The notes beneath the pieces were generated by a model that ran no database searches, was not told the origin of the DNA, and saw only the letters and a list, made by a program, of their open reading frames with translations. Made by a program: the position numbers and the translations under genes. A stretch of 64,000 nucleotides of DNA from Pontibacterium granulatum (GTDB taxonomy: Bacteria > Pseudomonadota > Gammaproteobacteria > Pseudomonadales > Balneatricaceae), in the NCBI RefSeq assembly GCF_029961155.1, contig NZ_JASBRH010000001.1, forward strand, positions 186,001 through 250,000. The letters are read 5' to 3'. Positions 1-64,000 of the stretch are shown piece after piece (positions within the stretch are counted from its first letter, which is position 1; each line of letters starts with the position of its first letter).

Positions 1-359
1 TTATCCAGGAAGGTAAAGGACCCTTGGTATGCCAACGCATTCTCAGTGTAGCTTGCCATCTCTTCCTGCACTTCAACGGTATTACCATCTACGGACGCCT
101 GAGAAGGGATTCGATACATCAAATCAGCTGCCATATCGGGATCAAGAAAACCAGACGCATGCCCTTCATCGGTTTGTGCCATCGTCAGCTTCTGCTCGCT
201 GGAGACACCCGCAAGAATGCTTTTGAAGTCGATATCACGCGCCAGATAGTTTGGGGTATCCGCGTTCGCTATGTTGTTAGCGATTACTTCAGCACGACGC
301 GCTCGCACCATCAGCGCGTCGTCATGAATACCAAGTGCATTGTCGAAAGAGATTGCCAT
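1..359 (-). CDS. flgB: Flagellar basal-body rod protein FlgB (C-terminus cut by window edge)
   Basis: Proximal rod protein of the flagellar basal body, assembled in the periplasm after export by the flagellar type III system. About 119 codons are visible before the reading frame runs off the left edge. The N-terminus carries the rod/hook family signature ANNIANADTPNY at residues 27-38 and begins MAISFDNALG, as FlgB proteins do; most of the usual length of about 130-140 residues is present. It probably heads a flgBCDE-type operon continuing to the left. A sigma-54 type promoter lies 33 bases upstream of the ATG. Confidence 0.93.
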   Translation of the reverse strand, partial: MAISFDNALGIHDDALMVRARRAEVIANNIANADTPNYLARDIDFKSILAGVSSEQKLTMAQTDEGHASGFLDPDMAADLMYRIPSQASVDGNTVEVQEEMASYTENALAYQGSFTFLD

Positions 360-391
360 TGCCTTGCCTCTAAACTGGATGCAGAGAATAA

Positions 392-408
392 AGCAATTTA
401 AATGCCAA
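392..408 (-). promoter_or_regulatory. Sigma-54 (RpoN) promoter of flgB
   Basis: Read on the minus strand the site is TTGGCATTTAAATTGCT. It has the GG of the -24 element and the GC of the -12 element separated by exactly ten bases, as in the consensus TGGCAC-N5-TTGC. It sits 33 bases before the flgB start. RpoN control of the flgB operon is the rule in polar-flagellate Vibrio and Pseudomonas. Confidence 0.75.
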
Positions 409-489
409 CTTACGAAAAGCCCGAAATCATGGCAGATTAAGAAATATTAACGAAACAGGGAGAGGAAAATGCGGCAAAGAGATACCGCC

Positions 490-511
490 CGTTTGCCGCT
501 ACCGGCAAACG
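490..511 (-). terminator. Possible terminator hairpin after cheR
   Basis: A perfect 9-bp inverted repeat (CGTTTGCCG and its complement) with a 4-base loop begins 7 bases past the cheR stop codon. No clean U-tract follows on the minus strand, so it is a weak intrinsic terminator or a 3' end stabiliser. Confidence 0.35.
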
Positions 512-517
512 AGAGGA

Positions 518-1402
518 TCAGATCGCCTGATAGATTATGCCGGGGCGGCAATGGATCATTTTGTAGCAGTCATTCAAGCCGGATAGGGATTCGGACGCCC
601 CCAAAAGGAGATAGCCACCCGGCTTAAGTGTTTTATGGATCTTCCGCAAGATTTCAACTTTGCGTTCGGTGGAAAAATAGATCAGCACGTTACGACAGAA
701 CACAACGTCAAACTGCCCCAATCCAGCATATGAGCCGAGCAGATTAAGGCTGTTAAAACGCACACGTGCCTTTATCTCCGGCTTCACCGCCCAGCAACCA
801 TCCCCGTGATCAGAGAAATAGCGATGCAAGCGCTCTTTTGACAGGCCACGGCCAATGGCAAGCATCTCGTAGACGCCTCCGCGGGCACGGGACAGCACAT
901 TACTGGAGATATCGGTTGCAACGATCTCTGCACCCGCCTTGAGCTGGCCAGGGTTGAGCTGCTTGTACTCATCCAGCACCATACTGATCGAGTACGGCTC
1001 CTGACCTGTTGAACAAGCCGCCGACCAGACCCTTAATCGTCCGGCCGAACTCTTTTCATTCCACTCCGGCAGAATTTTATCGCGCAGGATATCGAAGGGA
1101 TGTGCATCGCGAAACCACAAGGTTTCATTAGTGGTCATCGCATCAATAACCCCTTCTTTCAACGAGGCGCCACCAGGAGACGAGAGACGATCTACCAACT
1201 GATTCAGGGTTTCACAGCCCTGATCCTGCATAATCTTGCCCAAGCGACTCTGAACCAGATATTGCTTATGACCAGCCAGCAAGATTCCACAGCTGTCTTC
1301 CAGAAAACGGCTGAAACGCGTGAACTCCTGATCGCTGATCTTAAACTGACGCCGACTAAGCGGAGTCAGAAGGCTATCCTTTTCCACAGGCTCAGATACC
1401 AC
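518..1402 (-). CDS. cheR: Chemotaxis protein methyltransferase CheR
   Basis: Transfers methyl groups from S-adenosylmethionine to glutamates of chemoreceptors, the adaptation step opposed by CheB, in the cytoplasm. The 294-residue protein has the N-terminal all-alpha CheR domain with TTNETLWFR at about residues 90-98, then the SAM-binding domain with the AACSTGQEP motif at about 128-136. A GTG start overlaps the last 11 bases of cheV, suggesting translational coupling. The cheV-cheR pair beside flgB and flgA matches the Vibrio and Pseudomonas flagellar loci. Length and motifs are typical. Confidence 0.96.
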   Translation of the reverse strand: MVSEPVEKDSLLTPLSRRQFKISDQEFTRFSRFLEDSCGILLAGHKQYLVQSRLGKIMQDQGCETLNQLVDRLSSPGGASLKEGVIDAMTTNETLWFRDAHPFDILRDKILPEWNEKSSAGRLRVWSAACSTGQEPYSISMVLDEYKQLNPGQLKAGAEIVATDISSNVLSRARGGVYEMLAIGRGLSKERLHRYFSDHGDGCWAVKPEIKARVRFNSLNLLGSYAGLGQFDVVFCRNVLIYFSTERKVEILRKIHKTLKPGGYLLLGASESLSGLNDCYKMIHCRPGIIYQAI

Positions 1403-2333
1403 CTTCTACCTGTCGGATACGCCTTACAACCACTTCCGCCAATTCGTTCGGATCAAACTTGGCCAAGAAACCATTCGCACCGACCTTCTTCACCATGGAC
1501 ACGTTAAAGCCGCCGGACAGTGAGGTATGCAATACAACGTGAAGGTCTCGGGTACGCTCGTCCTCACGGATCATAGAAGTCAACGTATAACCGTCCATCT
1601 CTGGCATCTCAATATCAGAGATCACCATCAGGAAGGTTTCATTGGGGTCCATACCTTTGTTGACCATGCCTTCCAGCACCCCCCAAGCGATACGGCCGTT
1701 GTTGGCAGAGGTCACTTTGAGACCAAGCCCTTCCAAACTACGGCGCATCTGATTTCGGGCCACGGAGGAATCATCAACAATCAGGATGTGATGCTGCTTG
1801 GCTTGCTCACGCACCTTCTCGTCCGCCACATCGTGGCTGACTTCGGTAGATGTCGGATACAGATCCGCCAGAATCTGCTCCACATCGATGATTTCAATCA
1901 ACTTGCCTTCGTATTCCAGAATCGCCGTCAGGTAGTTTTCCACACCAATCTCCGCCGGAGGCGCGCTGATCTGGTCCCACTGGGTGTTCAGGATGCGATC
2001 CACGCGGCGCACCAAGAACGCTAGAATACGACGGTTATACTCCACCACAATCAGGAAGCAACGCTCACGCTCTTCATGCGGAACAGCCTGACGACCAATC
2101 GCTTCAGACAAATCCAGTACCGGAATGGTTTCGCCACGGATATGGGCCATCCCCTTGATGGCGGAGGTCTGCCGCGGCACCTCGGTCAACTCCGGGCATT
2201 GCAGCACTTCCCGCACTTTAAAAACGTTAATTCCAAAGCGCTGGTCCGTTTCCAAACCGAACAACAGTAACTCCATCCGGTTCTGACCAACCATCTGGGT
2301 TCTCAGGTTTACACTATCTAGGATACCTGACAT
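1392..2333 (-). CDS. cheV: Chemotaxis coupling protein CheV (CheW domain plus receiver)
   Basis: Scaffold of chemoreceptor arrays that joins a CheW-like coupling domain (about residues 15-165) to a CheY-like receiver (about 182-310). The receiver is intact: acidic pair D187-D188, phospho-acceptor D240 in the context ISDIEMPEMDG, and conserved K292. Phosphorylation by CheA is therefore expected. It lies upstream of and overlaps cheR, and is divergent from flgA across a 64-base gap. No convincing sigma-28 promoter was found in that gap. The length of 313 residues is normal for the family. Confidence 0.96.
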   Translation of the reverse strand: MSGILDSVNLRTQMVGQNRMELLLFGLETDQRFGINVFKVREVLQCPELTEVPRQTSAIKGMAHIRGETIPVLDLSEAIGRQAVPHEERERCFLIVVEYNRRILAFLVRRVDRILNTQWDQISAPPAEIGVENYLTAILEYEGKLIEIIDVEQILADLYPTSTEVSHDVADEKVREQAKQHHILIVDDSSVARNQMRRSLEGLGLKVTSANNGRIAWGVLEGMVNKGMDPNETFLMVISDIEMPEMDGYTLTSMIREDERTRDLHVVLHTSLSGGFNVSMVKKVGANGFLAKFDPNELAEVVVRRIRQVEGGI

Positions 2334-2397
2334 GATCTCTTTATCCCGTGGAAATTAATAAGCCAATCGTTACAGCTCGCCCGATTCGGACACCGCT

Positions 2398-3090
2398 TTG
2401 ATTAAACGTAATTTAACACGACTTTTACTGCTGACCACCACTTTCCTATCACTTTCCGTAGTTGAAGCCAGTGACAACAAAGCGCTGGAGAATGAAGCAC
2501 ATACATTTCTGCTCCAACACCTTCAGCAAACCTATCCAGATTCTCGCGTCCACATTGCGCTCAACCCAATCAGCACCCGGGTAAAGCTAGTAACGTGCAA
2601 GCAACCTGTCCAGTTCAAGCCAAGCCGAACCGGAAGCAGTCGCGTCAGCCTGCGCGCAAGCTGTTCACAGCCGCGCTGGCAAATATATATGACGGCCAAA
2701 GTTCAGATTACTAAACCCGTTTTAGTCACAAATCACGCGATCATTAAAAATCAGATCATTCAGGCCCAGGACCTCAGCCTGCGCGACACCGACATCACGA
2801 CCTTAAGGAACCAGTTTTTTACACATTTGGACTCAGTGATTGGCAAAGCTGCGAAGTACAACCTCGGCTCGGGCAAGGTCATTAACAGCAGCATGCTGGC
2901 CGATGCCATTCTGATCCGTAAAGACGACGCCGTAATTATCGAAGCCGGCCGGGGGGCTCTCACAATTCGCACCGCGGGGACCGCCCTCAACAGCGGCAAA
3001 GAAGGTCAGCAAATAGCCGTACGCAACAACAAGTCCGGACGCGTTATAAAAGCGTTTGTAATAGCTCCCGGGTTAGTACGCACTCCGTAA
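2398..3090 (+). CDS. flgA: Flagellar P-ring assembly chaperone FlgA
   Basis: Periplasmic chaperone needed to assemble the FlgI P-ring around the rod. The 230-residue product starts at a TTG codon and has a basic N-terminus followed by a hydrophobic signal peptide ending near residues 22-24 (SVVEAS). The C-terminal half contains the SAF/ChapFlgA region (NHAIIKNQIIQAQDLSLRD near the middle, the tail ending in AFVIAPG). The TTG start is supported by the signal peptide rather than by a strong ribosome site. It is followed by flgM and flgN, the usual order. Confidence 0.92.
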   Translation: MIKRNLTRLLLLTTTFLSLSVVEASDNKALENEAHTFLLQHLQQTYPDSRVHIALNPISTRVKLVTCKQPVQFKPSRTGSSRVSLRASCSQPRWQIYMTAKVQITKPVLVTNHAIIKNQIIQAQDLSLRDTDITTLRNQFFTHLDSVIGKAAKYNLGSGKVINSSMLADAILIRKDDAVIIEAGRGALTIRTAGTALNSGKEGQQIAVRNNKSGRVIKAFVIAPGLVRTP

Positions 3091-3141
3091 TGGCCGCTTT
3101 ATGATCAGCCTGCTATAATGGCAAAAACTTAAAAAACTTTC

Positions 3142-3168
3142 TCAAGTTCTAAATTCAGATGCCGATAG
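3142..3168 (+). promoter_or_regulatory. Sigma-28 (FliA) promoter of flgM
   Basis: TCAAGTTC, an 11-base spacer, then GCCGATAG closely match the flagellar sigma-28 consensus TAAAGTTT-N11-GCCGATAA with the exact spacing. It lies 32 bases before the flgM ATG and past the end of flgA. FliA-driven flgM expression is the known feedback in which the anti-sigma factor gene is transcribed by its own target. Confidence 0.8.
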
Positions 3169-3200
3169 CTAAGGCATAACATGTACTGAGGATTGGACGA

Positions 3201-3518
3201 ATGGTAATCGACTACCCGGGCTTAACGTCTTCACAGACTATTAGCGCTCGTGGCAAAGCGGCGCAGCCTGCTGGTACTACCGTTAACGGTAACCAGAACA
3301 GTGCTGGCAACGCGACACCGTCCAACGCAGGTGACACCGTCAAGCTGAGCAGTACTGCCAAAACGCTGTTGCGTTCTGAGCAGACACTTAATAGTTCCCC
3401 TGACGTGGACAGTGAACGTGTTGAAAAGCTACGAGCAGAAATAGAAAGCGGCAGCTACCAGGTAAACAGCCAGAAAGTAGCGGAAGGGATCATGCGCTTC
3501 GAAGGATTGCTGAGTTAA
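3201..3518 (+). CDS. flgM: Anti-sigma-28 factor FlgM
   Basis: Binds and inhibits FliA until the hook is complete, when FlgM is exported. The 105-residue product is low in complexity and polar in its N-terminal half, as expected for this intrinsically disordered family. The conserved FliA-binding region is in the C-terminal half: DTVKLSSTAKTLL near residue 50, then VEKLRAEIESGSYQVNSQKVAEGI near the end. A GAGG ribosome site precedes the ATG. The stop codon abuts the flgN start, so the two are translationally coupled. The sigma-28 promoter upstream fits. Confidence 0.93.
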   Translation: MVIDYPGLTSSQTISARGKAAQPAGTTVNGNQNSAGNATPSNAGDTVKLSSTAKTLLRSEQTLNSSPDVDSERVEKLRAEIESGSYQVNSQKVAEGIMRFEGLLS

Positions 3519-4013
3519 TTGAAACCGATGAAGGCCGAACAATTAAAACTCTTTAATGCCCAGCTTATGCAGGGCATTTCTGTTTTAGAGCAACTGGAAA
3601 AGCTGTTGGAGCGAGAGCGGGAAGCGCTCAGCAACCGGGAGCTGGACCAGATCCAGGACAGCATCACCGAGAAGCAGGGGTTGATTAACCGCTACCTTGA
3701 AATCAACAAGGAGCGCACCTCCCTTCTTGAGTCTCTTGGCCTGACCGCAAACAACGAAGGCGTTGAAAAGCTGATCGAAAACGCGCCAGCAGTAGCTCAA
3801 CCGGTACTTACCGAATCCTGGCGCAAGCTTCAGGAAAAGCTCGAGGTACTGCAAGAGCGAAATAAAGTTAACGGCCTGATCAGCTCCCGCAACCTGAAAA
3901 ACGTCGAGCAGCTCCTCTCTATCATGAGCGGACGCAGCGCAAAGGACCGCCTTTATAATCAGAAGGGCTCAGCGGGACACTATCGAGCTCAAAGCCGAAT
4001 CGGCAAAGCCTGA
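3519..4013 (+). CDS. flgN: Flagellar export chaperone FlgN
   Basis: Cytoplasmic chaperone for the hook-filament junction proteins FlgK and FlgL. The 164-residue product is mostly helical and coiled-coil-like, rich in Glu, Leu, Arg and Gln (EQLEKLLEREREAL near residue 25), which is typical of FlgN. The TTG start directly follows the flgM stop; an ATG three codons later at 3528 is an alternative. Identification rests on position after flgM and on composition, since FlgN sequences diverge strongly. A PilZ gene (flgZ), which follows flgN in Pseudomonas, is absent here. Confidence 0.88.
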   Translation: MKPMKAEQLKLFNAQLMQGISVLEQLEKLLEREREALSNRELDQIQDSITEKQGLINRYLEINKERTSLLESLGLTANNEGVEKLIENAPAVAQPVLTESWRKLQEKLEVLQERNKVNGLISSRNLKNVEQLLSIMSGRSAKDRLYNQKGSAGHYRAQSRIGKA

Positions 4014-4035
4014 TCGAAAGCACCACATCTAGAAG

Positions 4036-4064
4036 ATGACTCTTCCGTAGATTAGCGTTAGAAT
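4036..4064 (+). promoter_or_regulatory. Probable promoter of tRNA-Arg(CCT)
   Basis: ATGACT, a 17-base spacer, and TAGAAT form a plausible sigma-70 promoter. A GC-rich stretch (CGCCGCC) follows the -10, as in stringently controlled stable-RNA promoters. The predicted start is about 15 bases before the tRNA. Confidence 0.5.
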
Positions 4065-4087
4065 CGCCGCCAGATTATCCGAACAGC

Positions 4088-4164
4088 GTCCCAGTAGCTC
4101 AGGTGGATAGAGCGGTCCCCTCCTAAGGGACAGGCCAGGGGTTCGAATCCTCTCTGGGACGCCA
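4088..4164 (+). tRNA. tRNA-Arg (anticodon CCT)
   Basis: A 77-base cloverleaf with acceptor stem GTCCCAG/CTGGGAC, discriminator G and encoded CCA. The anticodon loop is CTCCTAA between stems GTCCC and GGGAC, giving anticodon CCT, which reads AGG. The T-loop GGTTCGAATCC is canonical. It is a single gene between flgN and the convergent receiver-TPR gene. Confidence 0.97.
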
Positions 4165-4176
4165 TTTTACCCCCAC

Positions 4177-5796
4177 TTAACGTAGCAGCACCCCTAGCGG
4201 CCCATCTGGCAACTCATCGATATCCTTTTGACGCAGCGCCATCAACTGCTCGCACTTCTGCCTCACCTCACCCGCCAACCTAATTTTTCCAGCCAAGTGC
4301 ATATTACGATCAAACATGATCAAACGCGCATCTCGCTTGGGCTTATCATCGCGAGCCAGCTCCAGATACAACTGCGCCAGATTACACAACGCACTGCCGT
4401 TCATGTGGTCGTATTCCAATGCGAGACCAAAATGTCTTAATGCCTGCGACAAACGGCCATTGGCATAGTGGCGCACACCCTGGCGGTTCACCTTCATACT
4501 CATTTCCGGATCTCGTTTCGTCTTTGCCTTTACTTCACCTTTCGAAGTAGCAGACGCAGAAAGCGCAGGTTTCGAGATCACCTCCCCACTGAAGCGTGCG
4601 ATCTCCTTTCCCAGATCAAGCGGATTGCCCAACTGACTGTTTTCACGCTTCGCTTCCTGGGTGTATTTATCGATCTCATCTTCACGATCAAGGGTCCGCG
4701 CCAACTCGGCCCGCAACAATGCAGACTTTACCTTAAGTGTCTCGTCCTCTTTAAATTGTGATGATGCCTGAGCAAGCAATGCATCAAATTGCCGCTCAGT
4801 ATCTAACACTTGATTCTCCGAATCCGGATCTACATTCAAACGCAATACGTTCGCGAGCTTAAGATAGGGCTCTGCCGACTTGTAACAACTTTTCTGCCCC
4901 AGTGTGATGGACCTCTTATAGGCCCCCTGTGCCACATCCAACTTGCTGGTTTGTGTCGCCAAACGCCCCAACTCCATCTGCCTTGGAATACCCATAGGGG
5001 ATTTAGAGGTCGCCAACTTAACAATCTCTCGCGCCTCATCCAAGTCGCCTTGGTATTCATGAGCACGCGCCAACAGATCGTAAGCAGCCAGGTAAAGCGG
5101 GTTAGCAGCGATCACGTCCTGCAACAAGCTTATCGATTCAGCTTCCATCCCCTGATACATAAGCGATTCAGCCCAATAAAGCCCTGCCTCTTTACCCCGT
5201 GTCCGCCAATACAATTCCTCCGATAACTGCTGCAATTCCTCATAACGCATTATCTGACTCAGAATCTGACAGGCAATCAACTGAGCTTCATCAAAATCAG
5301 GATCACTTGAGGTGAAGCGCGTGAGACAAAGACGCAGAGCAGCCTCTTCATCTCCGGACTCGAGCGCACGATCAATATCCATGAATCGCTGACGTCGGAT
5401 CATCAGAGCATCGAGACGACCTTTCAGCTTATCGATGGTAAACGGCTTGGTAATCAGGATATCCGGCTTACTCTCGATTGCATGCAAAACCGCTTCCTGC
5501 GATGCATCACTGGTCATAAAGACCCAGCATGCGCTGGGCTTCATATAGCCACGATAACGCGCTTCCTCCAGTAGCTGGATACCGGCAAATGAATCACTGA
5601 CATTGTGACCAAGCAGAATGATGTCGTAACTATGCTCAGCGATCTCAGCAAGGACTCGGTTACTGACGGTGGTGGCCCTGATATTGGAAATACCCACGGA
5701 GCGCAGCATATAGAAGATGGACGCACGCATATTGCCACTGCTCTCTACGAGCAGAACACGCTTATCCGAATAATCAACTGTTGCCACACTCAACAC
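4177..5796 (-). CDS. Degenerate receiver domain-TPR protein
   Basis: A 539-residue cytoplasmic protein with an N-terminal CheY-like receiver fold (about residues 11-130) followed by a helical region containing tetratricopeptide-like repeats (about 200-300 and again about 430-480, NGSALCNLAQLYLELARD). The receiver lacks key residues. The acidic pair position reads VES (E18, S19), and the strand that normally ends in the phospho-acceptor Asp reads YDIILLGHN, placing G63 there. The Thr (FMTSDAS) and Lys (ITKPF) positions are kept. It therefore probably does not accept phosphate by the standard route. The function is unknown. The flanking flagellar genes make a chemotaxis or motility role possible, but it is transcribed separately beyond a tRNA. 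Confidence 0.85.
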   Translation of the reverse strand: MLSVATVDYSDKRVLLVESSGNMRASIFYMLRSVGISNIRATTVSNRVLAEIAEHSYDIILLGHNVSDSFAGIQLLEEARYRGYMKPSACWVFMTSDASQEAVLHAIESKPDILITKPFTIDKLKGRLDALMIRRQRFMDIDRALESGDEEAALRLCLTRFTSSDPDFDEAQLIACQILSQIMRYEELQQLSEELYWRTRGKEAGLYWAESLMYQGMEAESISLLQDVIAANPLYLAAYDLLARAHEYQGDLDEAREIVKLATSKSPMGIPRQMELGRLATQTSKLDVAQGAYKRSITLGQKSCYKSAEPYLKLANVLRLNVDPDSENQVLDTERQFDALLAQASSQFKEDETLKVKSALLRAELARTLDREDEIDKYTQEAKRENSQLGNPLDLGKEIARFSGEVISKPALSASATSKGEVKAKTKRDPEMSMKVNRQGVRHYANGRLSQALRHFGLALEYDHMNGSALCNLAQLYLELARDDKPKRDARLIMFDRNMHLAGKIRLAGEVRQKCEQLMALRQKDIDELPDGPLGVLLR

Positions 5797-5864
5797 CTAT
5801 GTTATCGACGGGCTCCCAGCCTCAGTAAGTGACTGGAAGTATAGGGAAAAGTGTATCAGCTTAG

Positions 5865-5903
5865 AAAAAAAAAGCACCGTACGTAGGGTGAAACGCGCGG
5901 TGC
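5865..5903 (-). terminator. Orphan intrinsic terminator
   Basis: On the minus strand a GCACCG/CGGTGC stem, extended internally by CGT/ACG pairing around a C-rich loop, is followed by nine consecutive T. This is a strong intrinsic terminator shape, but no protein-coding gene precedes it on that strand; it lies in the gap upstream of the receiver-TPR gene. Confidence 0.7.
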
Positions 5904-5920
5904 CAAGACAGTTCTATGCT
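5865..5920 (-). ncRNA. Candidate short sRNA, possibly anaerobically controlled
   Basis: Inferred only from signals: the orphan terminator at 5865-5903, a -10-like CATAGT at 5927-5932 on the minus strand, and an FNR/Anr-like site centred about 44 bases upstream of the predicted start. The transcript would be about 55 bases, mostly the terminator hairpin with a pyrimidine-rich TTTCACCCT loop that could act as a seed. I do not recognise it as a known sRNA family. Confidence 0.35.
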
Positions 5921-5957
5921 GTAAAAACTATGCTAACGATTAAGCCGCCAAAATCTA

Positions 5958-5971
5958 ATGATATAGGTCAA
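5958..5971. promoter_or_regulatory. FNR/Anr-like binding site
   Basis: ATGAT-N4-GTCAA differs at one position from the Anr box TTGAT-N4-GTCAA. It lies 107 bases before the deacetylase ATG on one side and about 44 bases from the predicted start of the candidate sRNA on the other, so it could serve either transcript. It is a short motif in AT-rich DNA, so chance is possible. Confidence 0.4.
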
Positions 5972-6077
5972 AAAAAGCACAGCATTCCAACACTACCCGT
6001 AAATTAAGACGTTTGGATAAGGACAGCCAGCTACCCTTTTCTTTAAACTGAAGAAAAAGAGCAAAAAAAGAAAGACA

Positions 6078-7001
6078 ATGACCACTGCATTTATCTCCCA
6101 CGAGGATTGTGGGCTGCACAACATGGGCCCGGAACATCCCGAAGCACCGGTACGCTTACTCGCGATCCGCAAGGTACTGGAAAAAACCGGTTTGATTGAA
6201 GAACTGGATCAACACCAGTCGGTCCATGTTACAGCCGAGCAGGTCAAATTGGCCCATGCCGAACTGCATCAGAAACGCCTTGAAATGAAACTGCCGGAAC
6301 AAGGTATTTTCTGGGCAGATGAAGATACAGCGCTATGCCCGGATTCACTTCATGCAGCAAGCCTTGCCGCGGGCTCTGGCATCCTCGCCGTTAATAGGGT
6401 GCTTGAGGGCAAAGCTCGAAATGCGTTTTGCTCGGTCCGCCCCCCTGGCCACCACGCAGAGCATAATATCCCGATGGGATTTTGCTTCTACAACAATATC
6501 GCCATTGCCGCGATACATGCGCTGCAACAACCGGGTATTGAGCGCGTGGCAATCGTAGACTTCGATGTACATCACGGTAACGGCACAGTGGACATCTTCA
6601 AGGACCGGCCTGAAGTCCTGGTCTGCTCAAGTTTTCAACACCCGTTTTATCCGGAGCGCTATAGCGAAATTACACGCGACCACATCATCAACTGCCCTAT
6701 GGAAGCTCATTCCGGCAGCCTGGTGTTCCGCAATCTGGTTGAGGGGAAATGGCTACCAGCCATCCAGGCGCACAAGCCCGACATGATCTTTATCTCCGCA
6801 GGCTTCGACGCACACCACGAAGATCCGATGGCCGACATCAAACTCGACGAGGAAGATTATCGCTGGGTAACCAGCTTGTTGGCCGACAGCGCCCGTACAT
6901 ATTCACAGAACCGTATCGTATCCATGCTCGAAGGCGGTTATAACCCGGTTTCACTGGCATTCAGTGTACAGGCCCACCTTGAGGTACTGGCTGGCTACTA
7001 A
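6078..7001 (+). CDS. HDAC-family (arginase-fold) deacetylase
   Basis: A 307-residue zinc-dependent amidohydrolase of the histone deacetylase / acetylpolyamine amidohydrolase superfamily, cytoplasmic. The family landmarks are present: RPPGHHAEH with the catalytic His pair H125-H126, VDFDVHHGNGT with zinc ligands D163 and H165, and a later SAGFDAHHEDP supplying the second zinc Asp. A glycine loop (LEGGYN) lies near the C-terminus. Substrates of bacterial members range from acetylpolyamines to other acylated amines and cannot be told from sequence here. It is monocistronic, with a purine-rich AAAGAAAG before the ATG and a terminator after the stop. Confidence 0.9.
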   Translation: MTTAFISHEDCGLHNMGPEHPEAPVRLLAIRKVLEKTGLIEELDQHQSVHVTAEQVKLAHAELHQKRLEMKLPEQGIFWADEDTALCPDSLHAASLAAGSGILAVNRVLEGKARNAFCSVRPPGHHAEHNIPMGFCFYNNIAIAAIHALQQPGIERVAIVDFDVHHGNGTVDIFKDRPEVLVCSSFQHPFYPERYSEITRDHIINCPMEAHSGSLVFRNLVEGKWLPAIQAHKPDMIFISAGFDAHHEDPMADIKLDEEDYRWVTSLLADSARTYSQNRIVSMLEGGYNPVSLAFSVQAHLEVLAGY

Positions 7002-7046
7002 GGCCTAGACTTTAGCACGGCAAAGCCAAACCCGCCGAACATGCAC

Positions 7047-7076
7047 AAAAAAAGCTGCCCAAGGGCAGCTTTTTTT
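7047..7076. terminator. Bidirectional terminator between the deacetylase gene and oadB
   Basis: An 8-bp stem AGCTGCCC/GGGCAGCT with a 2-base loop, flanked by a run of A on the left and T on the right. It can end both the rightward deacetylase transcript and the leftward oad operon. Confidence 0.85.
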
Positions 7077-7098
7077 GTTTACAGATGCGTCGGAAAGA

Positions 7099-8400
7099 TC
7101 AGCTTACAAACTTGATCATTACACCTGCAGCAACTGCGGAGCCAATAACACCGGCAACGTTTGGACCCATTGCATGCATCAACAGGAAGTTCTGAGCATT
7201 TGCTTCAAGACCAATCTTGTTGGACACACGCGCCGCCATAGGTACCGCGGATACACCAGCAGAACCGATCAGCGGGTTGATGGAATTACCACCAGCCAGC
7301 TTGTTCATCAGTTTCGCCATCAGTACACCACACGCTGTACCAATACCAAACGCAACAACACCCAGCAACAGGATACCCAAAGTCTGCATATCCAGGAACT
7401 TGTCAGCGGACAGCTTGGAACCGACTGACAAACCAAGGAAGATGGTTACGATGTTGATCAGTGCATTCTGAGCAGTATCGCTCAGACGATCCACCACACC
7501 ACACTCACGCATCAGGTTACCGAAGCAGAACATACCCAGCAGTGGCGCCGCATCTGGCAGCAACAGAGCAACCAGAATCAACAACACGATTGGGAACATG
7601 ATCTTCTCAACCTTAGGTACATGACGCAGCTGATGCATTGCGATCTTACGCTCAGCATCGGTGGTCAACGCCTTCATAATAGGCGGCTGAATCAGCGGAA
7701 CAAGCGCCATGTATGAGTATGCCGCCACTGCAATCGCCCCCAACAGATGAGGCGCCAGCAAGCTGGTCACATAGATCGCAGTTGGACCGTCAGCACCACC
7801 AATGATACCGATCGCCGCTGCTTCCTGGATGTTGAAATCCATCACGCCAATAGCGGACAGACCTACAGCACCAAGTACAGTAGCGAAGATGCCAAACTGA
7901 GCAGCGGCCCCCAGGAACAATGTCTTAGGGTTTGCCAACAGAGGACCAAAGTCGGTCATCGCACCAACACCCATAAAGATGAGTAGAGGTGCCGCGCCTG
8001 AAGCAATCGCAACGGTGTAGAAGTTGTACAGCATACCGTTGCCATACCCACCATCCAAGGCTGCATTAACCGCATCCGTGTGTGCAGCGGCCGTCGCATT
8101 ATGATAGGCATGCAGAAGGTCGTGAGGGTCGGTGCTGGTGATAGACAGAGCCTGTGCCAGTGTCTGCATTACTTCAGGTTTAGCAAAGTGCACGGCGTTT
8201 TCCACTGCAGAGTACGCAAGCCCCGCTTCAGGAATGTTTGCCATGATACCGCCAAAACCGATCGGAACGAGCAGCAGCGGTTCGAAATTCTTCCGGATAG
8301 CCAGAAACAGAAGTAACAGACCGACCAGAATCATTACGAACTGACCACCGGAAATGTTATATATGCCGGAGGCTGTCAGCAGTTCGATTAGCTTTTCCAT
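7099..8400 (-). CDS. oadB: Oxaloacetate decarboxylase beta subunit (Na+ pump)
   Basis: Integral membrane subunit that decarboxylates the carboxybiotin on OadA and couples this to outward Na+ transport. The 433-residue protein is very hydrophobic, with many membrane segments and the conserved region [17 protein letters not shown] that contains the Asp essential in the family, plus a conserved [18 protein letters not shown] stretch near the C-terminus. Length equals that of characterised OadB proteins. It is last of three genes, 13 bases after oadA, and is followed by a terminator. It indicates a sodium-based energetics component. Confidence 0.96.
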
Positions 8401-8413
8401 GTATTCGTAACCC

Positions 8414-10198
8414 TTACGCCAGTGTCAGCAGGCTATCGCCAACCTGTATAGCATCGCCTTCTTTAACATCAACAGAAACGACTGTACCAGCGCGTGCTGC
8501 ACGGACTTCAGTTTCCATCTTCATCGCTTCCAGGATCACAAGAACATCGCCTTCCTGTACTGCCTGACCTGCAGATACCTGAACTTTCCAGATATTACCC
8601 GCCAGCGGTGCTGGAACAGATTCTGCGTCACCTGCTGGCGCTGCAGCCGGCGCAGCCGCTGGTGCCGCAGCAGGAGCAACAGCGGTGATATCGCCACCCT
8701 CTGCTACCTGTACTACGTAGTTCTGGCCGTTAACAGTGATGGTGTAAACTTCTGGTCCGGATTTCTTAGGTGCAGCCATTGCTTGTGCGTCCTCTAGTGT
8801 CGGTGCCGGTTCAAATGCGTCAGGATTACCGCGGTTTTCAAGGAATTTCAGACCTACCTGTGGGAACAGGGCATAAGTCAGAACGTCGTCAATCTCGTTC
8901 TCACCAGTGGTCAGGCTGATACCTTTCTCGGAAGCCAGACCCTTCAGTTCCTCTACCAGTTTGTCCAGTTCTGGTTCCAGCAGGTCTGCCGGACGACAGG
9001 TGATCGCTTCACCACCGTCCAGTACACGCGCCTGCAGCTCGGCGTTGTATGGCGCAGGAGCAGCACCGTACTCACCTTTCAGAACACCCTGAACTTCTTT
9101 AGAGATAGTTTTGTAGCGCTCGCCCATCAGAACGTTGATTACCGCTTGGGTACCCACGATCTGAGATGTTGGCGTTACCAGTGGGATCATACCCAGATCT
9201 TCACGCACACGTGGGATCTCAGCCAGTACGTCATCGAACTTGTCGGATGCGTTCTGTTCGCGCAACTGGTTTTCCATGTTGGTCAGCATCCCACCTGGCA
9301 CCTGGGCAACCAGGATGCGGGAGTCTGTACCACGCAGAGAACCTTCAAACTTCGCATATTTCTTACGTACTTCACGGAAGTAAGCCGCGATCTCTTCCAG
9401 TGCCAGCAGATCCAGGCCGGTGTCACGATCGGTGCCAGCCAGCGCAGCCACTACAGACTCAGTTGCAGTGTGGCCGTAAGTCATAGACATGGAGGAGATT
9501 GCAGTGTCAACGCGGTCGATACCCGCTTCTACCGCCTTCAGGATAGTCATGTCAGACAAGCCGGAAGTCGCGTGTGCATGCAGCTGAACTTCCAGGTCGG
9601 TCTGAGCTTTCAGACGGGAGATCAGGTCGAAGCCATCGTAAGGCGTCAGGATACCGGACATGTCCTTAATTACGATGGAGTCAGCGCCCATATCTTCCAG
9701 GGTTTTTGCGTATGCAACCCAGGTATCATTGGTGTGTACAGGGCTCTTGGTGTAAGAGATAGTACCCTGGGCGTGCTTACCGGTACCCTTCACTGCTTTG
9801 ATTGCAGTTTCCAGGTTTCGCGGGTCATTCATTGCGTCGAAGATACGGAAAACGTCAACACCGTTGGTTGCAGCACGTTCACAGAACTTGTTTACAACGT
9901 CATCAGCGTAGTGACGGTAACCCAGCAGGTTCTGACCACGCAGCAGCATCTGCTGTTTGGTGTTTGGCATCGCCTGTTTCAGCAGACGAATACGCTCCCA
10001 CGGGTCTTCACCGATAAAACGGATGCAGGAGTCAAAAGTCGCACCGCCCCAACTTTCGAGGGACCAGTAGCCTACTTTATCCAGCTTTTCCGCGATCGGC
10101 AGCATGTCTTCAACTCGCATACGAGTAGCAAACAGAGACTGATGGGCGTCACGTAGTACTACATCGGTAATGCCAAGAGGTTTCTTTGCGTCGGACAT
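8414..10198 (-). CDS. oadA: Oxaloacetate decarboxylase alpha subunit (biotin-carrying carboxyltransferase)
   Basis: Transfers the carboxyl group of oxaloacetate to biotin. The 594-residue protein has an N-terminal HMGL-like carboxyltransferase domain ([16 protein letters not shown] near residue 12 and metal-binding LHAHATSG), a conserved carboxylase domain, an Ala/Pro-rich flexible linker at about residues 500-525, and a C-terminal biotinyl domain whose [10 protein letters not shown] motif places the biotinylated lysine at about residue 560. It lies between oadG and oadB with short gaps. It is cytoplasmic, tethered to the membrane pump. Confidence 0.97.
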
Positions 10199-10252
10199 GG
10201 GTAATGGCCTTCTGTCGATTAATGCAGGTTATTCTTTATTAAGCCGCTCTTA

Positions 10253-10498
10253 TTAGTTTGAACGGTGTTTGTGAACCGCAGCGGTCATAACTGCGATCAG
10301 CTCGTCATTGTTGCTTGCGCCAGCAGCAGGAGCTGCTTTTGCTTTCGCCTTTGCCGGCTTAGGCGGCTGTTCAGGCGCAACTTTGGCAAGCACTTTGGTC
10401 ATCACACTAACGGCGAAAACCAGCAGCGTCAGGAAAACAGCTACGAATCCCATACCGAAGACCATCAGGTTGAGGCCTTCTGAGACGAGGTTATCCAT
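10253..10498 (-). CDS. oadG: Oxaloacetate decarboxylase gamma subunit
   Basis: Small membrane anchor that holds the alpha and beta subunits together. The 81-residue product has one N-terminal transmembrane helix (about residues 12-34, MVFGMGFVAVFLTLLVFAV), a Lys/Ala/Pro-rich cytoplasmic linker and a short conserved tail. A good AAGGAG site lies before the ATG. It is first of the oadGAB operon, the order seen in other gammaproteobacteria. The 265 bases upstream hold no gene; a TATACT element near 10630 could belong to the operon promoter but has no convincing -35. Confidence 0.92.
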   Translation of the reverse strand: MDNLVSEGLNLMVFGMGFVAVFLTLLVFAVSVMTKVLAKVAPEQPPKPAKAKAKAAPAAGASNNDELIAVMTAAVHKHRSN

Positions 10499-10763
10499 CT
10501 AAGGGTGCTCCTTTGTTTAACGAAACCCACGCTATGCAGGTTATTTTTCCCTCCGAAAGATCATCCCGGAGGCCCTACAAACAGCGCTTAAACTGGTTGC
10601 AAATGGACCACAATTAAACCCGAAAAGTATAATGCAGGCAACCAAAACGGGGGGCCATTGTAGACAAAAGATCGCAACTTTTCAGCGCATTAGCGACATT
10701 TTCTGGAAAAATCTTGACCTTTGTCCACAAGTTGTAAAAGGAGATACCCTTCGGCCTGCACCA

Positions 10764-12224
10764 TTACTGCACAACCGGGCGGAACACCTTAATATTCTGG
10801 TAACCGCTGTCCTGTAGCTGCTGGGCGTGCATTTGACTCATCACACCCTTCTCACAATACAACAGGTATTCTTTGTCGGAGGCCAGGGATTCAACTTTAG
10901 AACCCAGGCTATAGAATGGAATTGCCAACACTTCACAGCCTGGCATATTAAGCGGCTTCTTCTCCTGCTCATGTGGCGCACGGATATCAATAATCACCTG
11001 GTTTTCAGACACCTTGCTTAGCGCCTCAACTTTCGCGTGACTATTCACATCTTCGACAATGTCATGGATAGAGATAATCTGAGCCGCCTGCAGTGCCTTC
11101 TCCAACACCTCATCGTCGAAGTTGGCTTCCTCTTCCTCCACGCGATCGATCTTGGCGTGTGTAGTCGGACGGTCAGAGATCACACCGCAGTACTCCGGCA
11201 TGCATTTGGCGAAATCGTAGGTACCGATATCCATCGCCACATCGATAATGTCCTGCTTATCCATCACAACCAGTGGACGCACCACCAACTTATCCGTCGC
11301 CGCGTCAATCAACGCCAGGTTGGGCAGGGTCTGGCTGGACACCTGCGCGATACTCTCGCCCGTAACCAGCGCCTCGATCTTCATGCGATTGGCAACCTGC
11401 TCACCGGCACGCATCATCATACGCTTGAGCACCACCCCCATGTGCGAGTGATGCACGCTCTGCAGAATCTCACCGACAACCTCCTCAAACGGCACGGTGA
11501 CAAACTTCACGCGAGAAGAGGACCCGAACTTCTGCCACAGGTATAGCGCGACCTGTTTCACACCAATCTCGTGAGCCGCGCCGCCGAGGTTAAAAAACAG
11601 GAAATGCGTTTTGCAGCCGCGACGCATGGTCATATAACTGGCAACCACGGAATCAAAGCCGCCGGAGATCAGTGACAGTACTTCTTGTTGACTGCCCAGC
11701 GGGTAGCCACCCAAACCTTTAAAGGTTTCCTGAACGATAAACAGCTTCTGGTCTTTGATCTCCAGATCCACCCAAACGTCAGGGTTGTGGACATCAACGC
11801 CCGCTGCTTCGGTGTGCTCACGCAGGCCACCACCGACGTACCGCTCCAACTCAGGGGATTTAAAGTCATGCGTACCGGAACGCTTAACACGCACCTTGAA
11901 GGTTTTGCCTTTGATACGATCTGCATAGGCGTCACGCGTCAGCTGGAAGACATTGTCGAAGTCGCCCAGCGGGAACTCCTGTACTTCGATGAAGTGCGCA
12001 ACGCCCGGCGTACGTTTCAGTTCGTCGATGATCAGATCACGCATCTCTGCACTGTTGTCATCCAGAGAAATCTCGACCTTATCCCAGAAGCCCTGCACAC
12101 GAATCTCTTCACTGGTGCGCTTCAGGATATTGTGAATATTGGATTGCAGCCGTTGAATCATCCGCTTACGGACAGGACGGCTTTTAATGGTGATCTCAGG
12201 AAAGAGTTTCGCAATGAACTTCAT
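10764..12224 (-). CDS. thiI: tRNA sulfurtransferase ThiI (4-thiouridine and thiazole synthesis)
   Basis: Adenylates uridine 8 of tRNA and delivers persulfide sulfur for s4U, and supplies sulfur to thiamine thiazole. The chosen start MKFIAKLFPEI (486 residues) matches the E. coli N-terminus; an in-frame codon five positions earlier is possible. Domain order is an NFLD-like/THUMP domain, a PP-loop domain with SGGFDS, and a C-terminal rhodanese domain whose active cysteine is in LLYCEKGVMSQ (about residue 457). The rhodanese extension is the gammaproteobacterial form. It lies just downstream of the tRNA-Arg genes, transcripts it may modify. Confidence 0.95.
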   Translation of the reverse strand: MKFIAKLFPEITIKSRPVRKRMIQRLQSNIHNILKRTSEEIRVQGFWDKVEISLDDNSAEMRDLIIDELKRTPGVAHFIEVQEFPLGDFDNVFQLTRDAYADRIKGKTFKVRVKRSGTHDFKSPELERYVGGGLREHTEAAGVDVHNPDVWVDLEIKDQKLFIVQETFKGLGGYPLGSQQEVLSLISGGFDSVVASYMTMRRGCKTHFLFFNLGGAAHEIGVKQVALYLWQKFGSSSRVKFVTVPFEEVVGEILQSVHHSHMGVVLKRMMMRAGEQVANRMKIEALVTGESIAQVSSQTLPNLALIDAATDKLVVRPLVVMDKQDIIDVAMDIGTYDFAKCMPEYCGVISDRPTTHAKIDRVEEEEANFDDEVLEKALQAAQIISIHDIVEDVNSHAKVEALSKVSENQVIIDIRAPHEQEKKPLNMPGCEVLAIPFYSLGSKVESLASDKEYLLYCEKGVMSQMHAQQLQDSGYQNIKVFRPVVQ

Positions 12225-12262
12225 CGATGTAATGCCCAACGAGGTAAAAAATCAGATGCGGG

Positions 12263-12291
12263 ATTATAAAGTGTTCGAGCAGGGGAATACA
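12263..12291 (-). promoter_or_regulatory. Possible thiI promoter
   Basis: A perfect TATAAT on the minus strand (12263-12268) with a weak TGTATT 17 bases upstream, 39 bases before the preferred thiI start and just past the tRNA array. Only the -10 is convincing. Confidence 0.35.
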
Positions 12292-12300
12292 GAAGAGGAG

Positions 12301-12377
12301 TGGCGCGCCCGAGAGGATTCGAACCTCTGACCGCCTGGTTCGTAGCCAGGTACTCTATCCAGCTGAGCTACGGGCGC
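12301..12377 (-). tRNA. tRNA-Arg (anticodon ACG), copy 3 in transcription order
   Basis: A 77-base cloverleaf with acceptor GCGCCCG/CGGGCGC, discriminator G and encoded CCA. The anticodon loop CTACGAA between CCTGG and CCAGG stems gives ACG, read as ICG for CGU, CGC and CGA codons. It is identical to the two upstream copies. Confidence 0.98.
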
Positions 12378-12419
12378 GCAGTGTGCACTTAGTAAATTAC
12401 ATTGTGCTGATCTTTAAGG

Positions 12420-12496
12420 TGGCGCGCCCGAGAGGATTCGAACCTCTGACCGCCTGGTTCGTAGCCAGGTACTCTATCCAGCTGAGCTACGGGCGC
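12420..12496 (-). tRNA. tRNA-Arg (anticodon ACG), copy 2
   Basis: Identical 77-base sequence to its neighbours, with encoded CCA. The spacer to the next downstream copy is 42 bases and to the upstream copy 25 bases, so the array is probably one processed transcript. Confidence 0.98.
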
Positions 12497-12521
12497 ATAC
12501 CCTAAAGTGTGTTGTTTTAAG

Positions 12522-12598
12522 TGGCGCGCCCGAGAGGATTCGAACCTCTGACCGCCTGGTTCGTAGCCAGGTACTCTATCCAGCTGAGCTACGGGCGC
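12522..12598 (-). tRNA. tRNA-Arg (anticodon ACG), copy 1
   Basis: Same 77-base gene, 3 bases downstream of tRNA-Ser. The order tRNA-Ser then several tRNA-Arg(ACG) after csrA mirrors the E. coli csrA-serV-argVYZQ arrangement. Confidence 0.98.
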
Positions 12599-12601
12599 AA
12601 A

Positions 12602-12689
12602 TGGCGGTGAGCGAGGGATTCGAACCCTCGATACCTTGCGGTATACGCCCTTAGCAGGGGCGCGCCTTCAGCCACTCGGCCAGCTCACC
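12602..12689 (-). tRNA. tRNA-Ser (anticodon GCT)
   Basis: An 88-base class II tRNA with acceptor GGTGAGC/GCTCACC, encoded CCA, a long variable arm (TATACCGCAAGGTA) and anticodon loop CTGCTAA giving GCT, which reads AGU and AGC. It is first of the four-tRNA array. Confidence 0.98.
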
Positions 12690-12704
12690 TAAACAACGGC
12701 GCGA

Positions 12705-12733
12705 ACTATACCTTGCTGATTTTTAAAAGGAAA
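12705..12733 (-). promoter_or_regulatory. Probable promoter of the tRNA-Ser/tRNA-Arg array
   Basis: TATAGT on the minus strand at 12705-12710 followed by a GC-rich TCGCGCCG discriminator, typical of stringent stable-RNA promoters. The -35 (TTTCCT, 17 bases upstream) is poor. Confidence 0.4.
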
Positions 12734-12749
12734 GCTTTTTTTGAAAAAA

Positions 12750-12938
12750 TTATTCTTTGTTTCCTTCATCGGCTTTTTCGCGCTGGATGCGCTGATAGAT
12801 TTCTTCGCGATGAACGGATACATCCTTAGGTGCATTCACACCAATGCGAACCTGGTTGCCTTTAACACCGAGAACAGTAACGGTAACTTCGTCACCAACC
12901 ATGAGGGTTTCGCCGACGCGACGGGTAAGAATTAACAT
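12750..12938 (-). CDS. csrA: Carbon storage regulator CsrA (RsmA)
   Basis: Small dimeric RNA-binding protein that represses or activates translation by binding GGA motifs near ribosome sites. The 62-residue product begins [20 protein letters not shown] and carries the conserved RNA-binding residues (R6-R7 region, [16 protein letters not shown] at about 38-53). Length and sequence are typical of gammaproteobacterial CsrA. It lies between lysC and the tRNA array, the Pseudomonas-like order. The leader contains several GGA motifs including its own Shine-Dalgarno, so autoregulation is likely. Confidence 0.98.
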
Positions 12939-12946
12939 GTGTAGAA

Positions 12947-12965
12947 TCTCCTTAAATCATCCTGT
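12947..12965 (-). promoter_or_regulatory. Candidate CsrA autoregulatory sites in the csrA leader
   Basis: The minus strand reads ACAGGATG at 12958-12965, matching the core of the CsrA SELEX consensus RUACARGGAUGU. The AAGGAG Shine-Dalgarno follows at 12947-12953. Two sites this close can be bridged by one CsrA dimer, blocking translation. Confidence 0.5.
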
Positions 12966-13082
12966 TTCTCAGGGCTCCGGGTACGAGTCCTGATAGGAAT
13001 TCGAGTGACATCTCGTCCAACTCCTTGCCACACGAACACCTAGTAGAGGAGTTGCTGCATCTAAATATAGACCAGCAACATC

Positions 13083-14318
13083 TTATTCGCTTACAACATC
13101 CGCCTTATCCAGATCAAAGGTAGAGTGCAAAGCGCGGACTGCAAGCTCCAGATATTTCTCCGCGATTACCACGGATACTTTAATCTCGGACGTCGAGATC
13201 ATCTGAATATTGATGTTTTCCGCTGCCAGGGCATCAAACATTTTGCTGGCGACACCCGCATGCGAACGCATGCCCACACCAACAATCGAAACTTTTGCGA
13301 TCTTACTGTCACCGACCACTTCCCGCGCGCCCAGCTCTGCTGCCACTTTCTGCAACACAGCCTCAGCCGCCTGATAGTCGTTACGGTGCACGGTAAAGGT
13401 AAAATCGGTTGTCTTATCAGCCGCAACGTTCTGGACGATGATGTCCACTTCGATATTCTCACGGCTGACAGGCCCCAGAATGCGCGAGGCGACGCCCGGC
13501 ACATCCGGCACACCCACGACAGTCAGTTTGGCTTCGTCACGGTTAAATGCGATGCCAGAGATAACTGGTTTTTCCACAGTATCTTCATCCTCTATGCTAA
13601 TCAGGGTTCCCGGGCCGTCCTGAAAACTGGACAGCACCCTGAGGGGCACCTTGTACTTACCAGCAAATTCGACGGCACGAATCTGCAACACCTTTGAACC
13701 CAGACTGGCCATCTCCAACATCTCTTCAAAGGTGATCTTGTCCAAACGTTGCGCGGCATCCACTACACGCGGGTCCGTGGTGTATACGCCATCTACATCG
13801 GTGTAGATCTGACATTCATCCGCACGCAGCGCTGCTGCCAGCGCGACCCCCGTCGTATCGGAACCACCGCGCCCCAACGTGGTGATATTGCCGTTACCGT
13901 CGATCCCCTGGAAGCCGGCAACCACAACCACACGTCCAGCATTGAGGTCATCGCGCATGGATTCCACTTCAATGTCCTGGATTCGCGCTTTGGTGTGCGC
14001 ACTGTCAGTCAGGATCTTAACCTGACTACCGGTGTAGGAACGCGCCGCAATACCACGCTTGCTCAATGCCATACTGAGCAGGGCGATCGTCACCTGCTCG
14101 CCGGTAGACACCAACACATCCATCTCACGCGGGTTAGGTGTTTCCTGAATATCTTTTGCCAGACCGATCAGACGGTTGGTCTCACCACTCATTGCGGACA
14201 CCACCACGACGATGTCGTGTCCTTCCGCTCGAAAACGGGCCACTTTATCGGCGACCGCCTCGATGCGCTCGACGCTACCTACCGAGGTACCGCCGTACTT
14301 TTGTACATAGAGTGCCAT
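13083..14318 (-). CDS. lysC: Aspartokinase LysC
   Basis: Phosphorylates aspartate, the first step toward lysine, threonine, methionine and diaminopimelate. The 411-residue protein has the N-terminal kinase domain (KYGGTSVGSVERI near residue 7, GRGGSDTTGVALAAAL near 150) and two C-terminal ACT domains (about 265-400) that bind feedback inhibitors. This is the monofunctional Pseudomonas/Bacillus-type length, without a homoserine dehydrogenase fusion. It lies 45 bases downstream of alaS and upstream of csrA. Confidence 0.96.
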   Translation of the reverse strand: MALYVQKYGGTSVGSVERIEAVADKVARFRAEGHDIVVVVSAMSGETNRLIGLAKDIQETPNPREMDVLVSTGEQVTIALLSMALSKRGIAARSYTGSQVKILTDSAHTKARIQDIEVESMRDDLNAGRVVVVAGFQGIDGNGNITTLGRGGSDTTGVALAAALRADECQIYTDVDGVYTTDPRVVDAAQRLDKITFEEMLEMASLGSKVLQIRAVEFAGKYKVPLRVLSSFQDGPGTLISIEDEDTVEKPVISGIAFNRDEAKLTVVGVPDVPGVASRILGPVSRENIEVDIIVQNVAADKTTDFTFTVHRNDYQAAEAVLQKVAAELGAREVVGDSKIAKVSIVGVGMRSHAGVASKMFDALAAENINIQMISTSEIKVSVVIAEKYLELAVRALHSTFDLDKADVVSE

Positions 14319-14363
14319 AGTGTACGTTTCCTCTCAGGCGTCTGCCTGTAGCCGGTCAGCTGC

Positions 14364-16958
14364 TCACAGAGCAGCGTCCACCAATCCGCTTACAGATTCG
14401 AGCGCTGCAGGCAGTGCAGCGACGTCGGTACCACCACCCTGAGCAAAGTCAGGACGACCGCCACCTTTACCGCCCAGCTTAGCTGTCAGCTCACGCACCA
14501 GATCACCGGCCTTAACCTGCTTACTCAGGTCCTTGGTTACACCCGCAGCGAGGCTGATCTTGCCGTCAGCCTCGGTCGCCAATACAACAACACCGTTGCC
14601 CAGCTTATTCTTCAGCTGATCGATGGTATCGCGCAGTGCCTTCGGCTCAACACCGTCCAGCTTAGCGGCCAGAACCTTAGCGCCTTTAACGTCAACCGCA
14701 TTGCTTAACAGGTCGGAACCCTGTGCTGCAGCCAGTTTAGATTTCAGCTGTGCCAGCTCTTTCTCCAGCTGACGGTTACGCTCAGCCAGATCTTCAACTT
14801 TATCCACAACATTCTCACGGGAGCCTTTCAGTAGCGCAGAGATCTGCGCCAGCTTACGGTCAGCCTCATCGGCCCAAGCTGCCGCTGCTTCACCTGTCAC
14901 CGCTTCGATACGACGTACACCGGCGGAAATACCGCCTTCAGAAGTGATCTTAAACAGGCCGATATCACCGCTACGCTTAACGTGGGTACCACCACACAGC
15001 TCCACGGAAAATTTGCCACCCATAGACAGTACACGCACAACGTCGTCGTACTTCTCGCCAAACAGGGCTGCCGCACCTTTAGACTTCGCCTCCTCAATCG
15101 GCATGATCTCGGTAACGGTTTCACTGTTCAGGCGGATCTGTTCGTTGACGATCGCTTCTACCTGCTGCAACTGCTCACCAGTGACCGCTTCAAAGTGGGA
15201 GAAGTCGAAACGCAGACGTTCAGGGTCGTTCAGGGAACCTTTCTGCTGCACGTGGTCACCGAGAACAATACGCAACGCCTCATGCAGCAGGTGGGTCGCG
15301 GAGTGGTTCAGCGCAGTCGCCTGACGCTTCGCCTTATTTACTTCACCGGCAACAGTATCACCGACCTTCAGCACACCTTCAGATACCTGACCGTGGTGCA
15401 GGTGGTTCTTGGATTCTTTGGTGCAGTTGGTAACGTCGAACTGACCGCGATCCCAACGCAGCACACCGGTATCGCCGACCTGACCACCGGACTCAGCGTA
15501 AAATGCGGTGTTTTCCAGAACCACCACACCGGACTCACCGGCGGACAGTTGATTAACCGCTTCACCCTCTTTAAACAGGGCAATAACCTTAGAGGAATCT
15601 TCCAGTGCGTCGTAACCGTTGAACTGGGTTTCGCCCTCCAGGTCCAGCTTGTCGTTGTAATCAACGCTGAAGGTACCGGATGCACGGGCGCGCTCGCGTT
15701 GTGCCTCCATCGCTGCCTCGAAACCTTCCATATCGATGGTCAGTTCGTTTTCACGAGCAACGTCTGCTGTCAGGTCAACCGGGAAACCGTAGGTGTCATA
15801 CAGTTTGAATACGGTGTCGCCGGAGATAACTTTACCTTCCAGGTTATCCATCGCTTCTTTCAACAGGCTCATGCCGTTGTCCAGCGTCTTCGCGAACTGC
15901 TGCTCTTCTTTCAGCAGCACACGTTCGATCTGATCCTGAGCTTTAACCAGCTCTGGGTATGCTTCACCCATCTCGGCCACCAGCGCAGCCACCAACTGGT
16001 TGAAGAATGGACCTTTTGCACCCAGCTTGTTGCCGTGACGGATCGCACGACGAATGATACGACGCAGAACATAACCACGGCCTTCATTGGACGGTAGCAC
16101 ACCGTCGGTAATCAGGAAGGAGCAGGAACGGATGTGGTCTGCGATAACGCGCAGGGACTTGTTATCCATATCGCTGGAACCAACCGCCGCAGCCGTTGCT
16201 TTCAGCAGGTTCTGGAACAGGTCGATTTCGTAGTTGGAATGCACGTTCTGCATTACGGCAGCTATACGCTCCAGACCCATTCCCGTATCTACAGACGGTT
16301 TCGGCAGTGGTGTCATCTCGCCGTCTGCAGAACGGTTGTACTGCATGAATACAACGTTCCAGATCTCAATGTAACGGTCGCCGTCTTCATCTGGACTACC
16401 CGGAGGACCACCCGCAACCTCTTCACCGTGGTCAAAGAAAATTTCGGTACATGGGCCACACGGACCGGTATCGCCCATGGACCAGAAGTTATCTTCATCC
16501 AATTTAGAGAAGCGCTCAGGATCGACACCGATCTCCTCTTTCCAGATCTTCTCTGCTTCGTCATCAGAGTGGTGCACGGTAATCCAGAGGCGCTCTTTTG
16601 GCAGACCCAGTGTTTCAGTCAGAAAGCCCCAGGCAAAACCGATCGCTTCGCGCTTGAAGTAGTCACCGAAGGAGAAGTTACCCAGCATTTCGAAGAACGT
16701 GTGGTGACGCGCGGTGTAACCTACGTTTTCCAGGTCGTTGTGCTTACCGCCCGCACGTACACAGCGCTGTGAGGTGGTCGCTCGGGTGTAGGCACGCTTC
16801 TCATCACCCAGGAAAACATCCTTAAACTGAACCATACCGGCGTTGGTAAACATCAGCGTCGGATCGTTTCCAGGGATCAACGGGCTGCTGGATACAACCT
16901 GATGGCCGTTCTGTGCAAAGTAGTCCAGGAAAGCCTGGCGAATTTCAGCGCTTGTCAT
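14364..16958 (-). CDS. alaS: Alanyl-tRNA synthetase
   Basis: Charges tRNA-Ala and clears misacylated Ser-tRNA and Gly-tRNA. I chose the ATG giving [14 protein letters not shown], which aligns with known AlaS N-termini (864 residues). An ATG three codons earlier at 16967 and a TTG at 17003 are in frame, and no start has a clear ribosome site. Visible parts are the class II catalytic core ([19 protein letters not shown]), the editing domain with zinc ligands [11 protein letters not shown] and [12 protein letters not shown], and the C-terminal Gly-rich oligomerisation domain ([15 protein letters not shown]). It follows recX, as in E. coli. Confidence 0.97.
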
Positions 16959-17005
16959 GTATTTCATAGGGAAACCGTATGCGTGTCCGTTCTGTTTGGG
17001 CAACT

Positions 17006-17036
17006 AGATAATAAAGCAGCAGTGTTAAATTGCTGC
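17006..17036 (-). terminator. Hairpin with T-rich tail just before alaS
   Basis: A 6-bp stem GCAGCA/TGCTGC with a 9-base loop is followed on the minus strand by TTTATTATCT. It may end recAX read-through or form part of an alaS leader control element. The stem is short, so strength is uncertain. Confidence 0.35.
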
Positions 17037-17199
17037 ATACAGGACTTGCCCACTCACCAAAAATGGCGGAACAGTATATAACGTGAGTGAAAATTGTACG
17101 ACTATTTTTGAACGCCCAGCAGCGCCCAACCCCTTAGCCAACGCCCGTGGCAGCGCAATGGAAGGAAGAAAAAGAGAGAATGTCTTGTGGGAAGGTAAT

Positions 17200-17220
17200 A
17201 ATGACGACTTACTCGTCATT
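17200..17220 (-). terminator. Hairpin overlapping the recX stop codon
   Basis: An 8-bp perfect stem AATGACGA/TCGTCATT with a 5-base loop contains the recX TAA. The downstream tail ATTACCTT is not a strong U-tract. Confidence 0.35.
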
Positions 17221-17667
17221 TTCACCGTTGTAATCGATAGCAGCCCTCGCCTCATCCATAGAGAATCCTCGCTGCAATAGATAACGCATCTGTTTACCAA
17301 ATACCTTGTAGTCACCGGCAGGAGGCTCGCGGAAACGGCGCCCCCAGGCTTCTCGCGCCAACTCAAACCAGTCCGGCTCCAGCTCGTCCAGCGCCTTGTG
17401 CAGCAAATGCTCCGGAATCTTTTTCTGCTTCAGGTCAAAGCTGATGCGCATCAGCCCATAGCATTGGGAGATTTTGTTGCGTACAAATACCTCAACAAAC
17501 CGCTCGTCACTGAGATAACCGGCCTCCTCCATCTCATCCAGCACCTGCTCCACGTCATTTGACGCATATTTGCGGGCATACTTCTGCTCCAGCTCCTGGC
17601 GGCAGTATTCACGCCGTGCCAGCAAACGCAACACAGCGTTTTTTATCTCCTGTTGTTTATCTTCCAT
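17209..17667 (-). CDS. recX: Recombination regulator RecX
   Basis: Binds RecA filaments and limits their extension and coprotease activity. The ATG at 17667 is preferred because GGGAGG lies six bases before it, giving a 152-residue helical protein starting MEDKQQEIKNAVLRLL. Family features include the N-terminal REYCRQELEQK repeat and a basic C-terminal RYLLQRGFSMDEARAAIDY. It lies 89 bases downstream of recA with a terminator hairpin between, so it is probably expressed by read-through at a lower level than recA. Confidence 0.93.
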   Translation of the reverse strand: MEDKQQEIKNAVLRLLARREYCRQELEQKYARKYASNDVEQVLDEMEEAGYLSDERFVEVFVRNKISQCYGLMRISFDLKQKKIPEHLLHKALDELEPDWFELAREAWGRRFREPPAGDYKVFGKQMRYLLQRGFSMDEARAAIDYNGENDE

Positions 17668-17697
17668 AGTGCCTCCCAATGAAATGCGCCATAAACA

Positions 17698-17721
17698 GAA
17701 AAGGCCTCATACGAGGCCTTT
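17698..17721 (-). terminator. recA terminator, probably leaky into recX
   Basis: A 9-bp stem AAAGGCCTC/GAGGCCTTT with a 4-base loop ends in TTTT on the minus strand, between recA and recX. Partial termination here is the known way recX is kept below recA in other bacteria. Confidence 0.7.
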
Positions 17722-17756
17722 GCAAAAGATAAGTGGAGCTATGTTCCCCACAAGGA

Positions 17757-18800
17757 TCAGTTCAGATCCAGCTGTTCACTGGACTCTTTTTCTTCCTCTT
17801 TCGCCACCGGTGCAGACGTCAGCAACTGGTTGCGAATCTCGGACTCGATCTCTTGCGCCACTTCTGGATGCTCTTCCAGATAGTTGGCAGCATTCGCCTT
17901 ACCCTGACCGATCTTGTTGCCCTGATAGGCATACCATGCACCGGACTTGTCGATCAGGCCCTGCTTAACCCCCAGATCGATCACTTCACCCATGTGGTAA
18001 ATACCCTGGCCGTACATGATCTGGAACTCTGCCTGCTTGAACGGTGGCGATACTTTGTTCTTCACAACCTTAACGCGGGTTTCGTTACCGACCACTTCGT
18101 CGCCCTGCTTGATCGCACCGGTACGGCGAATATCCAGACGGACAGAGGAGTAGAATTTCAGCGCGTTACCACCGGTTGTGGTTTCCGGGTTACCGAACAT
18201 CACACCAATCTTCATACGGATCTGGTTGATGAACACCAGCAGACAGTTCGCCTGTTTCACGCTACCGGTCAGCTTACGCAGTGCCTGAGACATCAAACGC
18301 GCCTGCAGACCCACGTGGGAATCACCCATATCACCTTCGATCTCAGCCTTAGGTGTCAGCGCCGCTACGGAGTCAACGATAATCACGTCTACCGCGTTGG
18401 AACGTACCAGCATGTCGGTAATTTCCAGTGCCTGTTCACCGGTATCCGGCTGGGACACCAGCAGACCATCAACATCAACGCCGAGCTTCTCAGCATAGAT
18501 TGGGTCAAGCGCGTGTTCCGCATCGACAAAGGCACAGGTTTTACCCTGCTTCTGCGCTTCCGCGATAACCTGCAGCGTCAACGTGGTTTTACCGGAAGAT
18601 TCCGGACCGTAGATCTCAACGATACGGCCGTATGGCAGACCACCAATACCCAGTGCGATATCCAGTGTCAGAGAGCCAGTGGAAACAGCTGGGATCGCCT
18701 CACGCGGCTGCTCACCCATACGCATCACTGCACCTTTACCAAACTGTCTTTCAATCTGAGAAAGCGCAGCATCAAGCGCCTTTTTACGATTTGCGTCCAT
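17757..18800 (-). CDS. recA: Recombinase RecA
   Basis: ATP-dependent strand-exchange protein and SOS coprotease. The 347-residue product starting [10 protein letters not shown] is of normal length; a TTG two codons earlier is less likely. Walker A GPESSGKT sits at about residues 65-72 and the Walker B region reads [13 protein letters not shown]-binding loops ([22 protein letters not shown]) and an acidic C-terminal tail ([13 protein letters not shown]) are present. A LexA box lies 31 bases upstream. It is flanked by pncC and recX, a conserved arrangement. Confidence 0.98.
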
Positions 18801-18830
18801 CTTCAACCTAACCCGTTGCGTTGAAAAAAA

Positions 18831-18850
18831 TACTGTATGTTTGGACAGTA
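18831..18850. promoter_or_regulatory. LexA binding site (SOS box) of recA
   Basis: TACTGTATGTTTGGACAGTA has the CTGT-N8-ACAG core of the gammaproteobacterial SOS box with outer TA/TA symmetry. It lies just upstream of recA, where LexA would block the promoter. Confidence 0.9.
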
Positions 18851-18883
18851 TTATTTCACAACTTTTTCGGAATGCAAGCGACT

Positions 18884-19369
18884 TCAGTTCAATTTATCCA
18901 ACAACATTGCCAAGGCATAATCTACTGCCTGCTCACGTACCTGATGACGGTCTCCTTTAAACAAACGGGTTTCGGTAACTGCAGGCTCACCCTCCACAGC
19001 GACACCAAAACACACAGTCCCCACAGGCTTTTCTGTACTACCACCACCTGGCCCGGCGATGCCGCTAATGGCAATTGCGAGATCAGCACCTGCTTTTACG
19101 CGCGCCCCTTCGCACATTTCATCAACAACCTGCTCAGATACCGCCCCATATGTCAGCAATGTTTCCGGGGCTACTCCAAGCATCTTTTCCTTTAATTCGT
19201 TGCTGTAGGTCACAAAGCTACCGTTAAACCAGGCCGAGGAGCCCGCCAACTCCGTCAGATTCATCGCCACAGCCCCCCCCGTACAGGATTCAGCCGCTGT
19301 CACCGTCCAGCCACGCTGTTGCAAAGCATCCGCCAGTCTGGCCACTTTTTCCGCGATAGAACTCTGCAT
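18884..19369 (-). CDS. pncC: Nicotinamide-nucleotide amidohydrolase PncC (CinA C-terminal family)
   Basis: Deamidates nicotinamide mononucleotide to nicotinate mononucleotide in pyridine nucleotide salvage. The start at 19369 is chosen because GGAGG lies four bases before the ATG, giving a 161-residue stand-alone CinA C-terminal domain. The family signatures [20 protein letters not shown] and [20 protein letters not shown] are visible. The N-terminal CinA domain is absent, as in E. coli PncC. It lies between mutS (divergent) and recA, as in Pseudomonas. Confidence 0.92.
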
Positions 19370-19451
19370 ATTACCTCCGCTACGCATCCCTTTTTAATTC
19401 ACGTACAATCGACCGATTAGCCGATTCAAGACCACTGATTTTAGCCTGATT

Positions 19452-22040
19452 ATGACAAGCCAATCTCCCGCGTTTAAAAATCATACCCCAATGATGCAGC
19501 AGTATCTGCGCATAAAAGCGCAGCATCCGGACCAACTGGTTTTCTACCGCATGGGGGACTTCTATGAGCTCTTCTACGACGACGCTAAAAAAGCGGCACA
19601 ACTGCTCGATATCTCCCTGACCGCCCGCGGCAAATCAGCCGGCGAGCCGATCCCAATGGCTGGCATCCCTTACCACGCCGCAGAAGGCTATGTGGCCAAA
19701 ATCGTTCGCGCTGGTGAATCCGTAGTGATCTGCGAACAGGTGGGCGATCCGGCCACCAGTAAAGGACCTGTTGAGCGTGCAGTCGCCCGTATCGTAACGC
19801 CGGGCACCGTCAGTGATGAAGCGCTGCTGGACGAACAAAGCGATAACCTGCTGGTAGCGGTACACCAACAACAGGACAAATACGGCCTTGCCATTGTAGA
19901 TATCAGCTCCGGCCGCTTCAGCCTGCTGGAGGTTGAAGGTGAAGAACCGTTATTGAGCGAGATAGAACGCCTGCGTCCGTCCGAACTCCTGTTCAGCGAA
20001 GAGGGATCACTTGGGCTCCTGCTGGCCGACAAGCGTGGATTGCGTCCTCAAGCACCGTGGCATTTCGAAGAGGAAACCGCTCTACGCCTCCTGTGTAAAC
20101 AGTTCAGCGTGCAGGACCTGGGCGGCTTTGGCTGCGATCATCTGGAAATTGCTATCTGCGCCGCGGGTTGCCTGCTGCAATACGCCAAGGAAACCCAGCG
20201 CACCGAGCTGCCCCACATCCGGCGCATCCAGGTGGAAACCCGCAGCGACAGCGTGGTGCTGGATGCCGCCACCCGCAAAAACCTGGAACTGGATATCAAC
20301 CTCAGCGGTGGTAAGGACAATACACTCGCATCGGTGCTGGATCGCTGCAAAACCCCGATGGGTAGCCGCCTGCTGCGCCGCTGGCTGAACCGCCCGCTGC
20401 GCAATCGTTCTGTTTTGCTGGCCCGTCAGGATGTTATCCGCTGGCAACGCGAGCAGTACCGCTTTGAAACCCTCCAGAGCTTACTGCGTCATATTGGTGA
20501 CCTCGAGCGTATTCTGGCACGCATCGCCCTGCGCTCTGCCCGTCCGCGAGACCTGGAACGCCTCAAGAACTCGCTGGCAATCCTGCCGGAACTTCAGATC
20601 GTGTTATCCCACACCGATTCGGTCCGTAGCCAAGAGCTGGCGACGATGATCAGCGAGTTCCCACAGCTGGCCGAGCTGCTGCAACGTGCGGTGACCGAAA
20701 ACCCACCGGTCGTGGTGCGAGACGGGGGCGTGATTGCCGAAGGCTACGATGCAGAACTTGACGAACTGCGCGGCCTGTCCGAAAACGCCGGCAACTACCT
20801 GATGGATCTGGAAACCCGTGAGCGCGAACGTACGGGCATCGCCACACTCAAGGTCGGCTACAACCGCGTGCACGGTTATTACATCGAAATTGGCCGCGCT
20901 AACTCCGATCAGGCACCTGCTGAATACATCCGCCGCCAGACCCTTAAGAATGCGGAACGCTTTATTACCCCAGAGCTGAAAGAGTTTGAAGACAAGGCGC
21001 TGTCCGCCAAGAGCCGTGCCCTGGCACGAGAAAAAGCGCTTTACGAAACCCTGGTGGAGACTATTGCAGAGCAACTGCCAGCCCTGCAGGACAGTGCAGC
21101 AGCCCTATCTGAACTGGACGTACTGAGCAACCTGACGGAACGTGCCGACACCCTGAATTACTGTGCGCCGGTATTGACCGAAGAAGCGCAACTGCAGATC
21201 CAGGGCGGCCGCCACCCAGTCGTGGAAAGCGTGCTGGACGAACCTTTTGTCTCCAATCAGCTGGCGCTGGACGAGTCCCGCCACATGCTGATCATTACCG
21301 GTCCAAACATGGGTGGTAAATCCACCTACATGCGCCAGGCTGCGCTAATCACTTTGCTGGCGCACATTGGTAGCTACGTGCCTGCAGACAGTGCAACCAT
21401 CGGGATAGTCGATCGTATCTTTACTCGCATGGGTTCCTCCGATGACCTTGCTGGCGGCCGCTCCACCTTCATGGTTGAGATGACGGAAACCGCCAACATC
21501 CTGCATAACGCCACCGAGCGCAGCCTTGTCCTGATGGATGAGGTCGGCCGTGGCACCAGTACCTTTGACGGCCTCTCCCTGGCCTGGTCCTGTGCAGAAT
21601 ACCTGGCACAGCAAGTAAAAGCCTTTACCCTTTTTGCCACCCACTACTTTGAGCTCACCACCCTGCCCGACCAACTTCCCGGCGTACACAACGTGCACCT
21701 GACCGCTGTGGAACATAACGACCACATCGTGTTTATGCATGAAGTTCAGGAAGGACCCGCCAGTCAGAGTTACGGACTGCAAGTGGCACAGCTGGCCGGG
21801 GTTCCACAAAACGTTATCCAGTATGCGCGCGAGAAACTGGTGCACCTGGAACAGGATGCCAGCGGCAATCCTCAAACCATGACGGTCAGCACGCCGCCAC
21901 CGCCGCCTCCGATGCAAAACGATATGTTTAATAGTGCACCACACCCAGTGGTCACCGAACTTGAAGCTGTCTCCCTCGATGATCTGACACCACGTCAGGC
22001 ACTTGAGCTTCTTTACCAGCTGAAACAAAAACTTAGCTAA
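19452..22040 (+). CDS. mutS: DNA mismatch repair protein MutS
   Basis: Recognises mismatches and starts methyl-directed repair with MutL. The 862-residue length is close to E. coli MutS (853). The N-terminal mismatch-reading loop contains the F-x-E motif (FYE, residues 37-39). The C-terminal ABC ATPase has Walker [10 protein letters not shown], signature [16 protein letters not shown] and Walker [18 protein letters not shown] proline-rich linker (TPPPPPPM) precedes the C-terminal helix, which resembles the tetramerisation segment. It is divergent from pncC and followed by a strong terminator. Confidence 0.98.
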
Positions 22041-22054
22041 TCCGGCATTTATCC

Positions 22055-22082
22055 ACAGGGCGACACCTGCGTCGCCCTGTTT
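22055..22082 (+). terminator. mutS terminator
   Basis: A perfect 10-bp stem ACAGGGCGAC/GTCGCCCTGT with a 6-base loop, followed by a short T-run, 14 bases after the mutS stop. Confidence 0.75.
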
Positions 22083-22128
22083 AAACCTCTTCTATACTGC
22101 AACCAACACCCCAATCGAGGCCTACCCC

Positions 22129-22452
22129 ATGACATATGTTGTCACGGAGAGCTGTATCCGCTGCAAGTACACCGACTGCGTTGACGTCTGCCCAGTGGAT
22201 TGTTTCTACGAAGGCCCCAACATGCTGGTTATTCACCCGGATGAGTGCATAGACTGCGGCCTGTGCGAACCGGAATGCCCGGTCAAAGCCATCATGCATG
22301 AGGATGAACTACCCGAGGATCAGTTGGACTTTCTTCAGATCAACGAGGAGATGGCCGAGCGCTGGCCAAATATTTATCAGGTAAAAGATGCACCACCGGA
22401 CGCCGATGAATGGAAGGACGTGAAAGAAAAGCGCCACCTGCTAGAGAAGTAA
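22129..22452 (+). CDS. fdxA: 7Fe ferredoxin FdxA
   Basis: Small cytoplasmic electron carrier with one [3Fe-4S] and one [4Fe-4S] cluster. The 107-residue product has [18 protein letters not shown] near the N-terminus, where the second cysteine position of the first motif and the distant CP fit a 3Fe site, and [15 protein letters not shown] at about residues 40-54. The C-terminal extension is the length seen in Azotobacter/Pseudomonas FdxA. The position between mutS and rpoS is conserved in Pseudomonas. It is convergent with rpoS across a shared terminator. Confidence 0.95.
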
Positions 22453-22465
22453 CCACGTCATAAAC

Positions 22466-22500
22466 TAAAAACCCCGATGAGATCTCTCTCACCGGGGCTT
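22466..22500 (-). terminator. rpoS terminator (also facing fdxA)
   Basis: On the minus strand a CCCCGGTGAGA/TCTCATCGGGG stem with one mismatch and a 4-base loop is followed by TTTTT. It can also end fdxA transcripts from the other side. Confidence 0.8.
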
Positions 22501-22537
22501 GAAGGAGTTTTAATCAGCGCTTCTGGCAATTTCGACC

Positions 22538-23572
22538 TTACTGCAGCAGGTCCTCACCACTCAGACCGTTTTTCTCAACGATCTCTCGCAGCTTGCGTAG
22601 CGCTTCAACCTGAATCTGACGAACACGCTCACGCGTCAGGCCAATCTCGCTACCCACCTCTTCCAGTGTACTCATCTCGTAACCACGCAGGCCAAACCGG
22701 CGAGCCAATACTTCAGAGTGCTTCTCAGGTAGCATGGTCAGCCATTTGTCGAGGTTGCCGCTGATGTTGGTTTTCTGCAACAGGGTTTCCGGATCGGAAC
22801 TGTCCTGATCAGGGATGGTATCCAACAGCGACTTGTCGGAATCCTGCCCCATCGGCGTATCCACGGAACTTACACGCTCGTTCAGTCCCAGCATACGCTC
22901 AACGTTTTCAACCGGCTTGTTAACCAGCTCTGCGATCTCTTCCGCAGATGGCTCATGGTCCAGTTTTTGAGCCAGCTCGCGGGCCGCACGCAGATATACG
23001 TTCAGCTCCTTAACAACATGAATAGGCAAACGGATCGTGCGCGTCTGGTTCATGATCGCACGCTCGATGGTCTGGCGGATCCACCAGGTTGCGTACGTAG
23101 AGAATCGGAAACCACGTTCCGGATCAAATTTCTCTACCGCACGAATAAGACCCAGGTTACCTTCTTCGATCAGGTCCAGAAGGGTAAGCCCACGATTGAT
23201 GTAACGGCGAGCGATTTTAACCACCAGGCGCAGGTTACTTTCGATCATGCGCTGGCGTGAAGCCTCATCACCTTTCAGTGCACGGCGTGAATAGTAGACC
23301 TCTTCCTCTGCTGTAAGCAGCGGCGAGAAACCGATTTCGTTCAGGTAAAGCTGCGTTGCATCCAGAGTCTTTGCGTTAAGCAAATCGTTATGAGCAAGGC
23401 TACCCCGACCACGACCACTGGCAATGATCTCAGGAACCTTTTCTTCGTCTTCCTGCTCACTTTCTTCAGCGACATCTTCCGAAATGTCAGCAGTTGACTC
23501 ATCGGTACCACCATCAACCTCAAGGTCTTTGGATGCGTTACTCTGCTCGTAGTCCTTATCTACTTTTTCCAT
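22538..23572 (-). CDS. rpoS: Stationary-phase sigma factor RpoS
   Basis: Alternative sigma-70 family factor for general stress and stationary phase. The ATG at 23572 (344 residues) follows AGGGG; a TTG two codons earlier is less likely. An acidic N-terminus ([14 protein letters not shown]) is followed by region 2 ([19 protein letters not shown] and [12 protein letters not shown]), region 3, and region 4 with the helix-turn-helix near [17 protein letters not shown]. The nlpD-rpoS order is conserved, and in relatives the main rpoS promoter lies inside nlpD. Confidence 0.97.
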
Positions 23573-23635
23573 TGCCAACCCCTTTGGTGTCCTTTATCAA
23601 AAGCCACCCTATTCTAGTTATAGTCTGGAAACAAC

Positions 23636-24475
23636 TTATTGTTTTTTGGGCAGATATCTTAACGGATTTACCGGCACACCATCGCGTCTGATTTCAAAAT
23701 GAAGCATCACGCGCTCTGCGCCGCTACGCCCCATTTCGGCGATTTTATCACCAGCTGTAACCTTATCACTTTCTCTAACCAGAACGCGACTGTTATGCGC
23801 ATATGCACTTAAAAAATTCTGGTTATGATCAATGATAATAAGATTACCATACCCCAACAGTCCGTTTCCTGCATAGACCACTGTTCCTGACGCTGCCGCA
23901 AATACAGGATCTCCTTTACGTCCTGCAAGGTTTAAGCCTTTATTGACTTGCCCCTTGGTCTTGAAGGACGTGATCAACCGTCCTTTACTTGGCCACTGCC
24001 AATGAATTCGACCTGCCGCGGACGCCGTCTTCTTAGGCCTGTTGGCCGATGCAGTTGAATTGGTACGCTTTTCAACTGTTTTCGGCGGCTTGATCTGCTT
24101 CTTTACCGGTTTTTTATCGGTTTTGCTGACAGTCGACGACTTGGCTGAAGTGCTTTTCGCTTGTGCGCTACTGTCTCGGACAATTTTTTGGGCGCTGGGT
24201 TTCAATACGAGGCGTTGCCCTGGATAGATCTGGTAATCGCCACTGATATTGTTTAGCCGCGCCACCGTGCGGTAACTAAGACCGTGGCGGAATGCGATTG
24301 AATAGAGCGTGTCGCCTTTACGCACGACGTACACAGATGAGGAGGAGACAGAGGGCGCCTGGCGTACAACCTTCGTTCGCGATCGGTCCTGTACCGGGAC
24401 ACTATGCGGAGCGGCGCAACCGGTGATCAACACCGCAACAAGCGCGGAAATCAGCCAAACTGCACCCTTTACCAC
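23636..24475 (-). CDS. nlpD: Lipoprotein NlpD, LysM-LytM amidase activator
   Basis: Outer-membrane lipoprotein that activates septal amidases such as AmiC during cell separation. The 279-residue product has a signal peptide with lipobox LITGC (Cys at about residue 20), a LysM domain at about 50-95 (VVRKGDTLYSIAFRHGLSYR), a Lys/Ser/Thr-rich linker, and a LytM/M23 domain from about 160. The zinc motifs are degenerate (KGLNLAGRKGD and LHFEIR in place of HxxxD and HxH), as in activators rather than enzymes. A GTG start follows the upstream gene by 3 bases. Confidence 0.93.
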   Translation of the reverse strand: MVKGAVWLISALVAVLITGCAAPHSVPVQDRSRTKVVRQAPSVSSSSVYVVRKGDTLYSIAFRHGLSYRTVARLNNISGDYQIYPGQRLVLKPSAQKIVRDSSAQAKSTSAKSSTVSKTDKKPVKKQIKPPKTVEKRTNSTASANRPKKTASAAGRIHWQWPSKGRLITSFKTKGQVNKGLNLAGRKGDPVFAAASGTVVYAGNGLLGYGNLIIIDHNQNFLSAYAHNSRVLVRESDKVTAGDKIAEMGRSGAERVMLHFEIRRDGVPVNPLRYLPKKQ

Positions 24476-24478
24476 CCA

Positions 24479-25438
24479 TCACCCCTGACTCGGCTTGGTC
24501 CCTGCGGAACGGGCCAGCACAATGACCAAGATCGCTCCGAGCACCATCAGCGCCAAGGATATAGAGAGATACGCGTTCTGACCGGTCATGATTTCATAAC
24601 TGCCGGGAAGAATATTTTCCTGAACCAGAGGCACCTCTTCGCCATGCCGATTGATGGTATAGGCTGTGGTGTATTTCCAAGGCCACACCTTGTTCAGCGA
24701 GCCCAGCATGAAGCCCCCCAGCAGCGCGAGCGTGGTTACACGGTAGGAAGCAAACATCCAGTTCAACACCCGTGAGAAGCTCAGCAAACCAATCACACAA
24801 CCGACGGCAAACAACGCTAGCACCGGGATATCCATGGACTTTACAGCGCCGAGAATTGGCGCATACATACCCAGCAACAGTAGAATAAAACTACCTGAAA
24901 TCCCCGGCAGAATCATTGCACAGATGGCAATCATGCCGGAAAAGAACACCATCAAGGATGTAGGTTCTACCGCAGCTGGAGCAATGGAGGTCACCATATA
25001 GGCCAGCACCGTACCCGTCAGAAAAGCCGTAAATGCATTTCCCCGCCAATCTTCAATCTGCCGCGCCACCAGCCAACTGGAGGCCAGAATGAGGCCAAAG
25101 AAAAAGGACCAGAGCATCTCAGGGTAATTAGCCAGCAGGAACAGCACCCCGCGCGCAAAGGTGGTGACGCTGAATAGGATCCCCAGCAACAGGGTGAGCA
25201 GGAAGGGGCCGTTCACATACCGCCATGTGGGACCAATCCCCTCCTTAAACAGGACTTGTACCGCCTCGGGGCCACAACGTTTAAGCGAGCCGATAAGCTC
25301 TTCGTAGATCCCCGTCATAAATGCGATCGTGCCACCGGATACGCCAGGGACCGCATCGGCAGCGCCCATCATCACACCTTTACCGGACAAAATCAGATAA
25401 TCACGCCAATCCCGGCGCTGGTTTTCCCAGTTATCCAT
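24479..25438 (-). CDS. popT: DUF368 membrane protein, PopT-like undecaprenyl phosphate transporter
   Basis: A 319-residue polytopic inner-membrane protein. It carries the DUF368 signatures GAADAVPGVSGGTIAFMTG near residue 25 and the internally repeated AMILPGISGSFILLLLGMY near 175, with eight or more hydrophobic segments. Members of this family in Vibrio cholerae (PopT) return undecaprenyl phosphate across the inner membrane for reuse in envelope synthesis. Assignment is by family, not by direct test. It sits between pcm and nlpD with gaps of 2-3 bases, where Pseudomonas and E. coli have no such gene. Confidence 0.85.
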   Translation of the reverse strand: MDNWENQRRDWRDYLILSGKGVMMGAADAVPGVSGGTIAFMTGIYEELIGSLKRCGPEAVQVLFKEGIGPTWRYVNGPFLLTLLLGILFSVTTFARGVLFLLANYPEMLWSFFFGLILASSWLVARQIEDWRGNAFTAFLTGTVLAYMVTSIAPAAVEPTSLMVFFSGMIAICAMILPGISGSFILLLLGMYAPILGAVKSMDIPVLALFAVGCVIGLLSFSRVLNWMFASYRVTTLALLGGFMLGSLNKVWPWKYTTAYTINRHGEEVPLVQENILPGSYEIMTGQNAYLSISLALMVLGAILVIVLARSAGTKPSQG

Positions 25439-25440
25439 TG

Positions 25441-26076
25441 TTAACGCACAGTTCCACTTAGCAAAGGTACAAACTTGGCTGCTTCGACAACACGCGTGTC
25501 GAAGCTGTCCTCACCGGTACGCACAATCAGCTTTAATTCCTGCTGACGGGCGCCCACCGGGATAATCAAACGCCCACCGACAGTCAGCTGGGCCAGCAGC
25601 TCTGCTGGTACCTCTTCCGGCGCCGCTGTCACCAGAATACCATCAAAGGGGGCTTTTGCCGGCCAGCCCATACCTCCGTCACTATGCATCAATTGCACAT
25701 TACGCAACTTCAGCAATTGCAGGCGTTTGCGTGCCTTATCCTGCAACGGCTTAATGCGCTCGACACTGAATACCTGATCGACCAACTGCGCCAGCACCGC
25801 GGTTTGATAACCAGAACCGGTCCCCACTTCCAGCACATTATGCAGCGGCCCCTCTGCCAGCAACAGCTCGGTCATTCGGGCCACACTGTAGGGTTGTGAG
25901 ATGGTTTGATTAAAGCCAATCGGCAATGCCGTATCTTCATAGGCACGGTGCGACAGCGCCTCATCGATAAAAATATGGCGCGGCGTATCACGCACAACAT
26001 CCAGCACGCGATCATCCTCAACCCCCTGCTCACGCAACCGCGCAATCAGCCGGTCGCGAGTGCGGCGCGAGGTCAT
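25441..26076 (-). CDS. pcm: Protein-L-isoaspartate O-methyltransferase
   Basis: Repairs isoaspartyl damage in proteins using S-adenosylmethionine. The ATG at 26076 is preferred because AAGGA lies seven bases upstream and the product then starts [14 protein letters not shown] like its relatives (211 residues); a GTG at 26106 overlapping surE is an alternative. Motifs include [31 protein letters not shown] and the SAM-binding [16 protein letters not shown]. It belongs to the tightly packed ftsB-truD-surE-pcm-popT-nlpD string. Confidence 0.96.
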
Positions 26077-26102
26077 GCCTATTCCTTCAAGGTTTAGATG
26101 GG

Positions 26103-26852
26103 TCACAGAATGCCCTCAAGCCAACTGCCCAAATTATCCATAGCTTCGTACTGAGTCATGTCGATCTGCAGCGGTGTAATCGATACATAACCCTGTTCTA
26201 TTGCGAAGAAGTCGGTTCCAGGCTCACGATCAAGCACTTCACCGACACCTGCGATCCAGTAACGCTCGCACCCCCGCGGATCTTTAACCTTAACGGGCTT
26301 ATCCGCCAGGCTGCGGTGCCCAAGGCGGGTAACATGTACGCCCTGAATCTGATCCATCGGCAGATCGGGCACGTTTACATTCAACACAGTACGTGGTGCC
26401 AGGTTCACCTTTGCTATACCCGCGACCATCAGACAGACAATCTCCGCTGCCGTTTCAAAGTACTGCGGATGATGGTTTGCAACAGATACGGCAATCGGCG
26501 GAAACTTACGATGACGCCCTTCGGTTGCGGCCGCGACAGTACCGGAGTACAGCACATCATCCCCCATATTCGCCCCGGCATTGATACCGGAGACAACAAT
26601 ATCCGGTTCAAAATCGAAGACTCCTGAGGTACCCAGATGAACACAGTCCGTTGGCGTCCCATTCACCCCAACGAAACCATTCTCATGACGGAAGGCCTCT
26701 AAAGGCCGATCCAGCGTCAGTGAGTTACTGGCGCCACTGCGGTTGCGGTCCGGGGCAACCACCTCAATCTCACAGTCCTGACGCAGGACTTTTGCCAGTG
26801 TTGCCAAACCTGGTGCAAACACACCGTCATCGTTAGAGATTAGTACCTTCAT
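26103..26852 (-). CDS. surE: 5'/3'-nucleotidase SurE
   Basis: Metal-dependent phosphatase of nucleoside monophosphates, linked to stationary-phase survival. The 249-residue protein begins [15 protein letters not shown] with the metal-binding Asp pair D8-D9, and has [13 protein letters not shown] near residue 40 and [10 protein letters not shown] near 88, all family hallmarks. The start overlaps the truD stop by 4 bases, so translation is coupled. Confidence 0.97.
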
Positions 26853-27895
26853 TCGCCCGTATTCTGTTCCGCAGTTTTAGCCTCGACCAACTCGCGCAAT
26901 ACACTTGTTGCAAAAGCGCCCGATGGCAGTTCAAATTGCAGCCACCATTGTCGTTCAGACTCGGCCTCAGCTTCAAGACCCAACGGCTGCAAACGCAGAG
27001 ATCGTCGCTCCTGACGCAATCCCAGGTGCTCAAGCCGCTCCAACACTTCCGACCAGGGCTGCAACTGCTCAGCTTCCCATTGGCGGGAGTCAGCAATATT
27101 CAAAGGTTCTCCGCGCCCCCACATGGCACCGGTCAGATTAACATCACCGTCCGCAAGACGTTGCACTGTTTCCGGATCAATCACTTCTGCAACAAAGGTA
27201 CTCTTCGACCCAGTCAGCATCAACGCATCACCAATCAGCAGTGTATCCCACAATTTCTGATCAATACGCTGGGACAACAGGTGATTAAAGCACCAAGAAC
27301 GAACTGCTGATATATACATCCCTTTCTTTGCGCGCTGACGCTCTTTGCGTTCACCGCGCAGCAGCTCCAGACCTTTCTGCAAGTTACCGCCATCCTGGCC
27401 AAAGCGCTGCTCCCCAAAGTAGTTAGGGACACCTTGCTTGATCAGTTCCAACCGGGCAAGCAGCTCTTCAGGATGACTGACATCCCGCAGGCACAGGCGA
27501 AAGCGGTTGCCCTGCAATGCCCCCAAGCGCAACTTGCGCGGGTGGCGTACCGTTTTCAGGACCTCAATGGTATCACCACCAAACAAGTTCCAGTTAAGCA
27601 CGCGATGTTGCGGCAATGCCACACTAAACCACTGTTCGGTAACCGCATGACGGTCCTTCTTGCCCGCATAGCCCACATCGCGTGGACTGATCTGGCAAAA
27701 GCGCGCCAACTGCCGGGCAACCCAATCGGTATTTTCACCAGTCTTACGGATATAGAGAAACAGGTGTTCACCTTCGCCTTCGGGCTCAAATCCCAACTGC
27801 TCAATAACCTGGAAATCTTCGTTACAACTGCGGATCAGCGCACTGCCTTCGGGTTTACCGTACAGGTAGCTGTATTGGGTGGGAAAACTGCTCAC
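26849..27895 (-). CDS. truD: tRNA pseudouridine(13) synthase TruD
   Basis: Modifies uridine 13 of tRNA-Glu. The 348-residue product has the TruD catalytic motif DVGYAGKKDRHAVTEQWFSV (catalytic Asp of KDR near residue 81) and the later GNRFRLCLRD and NYFGEQRFG motifs. It overlaps ftsB by 4 bases and surE by 4 bases. In E. coli and Pseudomonas, ispD and ispF lie between ftsB and truD; here there is no room for them, which is the notable feature of this junction. Confidence 0.96.
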   Translation of the reverse strand: MSSFPTQYSYLYGKPEGSALIRSCNEDFQVIEQLGFEPEGEGEHLFLYIRKTGENTDWVARQLARFCQISPRDVGYAGKKDRHAVTEQWFSVALPQHRVLNWNLFGGDTIEVLKTVRHPRKLRLGALQGNRFRLCLRDVSHPEELLARLELIKQGVPNYFGEQRFGQDGGNLQKGLELLRGERKERQRAKKGMYISAVRSWCFNHLLSQRIDQKLWDTLLIGDALMLTGSKSTFVAEVIDPETVQRLADGDVNLTGAMWGRGEPLNIADSRQWEAEQLQPWSEVLERLEHLGLRQERRSLRLQPLGLEAEAESERQWWLQFELPSGAFATSVLRELVEAKTAEQNTGE

Positions 27896-28191
27896 TCTTG
27901 GGGTGTACTCCGTCCAGGTTCAACCAGTTGAAAAAACGTCTCGCCCTCACGAATCATTCCCAGTTCGCTGCGGGCGCGCTCCTCAAGTGCAGATAACCCA
28001 TTTTTGAGATCCTGCACTTCAGCTTCCAGCTGTTTGTTGCGTTGGCTAAGCGCCTGATTTTCTGCCTGTTGCTGCTCAATTTCCTGCTCCAGAGACCATA
28101 CCTGGCGCAGGTTTGCCTCACCAAACCAGAGTCGGTACTGCAACGCAGCCAACAAAACCAAAAGCGTAATCAATAACCAGCGAAACATCAT
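27892..28191 (-). CDS. ftsB: Cell division protein FtsB
   Basis: Bitopic divisome protein forming a complex with FtsL and FtsQ. The 99-residue product has one N-terminal transmembrane helix (about residues 3-21), a periplasmic coiled coil (EQEIEQQQAENQALSQRNKQ at about 35-55) and the conserved ERARSELGMIREGETFFQLV near the C-terminus. It is downstream of eno beyond a terminator, as in other gammaproteobacteria. Its stop overlaps the truD start. Confidence 0.95.
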   Translation of the reverse strand: MMFRWLLITLLVLLAALQYRLWFGEANLRQVWSLEQEIEQQQAENQALSQRNKQLEAEVQDLKNGLSALEERARSELGMIREGETFFQLVEPGRSTPQE

Positions 28192-28204
28192 AGTCTTAAG
28201 TCAA

Positions 28205-28229
28205 AAAAGGGGGCTAAACGCCCCCTTTT
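28205..28229 (-). terminator. eno terminator
   Basis: A 10-bp perfect stem AAAAGGGGGC/GCCCCCTTTT with a 5-base loop, running into TTTTTT on the minus strand, lies between eno and ftsB. Partial read-through would feed the ftsB operon. Confidence 0.85.
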
Positions 28230-28250
28230 AATCTTTTACGATTCAGACAA

Positions 28251-29567
<1,317 letters not shown>

Positions 29568-29576
29568 TTAAATCTT

Positions 29577-31244
<1,668 letters not shown>

Positions 31245-31259
31245 TTATCAAAGATGGGG

Positions 31260-32570
31260 CTACAGGATACCAAACGAACGCGTGCGGGACAATGCGAAGC
31301 TATGCCACGATACGTTAAAACCACCGTTTTTCGTGTCCCAATTTTCACAAACACAGATCCCGGGCACCGCGACGACTTCATCATCCGATTTTAACAACGG
31401 CCAATGGGCTTTTAACCAAGGCGGTATTCCTGCTTCCTGCAGCAGCTTTTTCACTGTACAGCTTCCGCTTCGCCCAACGGGGCGGCAACGCTCGCCCCCC
31501 TTGCGGCGCTCAAGATAGATGCCGTCCAGTGTTTTGAGCCCCGTTTCTTCAGACTCGACCAACAAACAGCCATCCCCAAGTACATGCTCACCAAGACTCA
31601 ACTCACTCAAGTTGAGCGGTTCGAGGGTTTCACGTTCAGTCAGGTAAAGTGCCTGCTGATAGCGACGGACCACCAGATCTCCCAGCCTAAGCTGCGGTTG
31701 TGCATCAACCCTGGCCGCAATCAGCGTTTTCTGAATTTCCAACAACTGTGTCTTGTTTAACAACAGACCACCACCCAACTCAACCCAGCGCCGCAGCAGA
31801 TGATGCTGCCGCTCCTCTGAGAATCCCGCCATAGGTACGATCTGCAACTCCCCCATAGCGCCGATTAATGCGGCAAGATCCCGATCCAGGTATTCGTCCA
31901 GCAACCGATGTGATGCACGAAGTTGCTCTACCGTTGCCAAGCCTTGCTGACGAAAGCCGGGCCAACGCTGTTCAAGTAGCGGCACAATCTTAAGTCGCAA
32001 AAAGTTACGGTCATAAAGGTCCGATTGGTTACTAGGATCGCTGACCCACTGCAAACCGTGCTGCTCGGCATACGCCTCAAGCTCCTGACGGGTCGTCGCC
32101 AAGAGTGGGCGGTACAACTTACCCGACGCCAAATCACGGTGTTTCGGAATACCGGACAATCCCTTCAGACCAGCACCACGCAGCAAACGAAAGAGCAACG
32201 TTTCTACCTGATCATCACCGTGATGCGCCAACAGCAAACAATCGCCGCCGGTCATGATCGAATCAAAGGCAGCATAGCGTGCGCGTCGCGCGTCATCTTC
32301 TGAGTCCGACTTAGGGTAGACATCAAGAGTGGTATGCTTCAACCCAAGCAGCTCAGCTTGCGATAGGGAGAAGGCAGCCCAACTATCAGCCGGTTGCTGC
32401 AGGTGGTGGTTGATATGAACAACCAGAAGGCGATCAGGGGGCAGGATTTTGCTAGCCAGATGCAAAAGCACCTGTGAATCGAGCCCACCGCTATGGCCGA
32501 TTAACCAGCGCTTGGGCTCGGGCATCTGCTGCAACTGTGCTTTAAAGCGTTGTTCAATTACAGCAGACAT
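31260..32570 (-). CDS. tilS: tRNA(Ile)-lysidine synthase TilS
   Basis: Converts the wobble cytidine of tRNA-Ile(CAT) to lysidine so that it reads AUA. The 436-residue protein has the PP-loop motif SGGLDS at residues 27-32, followed by DDARRARY and LAHHGDDQVETLLFRLLRG, then a substrate-binding TilS domain and a C-terminal domain (GERCRPVGRSGSCTVKKLLQ). It lies between accA and pyrG, the Pseudomonas order. Confidence 0.95.
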   Translation of the reverse strand: MSAVIEQRFKAQLQQMPEPKRWLIGHSGGLDSQVLLHLASKILPPDRLLVVHINHHLQQPADSWAAFSLSQAELLGLKHTTLDVYPKSDSEDDARRARYAAFDSIMTGGDCLLLAHHGDDQVETLLFRLLRGAGLKGLSGIPKHRDLASGKLYRPLLATTRQELEAYAEQHGLQWVSDPSNQSDLYDRNFLRLKIVPLLEQRWPGFRQQGLATVEQLRASHRLLDEYLDRDLAALIGAMGELQIVPMAGFSEERQHHLLRRWVELGGGLLLNKTQLLEIQKTLIAARVDAQPQLRLGDLVVRRYQQALYLTERETLEPLNLSELSLGEHVLGDGCLLVESEETGLKTLDGIYLERRKGGERCRPVGRSGSCTVKKLLQEAGIPPWLKAHWPLLKSDDEVVAVPGICVCENWDTKNGGFNVSWHSFALSRTRSFGIL

Positions 32571-32590
32571 CAGGAGAAGTAAGCTTTCAC

Positions 32591-33553
32591 TTACTGTTCG
32601 GAATTGATTCCGTAAGCCATCAGGCGCTCGTAACGACGCTCCAGCAGCTCATCTTCTGAGAAACCTTCCAGTTTCACCAACGTTTCCAGCAGGTGTTTTT
32701 TCAGGTTCGCAGCCATCAGCGCCTGATCACGGTGTGCACCACCCAGCGGCTCGCTCACCACCTGATCAACCAAGCCCAGTTCGAACAGACGATCGGCCGT
32801 AATCCCCATCGCCTTTGCGGCATCAGATGCACGCTCAGCGCTCTTCCACAGAATGGATGCACAGCCTTCAGGGGAAATCACGGAATAGGTGCCGTATTGC
32901 AGCATCAGCAACTCGTCACACACACCAATCGCCAGCGCACCACCGGAACCACCTTCACCAATCACGGTAGAGATAACCGGGGTTTTCAGGCTGGACAATT
33001 TCAGCAGGTTGAATGCAATCGCTTCGGACTGACCACGCTCTTCTGCGTCGATACCCGGGTAGGCCCCTGGTGTGTCGATGAATGTCATCACGGGCAGCTT
33101 AAAGCGCTCAGCCATCTCCATCAGACGCAGTGCTTTACGGTAACCTTCAGGACGTGGCATCCCGAAGTTACGTGACACCTTCTCTTTAACTTCGCGGCCT
33201 TTCTGATGACCGATCACCATCACCGGCTTGCCTTCGATACGTGCTATGCCACCTACGATTGCCTGGTCATCGGAAAAGTGTCGGTCGCCGTGTAACTCGT
33301 CAAAGTCATCAAAGATGTGCTTAACGTAGTCCAGGGTATATGGACGTTGCGGATGACGTGCCAACTGGGAGATCTGCCACGCAGACAGGTCAGAGAAGAT
33401 GGACGCGGTCAGCGTACGGCTTTTCTCTTCCAGCTTTTCCAGTTCTTCGGAGATATTCAGACCGTCGTTGTCATCGCTGACCAAACGTAGTTCATCGATT
33501 TTTGCCTGCAGCTCAGCGATCGGCTGCTCAAAATCCAGGTAATTCGGATTCAT
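32591..33553 (-). CDS. accA: Acetyl-CoA carboxylase carboxyltransferase subunit alpha
   Basis: Part of the carboxyltransferase that makes malonyl-CoA for fatty acid synthesis, acting with AccD. The 320-residue product begins [20 protein letters not shown] and contains [37 protein letters not shown] and [15 protein letters not shown], all typical of AccA (E. coli 319). It is downstream of dnaE beyond a 145-base gap in which I see no gene or clear terminator. Confidence 0.97.
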
Positions 33554-33698
33554 GCTGTCCCGTTCTTATCAAAAATTCGTTACTTTGATCGGATCAAAAA
33601 ATTGCACTAAGTGTACCTGCTTGCCCCTTTAAGGACCAGACTGGATAGGTCACTCATGCATCAATCTCTGCGCTTTCTGCATTCCGGCAGGAGATAGA

Positions 33699-36600
33699 TC
33701 AGTAACGCAGTCTGACCGCATCACCGCCAAATTTATCCATCAACTTAATAATCAGTTCATCGTTGGCCTGTACTGCCCAGCTGGAACCCAATTTCAGCGT
33801 TGCCGACGCATCTTCCCGACGAAAGCGCAGCGTCACGGGAAGCGACCCGTTCCCGCGATAAGATTGCAAAATATCTGATAGTTCTTTCAGACGACGCCCG
33901 GCGAGGTGACTGGCATCACAACTGATCTCGACGCTGTTGGCATACTGGGCACGGGCCTGTGGAATATCGAGCACTTTACTGCCCTTAACCTTGATCCCGC
34001 CGGAGAAGTTATCCTCAGCCACTTCCCCTTCCACAATCAACACGGCATCTTTGTTGATCATGTTGCGCGCCTGCTCGTAGGTTTCGCCATACAAGGTGAC
34101 GTCGATACGAGCACTGCGATCATCCAGAGTCACAAAGCAGATCGGGTCGCCTTTCTTGGTTTTCTTCAGGCGCAGATCTACGACTAAACCTGCCATTTTC
34201 TGAGTGGAGCCACGCACCGGCTGAACTTCCACAATCTTCTTGCTGATAAAGTTACGCAGCTCGGATTCGTACTCATCGATCGGGTGACCGGTCAGGTAGA
34301 GCCCCAGGGTATCTTTTTCACCTTGCAGACGCTCCTTGTCGGTCCACTCGCGTACCCGCTGGTATTTCTCATACGGATCGCTCTCGGATTCCTCTTCCGC
34401 CGCACCAAACAGGTCGAACATACCGGCATCCTGGTTGCGGGCATTTTGATCCGCTGCCTTCAAGGCATCCGGGATCGCCTCCCACAACACCGCTCGATGC
34501 GCCCCCATATTGTCCAGCGCACCAGAACGCACCAAGGCCTCCAAAACTCGCTTGTTCAGCTTCTTGGCACCTACACGCTCACAGAAATCGAACAGATCCT
34601 TAAATGGACCACCTTCCGCACGGGCCGACACAATGGCTTCAATCGGGCCTTCACCGACCCCCTTGATCGCACCCAGGCCGTAGATAATGACGCCTTCGTC
34701 ATTCACGGTGAACATATACTCACCGCTGTTCACGTCCGGCAGCGCTGGCGGAATACCCATCTGGCGGCATTCCTCAATGAAGATCACCACTTTGTCGGTG
34801 TTCTGCATATCGGAGGACATTACTGCCGCCATAAACGGTGCCGGGTAATGCGCCTTCAGCCAAGCCGTCTGATAGGAGACCAGTGCATAAGCTGCAGAGT
34901 GGGATTTGTTAAAACCGTAACCTGCGAATTTCTCTACCAGGTCGAAGATATTCCCGGCCAGGTCTTTGTCGATGCCGTTTTCAACAGAACCATCAAGGAA
35001 GGATGCCCGCTGCTTCGCCATCTCCTCCGGTTTTTTCTTACCCATCGCACGACGCAGCATATCTGCCCCACCAAGGGTATAACCGGCCATCACCTGGGCG
35101 ATCTGCATTACCTGTTCCTGATACAGGATGATGCCGTAGGTCGGTTCCAGAACTGGCTGTAGACTCTCGAGCTGGTAATCCGGGTGCGGCCATGCCATCT
35201 CGGCACGACCGTGCTTACGGTTAATAAAGTCGTCTACCATGCCCGACTGCAATGGGCCCGGACGGAACAGCGCCACCAGTGCGACGATGTCTTCAAAGCG
35301 AGACGGCAACAGACGGCGTACCAAATCCTTCATACCGCTGGATTCCAGCTGGAACACCGCAGTGGTCTCGGCTGCCTGCAACAGATCGAAGGTCTTTTTG
35401 TCTTCCAGATCGATCAGGGCGATATCGAGTGGCTCTTCACCCAGCTTCGCCTTTTTACCGTTAATCGTCCGCAATGCCCAGTCAATGATGGTCAGAGTCC
35501 TAAGCCCCAGGAAGTCGAACTTAACGAGACCGGCTTCTTCCACATCGTTTTTATCAAACTGGGTAACCAGGCCATTACCCTCTTCATCACAAAGGGTAGC
35601 GGCAAAGTCGGTAAGTTTGGTCGGCGCGATTACCACACCACCCGCGTGCTTACCGGTGCCACGGGTGACACCTTCCAGCTTGTAGGCCATATCCATGATC
35701 TCCTGAGCCTCTTCGCTGCTTGCAACGAAGTCACTCAGGAGCGGCTCCTGATCCATCGCCTTTTGGAGGGTGATCCCCACCTCAAACGGAATCAGCTTGG
35801 AGAGTTTGTCGGCCAGACCAAACGGCTTGCCCTGCACCCGCGCCACGTCACGCACTACCGCTTTTGCGGCCATGGTTCCGAACGTCACGATCTGGGACAC
35901 CGCATCTCTTCCGTAGGTGCGGGCTACGTAGTCGATTACCTTATCGCGGTTATCCATGCAGAAGTCGATATCGAAGTCAGGCATGGATACACGTTCCGGG
36001 TTCAGGAATCGTTCGAACAGCAGGTCGTATTCCAGCGGATCCAGGTCGGTAATTTTCTGCGCATAGGCCACCAGAGAACCCGCACCGGAGCCTCGCCCTG
36101 GCCCTACAGGTACACCGTTTTCCTTACCCCACTTGATAAAGTCCATTACGATCAGGAAGTAGCCTGGGAAACCCATCTGGATAATGATGTCCAGCTCAAA
36201 CTCCAGGCGGTCGTAATACTCTTTCTTCTTGGCGTCGTAGTCCGGATCATCCCTATCGAGAAGAATCTCGAGACGCTCATCAAGCCCCTCGTAGGACACC
36301 TTACGGAAGAAGTCATCCATCAACATCCCTTCCGGGATTGGGTACTTCGGCAGGTAGTAGGTCCCTAGCTCTATATCGATGTTACAGCGCTTGGCGATCT
36401 CTACTGTGTTCTCTAGCGCGCTCGGAATATCCTCAAACAGCTCAGCCATCTCTTCCGCGCTACGGAAGTATTGCTGCTCGCTGTAATTGCGCGGACGGGT
36501 TGGATCTTCCAGCGTCCGTCCCTGGTTGATGCAGACACGCACCTCGTGGGCTTCAAAATCGTCGGGTTTAACGAACATCACATCGTTGGTGGCCACAACC

Positions 36601-37190
36601 GGGCAACCCGTCGCATGGGCGAGCTCTACACTGCCGTGCACAACCTGCTCTTCTCCCACACGCCCTGTACGCTGCAGCTCCAAATAGAAGCGGTTGGGAA
36701 AGATCTGCATCCAACTTTCCAGCAACGACTGCGCGCTGCCATTGTCAGCCAGGATTGCACGTCCGATATCACCGTCTTTCGCGCCCGACAGCGCTATCAA
36801 CCCTTCCGACTTTTCTATGATCCATTCTTTGGTAACGACGGCCTTATCCAGAACATAATTCTGCCCCTGTTCGTAGGCCAGCGAAATCAACTCCATCAGG
36901 TTGCGATAACCTTTGCCGTTATTGACCAACAGGGTCAACCGGCTCGGCGGCACCTCCGGCTGCTCCGGATCGTAAACCCAAATATCACTGCCACAGATCG
37001 GCTTAACGCCAGCACCCACCGCGGCTTTGTAGAATTTAACCAGTGCGAACAGGTTTACCTGATCGGTCATAGCGACGGCAGGCATCGCATTGGATTTCGC
37101 AGCCTTAACCAGCTCTTTAACTCGAACCAGTCCATCGACCAGAGAAAATTCGGTATGCACCCGCAGGTGTACAAATTTTGGATCAGCCAT
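33699..37190 (-). CDS. dnaE: DNA polymerase III alpha subunit
   Basis: Replicative polymerase catalytic subunit. The start [20 protein letters not shown] (1163 residues) is preferred, as it matches E. coli-type DnaE N-termini; a TTG eight codons earlier overlaps the rnhB end. Domains in order: PHP ([10 protein letters not shown] from about residue 13), polymerase core ([16 protein letters not shown] near 350, then [12 protein letters not shown] with catalytic Asps near 400), helix-hairpin-helix region, and C-terminal OB-fold ([19 protein letters not shown] near 990). It follows rnhB closely. Confidence 0.97.
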
Positions 37191-37203
37191 AAGCGGTATG
37201 CCG

Positions 37204-37800
37204 TTATTCTGCAATCAGTTCACGCACCGGACGAAAGCTTCGGCGGTGCTCGGCCAGCGGGCCGTGTTTTTTCAGAGCATCAAAATGTGCTGGCGTAGGA
37301 TAACCTTTGTGCTTCGCAAAACCGTATTCTGGAAAACGGGCATCAAGTGCCTTCATCTCCCGATCGCGCACAACCTTTGCCAGAATAGAAGCAGCCGATA
37401 TCTCTTTGATTTTGGAATCACCCTTCACCACCGGCTCGGATGGGCAAGGCAATTCAGGGCAGCGATTACCATCCACGTAAACGAACTCCGGCTGCACTGA
37501 CAGGCCCAATACAGCTCTCTGCATCGCTAGCATAGTGGCATGCAGTATGTTCAATTCATCGATCTCAGCCGGTGTCGCTGAAGCCACACACCAGGCCAAC
37601 GCTTTCTCTACGATTTCATCGTAAAGAAACTCACGTTTTTTTTCCGATAGTTTTTTCGAGTCCGCCAAGCCTTCAATCGGTCTGGCTGGATCAAGAATGA
37701 CAGCAGCGGTCACCACGTTACCCACAAGAGGGCCTCGCCCGACTTCGTCAACGCCTGCAATCAACTGCTGCGCCGCAAAGTCAAATCCCATACTTTGCAT
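37204..37800 (-). CDS. rnhB: Ribonuclease HII
   Basis: Removes ribonucleotides embedded in DNA and cleaves RNA-DNA hybrids. The product of 198 residues starts MQSMGFDF, where the ATG overlaps the lpxB TGA. The active-site motif [13 protein letters not shown] near residue 15 and the later [10 protein letters not shown] and [20 protein letters not shown] are typical of RNase HII. It sits between lpxB and dnaE, as in E. coli. Confidence 0.96.
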
Positions 37801-38957
37801 CAAAGCACGCCCCTTGACTGCAAAAGGTGAACAATCGCATCTGCAGCCTTTTCATCCGCATCCATATTCAGTTGTTCGTGTATCTCTGCAAAGCGCACCG
37901 CGAGATGCGCGCGATAGGATTCATCCTGCAGTGCTTTCAGGACAGCAGGCCCAAGCACGTCGGGTTTAACTTCATCCTGTAGGATTTCCGGCACCAGCGC
38001 CTCATCCGCCAACAGATTTGGCAGAGAGATAAAGCGGCTTTTCACCATGCGCGAATAGATCGAATAGGTTAGCCCGGCCATCTTATAAGCCACAACCATC
38101 GGCTTTTGTAGCAACGTTGCTTCCAGCGTAGCGGTACCGGATGCGATCAAAATCGCATCGGAGATAGCCATCACTGCACGGGAGTTTTTCATCACCAGCT
38201 GTACGTTCAGATCGGAAAACCTTTCATTTATCAGCTGATGCAACTGATCGTGCCGATGCGCGTTGGCAGCAGGAATCACAAAGCGGACATGTTCGATACG
38301 CTCAGACAACCAGCGTGCCGTTTCCAGAAACGGTTCAGACAGATACTTTAACTCACTGCCACGACTACCCGGTAAAATGGCAATGATCGTTTCACCATCC
38401 TTAACAGCAAAACGCTTACGTGCCTCTACAACATTGACACTTGCCGGAATCTTAGTGGCCAGAGGGTGCCCTACAAATGCCACGCTCTGCTGCGTAGGGG
38501 CGTAGTGCTGGGCTTCAAACGGGAACAGGCTTAACACAAGATCAGTGGTCTTCTTGATCTTATAGATACGTTTTTGCTTCCATGCCCAAACTGATGGACT
38601 TACGTAGTGAACCGTTGGTATACCTGCATCTTTAAGCCAGCCTTCAAGCTTAAGATTAAAATCTGGCGCATCCACACCCACAAACAGATCTGGGGGGTTA
38701 GCCAAAAAATGATCTCTAAGCTTCCAGCGCACTTTCAGCAATTCAGGCAACCGACTCAGTACTTCAACCAGCCCCATAACAGAAAGACGTTCCATTGAAA
38801 CATGCGAGCGGCAACCTGCGGCCAACATCAATTCACCGCCAATTCCCTCAAACTCTGCCTCAGGGAAGCGTTTTTTCAGCGCGTTGATCAGTCCGGAGCC
38901 GAGAATATCGCCGGACGCTTCTCCGGCGACGATGCCAATACGAATTGATTTAGACAC
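37800..38957 (-). CDS. lpxB: Lipid-A-disaccharide synthase
   Basis: Glycosyltransferase condensing UDP-2,3-diacylglucosamine with lipid X on the cytoplasmic side of the inner membrane. The 385-residue protein begins with [19 protein letters not shown], the LpxB N-terminal signature, and has [20 protein letters not shown] near residue 93 and [16 protein letters not shown] near 116. It lies in the lpxD-fabZ-lpxA-lpxB cluster; a gap of 9 bases separates it from lpxA. Confidence 0.97.
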
Positions 38958-38966
38958 GGCAGTACC

Positions 38967-39737
38967 CTATCGGATAATGCCGCGTGGAGAGTTCTTCAGG
39001 AAGGAGATCAACGGAGCAACCTCAGGTGTCTTCAAGGCCATTTCCTGAAGTGCATCCAAAGCTTGCTCGACGGTAAGCTTCTGGCGGTAAATCACTTTAT
39101 AGGCACGGCGCAGCTCTCGCAGTGCGTCAACAGAGAAGCCTCTGCGCTTAAGACCTTCGGCGTTAATACCATGAGGCTTCGCTGGGTTACCGGTCGTCAT
39201 AACATAATCTGGTACATCTTTCAGCACCACCGTTCCGGCGCCACACATCACATGTGAGCCGATATGACAGAACTGGTGAACGGCTGAAAATCCGCCCAAA
39301 ATAGCCCAATCACCGACATGCACATGTCCGGCCACTGCTACATTATTCGCCATAATAACGTTATCGCCGACCACACAATCGTGGGCTACATGAGCATTGG
39401 CCATAAACAGGTTATGGCTACCGATGATCGTTTCGCCTTTATCCTGAACCGTGCCCCGATGAATGGTTACACCTTCACGGATTGTGTTGTTATCACCGAT
39501 TACCAGCGTTGTGGGTTCACCGGCGTACTTCTTATCCTGGCAGTCCTCGCCCACGGAGGCGAACTGGAAGATACGGTTATTTTTGCCGATTGTAGTCGGC
39601 CCCTTGATGACTACATGCGGGCCAATAACCGTTCCAGCACCGATCTCCACATTCGGCCCCACTATACTCCAGGGGCCTACCTCGACATCATCAGCAATAG
39701 TTGCAGACGGATCGATAATGGCACGGGCGTCAATCAA
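38967..39737 (-). CDS. lpxA: UDP-N-acetylglucosamine acyltransferase LpxA
   Basis: First acyl transfer of lipid A synthesis, using 3-hydroxyacyl-ACP. The 256-residue product is a left-handed beta helix made of hexapeptide repeats (IDPSATIADDVEVGPWSIVG from residue 8), with the catalytic His in NAHVAHDCVVGD near residue 120. The only suitable start is a TTG two bases after the fabZ stop, with GGAAGG upstream, implying coupled translation. It shares its acyl donor pool with FabZ next door. Confidence 0.96.
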   Translation of the reverse strand: MIDARAIIDPSATIADDVEVGPWSIVGPNVEIGAGTVIGPHVVIKGPTTIGKNNRIFQFASVGEDCQDKKYAGEPTTLVIGDNNTIREGVTIHRGTVQDKGETIIGSHNLFMANAHVAHDCVVGDNVIMANNVAVAGHVHVGDWAILGGFSAVHQFCHIGSHVMCGAGTVVLKDVPDYVMTTGNPAKPHGINAEGLKRRGFSVDALRELRRAYKVIYRQKLTVEQALDALQEMALKTPEVAPLISFLKNSPRGIIR

Positions 39738-39739
39738 AA

Positions 39740-40177
39740 TCAGACCTTCCTATCAGCACAAAGAATGGTGGCGGAACTTACCATGTCGCCCTCAACCGTT
39801 GCTTGCACGTCAAACTTCCAGATGCCACGACGCTCGGAAATTACTTTAGCTTCCAGCTTCAACTGGTCACCAGGCACCACTGGACGCTTGAAACGCAGCT
39901 TGTCAGAGCCAACAAAGTAATAGATTGACCCATCCTGTGGCTTCTTGTCCATAGTTTTGAAGCCCAGAATACCCGCTGCCTGCGCCATCGCTTCCACGAT
40001 CAATACACCTGGCATAACAGGGTGATCTGGAAAGTGACCATTAAAGAACGGCTCGTTCACTGTCACATTCTTAATCGCAACGATGGAATCACCTTTCTCC
40101 AGCTCCAATACCCGATCAACGAGCAGAAACGGGTATCGATGTGGCAAGTATTCGCGTATTTCGTTCACATCCATCAT
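39740..40177 (-). CDS. fabZ: 3-hydroxyacyl-ACP dehydratase FabZ
   Basis: Dehydrates 3-hydroxyacyl-ACP in fatty acid elongation, at the branch point with lipid A synthesis. The 145-residue hot-dog fold protein has [16 protein letters not shown] near residue 10, the active-site stretch [22 protein letters not shown] near 45-66 (His and Glu catalytic), and a conserved [15 protein letters not shown] near 93. It lies between lpxD and lpxA, as expected. Confidence 0.97.
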
Positions 40178-40183
40178 TGTCGC

Positions 40184-41224
40184 TTAACCTTTAGACCTAT
40201 CAAGTTTTTCTTCCAGAGATTTCAATCGTTTGGCAAGTTCATCTAACTGACGAAACCTCACCACACTCCGCTTCCATTGTTTATGGGGCATCAAACCGGT
40301 TCCTGACGAATAGGCACCAGCCTTGGTAACAGACTTAGTAACCAGTGACATCGCCGTGATATGGGTACCATCTGCTATATCCAGATGACCGGTAATACCT
40401 GCACCACCCGCTACCGTACAGCGGGCGCCGATTTTAGTACTTCCGGCAACCGCAGTACATCCTGCAATTGCACTATCTTCACCGATAATCACGTTGTGAG
40501 CGATCTGAATCTGATTATCGAGCTTGACGCCATCAGCAATAACCGTATCTGCAAGCGCACCACGATCAATCGTAGTACCGGCACCAACTTCAACATTTTC
40601 TCCGATACTCACACCGCCCAATTGACTGATCTTGACCCATTTACCGTTATCCGGGGCAAAGCCAAAGCCATCAGCGCCAATTACTGCACCACTGTGGATA
40701 AGTGAGTGAGCACCCACCTTAATATCATCATATAGTGTTACGTTGGCATTAATTCGCACGCCCTCATCGATCTGGCAGCGCGCGCCCACAACCGTATTGG
40801 GACCAAGATATACATCTTTACCGATAACACTCTCTGCGCCCACAACAACATTCGCACAGAGCTGGGCTGATTCAGACACTTTTGCACTGGGATCTATTTG
40901 AACGCCATGCGCGATTCCGGCGTTAAACGCTCCCCGACGCTCAAAATACTGACTGACAGTGGCATAACCCAGATATGGATTGCTCATAACCAATGCAGAG
41001 CAAGGCGCGTTATCGGCATGTTCCTGCGCTACCAGCACTGCACTGGCCTGCGTGTTACGCAGGCTATCGAGATAACGTGGGTTGGCAAAAAAAGAAAGCT
41101 GCCCGGATACCGCGTCATCCAGCGTCGCCAGACCTCCAACCACGCAGGCCGGATCTCCTCTCAGCTCAGCACCGAGAAGTGTTGCCAGTTCATCAAGACG
41201 GAAAGAGCGGACTGTCGTAGACAT
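40184..41224 (-). CDS. lpxD: UDP-3-O-acylglucosamine N-acyltransferase LpxD
   Basis: Adds the amide-linked hydroxyacyl chain in lipid A synthesis. The 346-residue protein has an N-terminal uridine-binding domain (about 1-100), a hexapeptide-repeat beta helix (about 100-300) with the catalytic His in IQIAHNVIIGEDSAIAG near residue 245, and a C-terminal helix (LDELAKRLKSLEEKLDR). The start shares one base with the skp end. Length is close to E. coli LpxD (341). Confidence 0.97.
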   Translation of the reverse strand: MSTTVRSFRLDELATLLGAELRGDPACVVGGLATLDDAVSGQLSFFANPRYLDSLRNTQASAVLVAQEHADNAPCSALVMSNPYLGYATVSQYFERRGAFNAGIAHGVQIDPSAKVSESAQLCANVVVGAESVIGKDVYLGPNTVVGARCQIDEGVRINANVTLYDDIKVGAHSLIHSGAVIGADGFGFAPDNGKWVKISQLGGVSIGENVEVGAGTTIDRGALADTVIADGVKLDNQIQIAHNVIIGEDSAIAGCTAVAGSTKIGARCTVAGGAGITGHLDIADGTHITAMSLVTKSVTKAGAYSSGTGLMPHKQWKRSVVRFRQLDELAKRLKSLEEKLDRSKG

Positions 41225-41721
41225 TACTGCTTGTTCAGAAGGTCCACGACTTTAGCGGTGATATCCAACTCCGGTTTAGCATAGGAGATAGCCGAACGAT
41301 TGAGAATAATATCGTAACCTTCCTGCTGGATAAGGTCGTTTACCACCTTATCCACTTTGGGTCGCATCTCATTCATAAACGCCTGTTGACGCTGCAGACC
41401 CTCCTGTTGCATCTCTTTGCCACGGCGCTGGTACTCGGCAAATGCCTTCTTGAACTGTTCCTGAAGCTGTTTAAGCTGCTCAGGCGACGCAAGTCCACGG
41501 TTAGCATCCAGCTTTTCCTTCGCTGCTTTAGCCTGCTTCTCCAGATCAAGGAGTTGCACCTGCTTATCGGCCAGCTCTTCTTTCAGACCCGCATCAAACT
41601 GTTTTGCTGCCTCGGTCGCGCGCAAAGCCTGCATCGCATCCAGCACAACAACCTTTTCCGCCATCACTTGGCCACTCAATAACGCGGCCAGCAGAATTCC
41701 GGTGATTTTTAACAACTTCAT
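41224..41721 (-). CDS. skp: Periplasmic chaperone Skp/OmpH
   Basis: Holds unfolded outer-membrane proteins in the periplasm for delivery to BamA. The 165-residue product has a signal peptide cleaved near AEKVV (VMA-EK, about residue 21), then long alpha-helical coiled-coil arms rich in Lys, Glu and Gln (about 40-125), and a conserved C-terminal strand (YDIILNRSAISYA). It lies between bamA and lpxD, the conserved order. Confidence 0.93.
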   Translation of the reverse strand: MKLLKITGILLAALLSGQVMAEKVVVLDAMQALRATEAAKQFDAGLKEELADKQVQLLDLEKQAKAAKEKLDANRGLASPEQLKQLQEQFKKAFAEYQRRGKEMQQEGLQRQQAFMNEMRPKVDKVVNDLIQQEGYDIILNRSAISYAKPELDITAKVVDLLNKQ

Positions 41722-41730
41722 ATCCTCTCC

Positions 41731-44055
41731 TTAGAACGTCCGGCCAAACGAGAATTGGAACAGCTCGGTATCATCGCCACTCTCTTCGTTGAGCGGCGTC
41801 GCCAACACAAATGTGAGCGGCCCCATTGGGGTGATCCAGCTGAACGCCAGACCTGTGGTGTAACGAATTTCATCAAACTCGATACCCTCTTCACAGTTTG
41901 TCGCTGAGGCACCACAACTAGTATCAAACACGTTACCCGCATCCAAAAATAGAGATGTACGGGTGCTGTTACCTTCTGCAAATGGCGTAGGGACAATCAG
42001 TTCCAAGCCACCGGTCAGCAGAATATTGCCGCCAAACGGATCCGCGCTGGCACCGTTACGTGGTGTGTCTTTAGGCCCAAGAGAGTTCGCTTCAAAGCCA
42101 CGTACAGATCGAATACCACCCGCAAAGAAGTGTTTGAAGAACGGATACTGGTTACCACCCAAGTCATCGGCGTAACCAATACGGGTCCAAACCTTACCAA
42201 CCCAGCGCTCAGACTCTGTCAGCGGTTGGTACATACGCAACGAGTAGCGGGCCTTGTAGTAAGTCAAGTCACTGCCTGGCAAGCCCAGTTCAAGAGACGC
42301 GTTCTGCACATAACCATCAGTCGGAAAGACACCCCGGTTCAGGTGGTTATCACTCCAACTGACATTACCGACCAGTCCAAGATAGTCATCACCTTCATCG
42401 GCTACAAAGTCGATGATCTCCTGAGGAGTCGTACTGTTCGTTTTAAGACCTGTCTGTTCAAGTGTCGCGCCGAAGTTTAAACGCTGGAATTCATCAATAG
42501 GGTAACCAAAGTTTACCCCCGCACCCAGCTCATCAGTCTCGTAGGAAGACACATCATCTTCATCAAAATCACGTTCCCGATAATAAAGCTTGTAACCACG
42601 GCTCACCCCATCAACGGTGTAATACGGGTCGTTACTACTGAATCGATACTCAGTCGTGGAGTCGGAATTTGTAATACCAAACGCAACTTTACGACCACTC
42701 CCCAGGAAGTTGTCCTGTTCCACACTCAAACCAAGGATCAGACCTGAACCCTGAGAGAAACCTACACTTGCAGAGAAAGAACCCGATTGCTGCTCAACCA
42801 CCGTGTATTCCAGATCGACCTGGTCGGATGTACCTGGAACGGGGATAGTTTCAACGTTTACCGTGGAGAAGAAGCCCGTGCGCTCAAGGCGAAGTTTGGA
42901 GGCATCAATATTTTTGGTCGACGCAACACCCGCTTCCATCTGACGCATTTCACGGCGAATGACTTCATCTGATGTACGGGTATTACCGCGGATAACGATG
43001 CGTCGCACATATGTACGCTTACCCGGATCTAGGAAGTAGTTCAGCGTAACCGTGTTGTCGTCATGAATTTCTGGGGAAGGCGCTACGTTCGCAAACATAT
43101 AACCCACGTTGCCCAACTTACGGTTCAGGGCTTCCTGTGACTTAACCATGCGATTGCGGGAGAAGGTATCGCCAGCTTTTACGGTGATCACCTGCATCAA
43201 CTCTTCTTCCGGCACCACCATTTCACCAGCAAGGTTGACGTCTCGAACACTGTATTTTTCACCCTCCGTGATGTTTACAGTAATATAAACGTGCTTTTTG
43301 TCCGGGGTGATAGAAACCTGGGTAGAGTCGATGGAAAACTTGATATAGCCCTGGTCCATGTAGAAACTGCGCAAACGTTCGAGGTCACCCGCCAACTTTT
43401 CACGTGCATAGCGATCATCGTCGGTATAGAAAGACCAGAAACCTGGCAACTGCAGTTCAAACTGCTTTTTGAGGGTTTCATCATCAAACAGCTCATTACC
43501 TACAATATTGATATGCTGAATGCTGGCAACTTTGCCTTCCTTAATTTCGATATTCAGGGCTACGCGATTACCCGGCAGGTTCTCGACCTCTGCATCCACC
43601 TGAGCTCCGTAACGTCCTTGAGCGGCATAGATACGCACCAGATCCTGCTGGATCTGTTCCAACGTAGCCCTTTTAAACACGTCCCCTTCTTTCAGGCCAC
43701 CCTGTTTCAGACCTTCAAGGAGCTGCTCTTTCTTGAGCGCTTTGTTACCTTCAAGGCGAATCAGCGCAATCGAAGGACGTTCGCGCAGTTTGAGAATCAG
43801 TACACCATTTTCACGCGCCAACTTCACATCATCAAAGTATCCAGACGCAAACAGTTTACGCACAGCCGTTGACAAACGTTGTTCATCAACCTGTTCGCCA
43901 TTGCTGATTGGAAAGTGTCGAAATACCAGACCAGGTGCAACCCGTTGCAGTCCCTCTAATCGAATATCGGTTACTTCAAAGGCGCCTTGTGCACTGCTGA
44001 ACGTGCTCGCCAGAAAGACGATAACTGCGGCAAACAGCCTGTATCCTTGTTTCAT
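41731..44055 (-). CDS. bamA: Outer membrane assembly factor BamA
   Basis: Core of the BAM complex that inserts beta-barrel proteins in the outer membrane. The 774-residue precursor has a signal peptide (cleavage near SSAQGAF, about residue 25), five POTRA domains (about 26-420; FEVTDIRLEGLQRVAPGLVF opens the first) and a 16-strand barrel with the conserved VRGFEANSLGP loop near residue 645. The C-terminus ends in Phe (FSFGRTF), the usual barrel signature. It lies between rseP and skp. Confidence 0.97.
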   Translation of the reverse strand: MKQGYRLFAAVIVFLASTFSSAQGAFEVTDIRLEGLQRVAPGLVFRHFPISNGEQVDEQRLSTAVRKLFASGYFDDVKLARENGVLILKLRERPSIALIRLEGNKALKKEQLLEGLKQGGLKEGDVFKRATLEQIQQDLVRIYAAQGRYGAQVDAEVENLPGNRVALNIEIKEGKVASIQHINIVGNELFDDETLKKQFELQLPGFWSFYTDDDRYAREKLAGDLERLRSFYMDQGYIKFSIDSTQVSITPDKKHVYITVNITEGEKYSVRDVNLAGEMVVPEEELMQVITVKAGDTFSRNRMVKSQEALNRKLGNVGYMFANVAPSPEIHDDNTVTLNYFLDPGKRTYVRRIVIRGNTRTSDEVIRREMRQMEAGVASTKNIDASKLRLERTGFFSTVNVETIPVPGTSDQVDLEYTVVEQQSGSFSASVGFSQGSGLILGLSVEQDNFLGSGRKVAFGITNSDSTTEYRFSSNDPYYTVDGVSRGYKLYYRERDFDEDDVSSYETDELGAGVNFGYPIDEFQRLNFGATLEQTGLKTNSTTPQEIIDFVADEGDDYLGLVGNVSWSDNHLNRGVFPTDGYVQNASLELGLPGSDLTYYKARYSLRMYQPLTESERWVGKVWTRIGYADDLGGNQYPFFKHFFAGGIRSVRGFEANSLGPKDTPRNGASADPFGGNILLTGGLELIVPTPFAEGNSTRTSLFLDAGNVFDTSCGASATNCEEGIEFDEIRYTTGLAFSWITPMGPLTFVLATPLNEESGDDTELFQFSFGRTF

Positions 44056-44106
44056 GAAGTACTTCTTTAACAGTAGATTGGTATTACGGACCCTTCCCGG
44101 CCCAGT

Positions 44107-45471
44107 TCAAAGTCGCATGACGTCGTTGATGATCGCAATGCTCATCAGCGTAAAGATAATTGCCATGCCCAAGCGAAGTCCCGCCATCTGGATCCGCTCA
44201 CTGACCGGTTTACCGCGCAGGAGCTCAACGGTGTAGTAGAACAGATGGCCACCATCCAGCATAGGAATCGGCAACAGGTTCAATACACCCAAACTGATAC
44301 TGAGATAGGCAAGGAATCCGATAAACTCTTCCATACCGGACTCCGCTGAAGCACCGGCCACTTTAGCAATGGTAATCGGACCACTCAAGTTTTTTACTGA
44401 AATGACACCTTCAAGCATCTTCCAGATGGAATCCAGAATCAGCGTAATCATCTGCCAGGTTTTCCCGATGCCTTTACCCAGCGATTCCAGGACTCCAAAA
44501 CTAATCACACGCTGCTGCTCAGGCGGCCACGCCACCTCAGCCACGCCAGCACCGATGTAGCCGATCGTTGCATCACCGGTTTGGCGAACCATTGGACGCA
44601 CATTGATAATCAGCTCATGACCATCCCGATCAACAAGCAGAGCCAGGTTCTCGCCCGGTGAACGCTGCACATATTCAACCAGTGCGTACCAGTCTTGAAT
44701 CGGCTCTTTGTTGATCTCCAGAACATGATCACCCGCCCGCAACCCTGCCTGAGCAGCCACACCTTCATCCAGCAAGCGACCGACAACCGCCGGCACCTCC
44801 GGGCTCCAAGCCACCAAACCCAGGGCGTTCACCGGTGATTGCGACTCTACATCAAACGTCCAGTTATCCAGCTGAACAACGTACTCTTCCGGCAGCGTAA
44901 CACCAGGGTATTGCATACGCAGGTTAAGGGCGCCGCTCTCTCCGATGCGCGATGCCAGCAACAGATTAACTGACTCCCAAGAGAGCGCCTCCTTCCCATC
45001 GACGGCTGTAATTTCACCGCCAGGGCGCACATCCGCCAAGGCTGCCGGGGAGCCGGGAACCACATCCGTCACAGTCGGCTTAATAGCATTCACGCCATAA
45101 ACAAACATGAACCAATAGGCCAGCACGGCAAAAATCAGATTCACTGCGGGTCCGGCACCAACTACGGCGATACGCTGCAAAACTGGCTTACGGTTAAAGG
45201 CCTGGGATTTGAGGGCTTCAGGGACCTCGCCTTCACGCTCATCCAGCATACGAACGTATCCGCCAAGGGGAATTGCGGCGAGTACATACTCCGTACCACT
45301 GCGACGACTGCGCCAGCGGAAAAGCGACCGCCCGAAACCGATTGAGAAGGTGAGGACTTTTACACCACAGCGACGTGCAACGAAGAAGTGCCCCCACTCG
45401 TGAATCGTAACCAGGATACCTAGGGTTACCAGTGTAGCCAGCAGGGTTTGCAAAAGATCCATAAGCGGCAT
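44107..45471 (-). CDS. rseP: Site-2 protease RseP
   Basis: Inner-membrane zinc metalloprotease that cleaves anti-sigma factor RseA and remnant signal peptides. The 454-residue protein has HEWGH at residues 24-28 in the first membrane segment, two periplasmic PDZ domains (about 130-310) and the third zinc-ligand motif LNLLPIPMLDGGHL near residue 400. It follows cdsA by 4 bases; in Pseudomonas dxr lies between these genes, but here it is absent. Confidence 0.97.
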   Translation of the reverse strand: MPLMDLLQTLLATLVTLGILVTIHEWGHFFVARRCGVKVLTFSIGFGRSLFRWRSRRSGTEYVLAAIPLGGYVRMLDEREGEVPEALKSQAFNRKPVLQRIAVVGAGPAVNLIFAVLAYWFMFVYGVNAIKPTVTDVVPGSPAALADVRPGGEITAVDGKEALSWESVNLLLASRIGESGALNLRMQYPGVTLPEEYVVQLDNWTFDVESQSPVNALGLVAWSPEVPAVVGRLLDEGVAAQAGLRAGDHVLEINKEPIQDWYALVEYVQRSPGENLALLVDRDGHELIINVRPMVRQTGDATIGYIGAGVAEVAWPPEQQRVISFGVLESLGKGIGKTWQMITLILDSIWKMLEGVISVKNLSGPITIAKVAGASAESGMEEFIGFLAYLSISLGVLNLLPIPMLDGGHLFYYTVELLRGKPVSERIQMAGLRLGMAIIFTLMSIAIINDVMRL

Positions 45472-45475
45472 TAAC

Positions 45476-46288
45476 TCAGTTCAGGGTAACGAACTGCACG
45501 CCCAGCACAAACAAAGGGGCGGCAGCGGTCAGGCTATCCATCCTGTCCAGAATACCACCATGGCCCGGTAACAGCTGACTGCTGTCCTTCATGCCCTGAT
45601 GGCGTTTCAACATACTTTCAAAGAGATCCCCCAACACGGAGATCATCCCGGTTACTACGCTCAGCAGCACCAGGTAGACCAACGATTGAACATCAAGTTC
45701 AAACCAAAACGAAAAACCAAGCCCTACCAGAACACAGGAAAGCAAACCGCCATACAATCCCTCCCGGGTTTTACCGGGACTCACCGACGGCGCCAGTTTA
45801 TTTTTACCCAGGGATTTGCCGGTAAAATACGCCCCGACATCTGCTGCCCACACCAGTAACAATAACATCAGGATCAGTTCGGTGCTCAGCCCCCAGGACT
45901 TAAGCTCACCAAACGCAATCCACACAGGTAGCAGGACGGCGTATCCCATCAAGACGCGAACCCCCACCGGCGCCCACCCCGACGTACTCGGATAACGAAT
46001 GACCCAGACCAGCGCCAACACCCAAAAGAGCAGACCAGCCGTCAACAACGCGGTAACAGGAAGTACAGCCTCAAACTGATGCAAAAGCACTAAAGCCAAC
46101 GCTACAGTGACGATAAAAAACGCTTTATCTTTAACCCCTTTTAACCCGGAAAGCCGCGACCACTCCCAGGCTCCCAACAGCAGCACGCCGTCGATAACCA
46201 GCAAGAACCAATCTTTAGGGAAAAGAAACAGAACAACCAGCGCCAGCGGCGCCAGAACTATGGCAGTAAGAAAACGAGCTTTAAGCAC
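45476..46288 (-). CDS. cdsA: Phosphatidate cytidylyltransferase CdsA
   Basis: Makes CDP-diacylglycerol, the precursor of all major phospholipids. The 270-residue polytopic membrane protein has the family signature near residues 215-250 (SVLGDLFESMLKR and LLPGHGGILDRMDSL with the metal-binding Asps), plus VWAADVGAYFTGKSLG near 145. The start overlaps uppS by 8 bases. Its stop is 4 bases from the rseP start. Confidence 0.96.
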   Translation of the reverse strand: MLKARFLTAIVLAPLALVVLFLFPKDWFLLVIDGVLLLGAWEWSRLSGLKGVKDKAFFIVTVALALVLLHQFEAVLPVTALLTAGLLFWVLALVWVIRYPSTSGWAPVGVRVLMGYAVLLPVWIAFGELKSWGLSTELILMLLLLVWAADVGAYFTGKSLGKNKLAPSVSPGKTREGLYGGLLSCVLVGLGFSFWFELDVQSLVYLVLLSVVTGMISVLGDLFESMLKRHQGMKDSSQLLPGHGGILDRMDSLTAAAPLFVLGVQFVTLN

Positions 46289-47030
46289 CTTTATCCGCCT
46301 CTAATTGCTCACTGGTCCGCCCAAATCGACGTTCTCGTCCGGTAAAGTCATCGATCGCTTCTATCAAGCGCGCCTTACCAAAGTCAGGCCAGAAACAATT
46401 GGCGTAGTAAAATTCGGTGTAGGCAAACTGCCAGATCAGGAAGTTACTTATACGCTGCTCGCCTGCTGTACGAATACACAGATCCGGAGCGGGCAACTCG
46501 GCCAAGTGCACATAACTGCCAAACAGCTCCTCGTCGATCTGGTCAGGCGTCAGCTCACCACTAACACAACGCTCCGCAATCACTTTTGCGGCGTTCACAA
46601 TATCCCAGCGGCCGCCGTAATTTGCGGCAATATTCAGCTGCAGGCCGGTACAGGATTCTGTTAGCGCCTCAGCTGCTGCGATTTTTTTCTGCAAAGAGGC
46701 ACTGAATCGGGCTTTATCCCCAATCACACGCAAACGAATATTGTTCTTATGCAGTTTTTTCACTTCGCGATCCAGCGCGAACATGAACAACTCCATCAAT
46801 CCTTTTACTTCAACCGCTGGTCGCTTCCAGTTTTCAGAACTGAACGCGAACAGGGTCAGCGCTTCGACCCCTTGTTCAACACAACCGGTGATCACCTCAC
46901 GGACAGAATCAACACCCGCCTTGTGGCCAGCCAAGCTTGGGAGTCCTCGGCTTTTTGCCCAGCGATTGTTACCATCCATGATAATTGCAATATGCTTGGG
47001 CGGCGGATTTATTTTGGCGGAATCGGTCAT
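46281..47030 (-). CDS. uppS: Undecaprenyl diphosphate synthase (cis-prenyltransferase)
   Basis: Extends farnesyl diphosphate with isopentenyl diphosphate to the C55 carrier for peptidoglycan and O-antigen. The 249-residue protein has IIMDGNNRWAKSRGL with the catalytic Asp at residue 19, then GHKAGVDSVREV, LTLFAFSSENWKRP and the C-terminal PDLCIRTAGEQRISNFLIWQ. It shows that isoprenoid precursors are required even though dxr, ispD and ispF are missing from their usual places in this window. Confidence 0.97.
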   Translation of the reverse strand: MTDSAKINPPPKHIAIIMDGNNRWAKSRGLPSLAGHKAGVDSVREVITGCVEQGVEALTLFAFSSENWKRPAVEVKGLMELFMFALDREVKKLHKNNIRLRVIGDKARFSASLQKKIAAAEALTESCTGLQLNIAANYGGRWDIVNAAKVIAERCVSGELTPDQIDEELFGSYVHLAELPAPDLCIRTAGEQRISNFLIWQFAYTEFYYANCFWPDFGKARLIEAIDDFTGRERRFGRTSEQLEADKGA

Positions 47031-47097
47031 AGTCTTATTCGAAAAGGGCAGATAGCGGGAAACTGCGGGGCACCTATGAAGCGCCCCGCCGAAATCA

Positions 47098-47655
47098 TCA
47101 GATTTCCATCAGGTCGGCTTCTTTCTGCTCCAGCAGCTTATCAACCTGTGCAACATACTTGTCGGTCAGCTTCTGGATCTGATCTTCACCGCGACGCGCT
47201 TCGTCTTCGGTCAGCTCCTTTTCCTTCAGCAGCTCTTTCAGATCACCGTTTGCATCACGACGGATATTACGGATCGCGATACGTGCATTCTCTGCTTCTG
47301 CGCGTGCCTGACGAATATAACCTTTACGGGTTTCTTCGGTCAGAGCAGGCATCGGTACACGAATGTTTTCACCAGCAGTCGCCGGGTTCAGACCCAGATC
47401 AGACTTCATGATCGCCTTCTCGATCACCGGCACCATTGGTTTTTCCCAAGGGATAATAGACAGTGTACGCGCGTCTTCAACGGAGACGTTTGCCACCTGC
47501 TGCAGTGGAACATCAGAGCCGTAGTAAGGCACCATGATGGAATCCAACAGGCTTGGATGCGCACGACCGGTACGAATCTTCTTGAAGTTATCTACCAGTG
47601 CATCAGCACTCTTCTGCATACGCGTTTCCGCGTCCTGTGCGATCTCATTCAGCAT
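47098..47655 (-). CDS. frr: Ribosome recycling factor
   Basis: Splits post-termination ribosomes together with EF-G and IF3. The 185-residue protein starts [20 protein letters not shown] and contains [10 protein letters not shown]-like [20 protein letters not shown] near residue 25 and the C-terminal [20 protein letters not shown]. Length equals E. coli RRF. The start overlaps the pyrH end by 11 bases. A 7-bp GC-rich hairpin lies in the 67-base gap before uppS, but without a U-tract. Confidence 0.97.
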
Positions 47656-48403
47656 ATTTTTCTCCCACCTCGACGCATGAATCGATCAGTGTACCTTCGT
47701 CACCGCCCAGTACCAGATTCGCCAGCGCACCCGGTTTATTCATATTAAAAACGCGAATAGGCATGTCATGGTCACGGGTCAGACAGATCGCCGTCAAATC
47801 CATAACACCCAATTGTTTTTCGATAGCCACATCATAGCTAACGTGAAGATATCGTTTGGCAGATGGATCTTTCATCGGATCAGCCGTGAAAACACCATCA
47901 ACCTTAGTAGCTTTAATTACGACATCCGCCTCTACCTCAATTCCGCGCAAGCAAGCAGCAGAATCAGTTGTAAAGAACGGGTTACCCGTACCGGCAGAGA
48001 AGATAACCACATCTCCCTGACTCAAGTAACGCATCGCATTACGGCGATCATAATGATCTACAACACCGCTCATTGGAATGGCGGACATAACACGGGTAGC
48101 AATATTACTGCGTTCCAGTGCATCGCGCATCGCCAGCGCGTTCATCACGGTCGCAAGCATCCCCATATGGTCACCGGTCACTCGATCCATACCGGCCGCG
48201 CTCAGCGCAGCACCTCGAAACAGGTTACCGCCACCGATTACCATACCGACCTGAACACCAATACCCACCAACTGGCCAATTTCCAGGGCCATACGGTCAA
48301 GCACTTTCGGATCAATACCGAAATTCTCATCCCCCATCAACGCTTCGCCGCTAAGCTTCAGCAGTATCCTTTTGTATTTAGAATGTTTTTCAGTGGCAGG
48401 CAT
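47645..48403 (-). CDS. pyrH: UMP kinase
   Basis: Phosphorylates UMP to UDP. The 252-residue protein of the amino-acid kinase fold has [15 protein letters not shown] near residue 9, [13 protein letters not shown] near 57, the [15 protein letters not shown] stretch near 140 and [15 protein letters not shown] near 168. It is slightly longer than E. coli PyrH (241) at the N-terminus. It lies in the tsf-pyrH-frr order conserved across bacteria. Confidence 0.97.
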
Positions 48404-48456
48404 CTAAGAATTCTCCGCTCGAAATGAGGTCACCAGAGTGTATCAGGAAAAGAGTA

Positions 48457-48486
48457 GGTTGCGCATGCGCCAAGTCATGCGCAACC
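48457..48486 (-). terminator. Hairpin between tsf and pyrH
   Basis: A perfect 11-bp stem GGTTGCGCATG/CATGCGCAACC with an 8-base loop lies 18 bases after the tsf stop. The tail on the minus strand (TACTCTTTTCC) is only moderately U-rich, so this may be a partial terminator that lowers pyrH relative to tsf. Confidence 0.5.
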
Positions 48487-48503
48487 GGAGGTATCCGGCG
48501 TAA

Positions 48504-49361
48504 TTAGCCTTTCAGCTGAGCCGCAACTTCTGCTGCGAAATCAACTTCTTCCACCTCAATGCCTTCACCCACTTCGATACGGGTGAAAGATTTAACCACT
48601 GCGCCCGCTTCTTTTGCGAACTGACCCACTTTCAGATCTGGGTTTTTAACGAATGGCTGCTCAACCAGGCTGTTTTCAGCCAGGAACTTATTGATACGGC
48701 CAACAACCATCTTCTCAGCGATCTCAGCAGGCTTGGAAGCCATATCAGGCTGAGCCAGGATGATCTCTTTTTCTTTCGCCACAACGTCTTCTGGCATGTC
48801 TTCTTTGTTAACCACCTGCGGGTTAACAGCAGTTACATGCATTGCAACATCTTTTGCTGTTTCAGCGTTACCGCCTTCCAGAACTACGATAGCAGCGATC
48901 TTGTTGTTGCTGTGAACGTATGCGTCTACAACGTCACCTTCTACAACGAACAGACGACGAACAGTGATGTTCTCACCGATCTTCTGAACCAGTGCTTCAC
49001 GTGCAGCAACCAACTCATCAGTCATCAGTGCTTCAACGCTGTCAGCTTTAGAAGCTACAGCTGCTTCAGCAACAGTTTCCGCGAACGCAGCAAAGTTTTC
49101 GTCACGCGCAGCGAAGTCGGTCTCGGAGTTAACTTCAACAGCAACTGCGGATTTGTTATCAGCAGCTACTTTGATTACCACGATACCTTCAGCAGCAGTA
49201 CGGCCAGCTTTCTTAGCAGCCTTCATGCCGGACGCTTTACGCAGCTCTTCAATCGCCGCGTCGATGTCGCCGCCAGCTTCGGTCAGCGCTTTTTTACATT
49301 CCATCATGCCCAGACCAGTGCGGTCGCGCAGTTCTTTCACGTCCTTAGCAGAGAATGCCAT
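48504..49361 (-). CDS. tsf: Translation elongation factor Ts
   Basis: Guanine nucleotide exchange factor for EF-Tu. The 285-residue product begins [20 protein letters not shown], with the EF-Tu-contacting [14 protein letters not shown] near residue 13, and carries the conserved [13 protein letters not shown] near 78. It follows rpsB with an attenuator-like terminator in the 114-base gap. Confidence 0.98.
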
Positions 49362-49406
49362 GTTGAATACCTCTATAAATAGGATTAACGCTTAAAATCA
49401 AAATCG

Positions 49407-49429
49407 AAAAAAGGGGAGCAACGCTCCCC
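49407..49429 (-). terminator. Attenuating terminator between rpsB and tsf
   Basis: On the minus strand a GGGGAGC/GCTCCCC stem with a 3-base loop is followed by six T, 47 bases after the rpsB stop. A partial terminator between rpsB and tsf is also known in E. coli and would set the S2 to EF-Ts ratio. Confidence 0.75.
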
Positions 49430-49475
49430 CTTCATGCCTGGCACGCAATAGTATCAGGCATCGTTGACAGCAGGA

Positions 49476-50216
49476 TTACTCTGCAGCTGCCTGATCTTCT
49501 TCAACTTCTACGAATTCGCCTTTAGCGCCACCCGCAGCTTCAGCACCTTCCAGGCACGCATCAGCAGCAGATTTAACGTAGATCTGAATAGCACGCAGAG
49601 CATCGTCGTTACCTGGGATAACGTAGTCAATGCCGTCTGGGTTGCTGTTAGTATCAACAACACCAATAACTGGAATACCCAGTTTGTTAGCTTCATTGAC
49701 TGCGATACGCTCGTGATCAACGTCGATTACGAACAGCGCGTCAGGCAGACCGCCCATGTCTTTGATACCGCCGATGGAACGTTCCAGCTTATCCATTTCA
49801 CGCTGACGCATCAGCGCTTCTTTTTTGGTCAGCTTTTCGAAAGTACCATCCTGAGCCTGGGATTCCAGATCACGCAGACGACGGATAGACTGACGGATAG
49901 TCTTGTAGTTAGTCAGCATGCCACCCAACCACCGGTGGTTGACGAAAGGCATACCTGCGCGTTCTGCTTCTTCTTTCACGATCTTGCTAGCAGCTCGTTT
50001 GGTACCAACAAACAGAACCTTGTTCTTGTTGGAAGCCATACCCTGAACAACGTCCAGTGCACCGTTCAGTGCAGGCAGAGTGTGCTCCAGGTTGATGATA
50101 TGAATCTTGTTACGAGCACCAAAGATGAACTTGGACATCTTTGGGTTCCAGTAGCGAGTCTGGTGACCGAAGTGAACACCTGCTTTCAGCAGGTCGCGCA
50201 TGCTAATTTTAGCCAT
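49476..50216 (-). CDS. rpsB: 30S ribosomal protein S2
   Basis: Small-subunit protein essential for binding S1. The 246-residue product has [20 protein letters not shown] near the N-terminus (the S2 signature), [13 protein letters not shown] near residue 94 and [19 protein letters not shown] near 157, ending in an acidic tail. It heads the rpsB-tsf operon after a leader of about 130 bases. Confidence 0.98.
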
Positions 50217-50343
50217 TATAAAATCCTGTAGTGTTTTGGGTTAAACCTCCACGTTCCCCATCGCCCAACCCCTTTAAAGAGGCACCCTGAACGACGTGAC
50301 GGAGCGTGTGTGTTATGTATTGCGCAAAGCGCATTTTTCGAGC
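50217..50343 (-). promoter_or_regulatory. rpsB leader, probable S2 autoregulatory region
   Basis: The predicted transcript from the promoter at 50349-50377 has a leader of about 130 bases before rpsB. It contains a GGGGTTGGGCGATGGGGAAC segment and further G-rich strands that can fold locally. Autogenous control of rpsB-tsf by S2 through the leader is established in gammaproteobacteria; that it works here is inference. Confidence 0.45.
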
Positions 50344-50348
50344 GCGGA

Positions 50349-50377
50349 TTTATACCACAACACCCTCTATTTTTAAA
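50349..50377 (-). promoter_or_regulatory. rpsB promoter
   Basis: On the minus strand TTTAAA, a 17-base spacer, and TATAAA, followed by a GC-rich discriminator (TCCGCGC) that is typical of stringently controlled ribosomal protein promoters. Confidence 0.6.
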
Positions 50378-50535
50378 GGGCGCATTCGCTTTCACCGGCA
50401 GCATTGCTACAATCTGGCAACAAGCTGCATCCCGGTTATAACTTTTTATACGAAGAGCGGTACTGCGCGCTGTCCATATAAGGCAGAATAGCTTGTATAC
50501 AAGTTCTGTGTTGAGTGTTTAACGGACCCCTGAAT

Positions 50536-51306
50536 ATGACCATTAAGATCAAAACCCCCGAAGAAATCGAAAAAATGCGCGTGGCAGGCCGCATGGCCGC
50601 AGAGGTTCTGGAGATGATCGAACCTCATATCCAGGTGGGCGTGACAACCAATGAATTGAACCAGATCTGCCACGATTACATCGTCAACGAACAGGATGCG
50701 ATCCCCGCCCCACTGAACTACCACGGCTTTCCCAAATCGATCTGCACCTCAGTAAACCAGATTGTCTGCCACGGCATCCCGAATGACAAACCACTGAAAA
50801 GCGGCGACATCATCAATGTGGATATCACCGTTATCAAAGACGGCTACCACGGCGACACCAGCAAGATGTTTTTTGTAGGCAAGGAACAACCGCACGCCCG
50901 TCGCCTGGTCGATATTACGCTGGAGTGCTTGTACAAGGGGATTCGCCTGGTGAAACCGGGTGCTCGTCTGGGCGACATTGGCGCAGTAATTCAGCAGCAC
51001 GCCGAGCAAAACCACTACTCCGTTGTGCGTGAATATTGCGGTCACGGCATTGGCGCCGAATTCCATGAAGATCCGCAGGTCCTGCACTATGGCAAAGCAG
51101 GCACCGGCGCTGAACTTCAGGAAGGCATGATTTTTACCATCGAGCCAATGATCAACGCTGGCAAGCGCCATGTAAAACTGAACAAACACGATGGCTGGAC
51201 AGTAGAAACCACCGACCGCCGACTGTCCGCCCAGTGGGAACACACCATTTTGGTCACTGCTGACGGATATGAAGTGCTTACCCTACGCGAAGGCGAAAAG
51301 ATTTAA
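50536..51306 (+). CDS. map: Type I methionine aminopeptidase
   Basis: Removes the initiator methionine from nascent proteins. The ATG at 50536 gives MTIKIKTPEEIEKMRVAGR (256 residues); an in-frame GTG at 50515 is less likely. The five metal ligands are visible: the Asp pair in NVDITVIKDGYHGDTS, His in CGHGIGAEFHEDP, Glu in IFTIEPMI and Glu in QWEHTILVT. It is divergent from rpsB and 15 bases before glnD, as in Pseudomonas. Confidence 0.97.
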   Translation: MTIKIKTPEEIEKMRVAGRMAAEVLEMIEPHIQVGVTTNELNQICHDYIVNEQDAIPAPLNYHGFPKSICTSVNQIVCHGIPNDKPLKSGDIINVDITVIKDGYHGDTSKMFFVGKEQPHARRLVDITLECLYKGIRLVKPGARLGDIGAVIQQHAEQNHYSVVREYCGHGIGAEFHEDPQVLHYGKAGTGAELQEGMIFTIEPMINAGKRHVKLNKHDGWTVETTDRRLSAQWEHTILVTADGYEVLTLREGEKI

Positions 51307-51321
51307 CTACCGGACCCTCCC

Positions 51322-54027
51322 ATGTCAAACGCTGCTGCTCACCATCAGGTTGCCGACATTGAACTGTTCAACGTCGAGGAATTTCGCAAGGCTCTGGCTA
51401 AGAGCAGCCAGCCCATTCCCGTCCTGAAACAAACCCTGAAGGATGTACGGGCGCGAATGGATGAACGCTTCCGGCAAGGCGAAGATATCCGCAAACTGAT
51501 CTACGGTCGCGCCTGGGTTATGGACATGGTGCTGGAAGCGATCTGGCAGCGCTTTGACTGGCCCGATAGCCAACATATCGAATTGATCGCCGTGGGCGGA
51601 TACGGCCGTGGCGAACTACACCCCTGCTCCGATGTGGATATCCTGATCCTGATCGATGGCATCGAAGCGGAAACCTACCACGATTCAATCAGCGGTTTTC
51701 TTACCCTGCTCTGGGACATCAACCTGGATATCGGCTCCAGCGTCCGCACCATAGGCGAATGTTACGAGGAAGCGCGTAACGACATCACCATCGCCACCAA
51801 CCTGATCGAATCCCGCACCGTGGTTGGCAGCGGCGACCTGCACGCCCGCATGTACGACGAAGTGACATCAGAAGGCGCCTGGACCGACAAAGAGTTTTTC
51901 CGTGCCAAGATCGACGAACAAGAGGACCGCCACGAAAAAACCAACAACACAGAATACAATCTGGAACCGAACCTGAAGAACTCCCCCGGAGGCCTTCGCG
52001 ACCTGCAAACGATCGGTTGGGTGGCAAAAAGGCACTTCGGCTCCACATTTATTCGAGACTTGGTGGACGACGGCTTTCTCACCGAGAGCGAACTGGATAC
52101 GCTGAACAAAGGCGAACTATACCTGTGGACGGTGCGTTATGCGCTGCACATGGTTTGCAACCGCCACGATGACCGCCTGCTATTTGACCACCAACGTGCA
52201 TTGGCCGAAATCTTCGGTTACGAAGACTCCGAAGGGGAGCTAGCCGTCGAGCAGTTTATGAGCAAGTACTACCGCGTTGCCAAAGCAATGTCGGAGTTCA
52301 ACCATATGCTGCTGCAACACTTCGACGAGGCGATCCTACGCACCGAAGACGAGCAGGTGTTCCACCCGCTCAACAAGCGCTTTCAGATCCACAATAACTT
52401 TATCGAAGTCACCTACGACAAGGTGTTTGAGCACCACCCGTTTGCTCTGATGGAGATCTTCGTCCTGATGGCGACCAATCCACAGATCAAGGGGGTACGC
52501 GCATCCACCATCCGCCTGATCCGTAACCATCGCCATCTGATCGACGACGAGTTCCGCAACGATATCCGCAACACGTCGCTGTTTATGGAGCTGCTGCGTT
52601 GCCCGGACCGCGTCTCTACTGAACTGAAACGGATGAACAAATATGGCATCCTCGGCCTGTACCTGCCGGAGTTCGGCAAGATCGTGGGCCAGATGCAGCA
52701 TGACCTGTTCCATATCTACACGGTGGATGCCCATACCCTGAAGGTGATCCAGAAAACCCGACAGTTCCGCCACCGCGACTTCCGCGAGCAGTTCCCAATC
52801 GCCCACCGCATTGTGAACCAGCTGCCGAAAATCGAACTGCTCTACATCGCGGCTCTCTACCACGACATCGCCAAAGGCCGCGGCGGCGATCACTCAGAGC
52901 TGGGCGCCGAGGACGTAACCACGTTCTGCGAACGCCATCACCTGGGTCGCTGGGATACCCATCTGGTCGCTTGGCTGGTACGCAACCATCTGCTGATGTC
53001 GATGACCGCGCAGCGTAAGGACATTTCCGATCCGGAAGTTATCCACACTTTCGCCAAGCAGGTTCACGACATTGTGCACCTGGATTACCTTTACGTGCTC
53101 ACCCTGGCCGACATCAACGCCACCAACCACACCCTTTGGAACAACTGGCGTGCCACCCTGATGCGCACCCTCTACACTGAGACCAAAACAGCGCTGCGTC
53201 GCGGCCTGGAAAACCCGGTACAGAAAGAGGACCTGATTGAGCAGGTACAGCATGAGGCAATGATGATCCTGTCCCGGCAGGGATTGGACGAGGCCGAAGT
53301 TCTGGAGTTCTGGGCAACGCTGGGCGACGACTACTTCCTGCGCGAAACAGGCAAAAGTATCGCCTGGCACACCCGTGCCATCCTTGAGCACCACGATCCG
53401 GATGCTCCGCTGGTATTGATCCGGCAGACGTCGTTGCGACTGCACGAAGGCGCAACCGAAATCTTCGTCTACATGAAGGATCAGCCAAACCTGTTTGCAG
53501 CGTCCGTGGCCACCCTCGACCAACTGAACCTGAGCATCCAGGACGCCCGCATCATCGTCACCGACGACCAACTGACCCTCAACACCTACACCGTGCTGAC
53601 AGCGGAAAACCAACCGCTATCGGAAAACCCGGACTACCTGAACACCATTAAGCAGCGTCTGGTCGAGGAGCTGGATGACCCGGAAGACTATCCGGAAATC
53701 ATCCACCGCCGAGTACCACGCCAGCTGAAGCTGTTTGCAACACCGACCCGCGTCACCATCAGCACCGACCCGGTCAGTCAGGAAACCCTGTTGGAAGTAC
53801 TTACGCCGGACCGTCCGGGGCTGCTGGCGCGCATCGGCCGGATTTTTGTCGAGAATCACGTATCGGTGCGTAAAGCCAAAATCACCTCCATCGGCGAGCG
53901 GGTAGAGGACTTCTTCTTTATCACCGACGAATCAAACCAGCCGATCTCTGACCCTGAACTATGCCAGCGCCTGCAGAGCGACATCTGCAAGCAGCTGGAC
54001 GAACACATACAACAACAAGAAGCCTGA
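51322..54027 (+). CDS. glnD: Bifunctional PII uridylyltransferase/uridylyl-removing enzyme
   Basis: Primary nitrogen sensor that uridylylates PII when glutamine is low and deuridylylates it when glutamine is high. The 901-residue protein has an N-terminal nucleotidyltransferase domain (AVGGYGRGELHPCSDVDILI near residue 90), a GlnE-like linker, an HD phosphohydrolase domain (YIAALYHDIAKGRGGDHSEL near 510), and two C-terminal ACT domains (about 705-780 and 815-890). Length is near E. coli GlnD (890). It follows map by 15 bases. Confidence 0.97.
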   Translation: MSNAAAHHQVADIELFNVEEFRKALAKSSQPIPVLKQTLKDVRARMDERFRQGEDIRKLIYGRAWVMDMVLEAIWQRFDWPDSQHIELIAVGGYGRGELHPCSDVDILILIDGIEAETYHDSISGFLTLLWDINLDIGSSVRTIGECYEEARNDITIATNLIESRTVVGSGDLHARMYDEVTSEGAWTDKEFFRAKIDEQEDRHEKTNNTEYNLEPNLKNSPGGLRDLQTIGWVAKRHFGSTFIRDLVDDGFLTESELDTLNKGELYLWTVRYALHMVCNRHDDRLLFDHQRALAEIFGYEDSEGELAVEQFMSKYYRVAKAMSEFNHMLLQHFDEAILRTEDEQVFHPLNKRFQIHNNFIEVTYDKVFEHHPFALMEIFVLMATNPQIKGVRASTIRLIRNHRHLIDDEFRNDIRNTSLFMELLRCPDRVSTELKRMNKYGILGLYLPEFGKIVGQMQHDLFHIYTVDAHTLKVIQKTRQFRHRDFREQFPIAHRIVNQLPKIELLYIAALYHDIAKGRGGDHSELGAEDVTTFCERHHLGRWDTHLVAWLVRNHLLMSMTAQRKDISDPEVIHTFAKQVHDIVHLDYLYVLTLADINATNHTLWNNWRATLMRTLYTETKTALRRGLENPVQKEDLIEQVQHEAMMILSRQGLDEAEVLEFWATLGDDYFLRETGKSIAWHTRAILEHHDPDAPLVLIRQTSLRLHEGATEIFVYMKDQPNLFAASVATLDQLNLSIQDARIIVTDDQLTLNTYTVLTAENQPLSENPDYLNTIKQRLVEELDDPEDYPEIIHRRVPRQLKLFATPTRVTISTDPVSQETLLEVLTPDRPGLLARIGRIFVENHVSVRKAKITSIGERVEDFFFITDESNQPISDPELCQRLQSDICKQLDEHIQQQEA

Positions 54028-54061
54028 TGCATTTGCATCAGCTAAGCGAGCTGACAGTACT

Positions 54062-54358
54062 ATGGATAAACAGACTCAGACTGAAATTGAAGCGGCTGCA
54101 TTCCGCCGCCTGCTGGCCCACCTGGACAACCGCAAAGACGCGCAGAACATCGACCTGATGATTCTGGCAGGCTTCTGCCGAAACTGCCTGGCCAAATGGT
54201 ACCGCGCCGAAGCGGAAGAGCGCGGTGTTGAGATGGACTATGAGCAGGCCCGCGAAGTGATCTATGGCGAGCCTTACAGCAGCTGGAAAGAGAAATACCA
54301 GCTGGACGCTACACCGGAGCAGCTGGCGCAGTTTGAGGCCACCCAAAAGAGCAAATAA
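54062..54358 (+). CDS. DUF1244 family protein
   Basis: A 98-residue cytoplasmic protein of the DUF1244 family, whose function is not established. It shows the family core LMILAGFCRNCLAKWYRAEA with C39 and C42, followed by a stretch seen in relatives (AREVIYGEPYSSWKEKYQ). The cysteine spacing could bind a metal or form a disulfide, but that is a guess. It lies 34 bases after glnD and may share its transcript; a strong terminator follows. Confidence 0.88.
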   Translation: MDKQTQTEIEAAAFRRLLAHLDNRKDAQNIDLMILAGFCRNCLAKWYRAEAEERGVEMDYEQAREVIYGEPYSSWKEKYQLDATPEQLAQFEATQKSK

Positions 54359-54364
54359 ACATAA

Positions 54365-54392
54365 AAAACGGGCAGTTCGAACTGCCCGTTTT
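54365..54392. terminator. Bidirectional terminator between the DUF1244 gene and flgP
   Basis: A perfect 12-bp stem AAAACGGGCAGT/ACTGCCCGTTTT with loop TCGA, flanked by A on the left and T on the right. Confidence 0.9.
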
Positions 54393-54419
54393 CTATTTAT
54401 TCAGCGCACGCACTTAGCA

Positions 54420-54899
54420 CTACTGACTGGTTTTAACCCAGGCTCGCTGCAGCTGATTCATATCCACTTCCAGCACCGTCGCATACACATCGTCCTGCAC
54501 TGGATAGGTTTTCACTACACGTGCGCCACGCACAATCCCGGACACCGCAGTTTTGAACTGATCGTTCTGCACCACCATATCCCGCACCGCCGTGGTACCA
54601 AAGAGATACTGACCATGCACAATCGCCGTCAACTCCTGATACGCACGCAACTTTGATGCCCGCATCGCCTGAATCATCTTGTGCTCTTTGGTCTTACCGG
54701 ACTGCAAACTGATCGGTGCATAACCGGTCGCTCGCACCCATTCAGGCTCACGCGCTTCAACCACTGTGGTATTCTGCGGCGCATCCGGCAGTGCCTCCGC
54801 AAAATCCACCAGCGAACGAGAGGCCGTTTCGCAACCCGCTAATAATGCCCCTACCAGAATCAGAGCGGACGCTTTTGCATTATTCATCGGTTTTCCCAT
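54420..54899 (-). CDS. flgP: Flagellar assembly lipoprotein FlgP (LPP20 family)
   Basis: Outer-membrane lipoprotein forming part of the basal disk or outer ring around polar flagellar motors. The product of up to 159 residues has a signal peptide with lipobox LLAGC (Cys at about residue 23), then EPEWVRATGYAPISLQ, and a conserved helical region KMIQAMRASKLRAYQELTAI that is typical of LPP20/FlgP. The start at 54899 overlaps the flgO stop as TAATG; an ATG at 54887 is equally possible. It is downstream of flgO, with flgT divergent, which supports the call. Confidence 0.85.
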   Translation of the reverse strand: MGKPMNNAKASALILVGALLAGCETASRSLVDFAEALPDAPQNTTVVEAREPEWVRATGYAPISLQSGKTKEHKMIQAMRASKLRAYQELTAIVHGQYLFGTTAVRDMVVQNDQFKTAVSGIVRGARVVKTYPVQDDVYATVLEVDMNQLQRAWVKTSQ

Positions 54900-55558
54900 T
54901 ACTGCCCTACCGGCCCCAAACTGTTTTCAATGATCATACCCTTCTGCATCGCCTTGATTGGATCGTACCCCGGTGTACCACCCTCCAACCGGCTGTCCGG
55001 CAAATGAGTCTGCCCTGACGCCAGGACCTGACGAGTCGTGGTGTCCAACACACGAGCATTCACCACGATACCGTCGGGATAACGCGCATAGGTGCCGGTC
55101 AGCAGGAAATAGATACGGAAGCGATTGCGCAGGCTGGACATGTTCTGCTTGGTCAGCGGGTCTCGTGCTGTGGTCAGCAGGCTCACCGCCCGGTAGTCAA
55201 TCAGGTTGTACTCGTTTTGCTGCAACTGGTAGACAAAACTTTCACCTAAACGCTCACCCAATGCACCGTTGTAACGCTCACGGGCACGACTCAGATCAAC
55301 AAACGGCATCACCGCCATCGGCAAGCGACGCACTCGGTTCATCTGCAACCCGTCCTGTAACTGAATAGCCAGCTCGGCCACGGCCTCACTAACCGGATCG
55401 TAAATCTGATCGCGGGTCGCAATACTGGAGAGTCCCGCACTGCTGATCACAGGTTCCTGCACAACAGGCTCTGGCGCCACAACCGGTTGCGGTTCCGGAC
55501 CGAAACCTTGCCAGGTACACCCGCTCAGCAGAAAGGAGAACAGCAGAAGCTTTTTCAT
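54899..55558 (-). CDS. flgO: Flagellar outer membrane lipoprotein FlgO
   Basis: Outer-membrane protein required for polar flagellar stability in Vibrio. I chose the ATG giving MKKLLLFSFLLSGC, a clean lipoprotein signal (Cys at residue 14), for 219 residues; a longer in-frame start at 55621 would spoil the signal. The FlgO domain includes the stretch AVMPFVDLSRARERYNGALG near residue 80, GERLGESFVYQLQQ, and DPLTKQNMSSLRNRFRIYFL. It is followed by flgP and is divergent from flgT. Confidence 0.87.
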   Translation of the reverse strand: MKKLLLFSFLLSGCTWQGFGPEPQPVVAPEPVVQEPVISSAGLSSIATRDQIYDPVSEAVAELAIQLQDGLQMNRVRRLPMAVMPFVDLSRARERYNGALGERLGESFVYQLQQNEYNLIDYRAVSLLTTARDPLTKQNMSSLRNRFRIYFLLTGTYARYPDGIVVNARVLDTTTRQVLASGQTHLPDSRLEGGTPGYDPIKAMQKGMIIENSLGPVGQ

Positions 55559-55709
55559 GATGTAGAATCCATATCTCGACTGCAGACAATCTACCACACT
55601 TTTACCTGCAGGTTCGCCCATCGGTTCCGCCTGTGCGCCAGTTTACATCCCCGGAGCATTTGCATACTGTTAACGGAACATTTACTTAGTTGTCGGTCAG
55701 CCGCTGAAT

Positions 55710-56924
55710 ATGTTTAACCTGTTACTCAAATATTCCCTGTTCGTAGCCCTGATGCTCACCCACCTGGTGGCGCAGGCATTGACCGTAGAAGCGGAAGGTC
55801 AGGCGGTCATCCAGGACAACAACCTGGGACCCGCCCGTAAGGCCGCGATTACCGCCGCCACCCAGCAGGCCTCCATGCAAGCCGCAGTCTACGTTTCCAG
55901 CAGCCAGCAGGTACGGGACGGGATTCTGGAGATCGACAACATGCAGATTACCACTCTGGGCCAGGTGGAAAACGTGCAGGTTCTCGAAGAGAGGATCGTT
56001 GGCAATATCCTGGTGGTGCGCATCAGCGCCGATGTGTTGACCGACACCGGCTGCAAGGATGGCACCAGTGACCGTTTCCTGAAATCTATAGCGATCACCG
56101 CATTCCCGCTGGAACACCCGACACAGGGCAACCTTGGCGGGTTGGGCGACACGGCCTGGGAGATGCCCAATCTGATCGCCAGCAAGCTCGCCGCCCGAGG
56201 GAACCTACGCCCGTTTAAAGCGAGCCACCTGAATATTTATCCGATATTGCAGACATCCCCAAGCCGACAATTGGATGACGGGGCACTGACCTCTGTGGCC
56301 GCCAATGTTAACAACCTTGATACACAGTTCATCGTGTCAGGCGTGATTCGTGATATGGCGATGGTGGATCCCCGCACCCATGCCGAAGACAACTATTTCG
56401 TCGACCTCTACAACCGCCTGGACTACCGCAGCCGCAAACATCTGCGCAACTTCCAGCTGGACCTGTTTATCCACGACGGTTTCAGTGGCGCCCTTTTGAT
56501 GGAGCGCCGCTACCAGACCCTGGGTATATGGAGTCTGCCGCAGGAGCTGCGCGCGGGTTTCAACAGCCAGGCCTTCGCCAATCAGGAGTACGGCCAGGCA
56601 GTTTCAAAACTGTTGCAGGAGATGGTAGACGAAATGGAAAGCAATCTGCGCTGCCGCCCATTTTCGGCCCGCATTACGCACACAGAAAACAATCAGATCT
56701 GGTTTAAGGCGGGCACCAGCTCAGGCATCAAGCAAGGTGACAAATTCAGCGTTCTGCACCGCTCCACCTTCTACGATGTACAGATGCGGCCGACCCATCA
56801 GTTGACCGACACCAATCGCACCCTGGTAGTGGATGAGGTGCACCCAAATATGATCAAGGGGCACCTGGTGAATATCGCCCAGCATCAGAACATTCTGCCG
56901 GGCGACATTGTGGTTTCGAAATAA
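55710..56924 (+). CDS. flgT: Flagellar H-ring protein FlgT
   Basis: Periplasmic protein that forms the H ring around the LP ring in sodium-driven polar flagella of Vibrio and assists stator placement. The 404-residue precursor has a signal peptide cleaved near AQA-LTVEA (about residue 24), an N-terminal domain (VEAEGQAVIQDNNLGPARKA), a middle domain (FIVSGVIRDMAMVDP near 210) and a C-terminal domain with IKQGDKFSVLHR near 340. It is divergent from flgO across 88 bases. Confidence 0.87.
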   Translation: MFNLLLKYSLFVALMLTHLVAQALTVEAEGQAVIQDNNLGPARKAAITAATQQASMQAAVYVSSSQQVRDGILEIDNMQITTLGQVENVQVLEERIVGNILVVRISADVLTDTGCKDGTSDRFLKSIAITAFPLEHPTQGNLGGLGDTAWEMPNLIASKLAARGNLRPFKASHLNIYPILQTSPSRQLDDGALTSVAANVNNLDTQFIVSGVIRDMAMVDPRTHAEDNYFVDLYNRLDYRSRKHLRNFQLDLFIHDGFSGALLMERRYQTLGIWSLPQELRAGFNSQAFANQEYGQAVSKLLQEMVDEMESNLRCRPFSARITHTENNQIWFKAGTSSGIKQGDKFSVLHRSTFYDVQMRPTHQLTDTNRTLVVDEVHPNMIKGHLVNIAQHQNILPGDIVVSK

Positions 56925-56940
56925 GCGAGTCTGGTTTTAA

Positions 56941-57600
56941 TCAGGCACGCTGGCCACGAATATTGATCTCAACGCGGCGGTTCAGGGCTCGGCCTGACGC
57001 CGTTCCGTTATCAGCGATCGGGTAACGCTCGCCGTAACCCTGCGTACTGATACGCAGACGTTCGATACCGGAGCCGGTCAGGTAGTTAGCCACCGCCGCC
57101 GCGCGAGCTTCAGACAGCTGCTGGTTGTATTCAAAGCTACCGGTACTGTCCGTGAAGCCATCGACAGACATCACTGTTTTATCAAACTTCATCAGCACCT
57201 TCACCACGGAATCCAGCACCGGGTAGAAACTACCGTCGATACGGGTTGAGTCGGTTGCGAAGGTGACGTTACCTGGCATGATCAGACGGATCTCGTCCCC
57301 CTGACGCTGCACACTCACACCGGTACCTTCCAGCTCCTGACGCAGCAGTGCTTCCTGCTGATCCATGTAATAACCAATACCACCACCGACAGCACCGCCC
57401 ACCAGCGCCCCCGTCAGCGCACCTTTGCCGCGATCTTTCTTACTGGACACTGCTGCACCCAGCACTGCCCCTGCTACGGCACCAATACCGGCACCGGAAG
57501 CGGTGTTGCTGGTCTTCTGTTCACGGGTATATGGATCGATTGTCTGACAACCGGAAAGAACTGCCGCAGTCACACACACATAAATAAACTTTTTCATCAC
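56941..57600 (-). CDS. OmpA-family lipoprotein with glycine zipper
   Basis: Outer-membrane lipoprotein that probably binds peptidoglycan. The 219-residue precursor has lipobox VLSGC (Cys at about residue 18), a glycine-zipper segment (GAGIGAVAGAVLGAAVSS at about 36-53, then GALTGALVGGAVGGGIGYYM) and a C-terminal OmpA domain (VDGFTDSTGSFEYNQQLSEA and RALNRRVEI). The architecture is like E. coli YiaD. It is convergent with flgT with a 16-base gap. A perfect GCCGATAA, the sigma-28 -10 element, lies 21 bases upstream, but without a good -35. Confidence 0.85.
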   Translation of the reverse strand: MMKKFIYVCVTAAVLSGCQTIDPYTREQKTSNTASGAGIGAVAGAVLGAAVSSKKDRGKGALTGALVGGAVGGGIGYYMDQQEALLRQELEGTGVSVQRQGDEIRLIMPGNVTFATDSTRIDGSFYPVLDSVVKVLMKFDKTVMSVDGFTDSTGSFEYNQQLSEARAAAVANYLTGSGIERLRISTQGYGERYPIADNGTASGRALNRRVEINIRGQRA

Positions 57601-57705
57601 AAGCTCTCACAAAAAAAACGTTATCGGCACCCAAGCCCTGCAATGCTTTCAAGTCTAAAGGCAATACCTGAACCATAGCTTAAATGGGATCACATACCGC
57701 ATATC

Positions 57706-57723
57706 TGTAAAGAATTCTTTACA
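57706..57723. promoter_or_regulatory. 18-bp perfect palindrome, possible operator
   Basis: TGTAAAGAATTCTTTACA is a perfect 18-bp inverted repeat in the 321-base gap between the OmpA-type lipoprotein gene and fabY. I do not recognise the regulator. The rest of the gap shows no coding sequence; it also holds a separated CCGTCATTT/AAATGACGG repeat at 57735-57782. Confidence 0.45.
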
Positions 57724-57921
57724 AATTCCAAAACCCGTCATTTATCCCTAGTCACCCCCCTGAACAACCGATAAAATGACGGATCGGTAACAGAAACCAA
57801 GTTTTGAACACCTCTACCCAAGAAAGGTGTCATAAAGTTTGGTTAACTGGGCACCCAAGTCATAGCGGTGCCGAATATTTCAGCCACACTCATTGAGTAC
57901 ATCCAGTCCAAGGAGTTCCCA

Positions 57922-59832
57922 TTGTCTCAGCTGCCTCTCATCGTTGGTTTTGGTGGTATTAACCCTGCGGGTCGAGCATCTTTTCATCACGCCTATCGCC
58001 GCCTGATTATCGATAAGCTGGATACGCAAAGTCGGGAAGAGACATTACTGGGCCTGGCCACATTAACTGGACTGGCAAGCTACGCTGACGGCAGCTACCG
58101 GAACAGCGCAGGCGAAACCCTCCCTGTTGAGGAACTGCTGCAAACTGTTGGTCAGCAGGTACTGGATAACACCCTTATTCGTAAGATCCACCCGGATTGG
58201 TTTGACGTGAACAACGTGATGTTCAACAAACCGGCCAAGCTGAAATGCAACGACGGCGAACTGCGCTTCCAGCTGCGCAAGCGGCAGATGCCACAGAACA
58301 TCCCTGCAAACTGGCAGGTTACCGAGTCTGCGCCGGGTGTCTTCGATATCAGTGTCAGCGACTCCATGGACGTTATCTTCCCGGACGGCAAAGAAGCCCA
58401 GGTTAAAGCCGCGGGCCAACTGCCAACCGGTTTCCAGCCGGGTAAGCTGTACCAGTCCCGCAACCACCCACGCAACCTGCAGATGACCGTCTTCAGTGCG
58501 TCCGACGCGTTGCGCTCCAGCGGCATCCCGTTTGAAAAGATTGCAGCCCGCGTATCACCAGACCAGATCGGTGTTTATGCCAGCAACTCCATCGGCCAGC
58601 TAGATGATCTGGGGTTTGGCGGCCTGACCAAGTATCCGGCACTGGGTAAACGCACCACCTCCAAGCAGATGCCTTTGGGTTACGCCCAGATGCCTGCAGA
58701 CTTCGTTAATGCGTACATCTTAGGCAGCGTTGGTGTCACCGGCGGCGCACTGGGCGCCTGTGCAACCTTCCTCTACAACCTGCGCAGCGCAGTAAACGAT
58801 ATCCGCTCCGGTCGACGCAAGGTGGTGTTGGTCGGCGGCAGCGATGCACCGGTTACCCCGGAAGTGATCGAAGGTTTCCGTGTTATGGGCGCCTTGGCGG
58901 AAGACAAAGACCTGCTGACACTGGACGGCCTGAGCAGCCTGAGCGACGACGACTACCGTCGCGCCTGCCGCCCATTCGGACAGAACTGCGGTTTCACCAT
59001 GGGTGAGTCCAGCCAGTTTGCCCTGCTGATGAGCGATGATCTGGCTCTGGAGATGGGCGCACAGATCTTCGGTGCCGTGCCAGACGTCTTCGTCAACGCG
59101 GATGGCCACAAGAAATCGATCTCCGCACCGGGTGTGGGTAATTACATTACGCTGGCAAAGGCAGCCTCCATGGTACGCGGTATGCTGGGCGAAGAGTCCC
59201 TGCGCCAACGCAGCTTTGTACAGGCCCACGGCACCAGCACACCACAGAACCGGGTCACCGAATCACACGTCATCAACGAAACGGCAAAAGCATTTGGCAT
59301 CGAAAGCTGGCCTGTGGCGGCGATTAAGTCCTACCTGGGGCACTCCCAGGGTACCGCCGGTGGCGATCAGTTAAGTATTTCCCTGGGCACTTGGGCGTAT
59401 GGCTACATCCCGGGTATCCTGACCACCCCGGCATTTGCCGATGACGTTCACCAGTCCAACCTGCTGTTGAGCAACCAGCACATTGAGGTTGGCGCACAGG
59501 GTATGGACAGCGTGCTGCTGAACTCCAAGGGTTTCGGCGGCAACAACGCCTCGGCGCCGGTGCTGGCACCCCACGTCGCTGAAAAGATGTTACGCCGTCG
59601 CTACGGTGACAGCGCCATGAACGAATATTTTAAGAAACGCGAGCAGGTAAGTGCCAACGCGGTAGAGTACGATCAGCAGGCCACCCAAGGCACCGCGCGC
59701 CCGATCTACCTTTACGACCACAACGTGTTGGAAGGCGAAGACCTGCAAATCACCGATAAGGAGATCCGCCTGCCTGGGTACGAGAACCCTGTTGACCTAG
59801 CTGTGGATAACCCATACTCCGACATCTGCTGA
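57922..59832 (+). CDS. fabY: Beta-ketoacyl-ACP synthase FabY
   Basis: Ketosynthase that starts fatty acid synthesis from acetyl-CoA and malonyl-ACP in Pseudomonas aeruginosa, where it replaces FabH. The TTG at 57922 is preferred: AAGGAG lies six bases upstream and the product then begins MSQLPLIVGFGGINPAGR, like P. aeruginosa FabY (636 residues). The Cys-His-His triad is visible in GACATFLYNL, QAHGTSTPQNRVTE and KSYLGHSQGTAGGDQL. The frame stays open upstream to a GTG at 57868. It is monocistronic. Confidence 0.92.
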   Translation: MSQLPLIVGFGGINPAGRASFHHAYRRLIIDKLDTQSREETLLGLATLTGLASYADGSYRNSAGETLPVEELLQTVGQQVLDNTLIRKIHPDWFDVNNVMFNKPAKLKCNDGELRFQLRKRQMPQNIPANWQVTESAPGVFDISVSDSMDVIFPDGKEAQVKAAGQLPTGFQPGKLYQSRNHPRNLQMTVFSASDALRSSGIPFEKIAARVSPDQIGVYASNSIGQLDDLGFGGLTKYPALGKRTTSKQMPLGYAQMPADFVNAYILGSVGVTGGALGACATFLYNLRSAVNDIRSGRRKVVLVGGSDAPVTPEVIEGFRVMGALAEDKDLLTLDGLSSLSDDDYRRACRPFGQNCGFTMGESSQFALLMSDDLALEMGAQIFGAVPDVFVNADGHKKSISAPGVGNYITLAKAASMVRGMLGEESLRQRSFVQAHGTSTPQNRVTESHVINETAKAFGIESWPVAAIKSYLGHSQGTAGGDQLSISLGTWAYGYIPGILTTPAFADDVHQSNLLLSNQHIEVGAQGMDSVLLNSKGFGGNNASAPVLAPHVAEKMLRRRYGDSAMNEYFKKREQVSANAVEYDQQATQGTARPIYLYDHNVLEGEDLQITDKEIRLPGYENPVDLAVDNPYSDIC

Positions 59833-59851
59833 CCCCCTTCACGCGTAAACC

Positions 59852-59880
59852 CTGTAACAGTCTCTAGAAGACTGTTACAG
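59852..59880. repeat. Perfect inverted repeat after fabY
   Basis: A 12-bp perfect stem CTGTAACAGTCT/AGACTGTTACAG with loop CTAGA, 19 bases after the fabY stop. No U-tract follows on either strand, so it is not a standard intrinsic terminator; an operator for the next gene or a 3' end stabiliser are alternatives. Confidence 0.6.
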
Positions 59881-59945
59881 GTGCAAAACTATTCCTCACT
59901 GCCGTAGTCAAATCGAGAAACACCCAATAACAACGGCAGGACATC

Positions 59946-60344
59946 ATGAAGACGCAACTGTTACTCGCAGCCGGCGTACTGGTTTTGACTGGCTGTGCAT
60001 CCTCTAGCGGCCTAAATTCCGGCTACTACACTCTGGACTTAGAACGCACCGAGCTGTGTTATTCAGATCAGAATCGTTGTCTGAACCTGGAATTGATTAT
60101 CCCATCCTACAATGAGATGCGAATCGCCCAGGCGTATGAGATTCCCACCAGCCCCAAAGGCTGGGATGTGGAGGATCTGGTGACACTGATGTTGGCGCCG
60201 CCAAAAAAACAGTATGAAGCGAAGCAGATTGGTGACTACCGCTACCTGATCCCACGCACCTACGCCTCCAATACCGTGTGGCGCTACCTGTGGCAGGAAC
60301 AGCACGAACTTTACGAGACGAATGGCAAGATCCCGACGAAGTAA
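59946..60344 (+). CDS. Putative small lipoprotein of unknown function
   Basis: A 132-residue precursor with a clear lipoprotein signal: basic MK start, hydrophobic core and lipobox VLTGC with Cys at residue 17, followed by ASSSG, which suits outer-membrane sorting. The mature part has a Cys pair (ELCYSDQNRCLNLEL, about residues 37-51) that could form a disulfide and a Trp-containing C-terminal segment (NTVWRYLWQEQHELYE). I do not recognise the family. It stands alone between fabY and convergent tatD with gaps of 113 and 5 bases. Confidence 0.8.
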   Translation: MKTQLLLAAGVLVLTGCASSSGLNSGYYTLDLERTELCYSDQNRCLNLELIIPSYNEMRIAQAYEIPTSPKGWDVEDLVTLMLAPPKKQYEAKQIGDYRYLIPRTYASNTVWRYLWQEQHELYETNGKIPTK

Positions 60345-60349
60345 GGGGT

Positions 60350-61117
60350 TTATAGATTTAGCAGTTTGCGTGCGGTCGTCGAAGTCGCGTGCGCCAGCTC
60401 TTCAAGACTGATGCCGCGTAACCCGGCGAGCACCTCGGCGACCTCACGTACCCGCTTCGGCTGATTGGGTGTACCGCGATGATTCAGCAGCGGAATATCC
60501 GGGGAATCGGTTTCCAGTACCAATGTTGATAAGGGCATATCGGTTGCGATACGGCGCAGCTTCTTAGCACGGTCGTAAGTCAAACTCCCCCCGATGCCCA
60601 GCTTAAAGCCCAGTTCGGCATACTGCGTCGCCTGCTGCTCACTGCCGGAATAGGCGTGCACAATCCCCGCGCGCGGCAGTTTTTGCTGGCGCAGCAGCCT
60701 CAGTACCTGGTCATGAGCTTTGCGCACATGCAACAGTACCGGCAGGTTAAACTGTTTTGCCAGTTCTAATTGCGCATCGAACAGCGCCACCTGACGTGTC
60801 TGATCCGGGTTCGCGATAAAGAAATCCAGACCGATCTCACCGACAGCCACCACCTGCTCTGAAACCAGCAACGCCTCCAGCCGTTCCAGGTCGGCATCCT
60901 GGTGCTGATCGATAAAGCAGGGATGCAAGCCCAATGCGGGGGAAAAACCATACTCAGCACAGCACCCCAACAATCGCGGCCAATCCTGCGCGACGACACC
61001 GGGTATCACAAAGGCACTCACGGACGCGGCTTCTGCCTCCGCCACAACATCAGCCCGGTCTTCATCAAAGACAGGAAAGTCCAGATGGCAATGGGTATCG
61101 ATCAGTTCAATGTTCAT
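60350..61117 (-). CDS. TatD-family metal-dependent deoxyribonuclease
   Basis: TIM-barrel metallohydrolase of the TatD family. The 255-residue protein starts MNIELIDTHCHLDFPVFDED with the metal-binding His pair, has AVGEIGLDFF near residue 93 with the bridging Glu, LPVLLHVRKAHDQVLRLL near 125, HAYSGSEQQA near 154 and LVLETDSPDIPLL near 200. It could be TatD itself or a paralogue such as YcfH or YjjV; the KxxPKR-like C-terminal region does not settle it. It is downstream of prfC beyond a terminator. Confidence 0.9.
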   Translation of the reverse strand: MNIELIDTHCHLDFPVFDEDRADVVAEAEAASVSAFVIPGVVAQDWPRLLGCCAEYGFSPALGLHPCFIDQHQDADLERLEALLVSEQVVAVGEIGLDFFIANPDQTRQVALFDAQLELAKQFNLPVLLHVRKAHDQVLRLLRQQKLPRAGIVHAYSGSEQQATQYAELGFKLGIGGSLTYDRAKKLRRIATDMPLSTLVLETDSPDIPLLNHRGTPNQPKRVREVAEVLAGLRGISLEELAHATSTTARKLLNL

Positions 61118-61141
61118 AAGAGGAGCATAGCAGCAAACGGC

Positions 61142-61178
61142 AAAAAGCCCGCTGACGGCACACCGGCAGCGGGCTTTT
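61142..61178. terminator. prfC terminator
   Basis: A perfect 12-bp stem AAAAGCCCGCTG/CAGCGGGCTTTT with a 12-base loop, just past the prfC stop on the minus strand; it precedes tatD, so tatD probably has its own promoter or depends on read-through. Confidence 0.85.
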
Positions 61179-61197
61179 CAAGTATCGGTTCAGGCGA

Positions 61198-62781
61198 TCA
61201 ATGCTCGCGGGTCGAGCGGAACTGTACGTCCGGCCAGCGCTCCTGAGTCAGACTCAGGTTAACGCGGGTTGGCGCCAGATAGGTCAACAAGCCGGCACCG
61301 TCGACACCGATGTTGTCGTATGCCTTGCGTTTAAAGTCCGCCAGCATCTTGTCGTCGTCGCACTCAACCCAACGGGCAGTCTGCACGTTTACAGCCTCAT
61401 AGACACAATCAACCTTGTATTCGTCTTTCAGGCGGAACATAACCACGTCAAACTGCAGCTGACCGACCGCACCCAGCACCAGGTCGTTGTTCTTATCCGG
61501 CATGAATAACTGCACCGCGCCCTCTTCAGACAACTGCTGCAGACCTTTCTGCAACTGTTTCATCTTCAGTGGATCGGTTGGACGCACACGACGGAAGATC
61601 TCCGGCGCAAAGTGCGGGATACCCGTGAACTTCAGCGCTTCGCCTTCGGTAAAGGTATCGCCGATCTGAATCGTACCGTGGTTGTGCAAACCGATGATGT
61701 CACCGGACCATGCCTCCTCCACGTTTTCACGGTCACCCGCCACGAAGGTCACCGCATCGGCGATCTTCACGTCTTTGTTGATTCGGGTGTGCTTCATTTT
61801 CATACCACGGCTGTACTTGCCGGAGCAGATACGCATAAAGGCAATTCGGTCACGGTGCTTCGGATCCATGTTCGCCTGGATCTTGAATACGAAGCCGGAG
61901 AATTTCTCTTCAGAAGCGTCAACATCACGGCTGGTAGCATTACGACTGCTAGGTGCAGGTGCGTATTCAACGAAGCCGTCCAGCATCTCACGCACACCGA
62001 AGTTTGCCAGAGCAGTACCGAAGTACACCGGCGTCAGTCGACCCGCCAGGAACTCTTCCAGCTCAAACTCGTGGGTTGCGCCACGTACCAGCTCGATCTC
62101 TTCCAGATAATCCTCGTAGATATCACCCAGCAGCGCCTTGGCTTCATCGGACTCCAGACCGTTAATCTGGGTATCGTCTGGAATGGTGTGTCCCATACCC
62201 GGCTGGAAGACGTGGATGGTGTCGGTGTAAAGGTTGTACACACCCTTAAACGCCTTACCCATGTCGATCGGCCAGGTAATTGGCGCAGCAGCGATCTTCA
62301 GGACCTCTTCGATCTCATCCAGCAGCTCGATCGGATCACGAATATCGCGGTCCATCTTGTTCACGAAGGAGAAGATCGGCGTATCACGCAGGCGGCAGAC
62401 CTCCATCAGTTTGATGGTCCGGTCCTCGACACCTTTAGCACCATCCACCACCATCAGCGCGCTGTCCACAGCGGTCAGGGTGCGGTAGGTGTCTTCCGAG
62501 AAGTCCTCGTGCCCGGGGGTATCCAGCAGGTTAACCATACGGTCCTTGTACGGAAACTGCATTACGGAGGAGGTGATGGAAATACCACGCTCCTGCTCCA
62601 TCGACATCCAGTCGGACGTAGCGTGGCGGTCGCTTTTCTTACCCTTAACCGTACCCGCTGTCTGAATCAGGTTTCCGAACAACAGCAGTTTTTCGGTGAT
62701 GGTGGTTTTACCGGCATCCGGGTGAGAGATAATCGCGAACGTCCTTCTGCGCTTTACCTCGTCGATGATTGATGAAGCCAT
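61198..62781 (-). CDS. prfC: Peptide chain release factor 3
   Basis: GTPase that removes RF1 and RF2 from the ribosome after termination. The ATG at 62781 gives [20 protein letters not shown] (527 residues), matching E. coli RF3 (529); the frame stays open 27 codons further upstream, but that extension has no counterpart. G motifs: SHPDAGKTT (G1), [12 protein letters not shown] (G3), FVNKMDRD (G4). The later [20 protein letters not shown] and [19 protein letters not shown] stretches separate it from EF-G. It is divergent from glpD. Confidence 0.97.
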
Positions 62782-62988
62782 CTTGATCTTTTTCACTCCC
62801 GTGCAGCGTTCTGACGTGCACATCGTTAATTCTGGTCTGATGAGCCCCTGGATAAGGAACACACGAAAAGGCGGGCTATTTTACAGAAATTGCCCTCTTC
62901 ACACCATCCACGCAGCCTCCGTAATGGACACGGAAAATCCAATCTGATCTAAGCTTCCAAGGAGCAGTACACTTAGGAGTACCTAGCA

Positions 62989-64000
62989 ATGCAGTCCGAT
63001 CGACCGAACTACGATCTGCTTGTTATCGGCGGCGGCATCAACGGCGTGGGTATTGCTGCGGACGCAGCAGGTCGCGGCCTCAGTACGCTGCTCTGCGAGA
63101 TGAATGACCTGGGCTCAGCCACCTCCTCCAGTAGCAGCAAACTGATCCACGGTGGCCTGCGCTACCTGGAGTATGGCGAGTTTCGTCTGGTGCGCGAAGC
63201 ACTTGCGGAACGGGAGGTATTGCTGCACATCGCCCCCCACATTACCCGCCCCCTGCGTTTTCGCCTGCCCCATCGGCCCTACCTGCGACCTGCCTGGCTG
63301 ATCCGCCTGGGACTTTTCCTCTACGATAGGTTGGCAGCACGGGATACCCTGCAACCATTTAAATCAATTAACTTTGGCAAAGACAGCCCCCTCAAAGCGG
63401 ACATAACCCACGGTTTTGAGTATTCGGATGGCTGGGTGGACGATGCCCGGCTGGTTGTGCTGAATGCGATGGCCGCCCGGGATAAAGGCGCCACCATCCT
63501 GACACACACACGCTGCATATCTGCACAACGACAAGCATCCAACTGGCAAGTATCACTGCTAGATAAACACAGCGGCGCTACTCGGGAAGTATCTGCTTAT
63601 GCCTTGGTCAATGCATCCGGCCCCTGGGTGTCCAGCCTGTTTCCAGAAGTTATACACAGCCAGGCACCCAAGCAGATCCGTATGGTGAAGGGTAGTCATA
63701 TCGTGGTACCACGCCTGTACAACAGTCCCGAAGCCTATATCCTGCAGAATTCCGACCGCCGTATCGTGTTTGTGATTCCCTACGAAAAACGGTTCTCGCT
63801 GATTGGCACCACCGATGTGGAATACCACGGAGAACCCAATGCCGTAAAGATCAGTCCGGAGGAACGCGATTACCTGATCTCGGTGACCAACCAACACTTC
63901 CGGCACCAGCTAAAGCCATCGGATATCGTAATGGACTACGCCGGTATACGCCCCCTGCTGGATGACCAATCCGATAATGCCCAGGCCGTCACCCGGGACT
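62989..64000 (+). CDS. glpD: Aerobic glycerol-3-phosphate dehydrogenase (C-terminus cut by window edge)
   Basis: Membrane-associated FAD enzyme oxidising glycerol-3-phosphate to dihydroxyacetone phosphate and reducing quinone. About 337 of roughly 500 codons are visible before the right edge. The FAD-binding motif VIGGGINGVGIAADAAGRG is at about residues 12-30, followed by SSSSKLIHGGLRYLEYGEF near 48, the family signature, and later IRMVKGSHIVVPRL and SLIGTTDVEYHGEP. AGGAGT lies 9 bases before the ATG at 62989. The neighbouring glp genes, if any, are beyond the window. Confidence 0.95.
   Translation, partial: MQSDRPNYDLLVIGGGINGVGIAADAAGRGLSTLLCEMNDLGSATSSSSSKLIHGGLRYLEYGEFRLVREALAEREVLLHIAPHITRPLRFRLPHRPYLRPAWLIRLGLFLYDRLAARDTLQPFKSINFGKDSPLKADITHGFEYSDGWVDDARLVVLNAMAARDKGATILTHTRCISAQRQASNWQVSLLDKHSGATREVSAYALVNASGPWVSSLFPEVIHSQAPKQIRMVKGSHIVVPRLYNSPEAYILQNSDRRIVFVIPYEKRFSLIGTTDVEYHGEPNAVKISPEERDYLISVTNQHFRHQLKPSDIVMDYAGIRPLLDDQSDNAQAVTRD

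Follow-up and report, generated by a model that had tools for sequence, protein, structure and literature searches.

A mevalonate gene cluster of Marinobacterium, similar to the cluster of Candidatus Liberibacter, has already been published (PMC5291501), and the available part of that paper makes no mention of a loss of ispD, ispF and dxr in Marinobacterium, of the family-wide extent of this loss, or of a retained DXS. Partial sets of MEP genes have also been described, since some bacteria without Dxs keep the rest of the pathway (PMC10663253). The family analyzed here resembles these bacteria in holding a partial set and is the reverse case, with only Dxs kept among the five MEP enzymes searched (Dxs, dxr, IspD, IspF and IspH). 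Bacterial isoprenoid pathway use has been surveyed (PMC10663253, PMC13001223), and neither 'Oceanospirill' nor 'Gammaproteobacteria' occurs in the main texts of the surveys in their available form. The string 'mevalon' is absent from the main text of genome papers on Amphritea, Marinobacterium and Neptuniibacter, and no description of a family-wide MEP-to-mevalonate swap was found among the listed titles and abstract openings of the open-licence literature.

Other work bears on the enzyme itself. In the DXPS of P. aeruginosa, loop residues 206-245 were replaced by six glycines with comparable kinetics in both forms, and the loop was described as poorly conserved (PMC10504544); the M. tuberculosis enzyme with the loop removed was 2-3 times more active (PMC9068908). 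Because truncated forms retain activity, the loop is dispensable for catalysis in vitro. In contrast to the engineered loop-truncated enzymes of P. aeruginosa, K. pneumoniae and M. tuberculosis (PMC10504544, PMC9068908), the shortening reported here is natural, variable in length, and found in genomes from which the other MEP enzymes tested are missing.

We analyzed a stretch of 64,000 nucleotides from Pontibacterium granulatum (the window), together with the genome that holds it, its family and its order. The reading that we favour, with a probability of about 0.92, is that a mevalonate operon replaced the MEP pathway downstream of DXS, that DXS was kept for vitamins, and that the DXS loop was then lost. 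New here are the retention of DXS, with PdxJ and without PdxS, alongside the loss of the other tested MEP genes, and the shortening of the loop in MEP-less genomes. On this reading a core pathway would have been replaced across a marine bacterial family, leaving a clean gap at each of two conserved sites, and nature would offer a comparison of DXS with and without the loop, and with and without isoprenoid duty, so that the function of the loop in an antibacterial drug target becomes directly testable.

Two conserved gene junctions in the window

The first junction lies in an unbroken series of genes on the minus strand, eno-ftsB-truD-surE-pcm-(PopT-like transporter)-nlpD-rpoS. The gene for the cell division protein FtsB occupies 27892..28191 (NCBIfam NF002058, 133.7 bits, cut-off 101) and that for TruD, tRNA pseudouridine(13) synthase, 26849..27895 (TIGR00094, 199.8 bits, cut-off 172.2), and the GTG start of truD overlaps the stop of ftsB by the four bases GTGA (27892..27895), at the site where synteny places ispD and ispF in relatives. 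They are flanked by eno (28251..29546; TIGR01060, 676.6 bits) on one side and on the other by surE (26103..26852; TIGR00087, 217.3 bits), pcm (25441..26106; TIGR00080, 220 bits), a gene for a PopT-like polyprenyl-phosphate transporter (24479..25438; NF052564, 417.6 bits, above cut-off), one for an NlpD-like murein hydrolase activator (23636..24475; best match NF040883, 222.2 bits, and NlpD model NF008123, 210.3 bits, both below cut-off) and rpoS (22538..23578; TIGR02394, 464.8 bits). The original prediction had described this four-base overlap without ispD and ispF, and without a remnant of either; the overlap is confirmed and leaves no space for a remnant. It had also placed all other members of the series in order, which holds from eno to rpoS with one addition, the PopT-like gene between pcm and nlpD, matched in 31 of the 36 junction loci read.

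The comparison covered 174 genomes of the order, six of them sampled from the window's family (f1) and five from a second family (f39). ftsB stands directly before truD in 6/6 genomes of f1, with a gap of -8 to -1 bases when the longest frames are taken, and since the same junction recurs in all six it is neither chance nor an assembly gap. With four of the five f39 genomes included, the gap ranges from -14 to +9 bases (longest frames); in the fifth, G133, the contig ends within truD and the ftsB match adjoins the start of the truD match. Loci of IspF-bearing genomes of the order read ftsB-ispD-ispF-truD in 22 of 25 cases, with 1116-1433 bases from ftsB to truD, the exceptions being two loci of f21 (L135, L136) without ftsB in the stretch and one of f36 (L153) with ispF alone.

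The second junction concerns dxr, which in many gammaproteobacteria is located between cdsA and rseP, presumably also its former place in this lineage. In the window, uppS (undecaprenyl diphosphate synthase, 46281..47030, minus strand; TIGR00055, 298.1 bits) is followed by cdsA (phosphatidate cytidylyltransferase, 45476..46288, minus strand; NF008635, 214.5 bits, below the cut-off of 385), and only four bases (45472..45475) separate cdsA from rseP (44107..45471, minus strand; TIGR00054, 384.7 bits). A profile search of the whole genome (4.66 Mb in 75 contigs, given as 100% complete) gave no match to dxr.

MEP genes across the order and the mevalonate operon

The prediction that the missing ispD and ispF and the missing dxr belong together is supported by their distribution. 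IspF was found in 160 of the 174 genomes and was absent from f1 (6/6), f39 (5/5) and G052, G119 and G145 (65-75% complete). dxr was also found in 160 and was absent from f1 (6/6), f39 (5/5), G031, G114 and G119; G031 and G114 carry IspF, and joint absence among the 174 is confined to the two families and G119 (74% complete). Furthermore, IspF was absent from all 22 named-record genomes searched, among them Marinobacterium, Amphritea, Neptuniibacter and Nitrincola; several of these 22 are MAGs, and some may share species with the sampled genomes of f1.

The other enzymes were searched in a panel of 32 genomes (six of f1, five of f39, five MEP controls and 16 from named records). IspH was absent from 27/27 MEP-less genomes and present in 5/5 controls. 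The IspD profile scored 210-254 bits in the five controls and reached such strength in none of the 27, where its matches were partial and at most 46.8 bits, the best lying in frames of 427-494 aa that we take to be GlmU; a comparable weak match is seen in the controls too. The window's genome accordingly has no complete MEP set, with dxr, IspF, IspH and a true IspD all absent from it, and relocated ispD and ispF genes are ruled out by whole-genome profile searches. Neither of the outcomes that the original prediction named as refuting was thus observed. A correction is that dxs is still present in f1; f39 lacks all five enzymes searched.

A mevalonate operon had been expected on the same branch, and an HMG-CoA reductase gene is present in all genomes of f1 (6/6) and f39 (5/5). 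In the window's genome the operon sits on a different contig from the window and holds six genes in the order HMG-CoA reductase (HMGR), type 2 IPP isomerase, HMG-CoA synthase, two GHMP kinases and diphosphomevalonate decarboxylase. HMGR, at G000:C22:255595-256620, matches PF00368 over the family cut-off (E 9.4e-86) and TIGR00533 at 291.7 bits, below the cut-off of 441.8. The isomerase (TIGR02151, 366.5 bits, cut-off 281.3), the synthase (TIGR01835, 523.7 bits, cut-off 360.35) and the decarboxylase (TIGR01240, 301.4 bits, cut-off 171.35) all exceed their thresholds. The two adjacent kinases both match the mevalonate kinase model best, with 139.2 and 160.9 bits to TIGR00549, below the cut-off of 163.05; the counterpart of the first in locus L012 (genome G103) reaches 165.5 bits. 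A structure comparison gave six solved relatives of HMGR, among them 6hr7, which we take to be an archaeal HMG-CoA reductase, the others presumably being human, plant or similar class I enzymes. Judged by these closest solved structures, the enzyme is class I.

Of 86 operon loci, drawn from the six f1 genomes and 80 named loci with four contigs counted twice, 76 carry all six genes in this order. Eight of the ten incomplete loci reach a sequence end, and in the other two (L062 and L068, both Marinobacterium) the 4.9 kb after the second kinase contain no decarboxylase gene. The 80 named loci are the best of 573 confirmed relatives. They include Amphritea, Marinobacterium, Neptuniibacter, Neptunomonas and Nitrincola, as well as Motiliproteus, Balneatrix, Pokkaliibacter, Parendozoicomonas and an Osedax symbiont; as far as record titles tell, all of these best 80 come from the same group, and none of them points to a donor for the operon. 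Nitrincola sp. A-D6 has two contigs (L098, L099), each with a class I HMGR gene, which may be two copies or a mixed assembly.

DXS without the other MEP enzymes searched

DXS is present in all six genomes of f1 and in 15 of the 16 named-record genomes of the panel, and absent from f39 (0/5) and from the Osedax symbiont G189. The DXS of the window's genome matches TIGR00204 with 779.9 bits (cut-off 465.95). It is preceded by two frames that we name, on our own assumption, ispA-like and xseB-like, and an ispA-like frame also adjoins dxs in A. balenae. Since it is 58-64% identical to the DXS of four MEP-using genomes, this DXS looks inherited. PdxJ uses DXP; it is present in 32/32 genomes of the panel, and PdxS passes its cut-off in 0/32. 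Given this use of DXP, the retention of PdxJ and the absence of PdxS, the DXS of f1 most probably serves vitamin B6. However, PdxJ alone does not force the retention of DXS, as it is found without DXS in f39 (5/5) and in G189. In f39, then, PdxJ is present and both DXS and PdxS are absent.

The active site of DXS appears to be kept. Columns were mapped by hand through the alignment to chain 2o1s, which we take to be E. coli DXS, and H53, R103, H273, D399 and H403 are invariant in all 16 aligned DXS, 13 of them loop-less. These columns match the active-site network of H49, R99, H299, D427 and H431 described for the E. coli enzyme (PMC12633525).

Together, these observations suggest the following course of events. 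The lineage would have acquired a complete mevalonate operon, able to turn acetyl-CoA into IPP and DMAPP by way of HMG-CoA synthase, class I HMGR, two kinases, the decarboxylase and the type 2 isomerase. The operon having taken over, the MEP genes downstream of DXS would have become dispensable and been removed cleanly, among them dxr and the ispD-ispF pair at the ftsB-truD junction. DXS would have been kept, in an apparently ancestral operon (xseB-ispA-dxs), because PdxJ continued to draw on DXP for the synthesis of pyridoxal phosphate, as thiamine synthesis probably did too. No longer tied to isoprenoid supply, DXS would then have lost most of a loop that MEP-using relatives hold at constant length. 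The gene content, the conserved junctions and the shortened loop are observed, and from them we infer the direction of this replacement, the role of the operon as the working source of isoprenoids, the vitamin duty of DXS and the cause of the loop loss.

The loop region, defined as the residues between the motifs NDNxMSI and DGH, comprises 66-68 residues in 57/57 DXS from IspF-bearing genomes of the order, drawn from 41 families (one of these genomes, G031, gave no dxr match), and 28-50 residues in 21/21 DXS from MEP-less genomes. Twenty of the latter were measured by the pattern, and the DXS of L195, without the usual DGH, has a loop region of 35 residues; that of the window's genome has 36. 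The match of this last DXS to the profile is broken between positions 194 and 231, and is unbroken in every MEP genome among the matches listed (about 150 rows), outside which lie the lower-scoring DXS genomes G011, G022, G035, G052, G072, G129, G149, G154 and G165. Likewise, its alignment with chain 2o1s is interrupted from about residue 201 to about residue 239, and it matches chain 8a29, which has a glycine run at the loop, without a break; from this glycine run, the fit and the published construct we read 8a29 as the truncated P. aeruginosa enzyme (PMC10504544). The length of the loop is thus kept in MEP users of the order and set free where the pathway has gone.

It may be, with odds somewhat short of even, that the loop was removed by a single chance deletion in an ancestor and then drifted in length, with no relation to the change of pathway. 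A tree that sets all 21 loop-less DXS in one clade is not rejected (p-AU 0.934) and scores above the free quick tree, and removal of the loop left activity comparable in P. aeruginosa (PMC10504544) and not lowered in M. tuberculosis (PMC9068908). Loss within the order may have been one event followed by drift, so that the link between loop and pathway is drawn from few independent cases. However, the contrast between 66-68 residues in IspF-bearing relatives and 28-50 in MEP-less genomes points to a constraint that ended. Also against a chance deletion are the loop positions, numbered from the first Asn of NDNxMSI, in 48 looped DXS of equal length, of which 27 (Tyr), 52 (Glu), 56 (Lys) and 61 (Pro) are identical in 48/48, and 31 (Arg) and 53 (Glu) in 47/48; in the DXS of the window's genome 31, 52, 53 and 56 fall inside the deleted stretch and the edge positions 27 and 61 are changed. 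A separate loop loss, in a second-copy DXS of Paraburkholderia, also stands against chance. The quick DXS tree sets the Parendozoicomonas pair (L123, L134) apart, and a claim of two independent losses within the order was withdrawn when the single loop-less clade was not rejected.

Paraburkholderia is presumed to be an MEP-using genus. DXS encoded on three of its plasmids (L215-L217) have a loop region of 34 residues, and in the one record with annotation (L216) the gene is named dxs_2. These loop-less DXS fall in one group with looped DXS of beta- and alphaproteobacteria (97% SH-aLRT), which indicates an independent loop loss; this fits a DXS without isoprenoid duty, and is no proof of it. 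In L216, dxs_2 lies near genes for the large subunit of acetolactate synthase and for 2-oxoglutarate dehydrogenase E1.

As to why a loop freed from isoprenoid duty should go, feedback inhibition of DXS by IPP and DMAPP is described in a review (PMC13001223), and a part of the loop in this feedback is a conjecture of ours. The loop could be a control element of the MEP pathway, acting for example in such feedback or in hand-over to the next enzyme. Under mevalonate it would be useless or even harmful, throttling the vitamin supply, and would have been removed by selection. We hold this speculative extension to be unlikely; if it were true, mevalonate users would carry a natural vitamin-only DXS, and a pair of looped and loop-less enzymes would reveal what the loop does.

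A gene fusion in the mevalonate operon of a second family

The original prediction had asked whether the three genes disappear on the same branch, and its account has to be corrected by the addition of f39, in which the ftsB-truD gap is accompanied by another mevalonate operon. In 5/5 genomes of f39 (G039, G076, G105, G133 and G157) HMGR is class II and fused to mevalonate kinase, with both halves of the fusion above curated cut-offs (374-403 bits for HMGR, 234-247 bits for the kinase); the fusions lie at L015:7831-10119, L222:3099-5975, L223:3044-5290, L224:4202-6463 and L225:4272-6521. On account of this class and this fusion, f1 and f39 use different mevalonate operons. No description of an HMGR-mevalonate kinase fusion was found in a narrow search of the open-licence literature.

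A single loss of the MEP pathway in a common ancestor of f1 and f39, with a later exchange of mevalonate operons in one of them, seems to us somewhat unlikely. The two operons differ in HMGR class, gene fusion and order, and DXS is present in f1 and absent from f39. Quick trees of up to eight genes also separate the families, though these free trees fail to unite f1 itself, placing its genome G131 beside f27. On the other side, a tree uniting f1 and f39 is not rejected (p-AU 0.775) and beats the free quick tree under a simpler model; f1 as a single clade is not rejected either (p-AU 0.807). Separate losses in the two families had been held as a firm claim, which was withdrawn since the constrained tree is at least as good.

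It is very improbable that ispD, ispF and dxr have merely moved or been replaced by analogues, such as the known alternative DXR-II (PMC3847144), with the MEP pathway still running around the DXS present in f1, since IspH and a true IspD are missing from 27/27 MEP-less genomes that also lack IspF, and a complete mevalonate operon is found in the window's genome.

HMG-CoA reductase is also present in 40 IspF-bearing genomes of the order. Among these, the HMGR of G071 and G153 (f35) and G085 (f8), at loci L226, L227 and L019, is class I-like and below the model cut-off, in frames of 808-991 aa of which a large part is without any NCBIfam match at E 1e-15.
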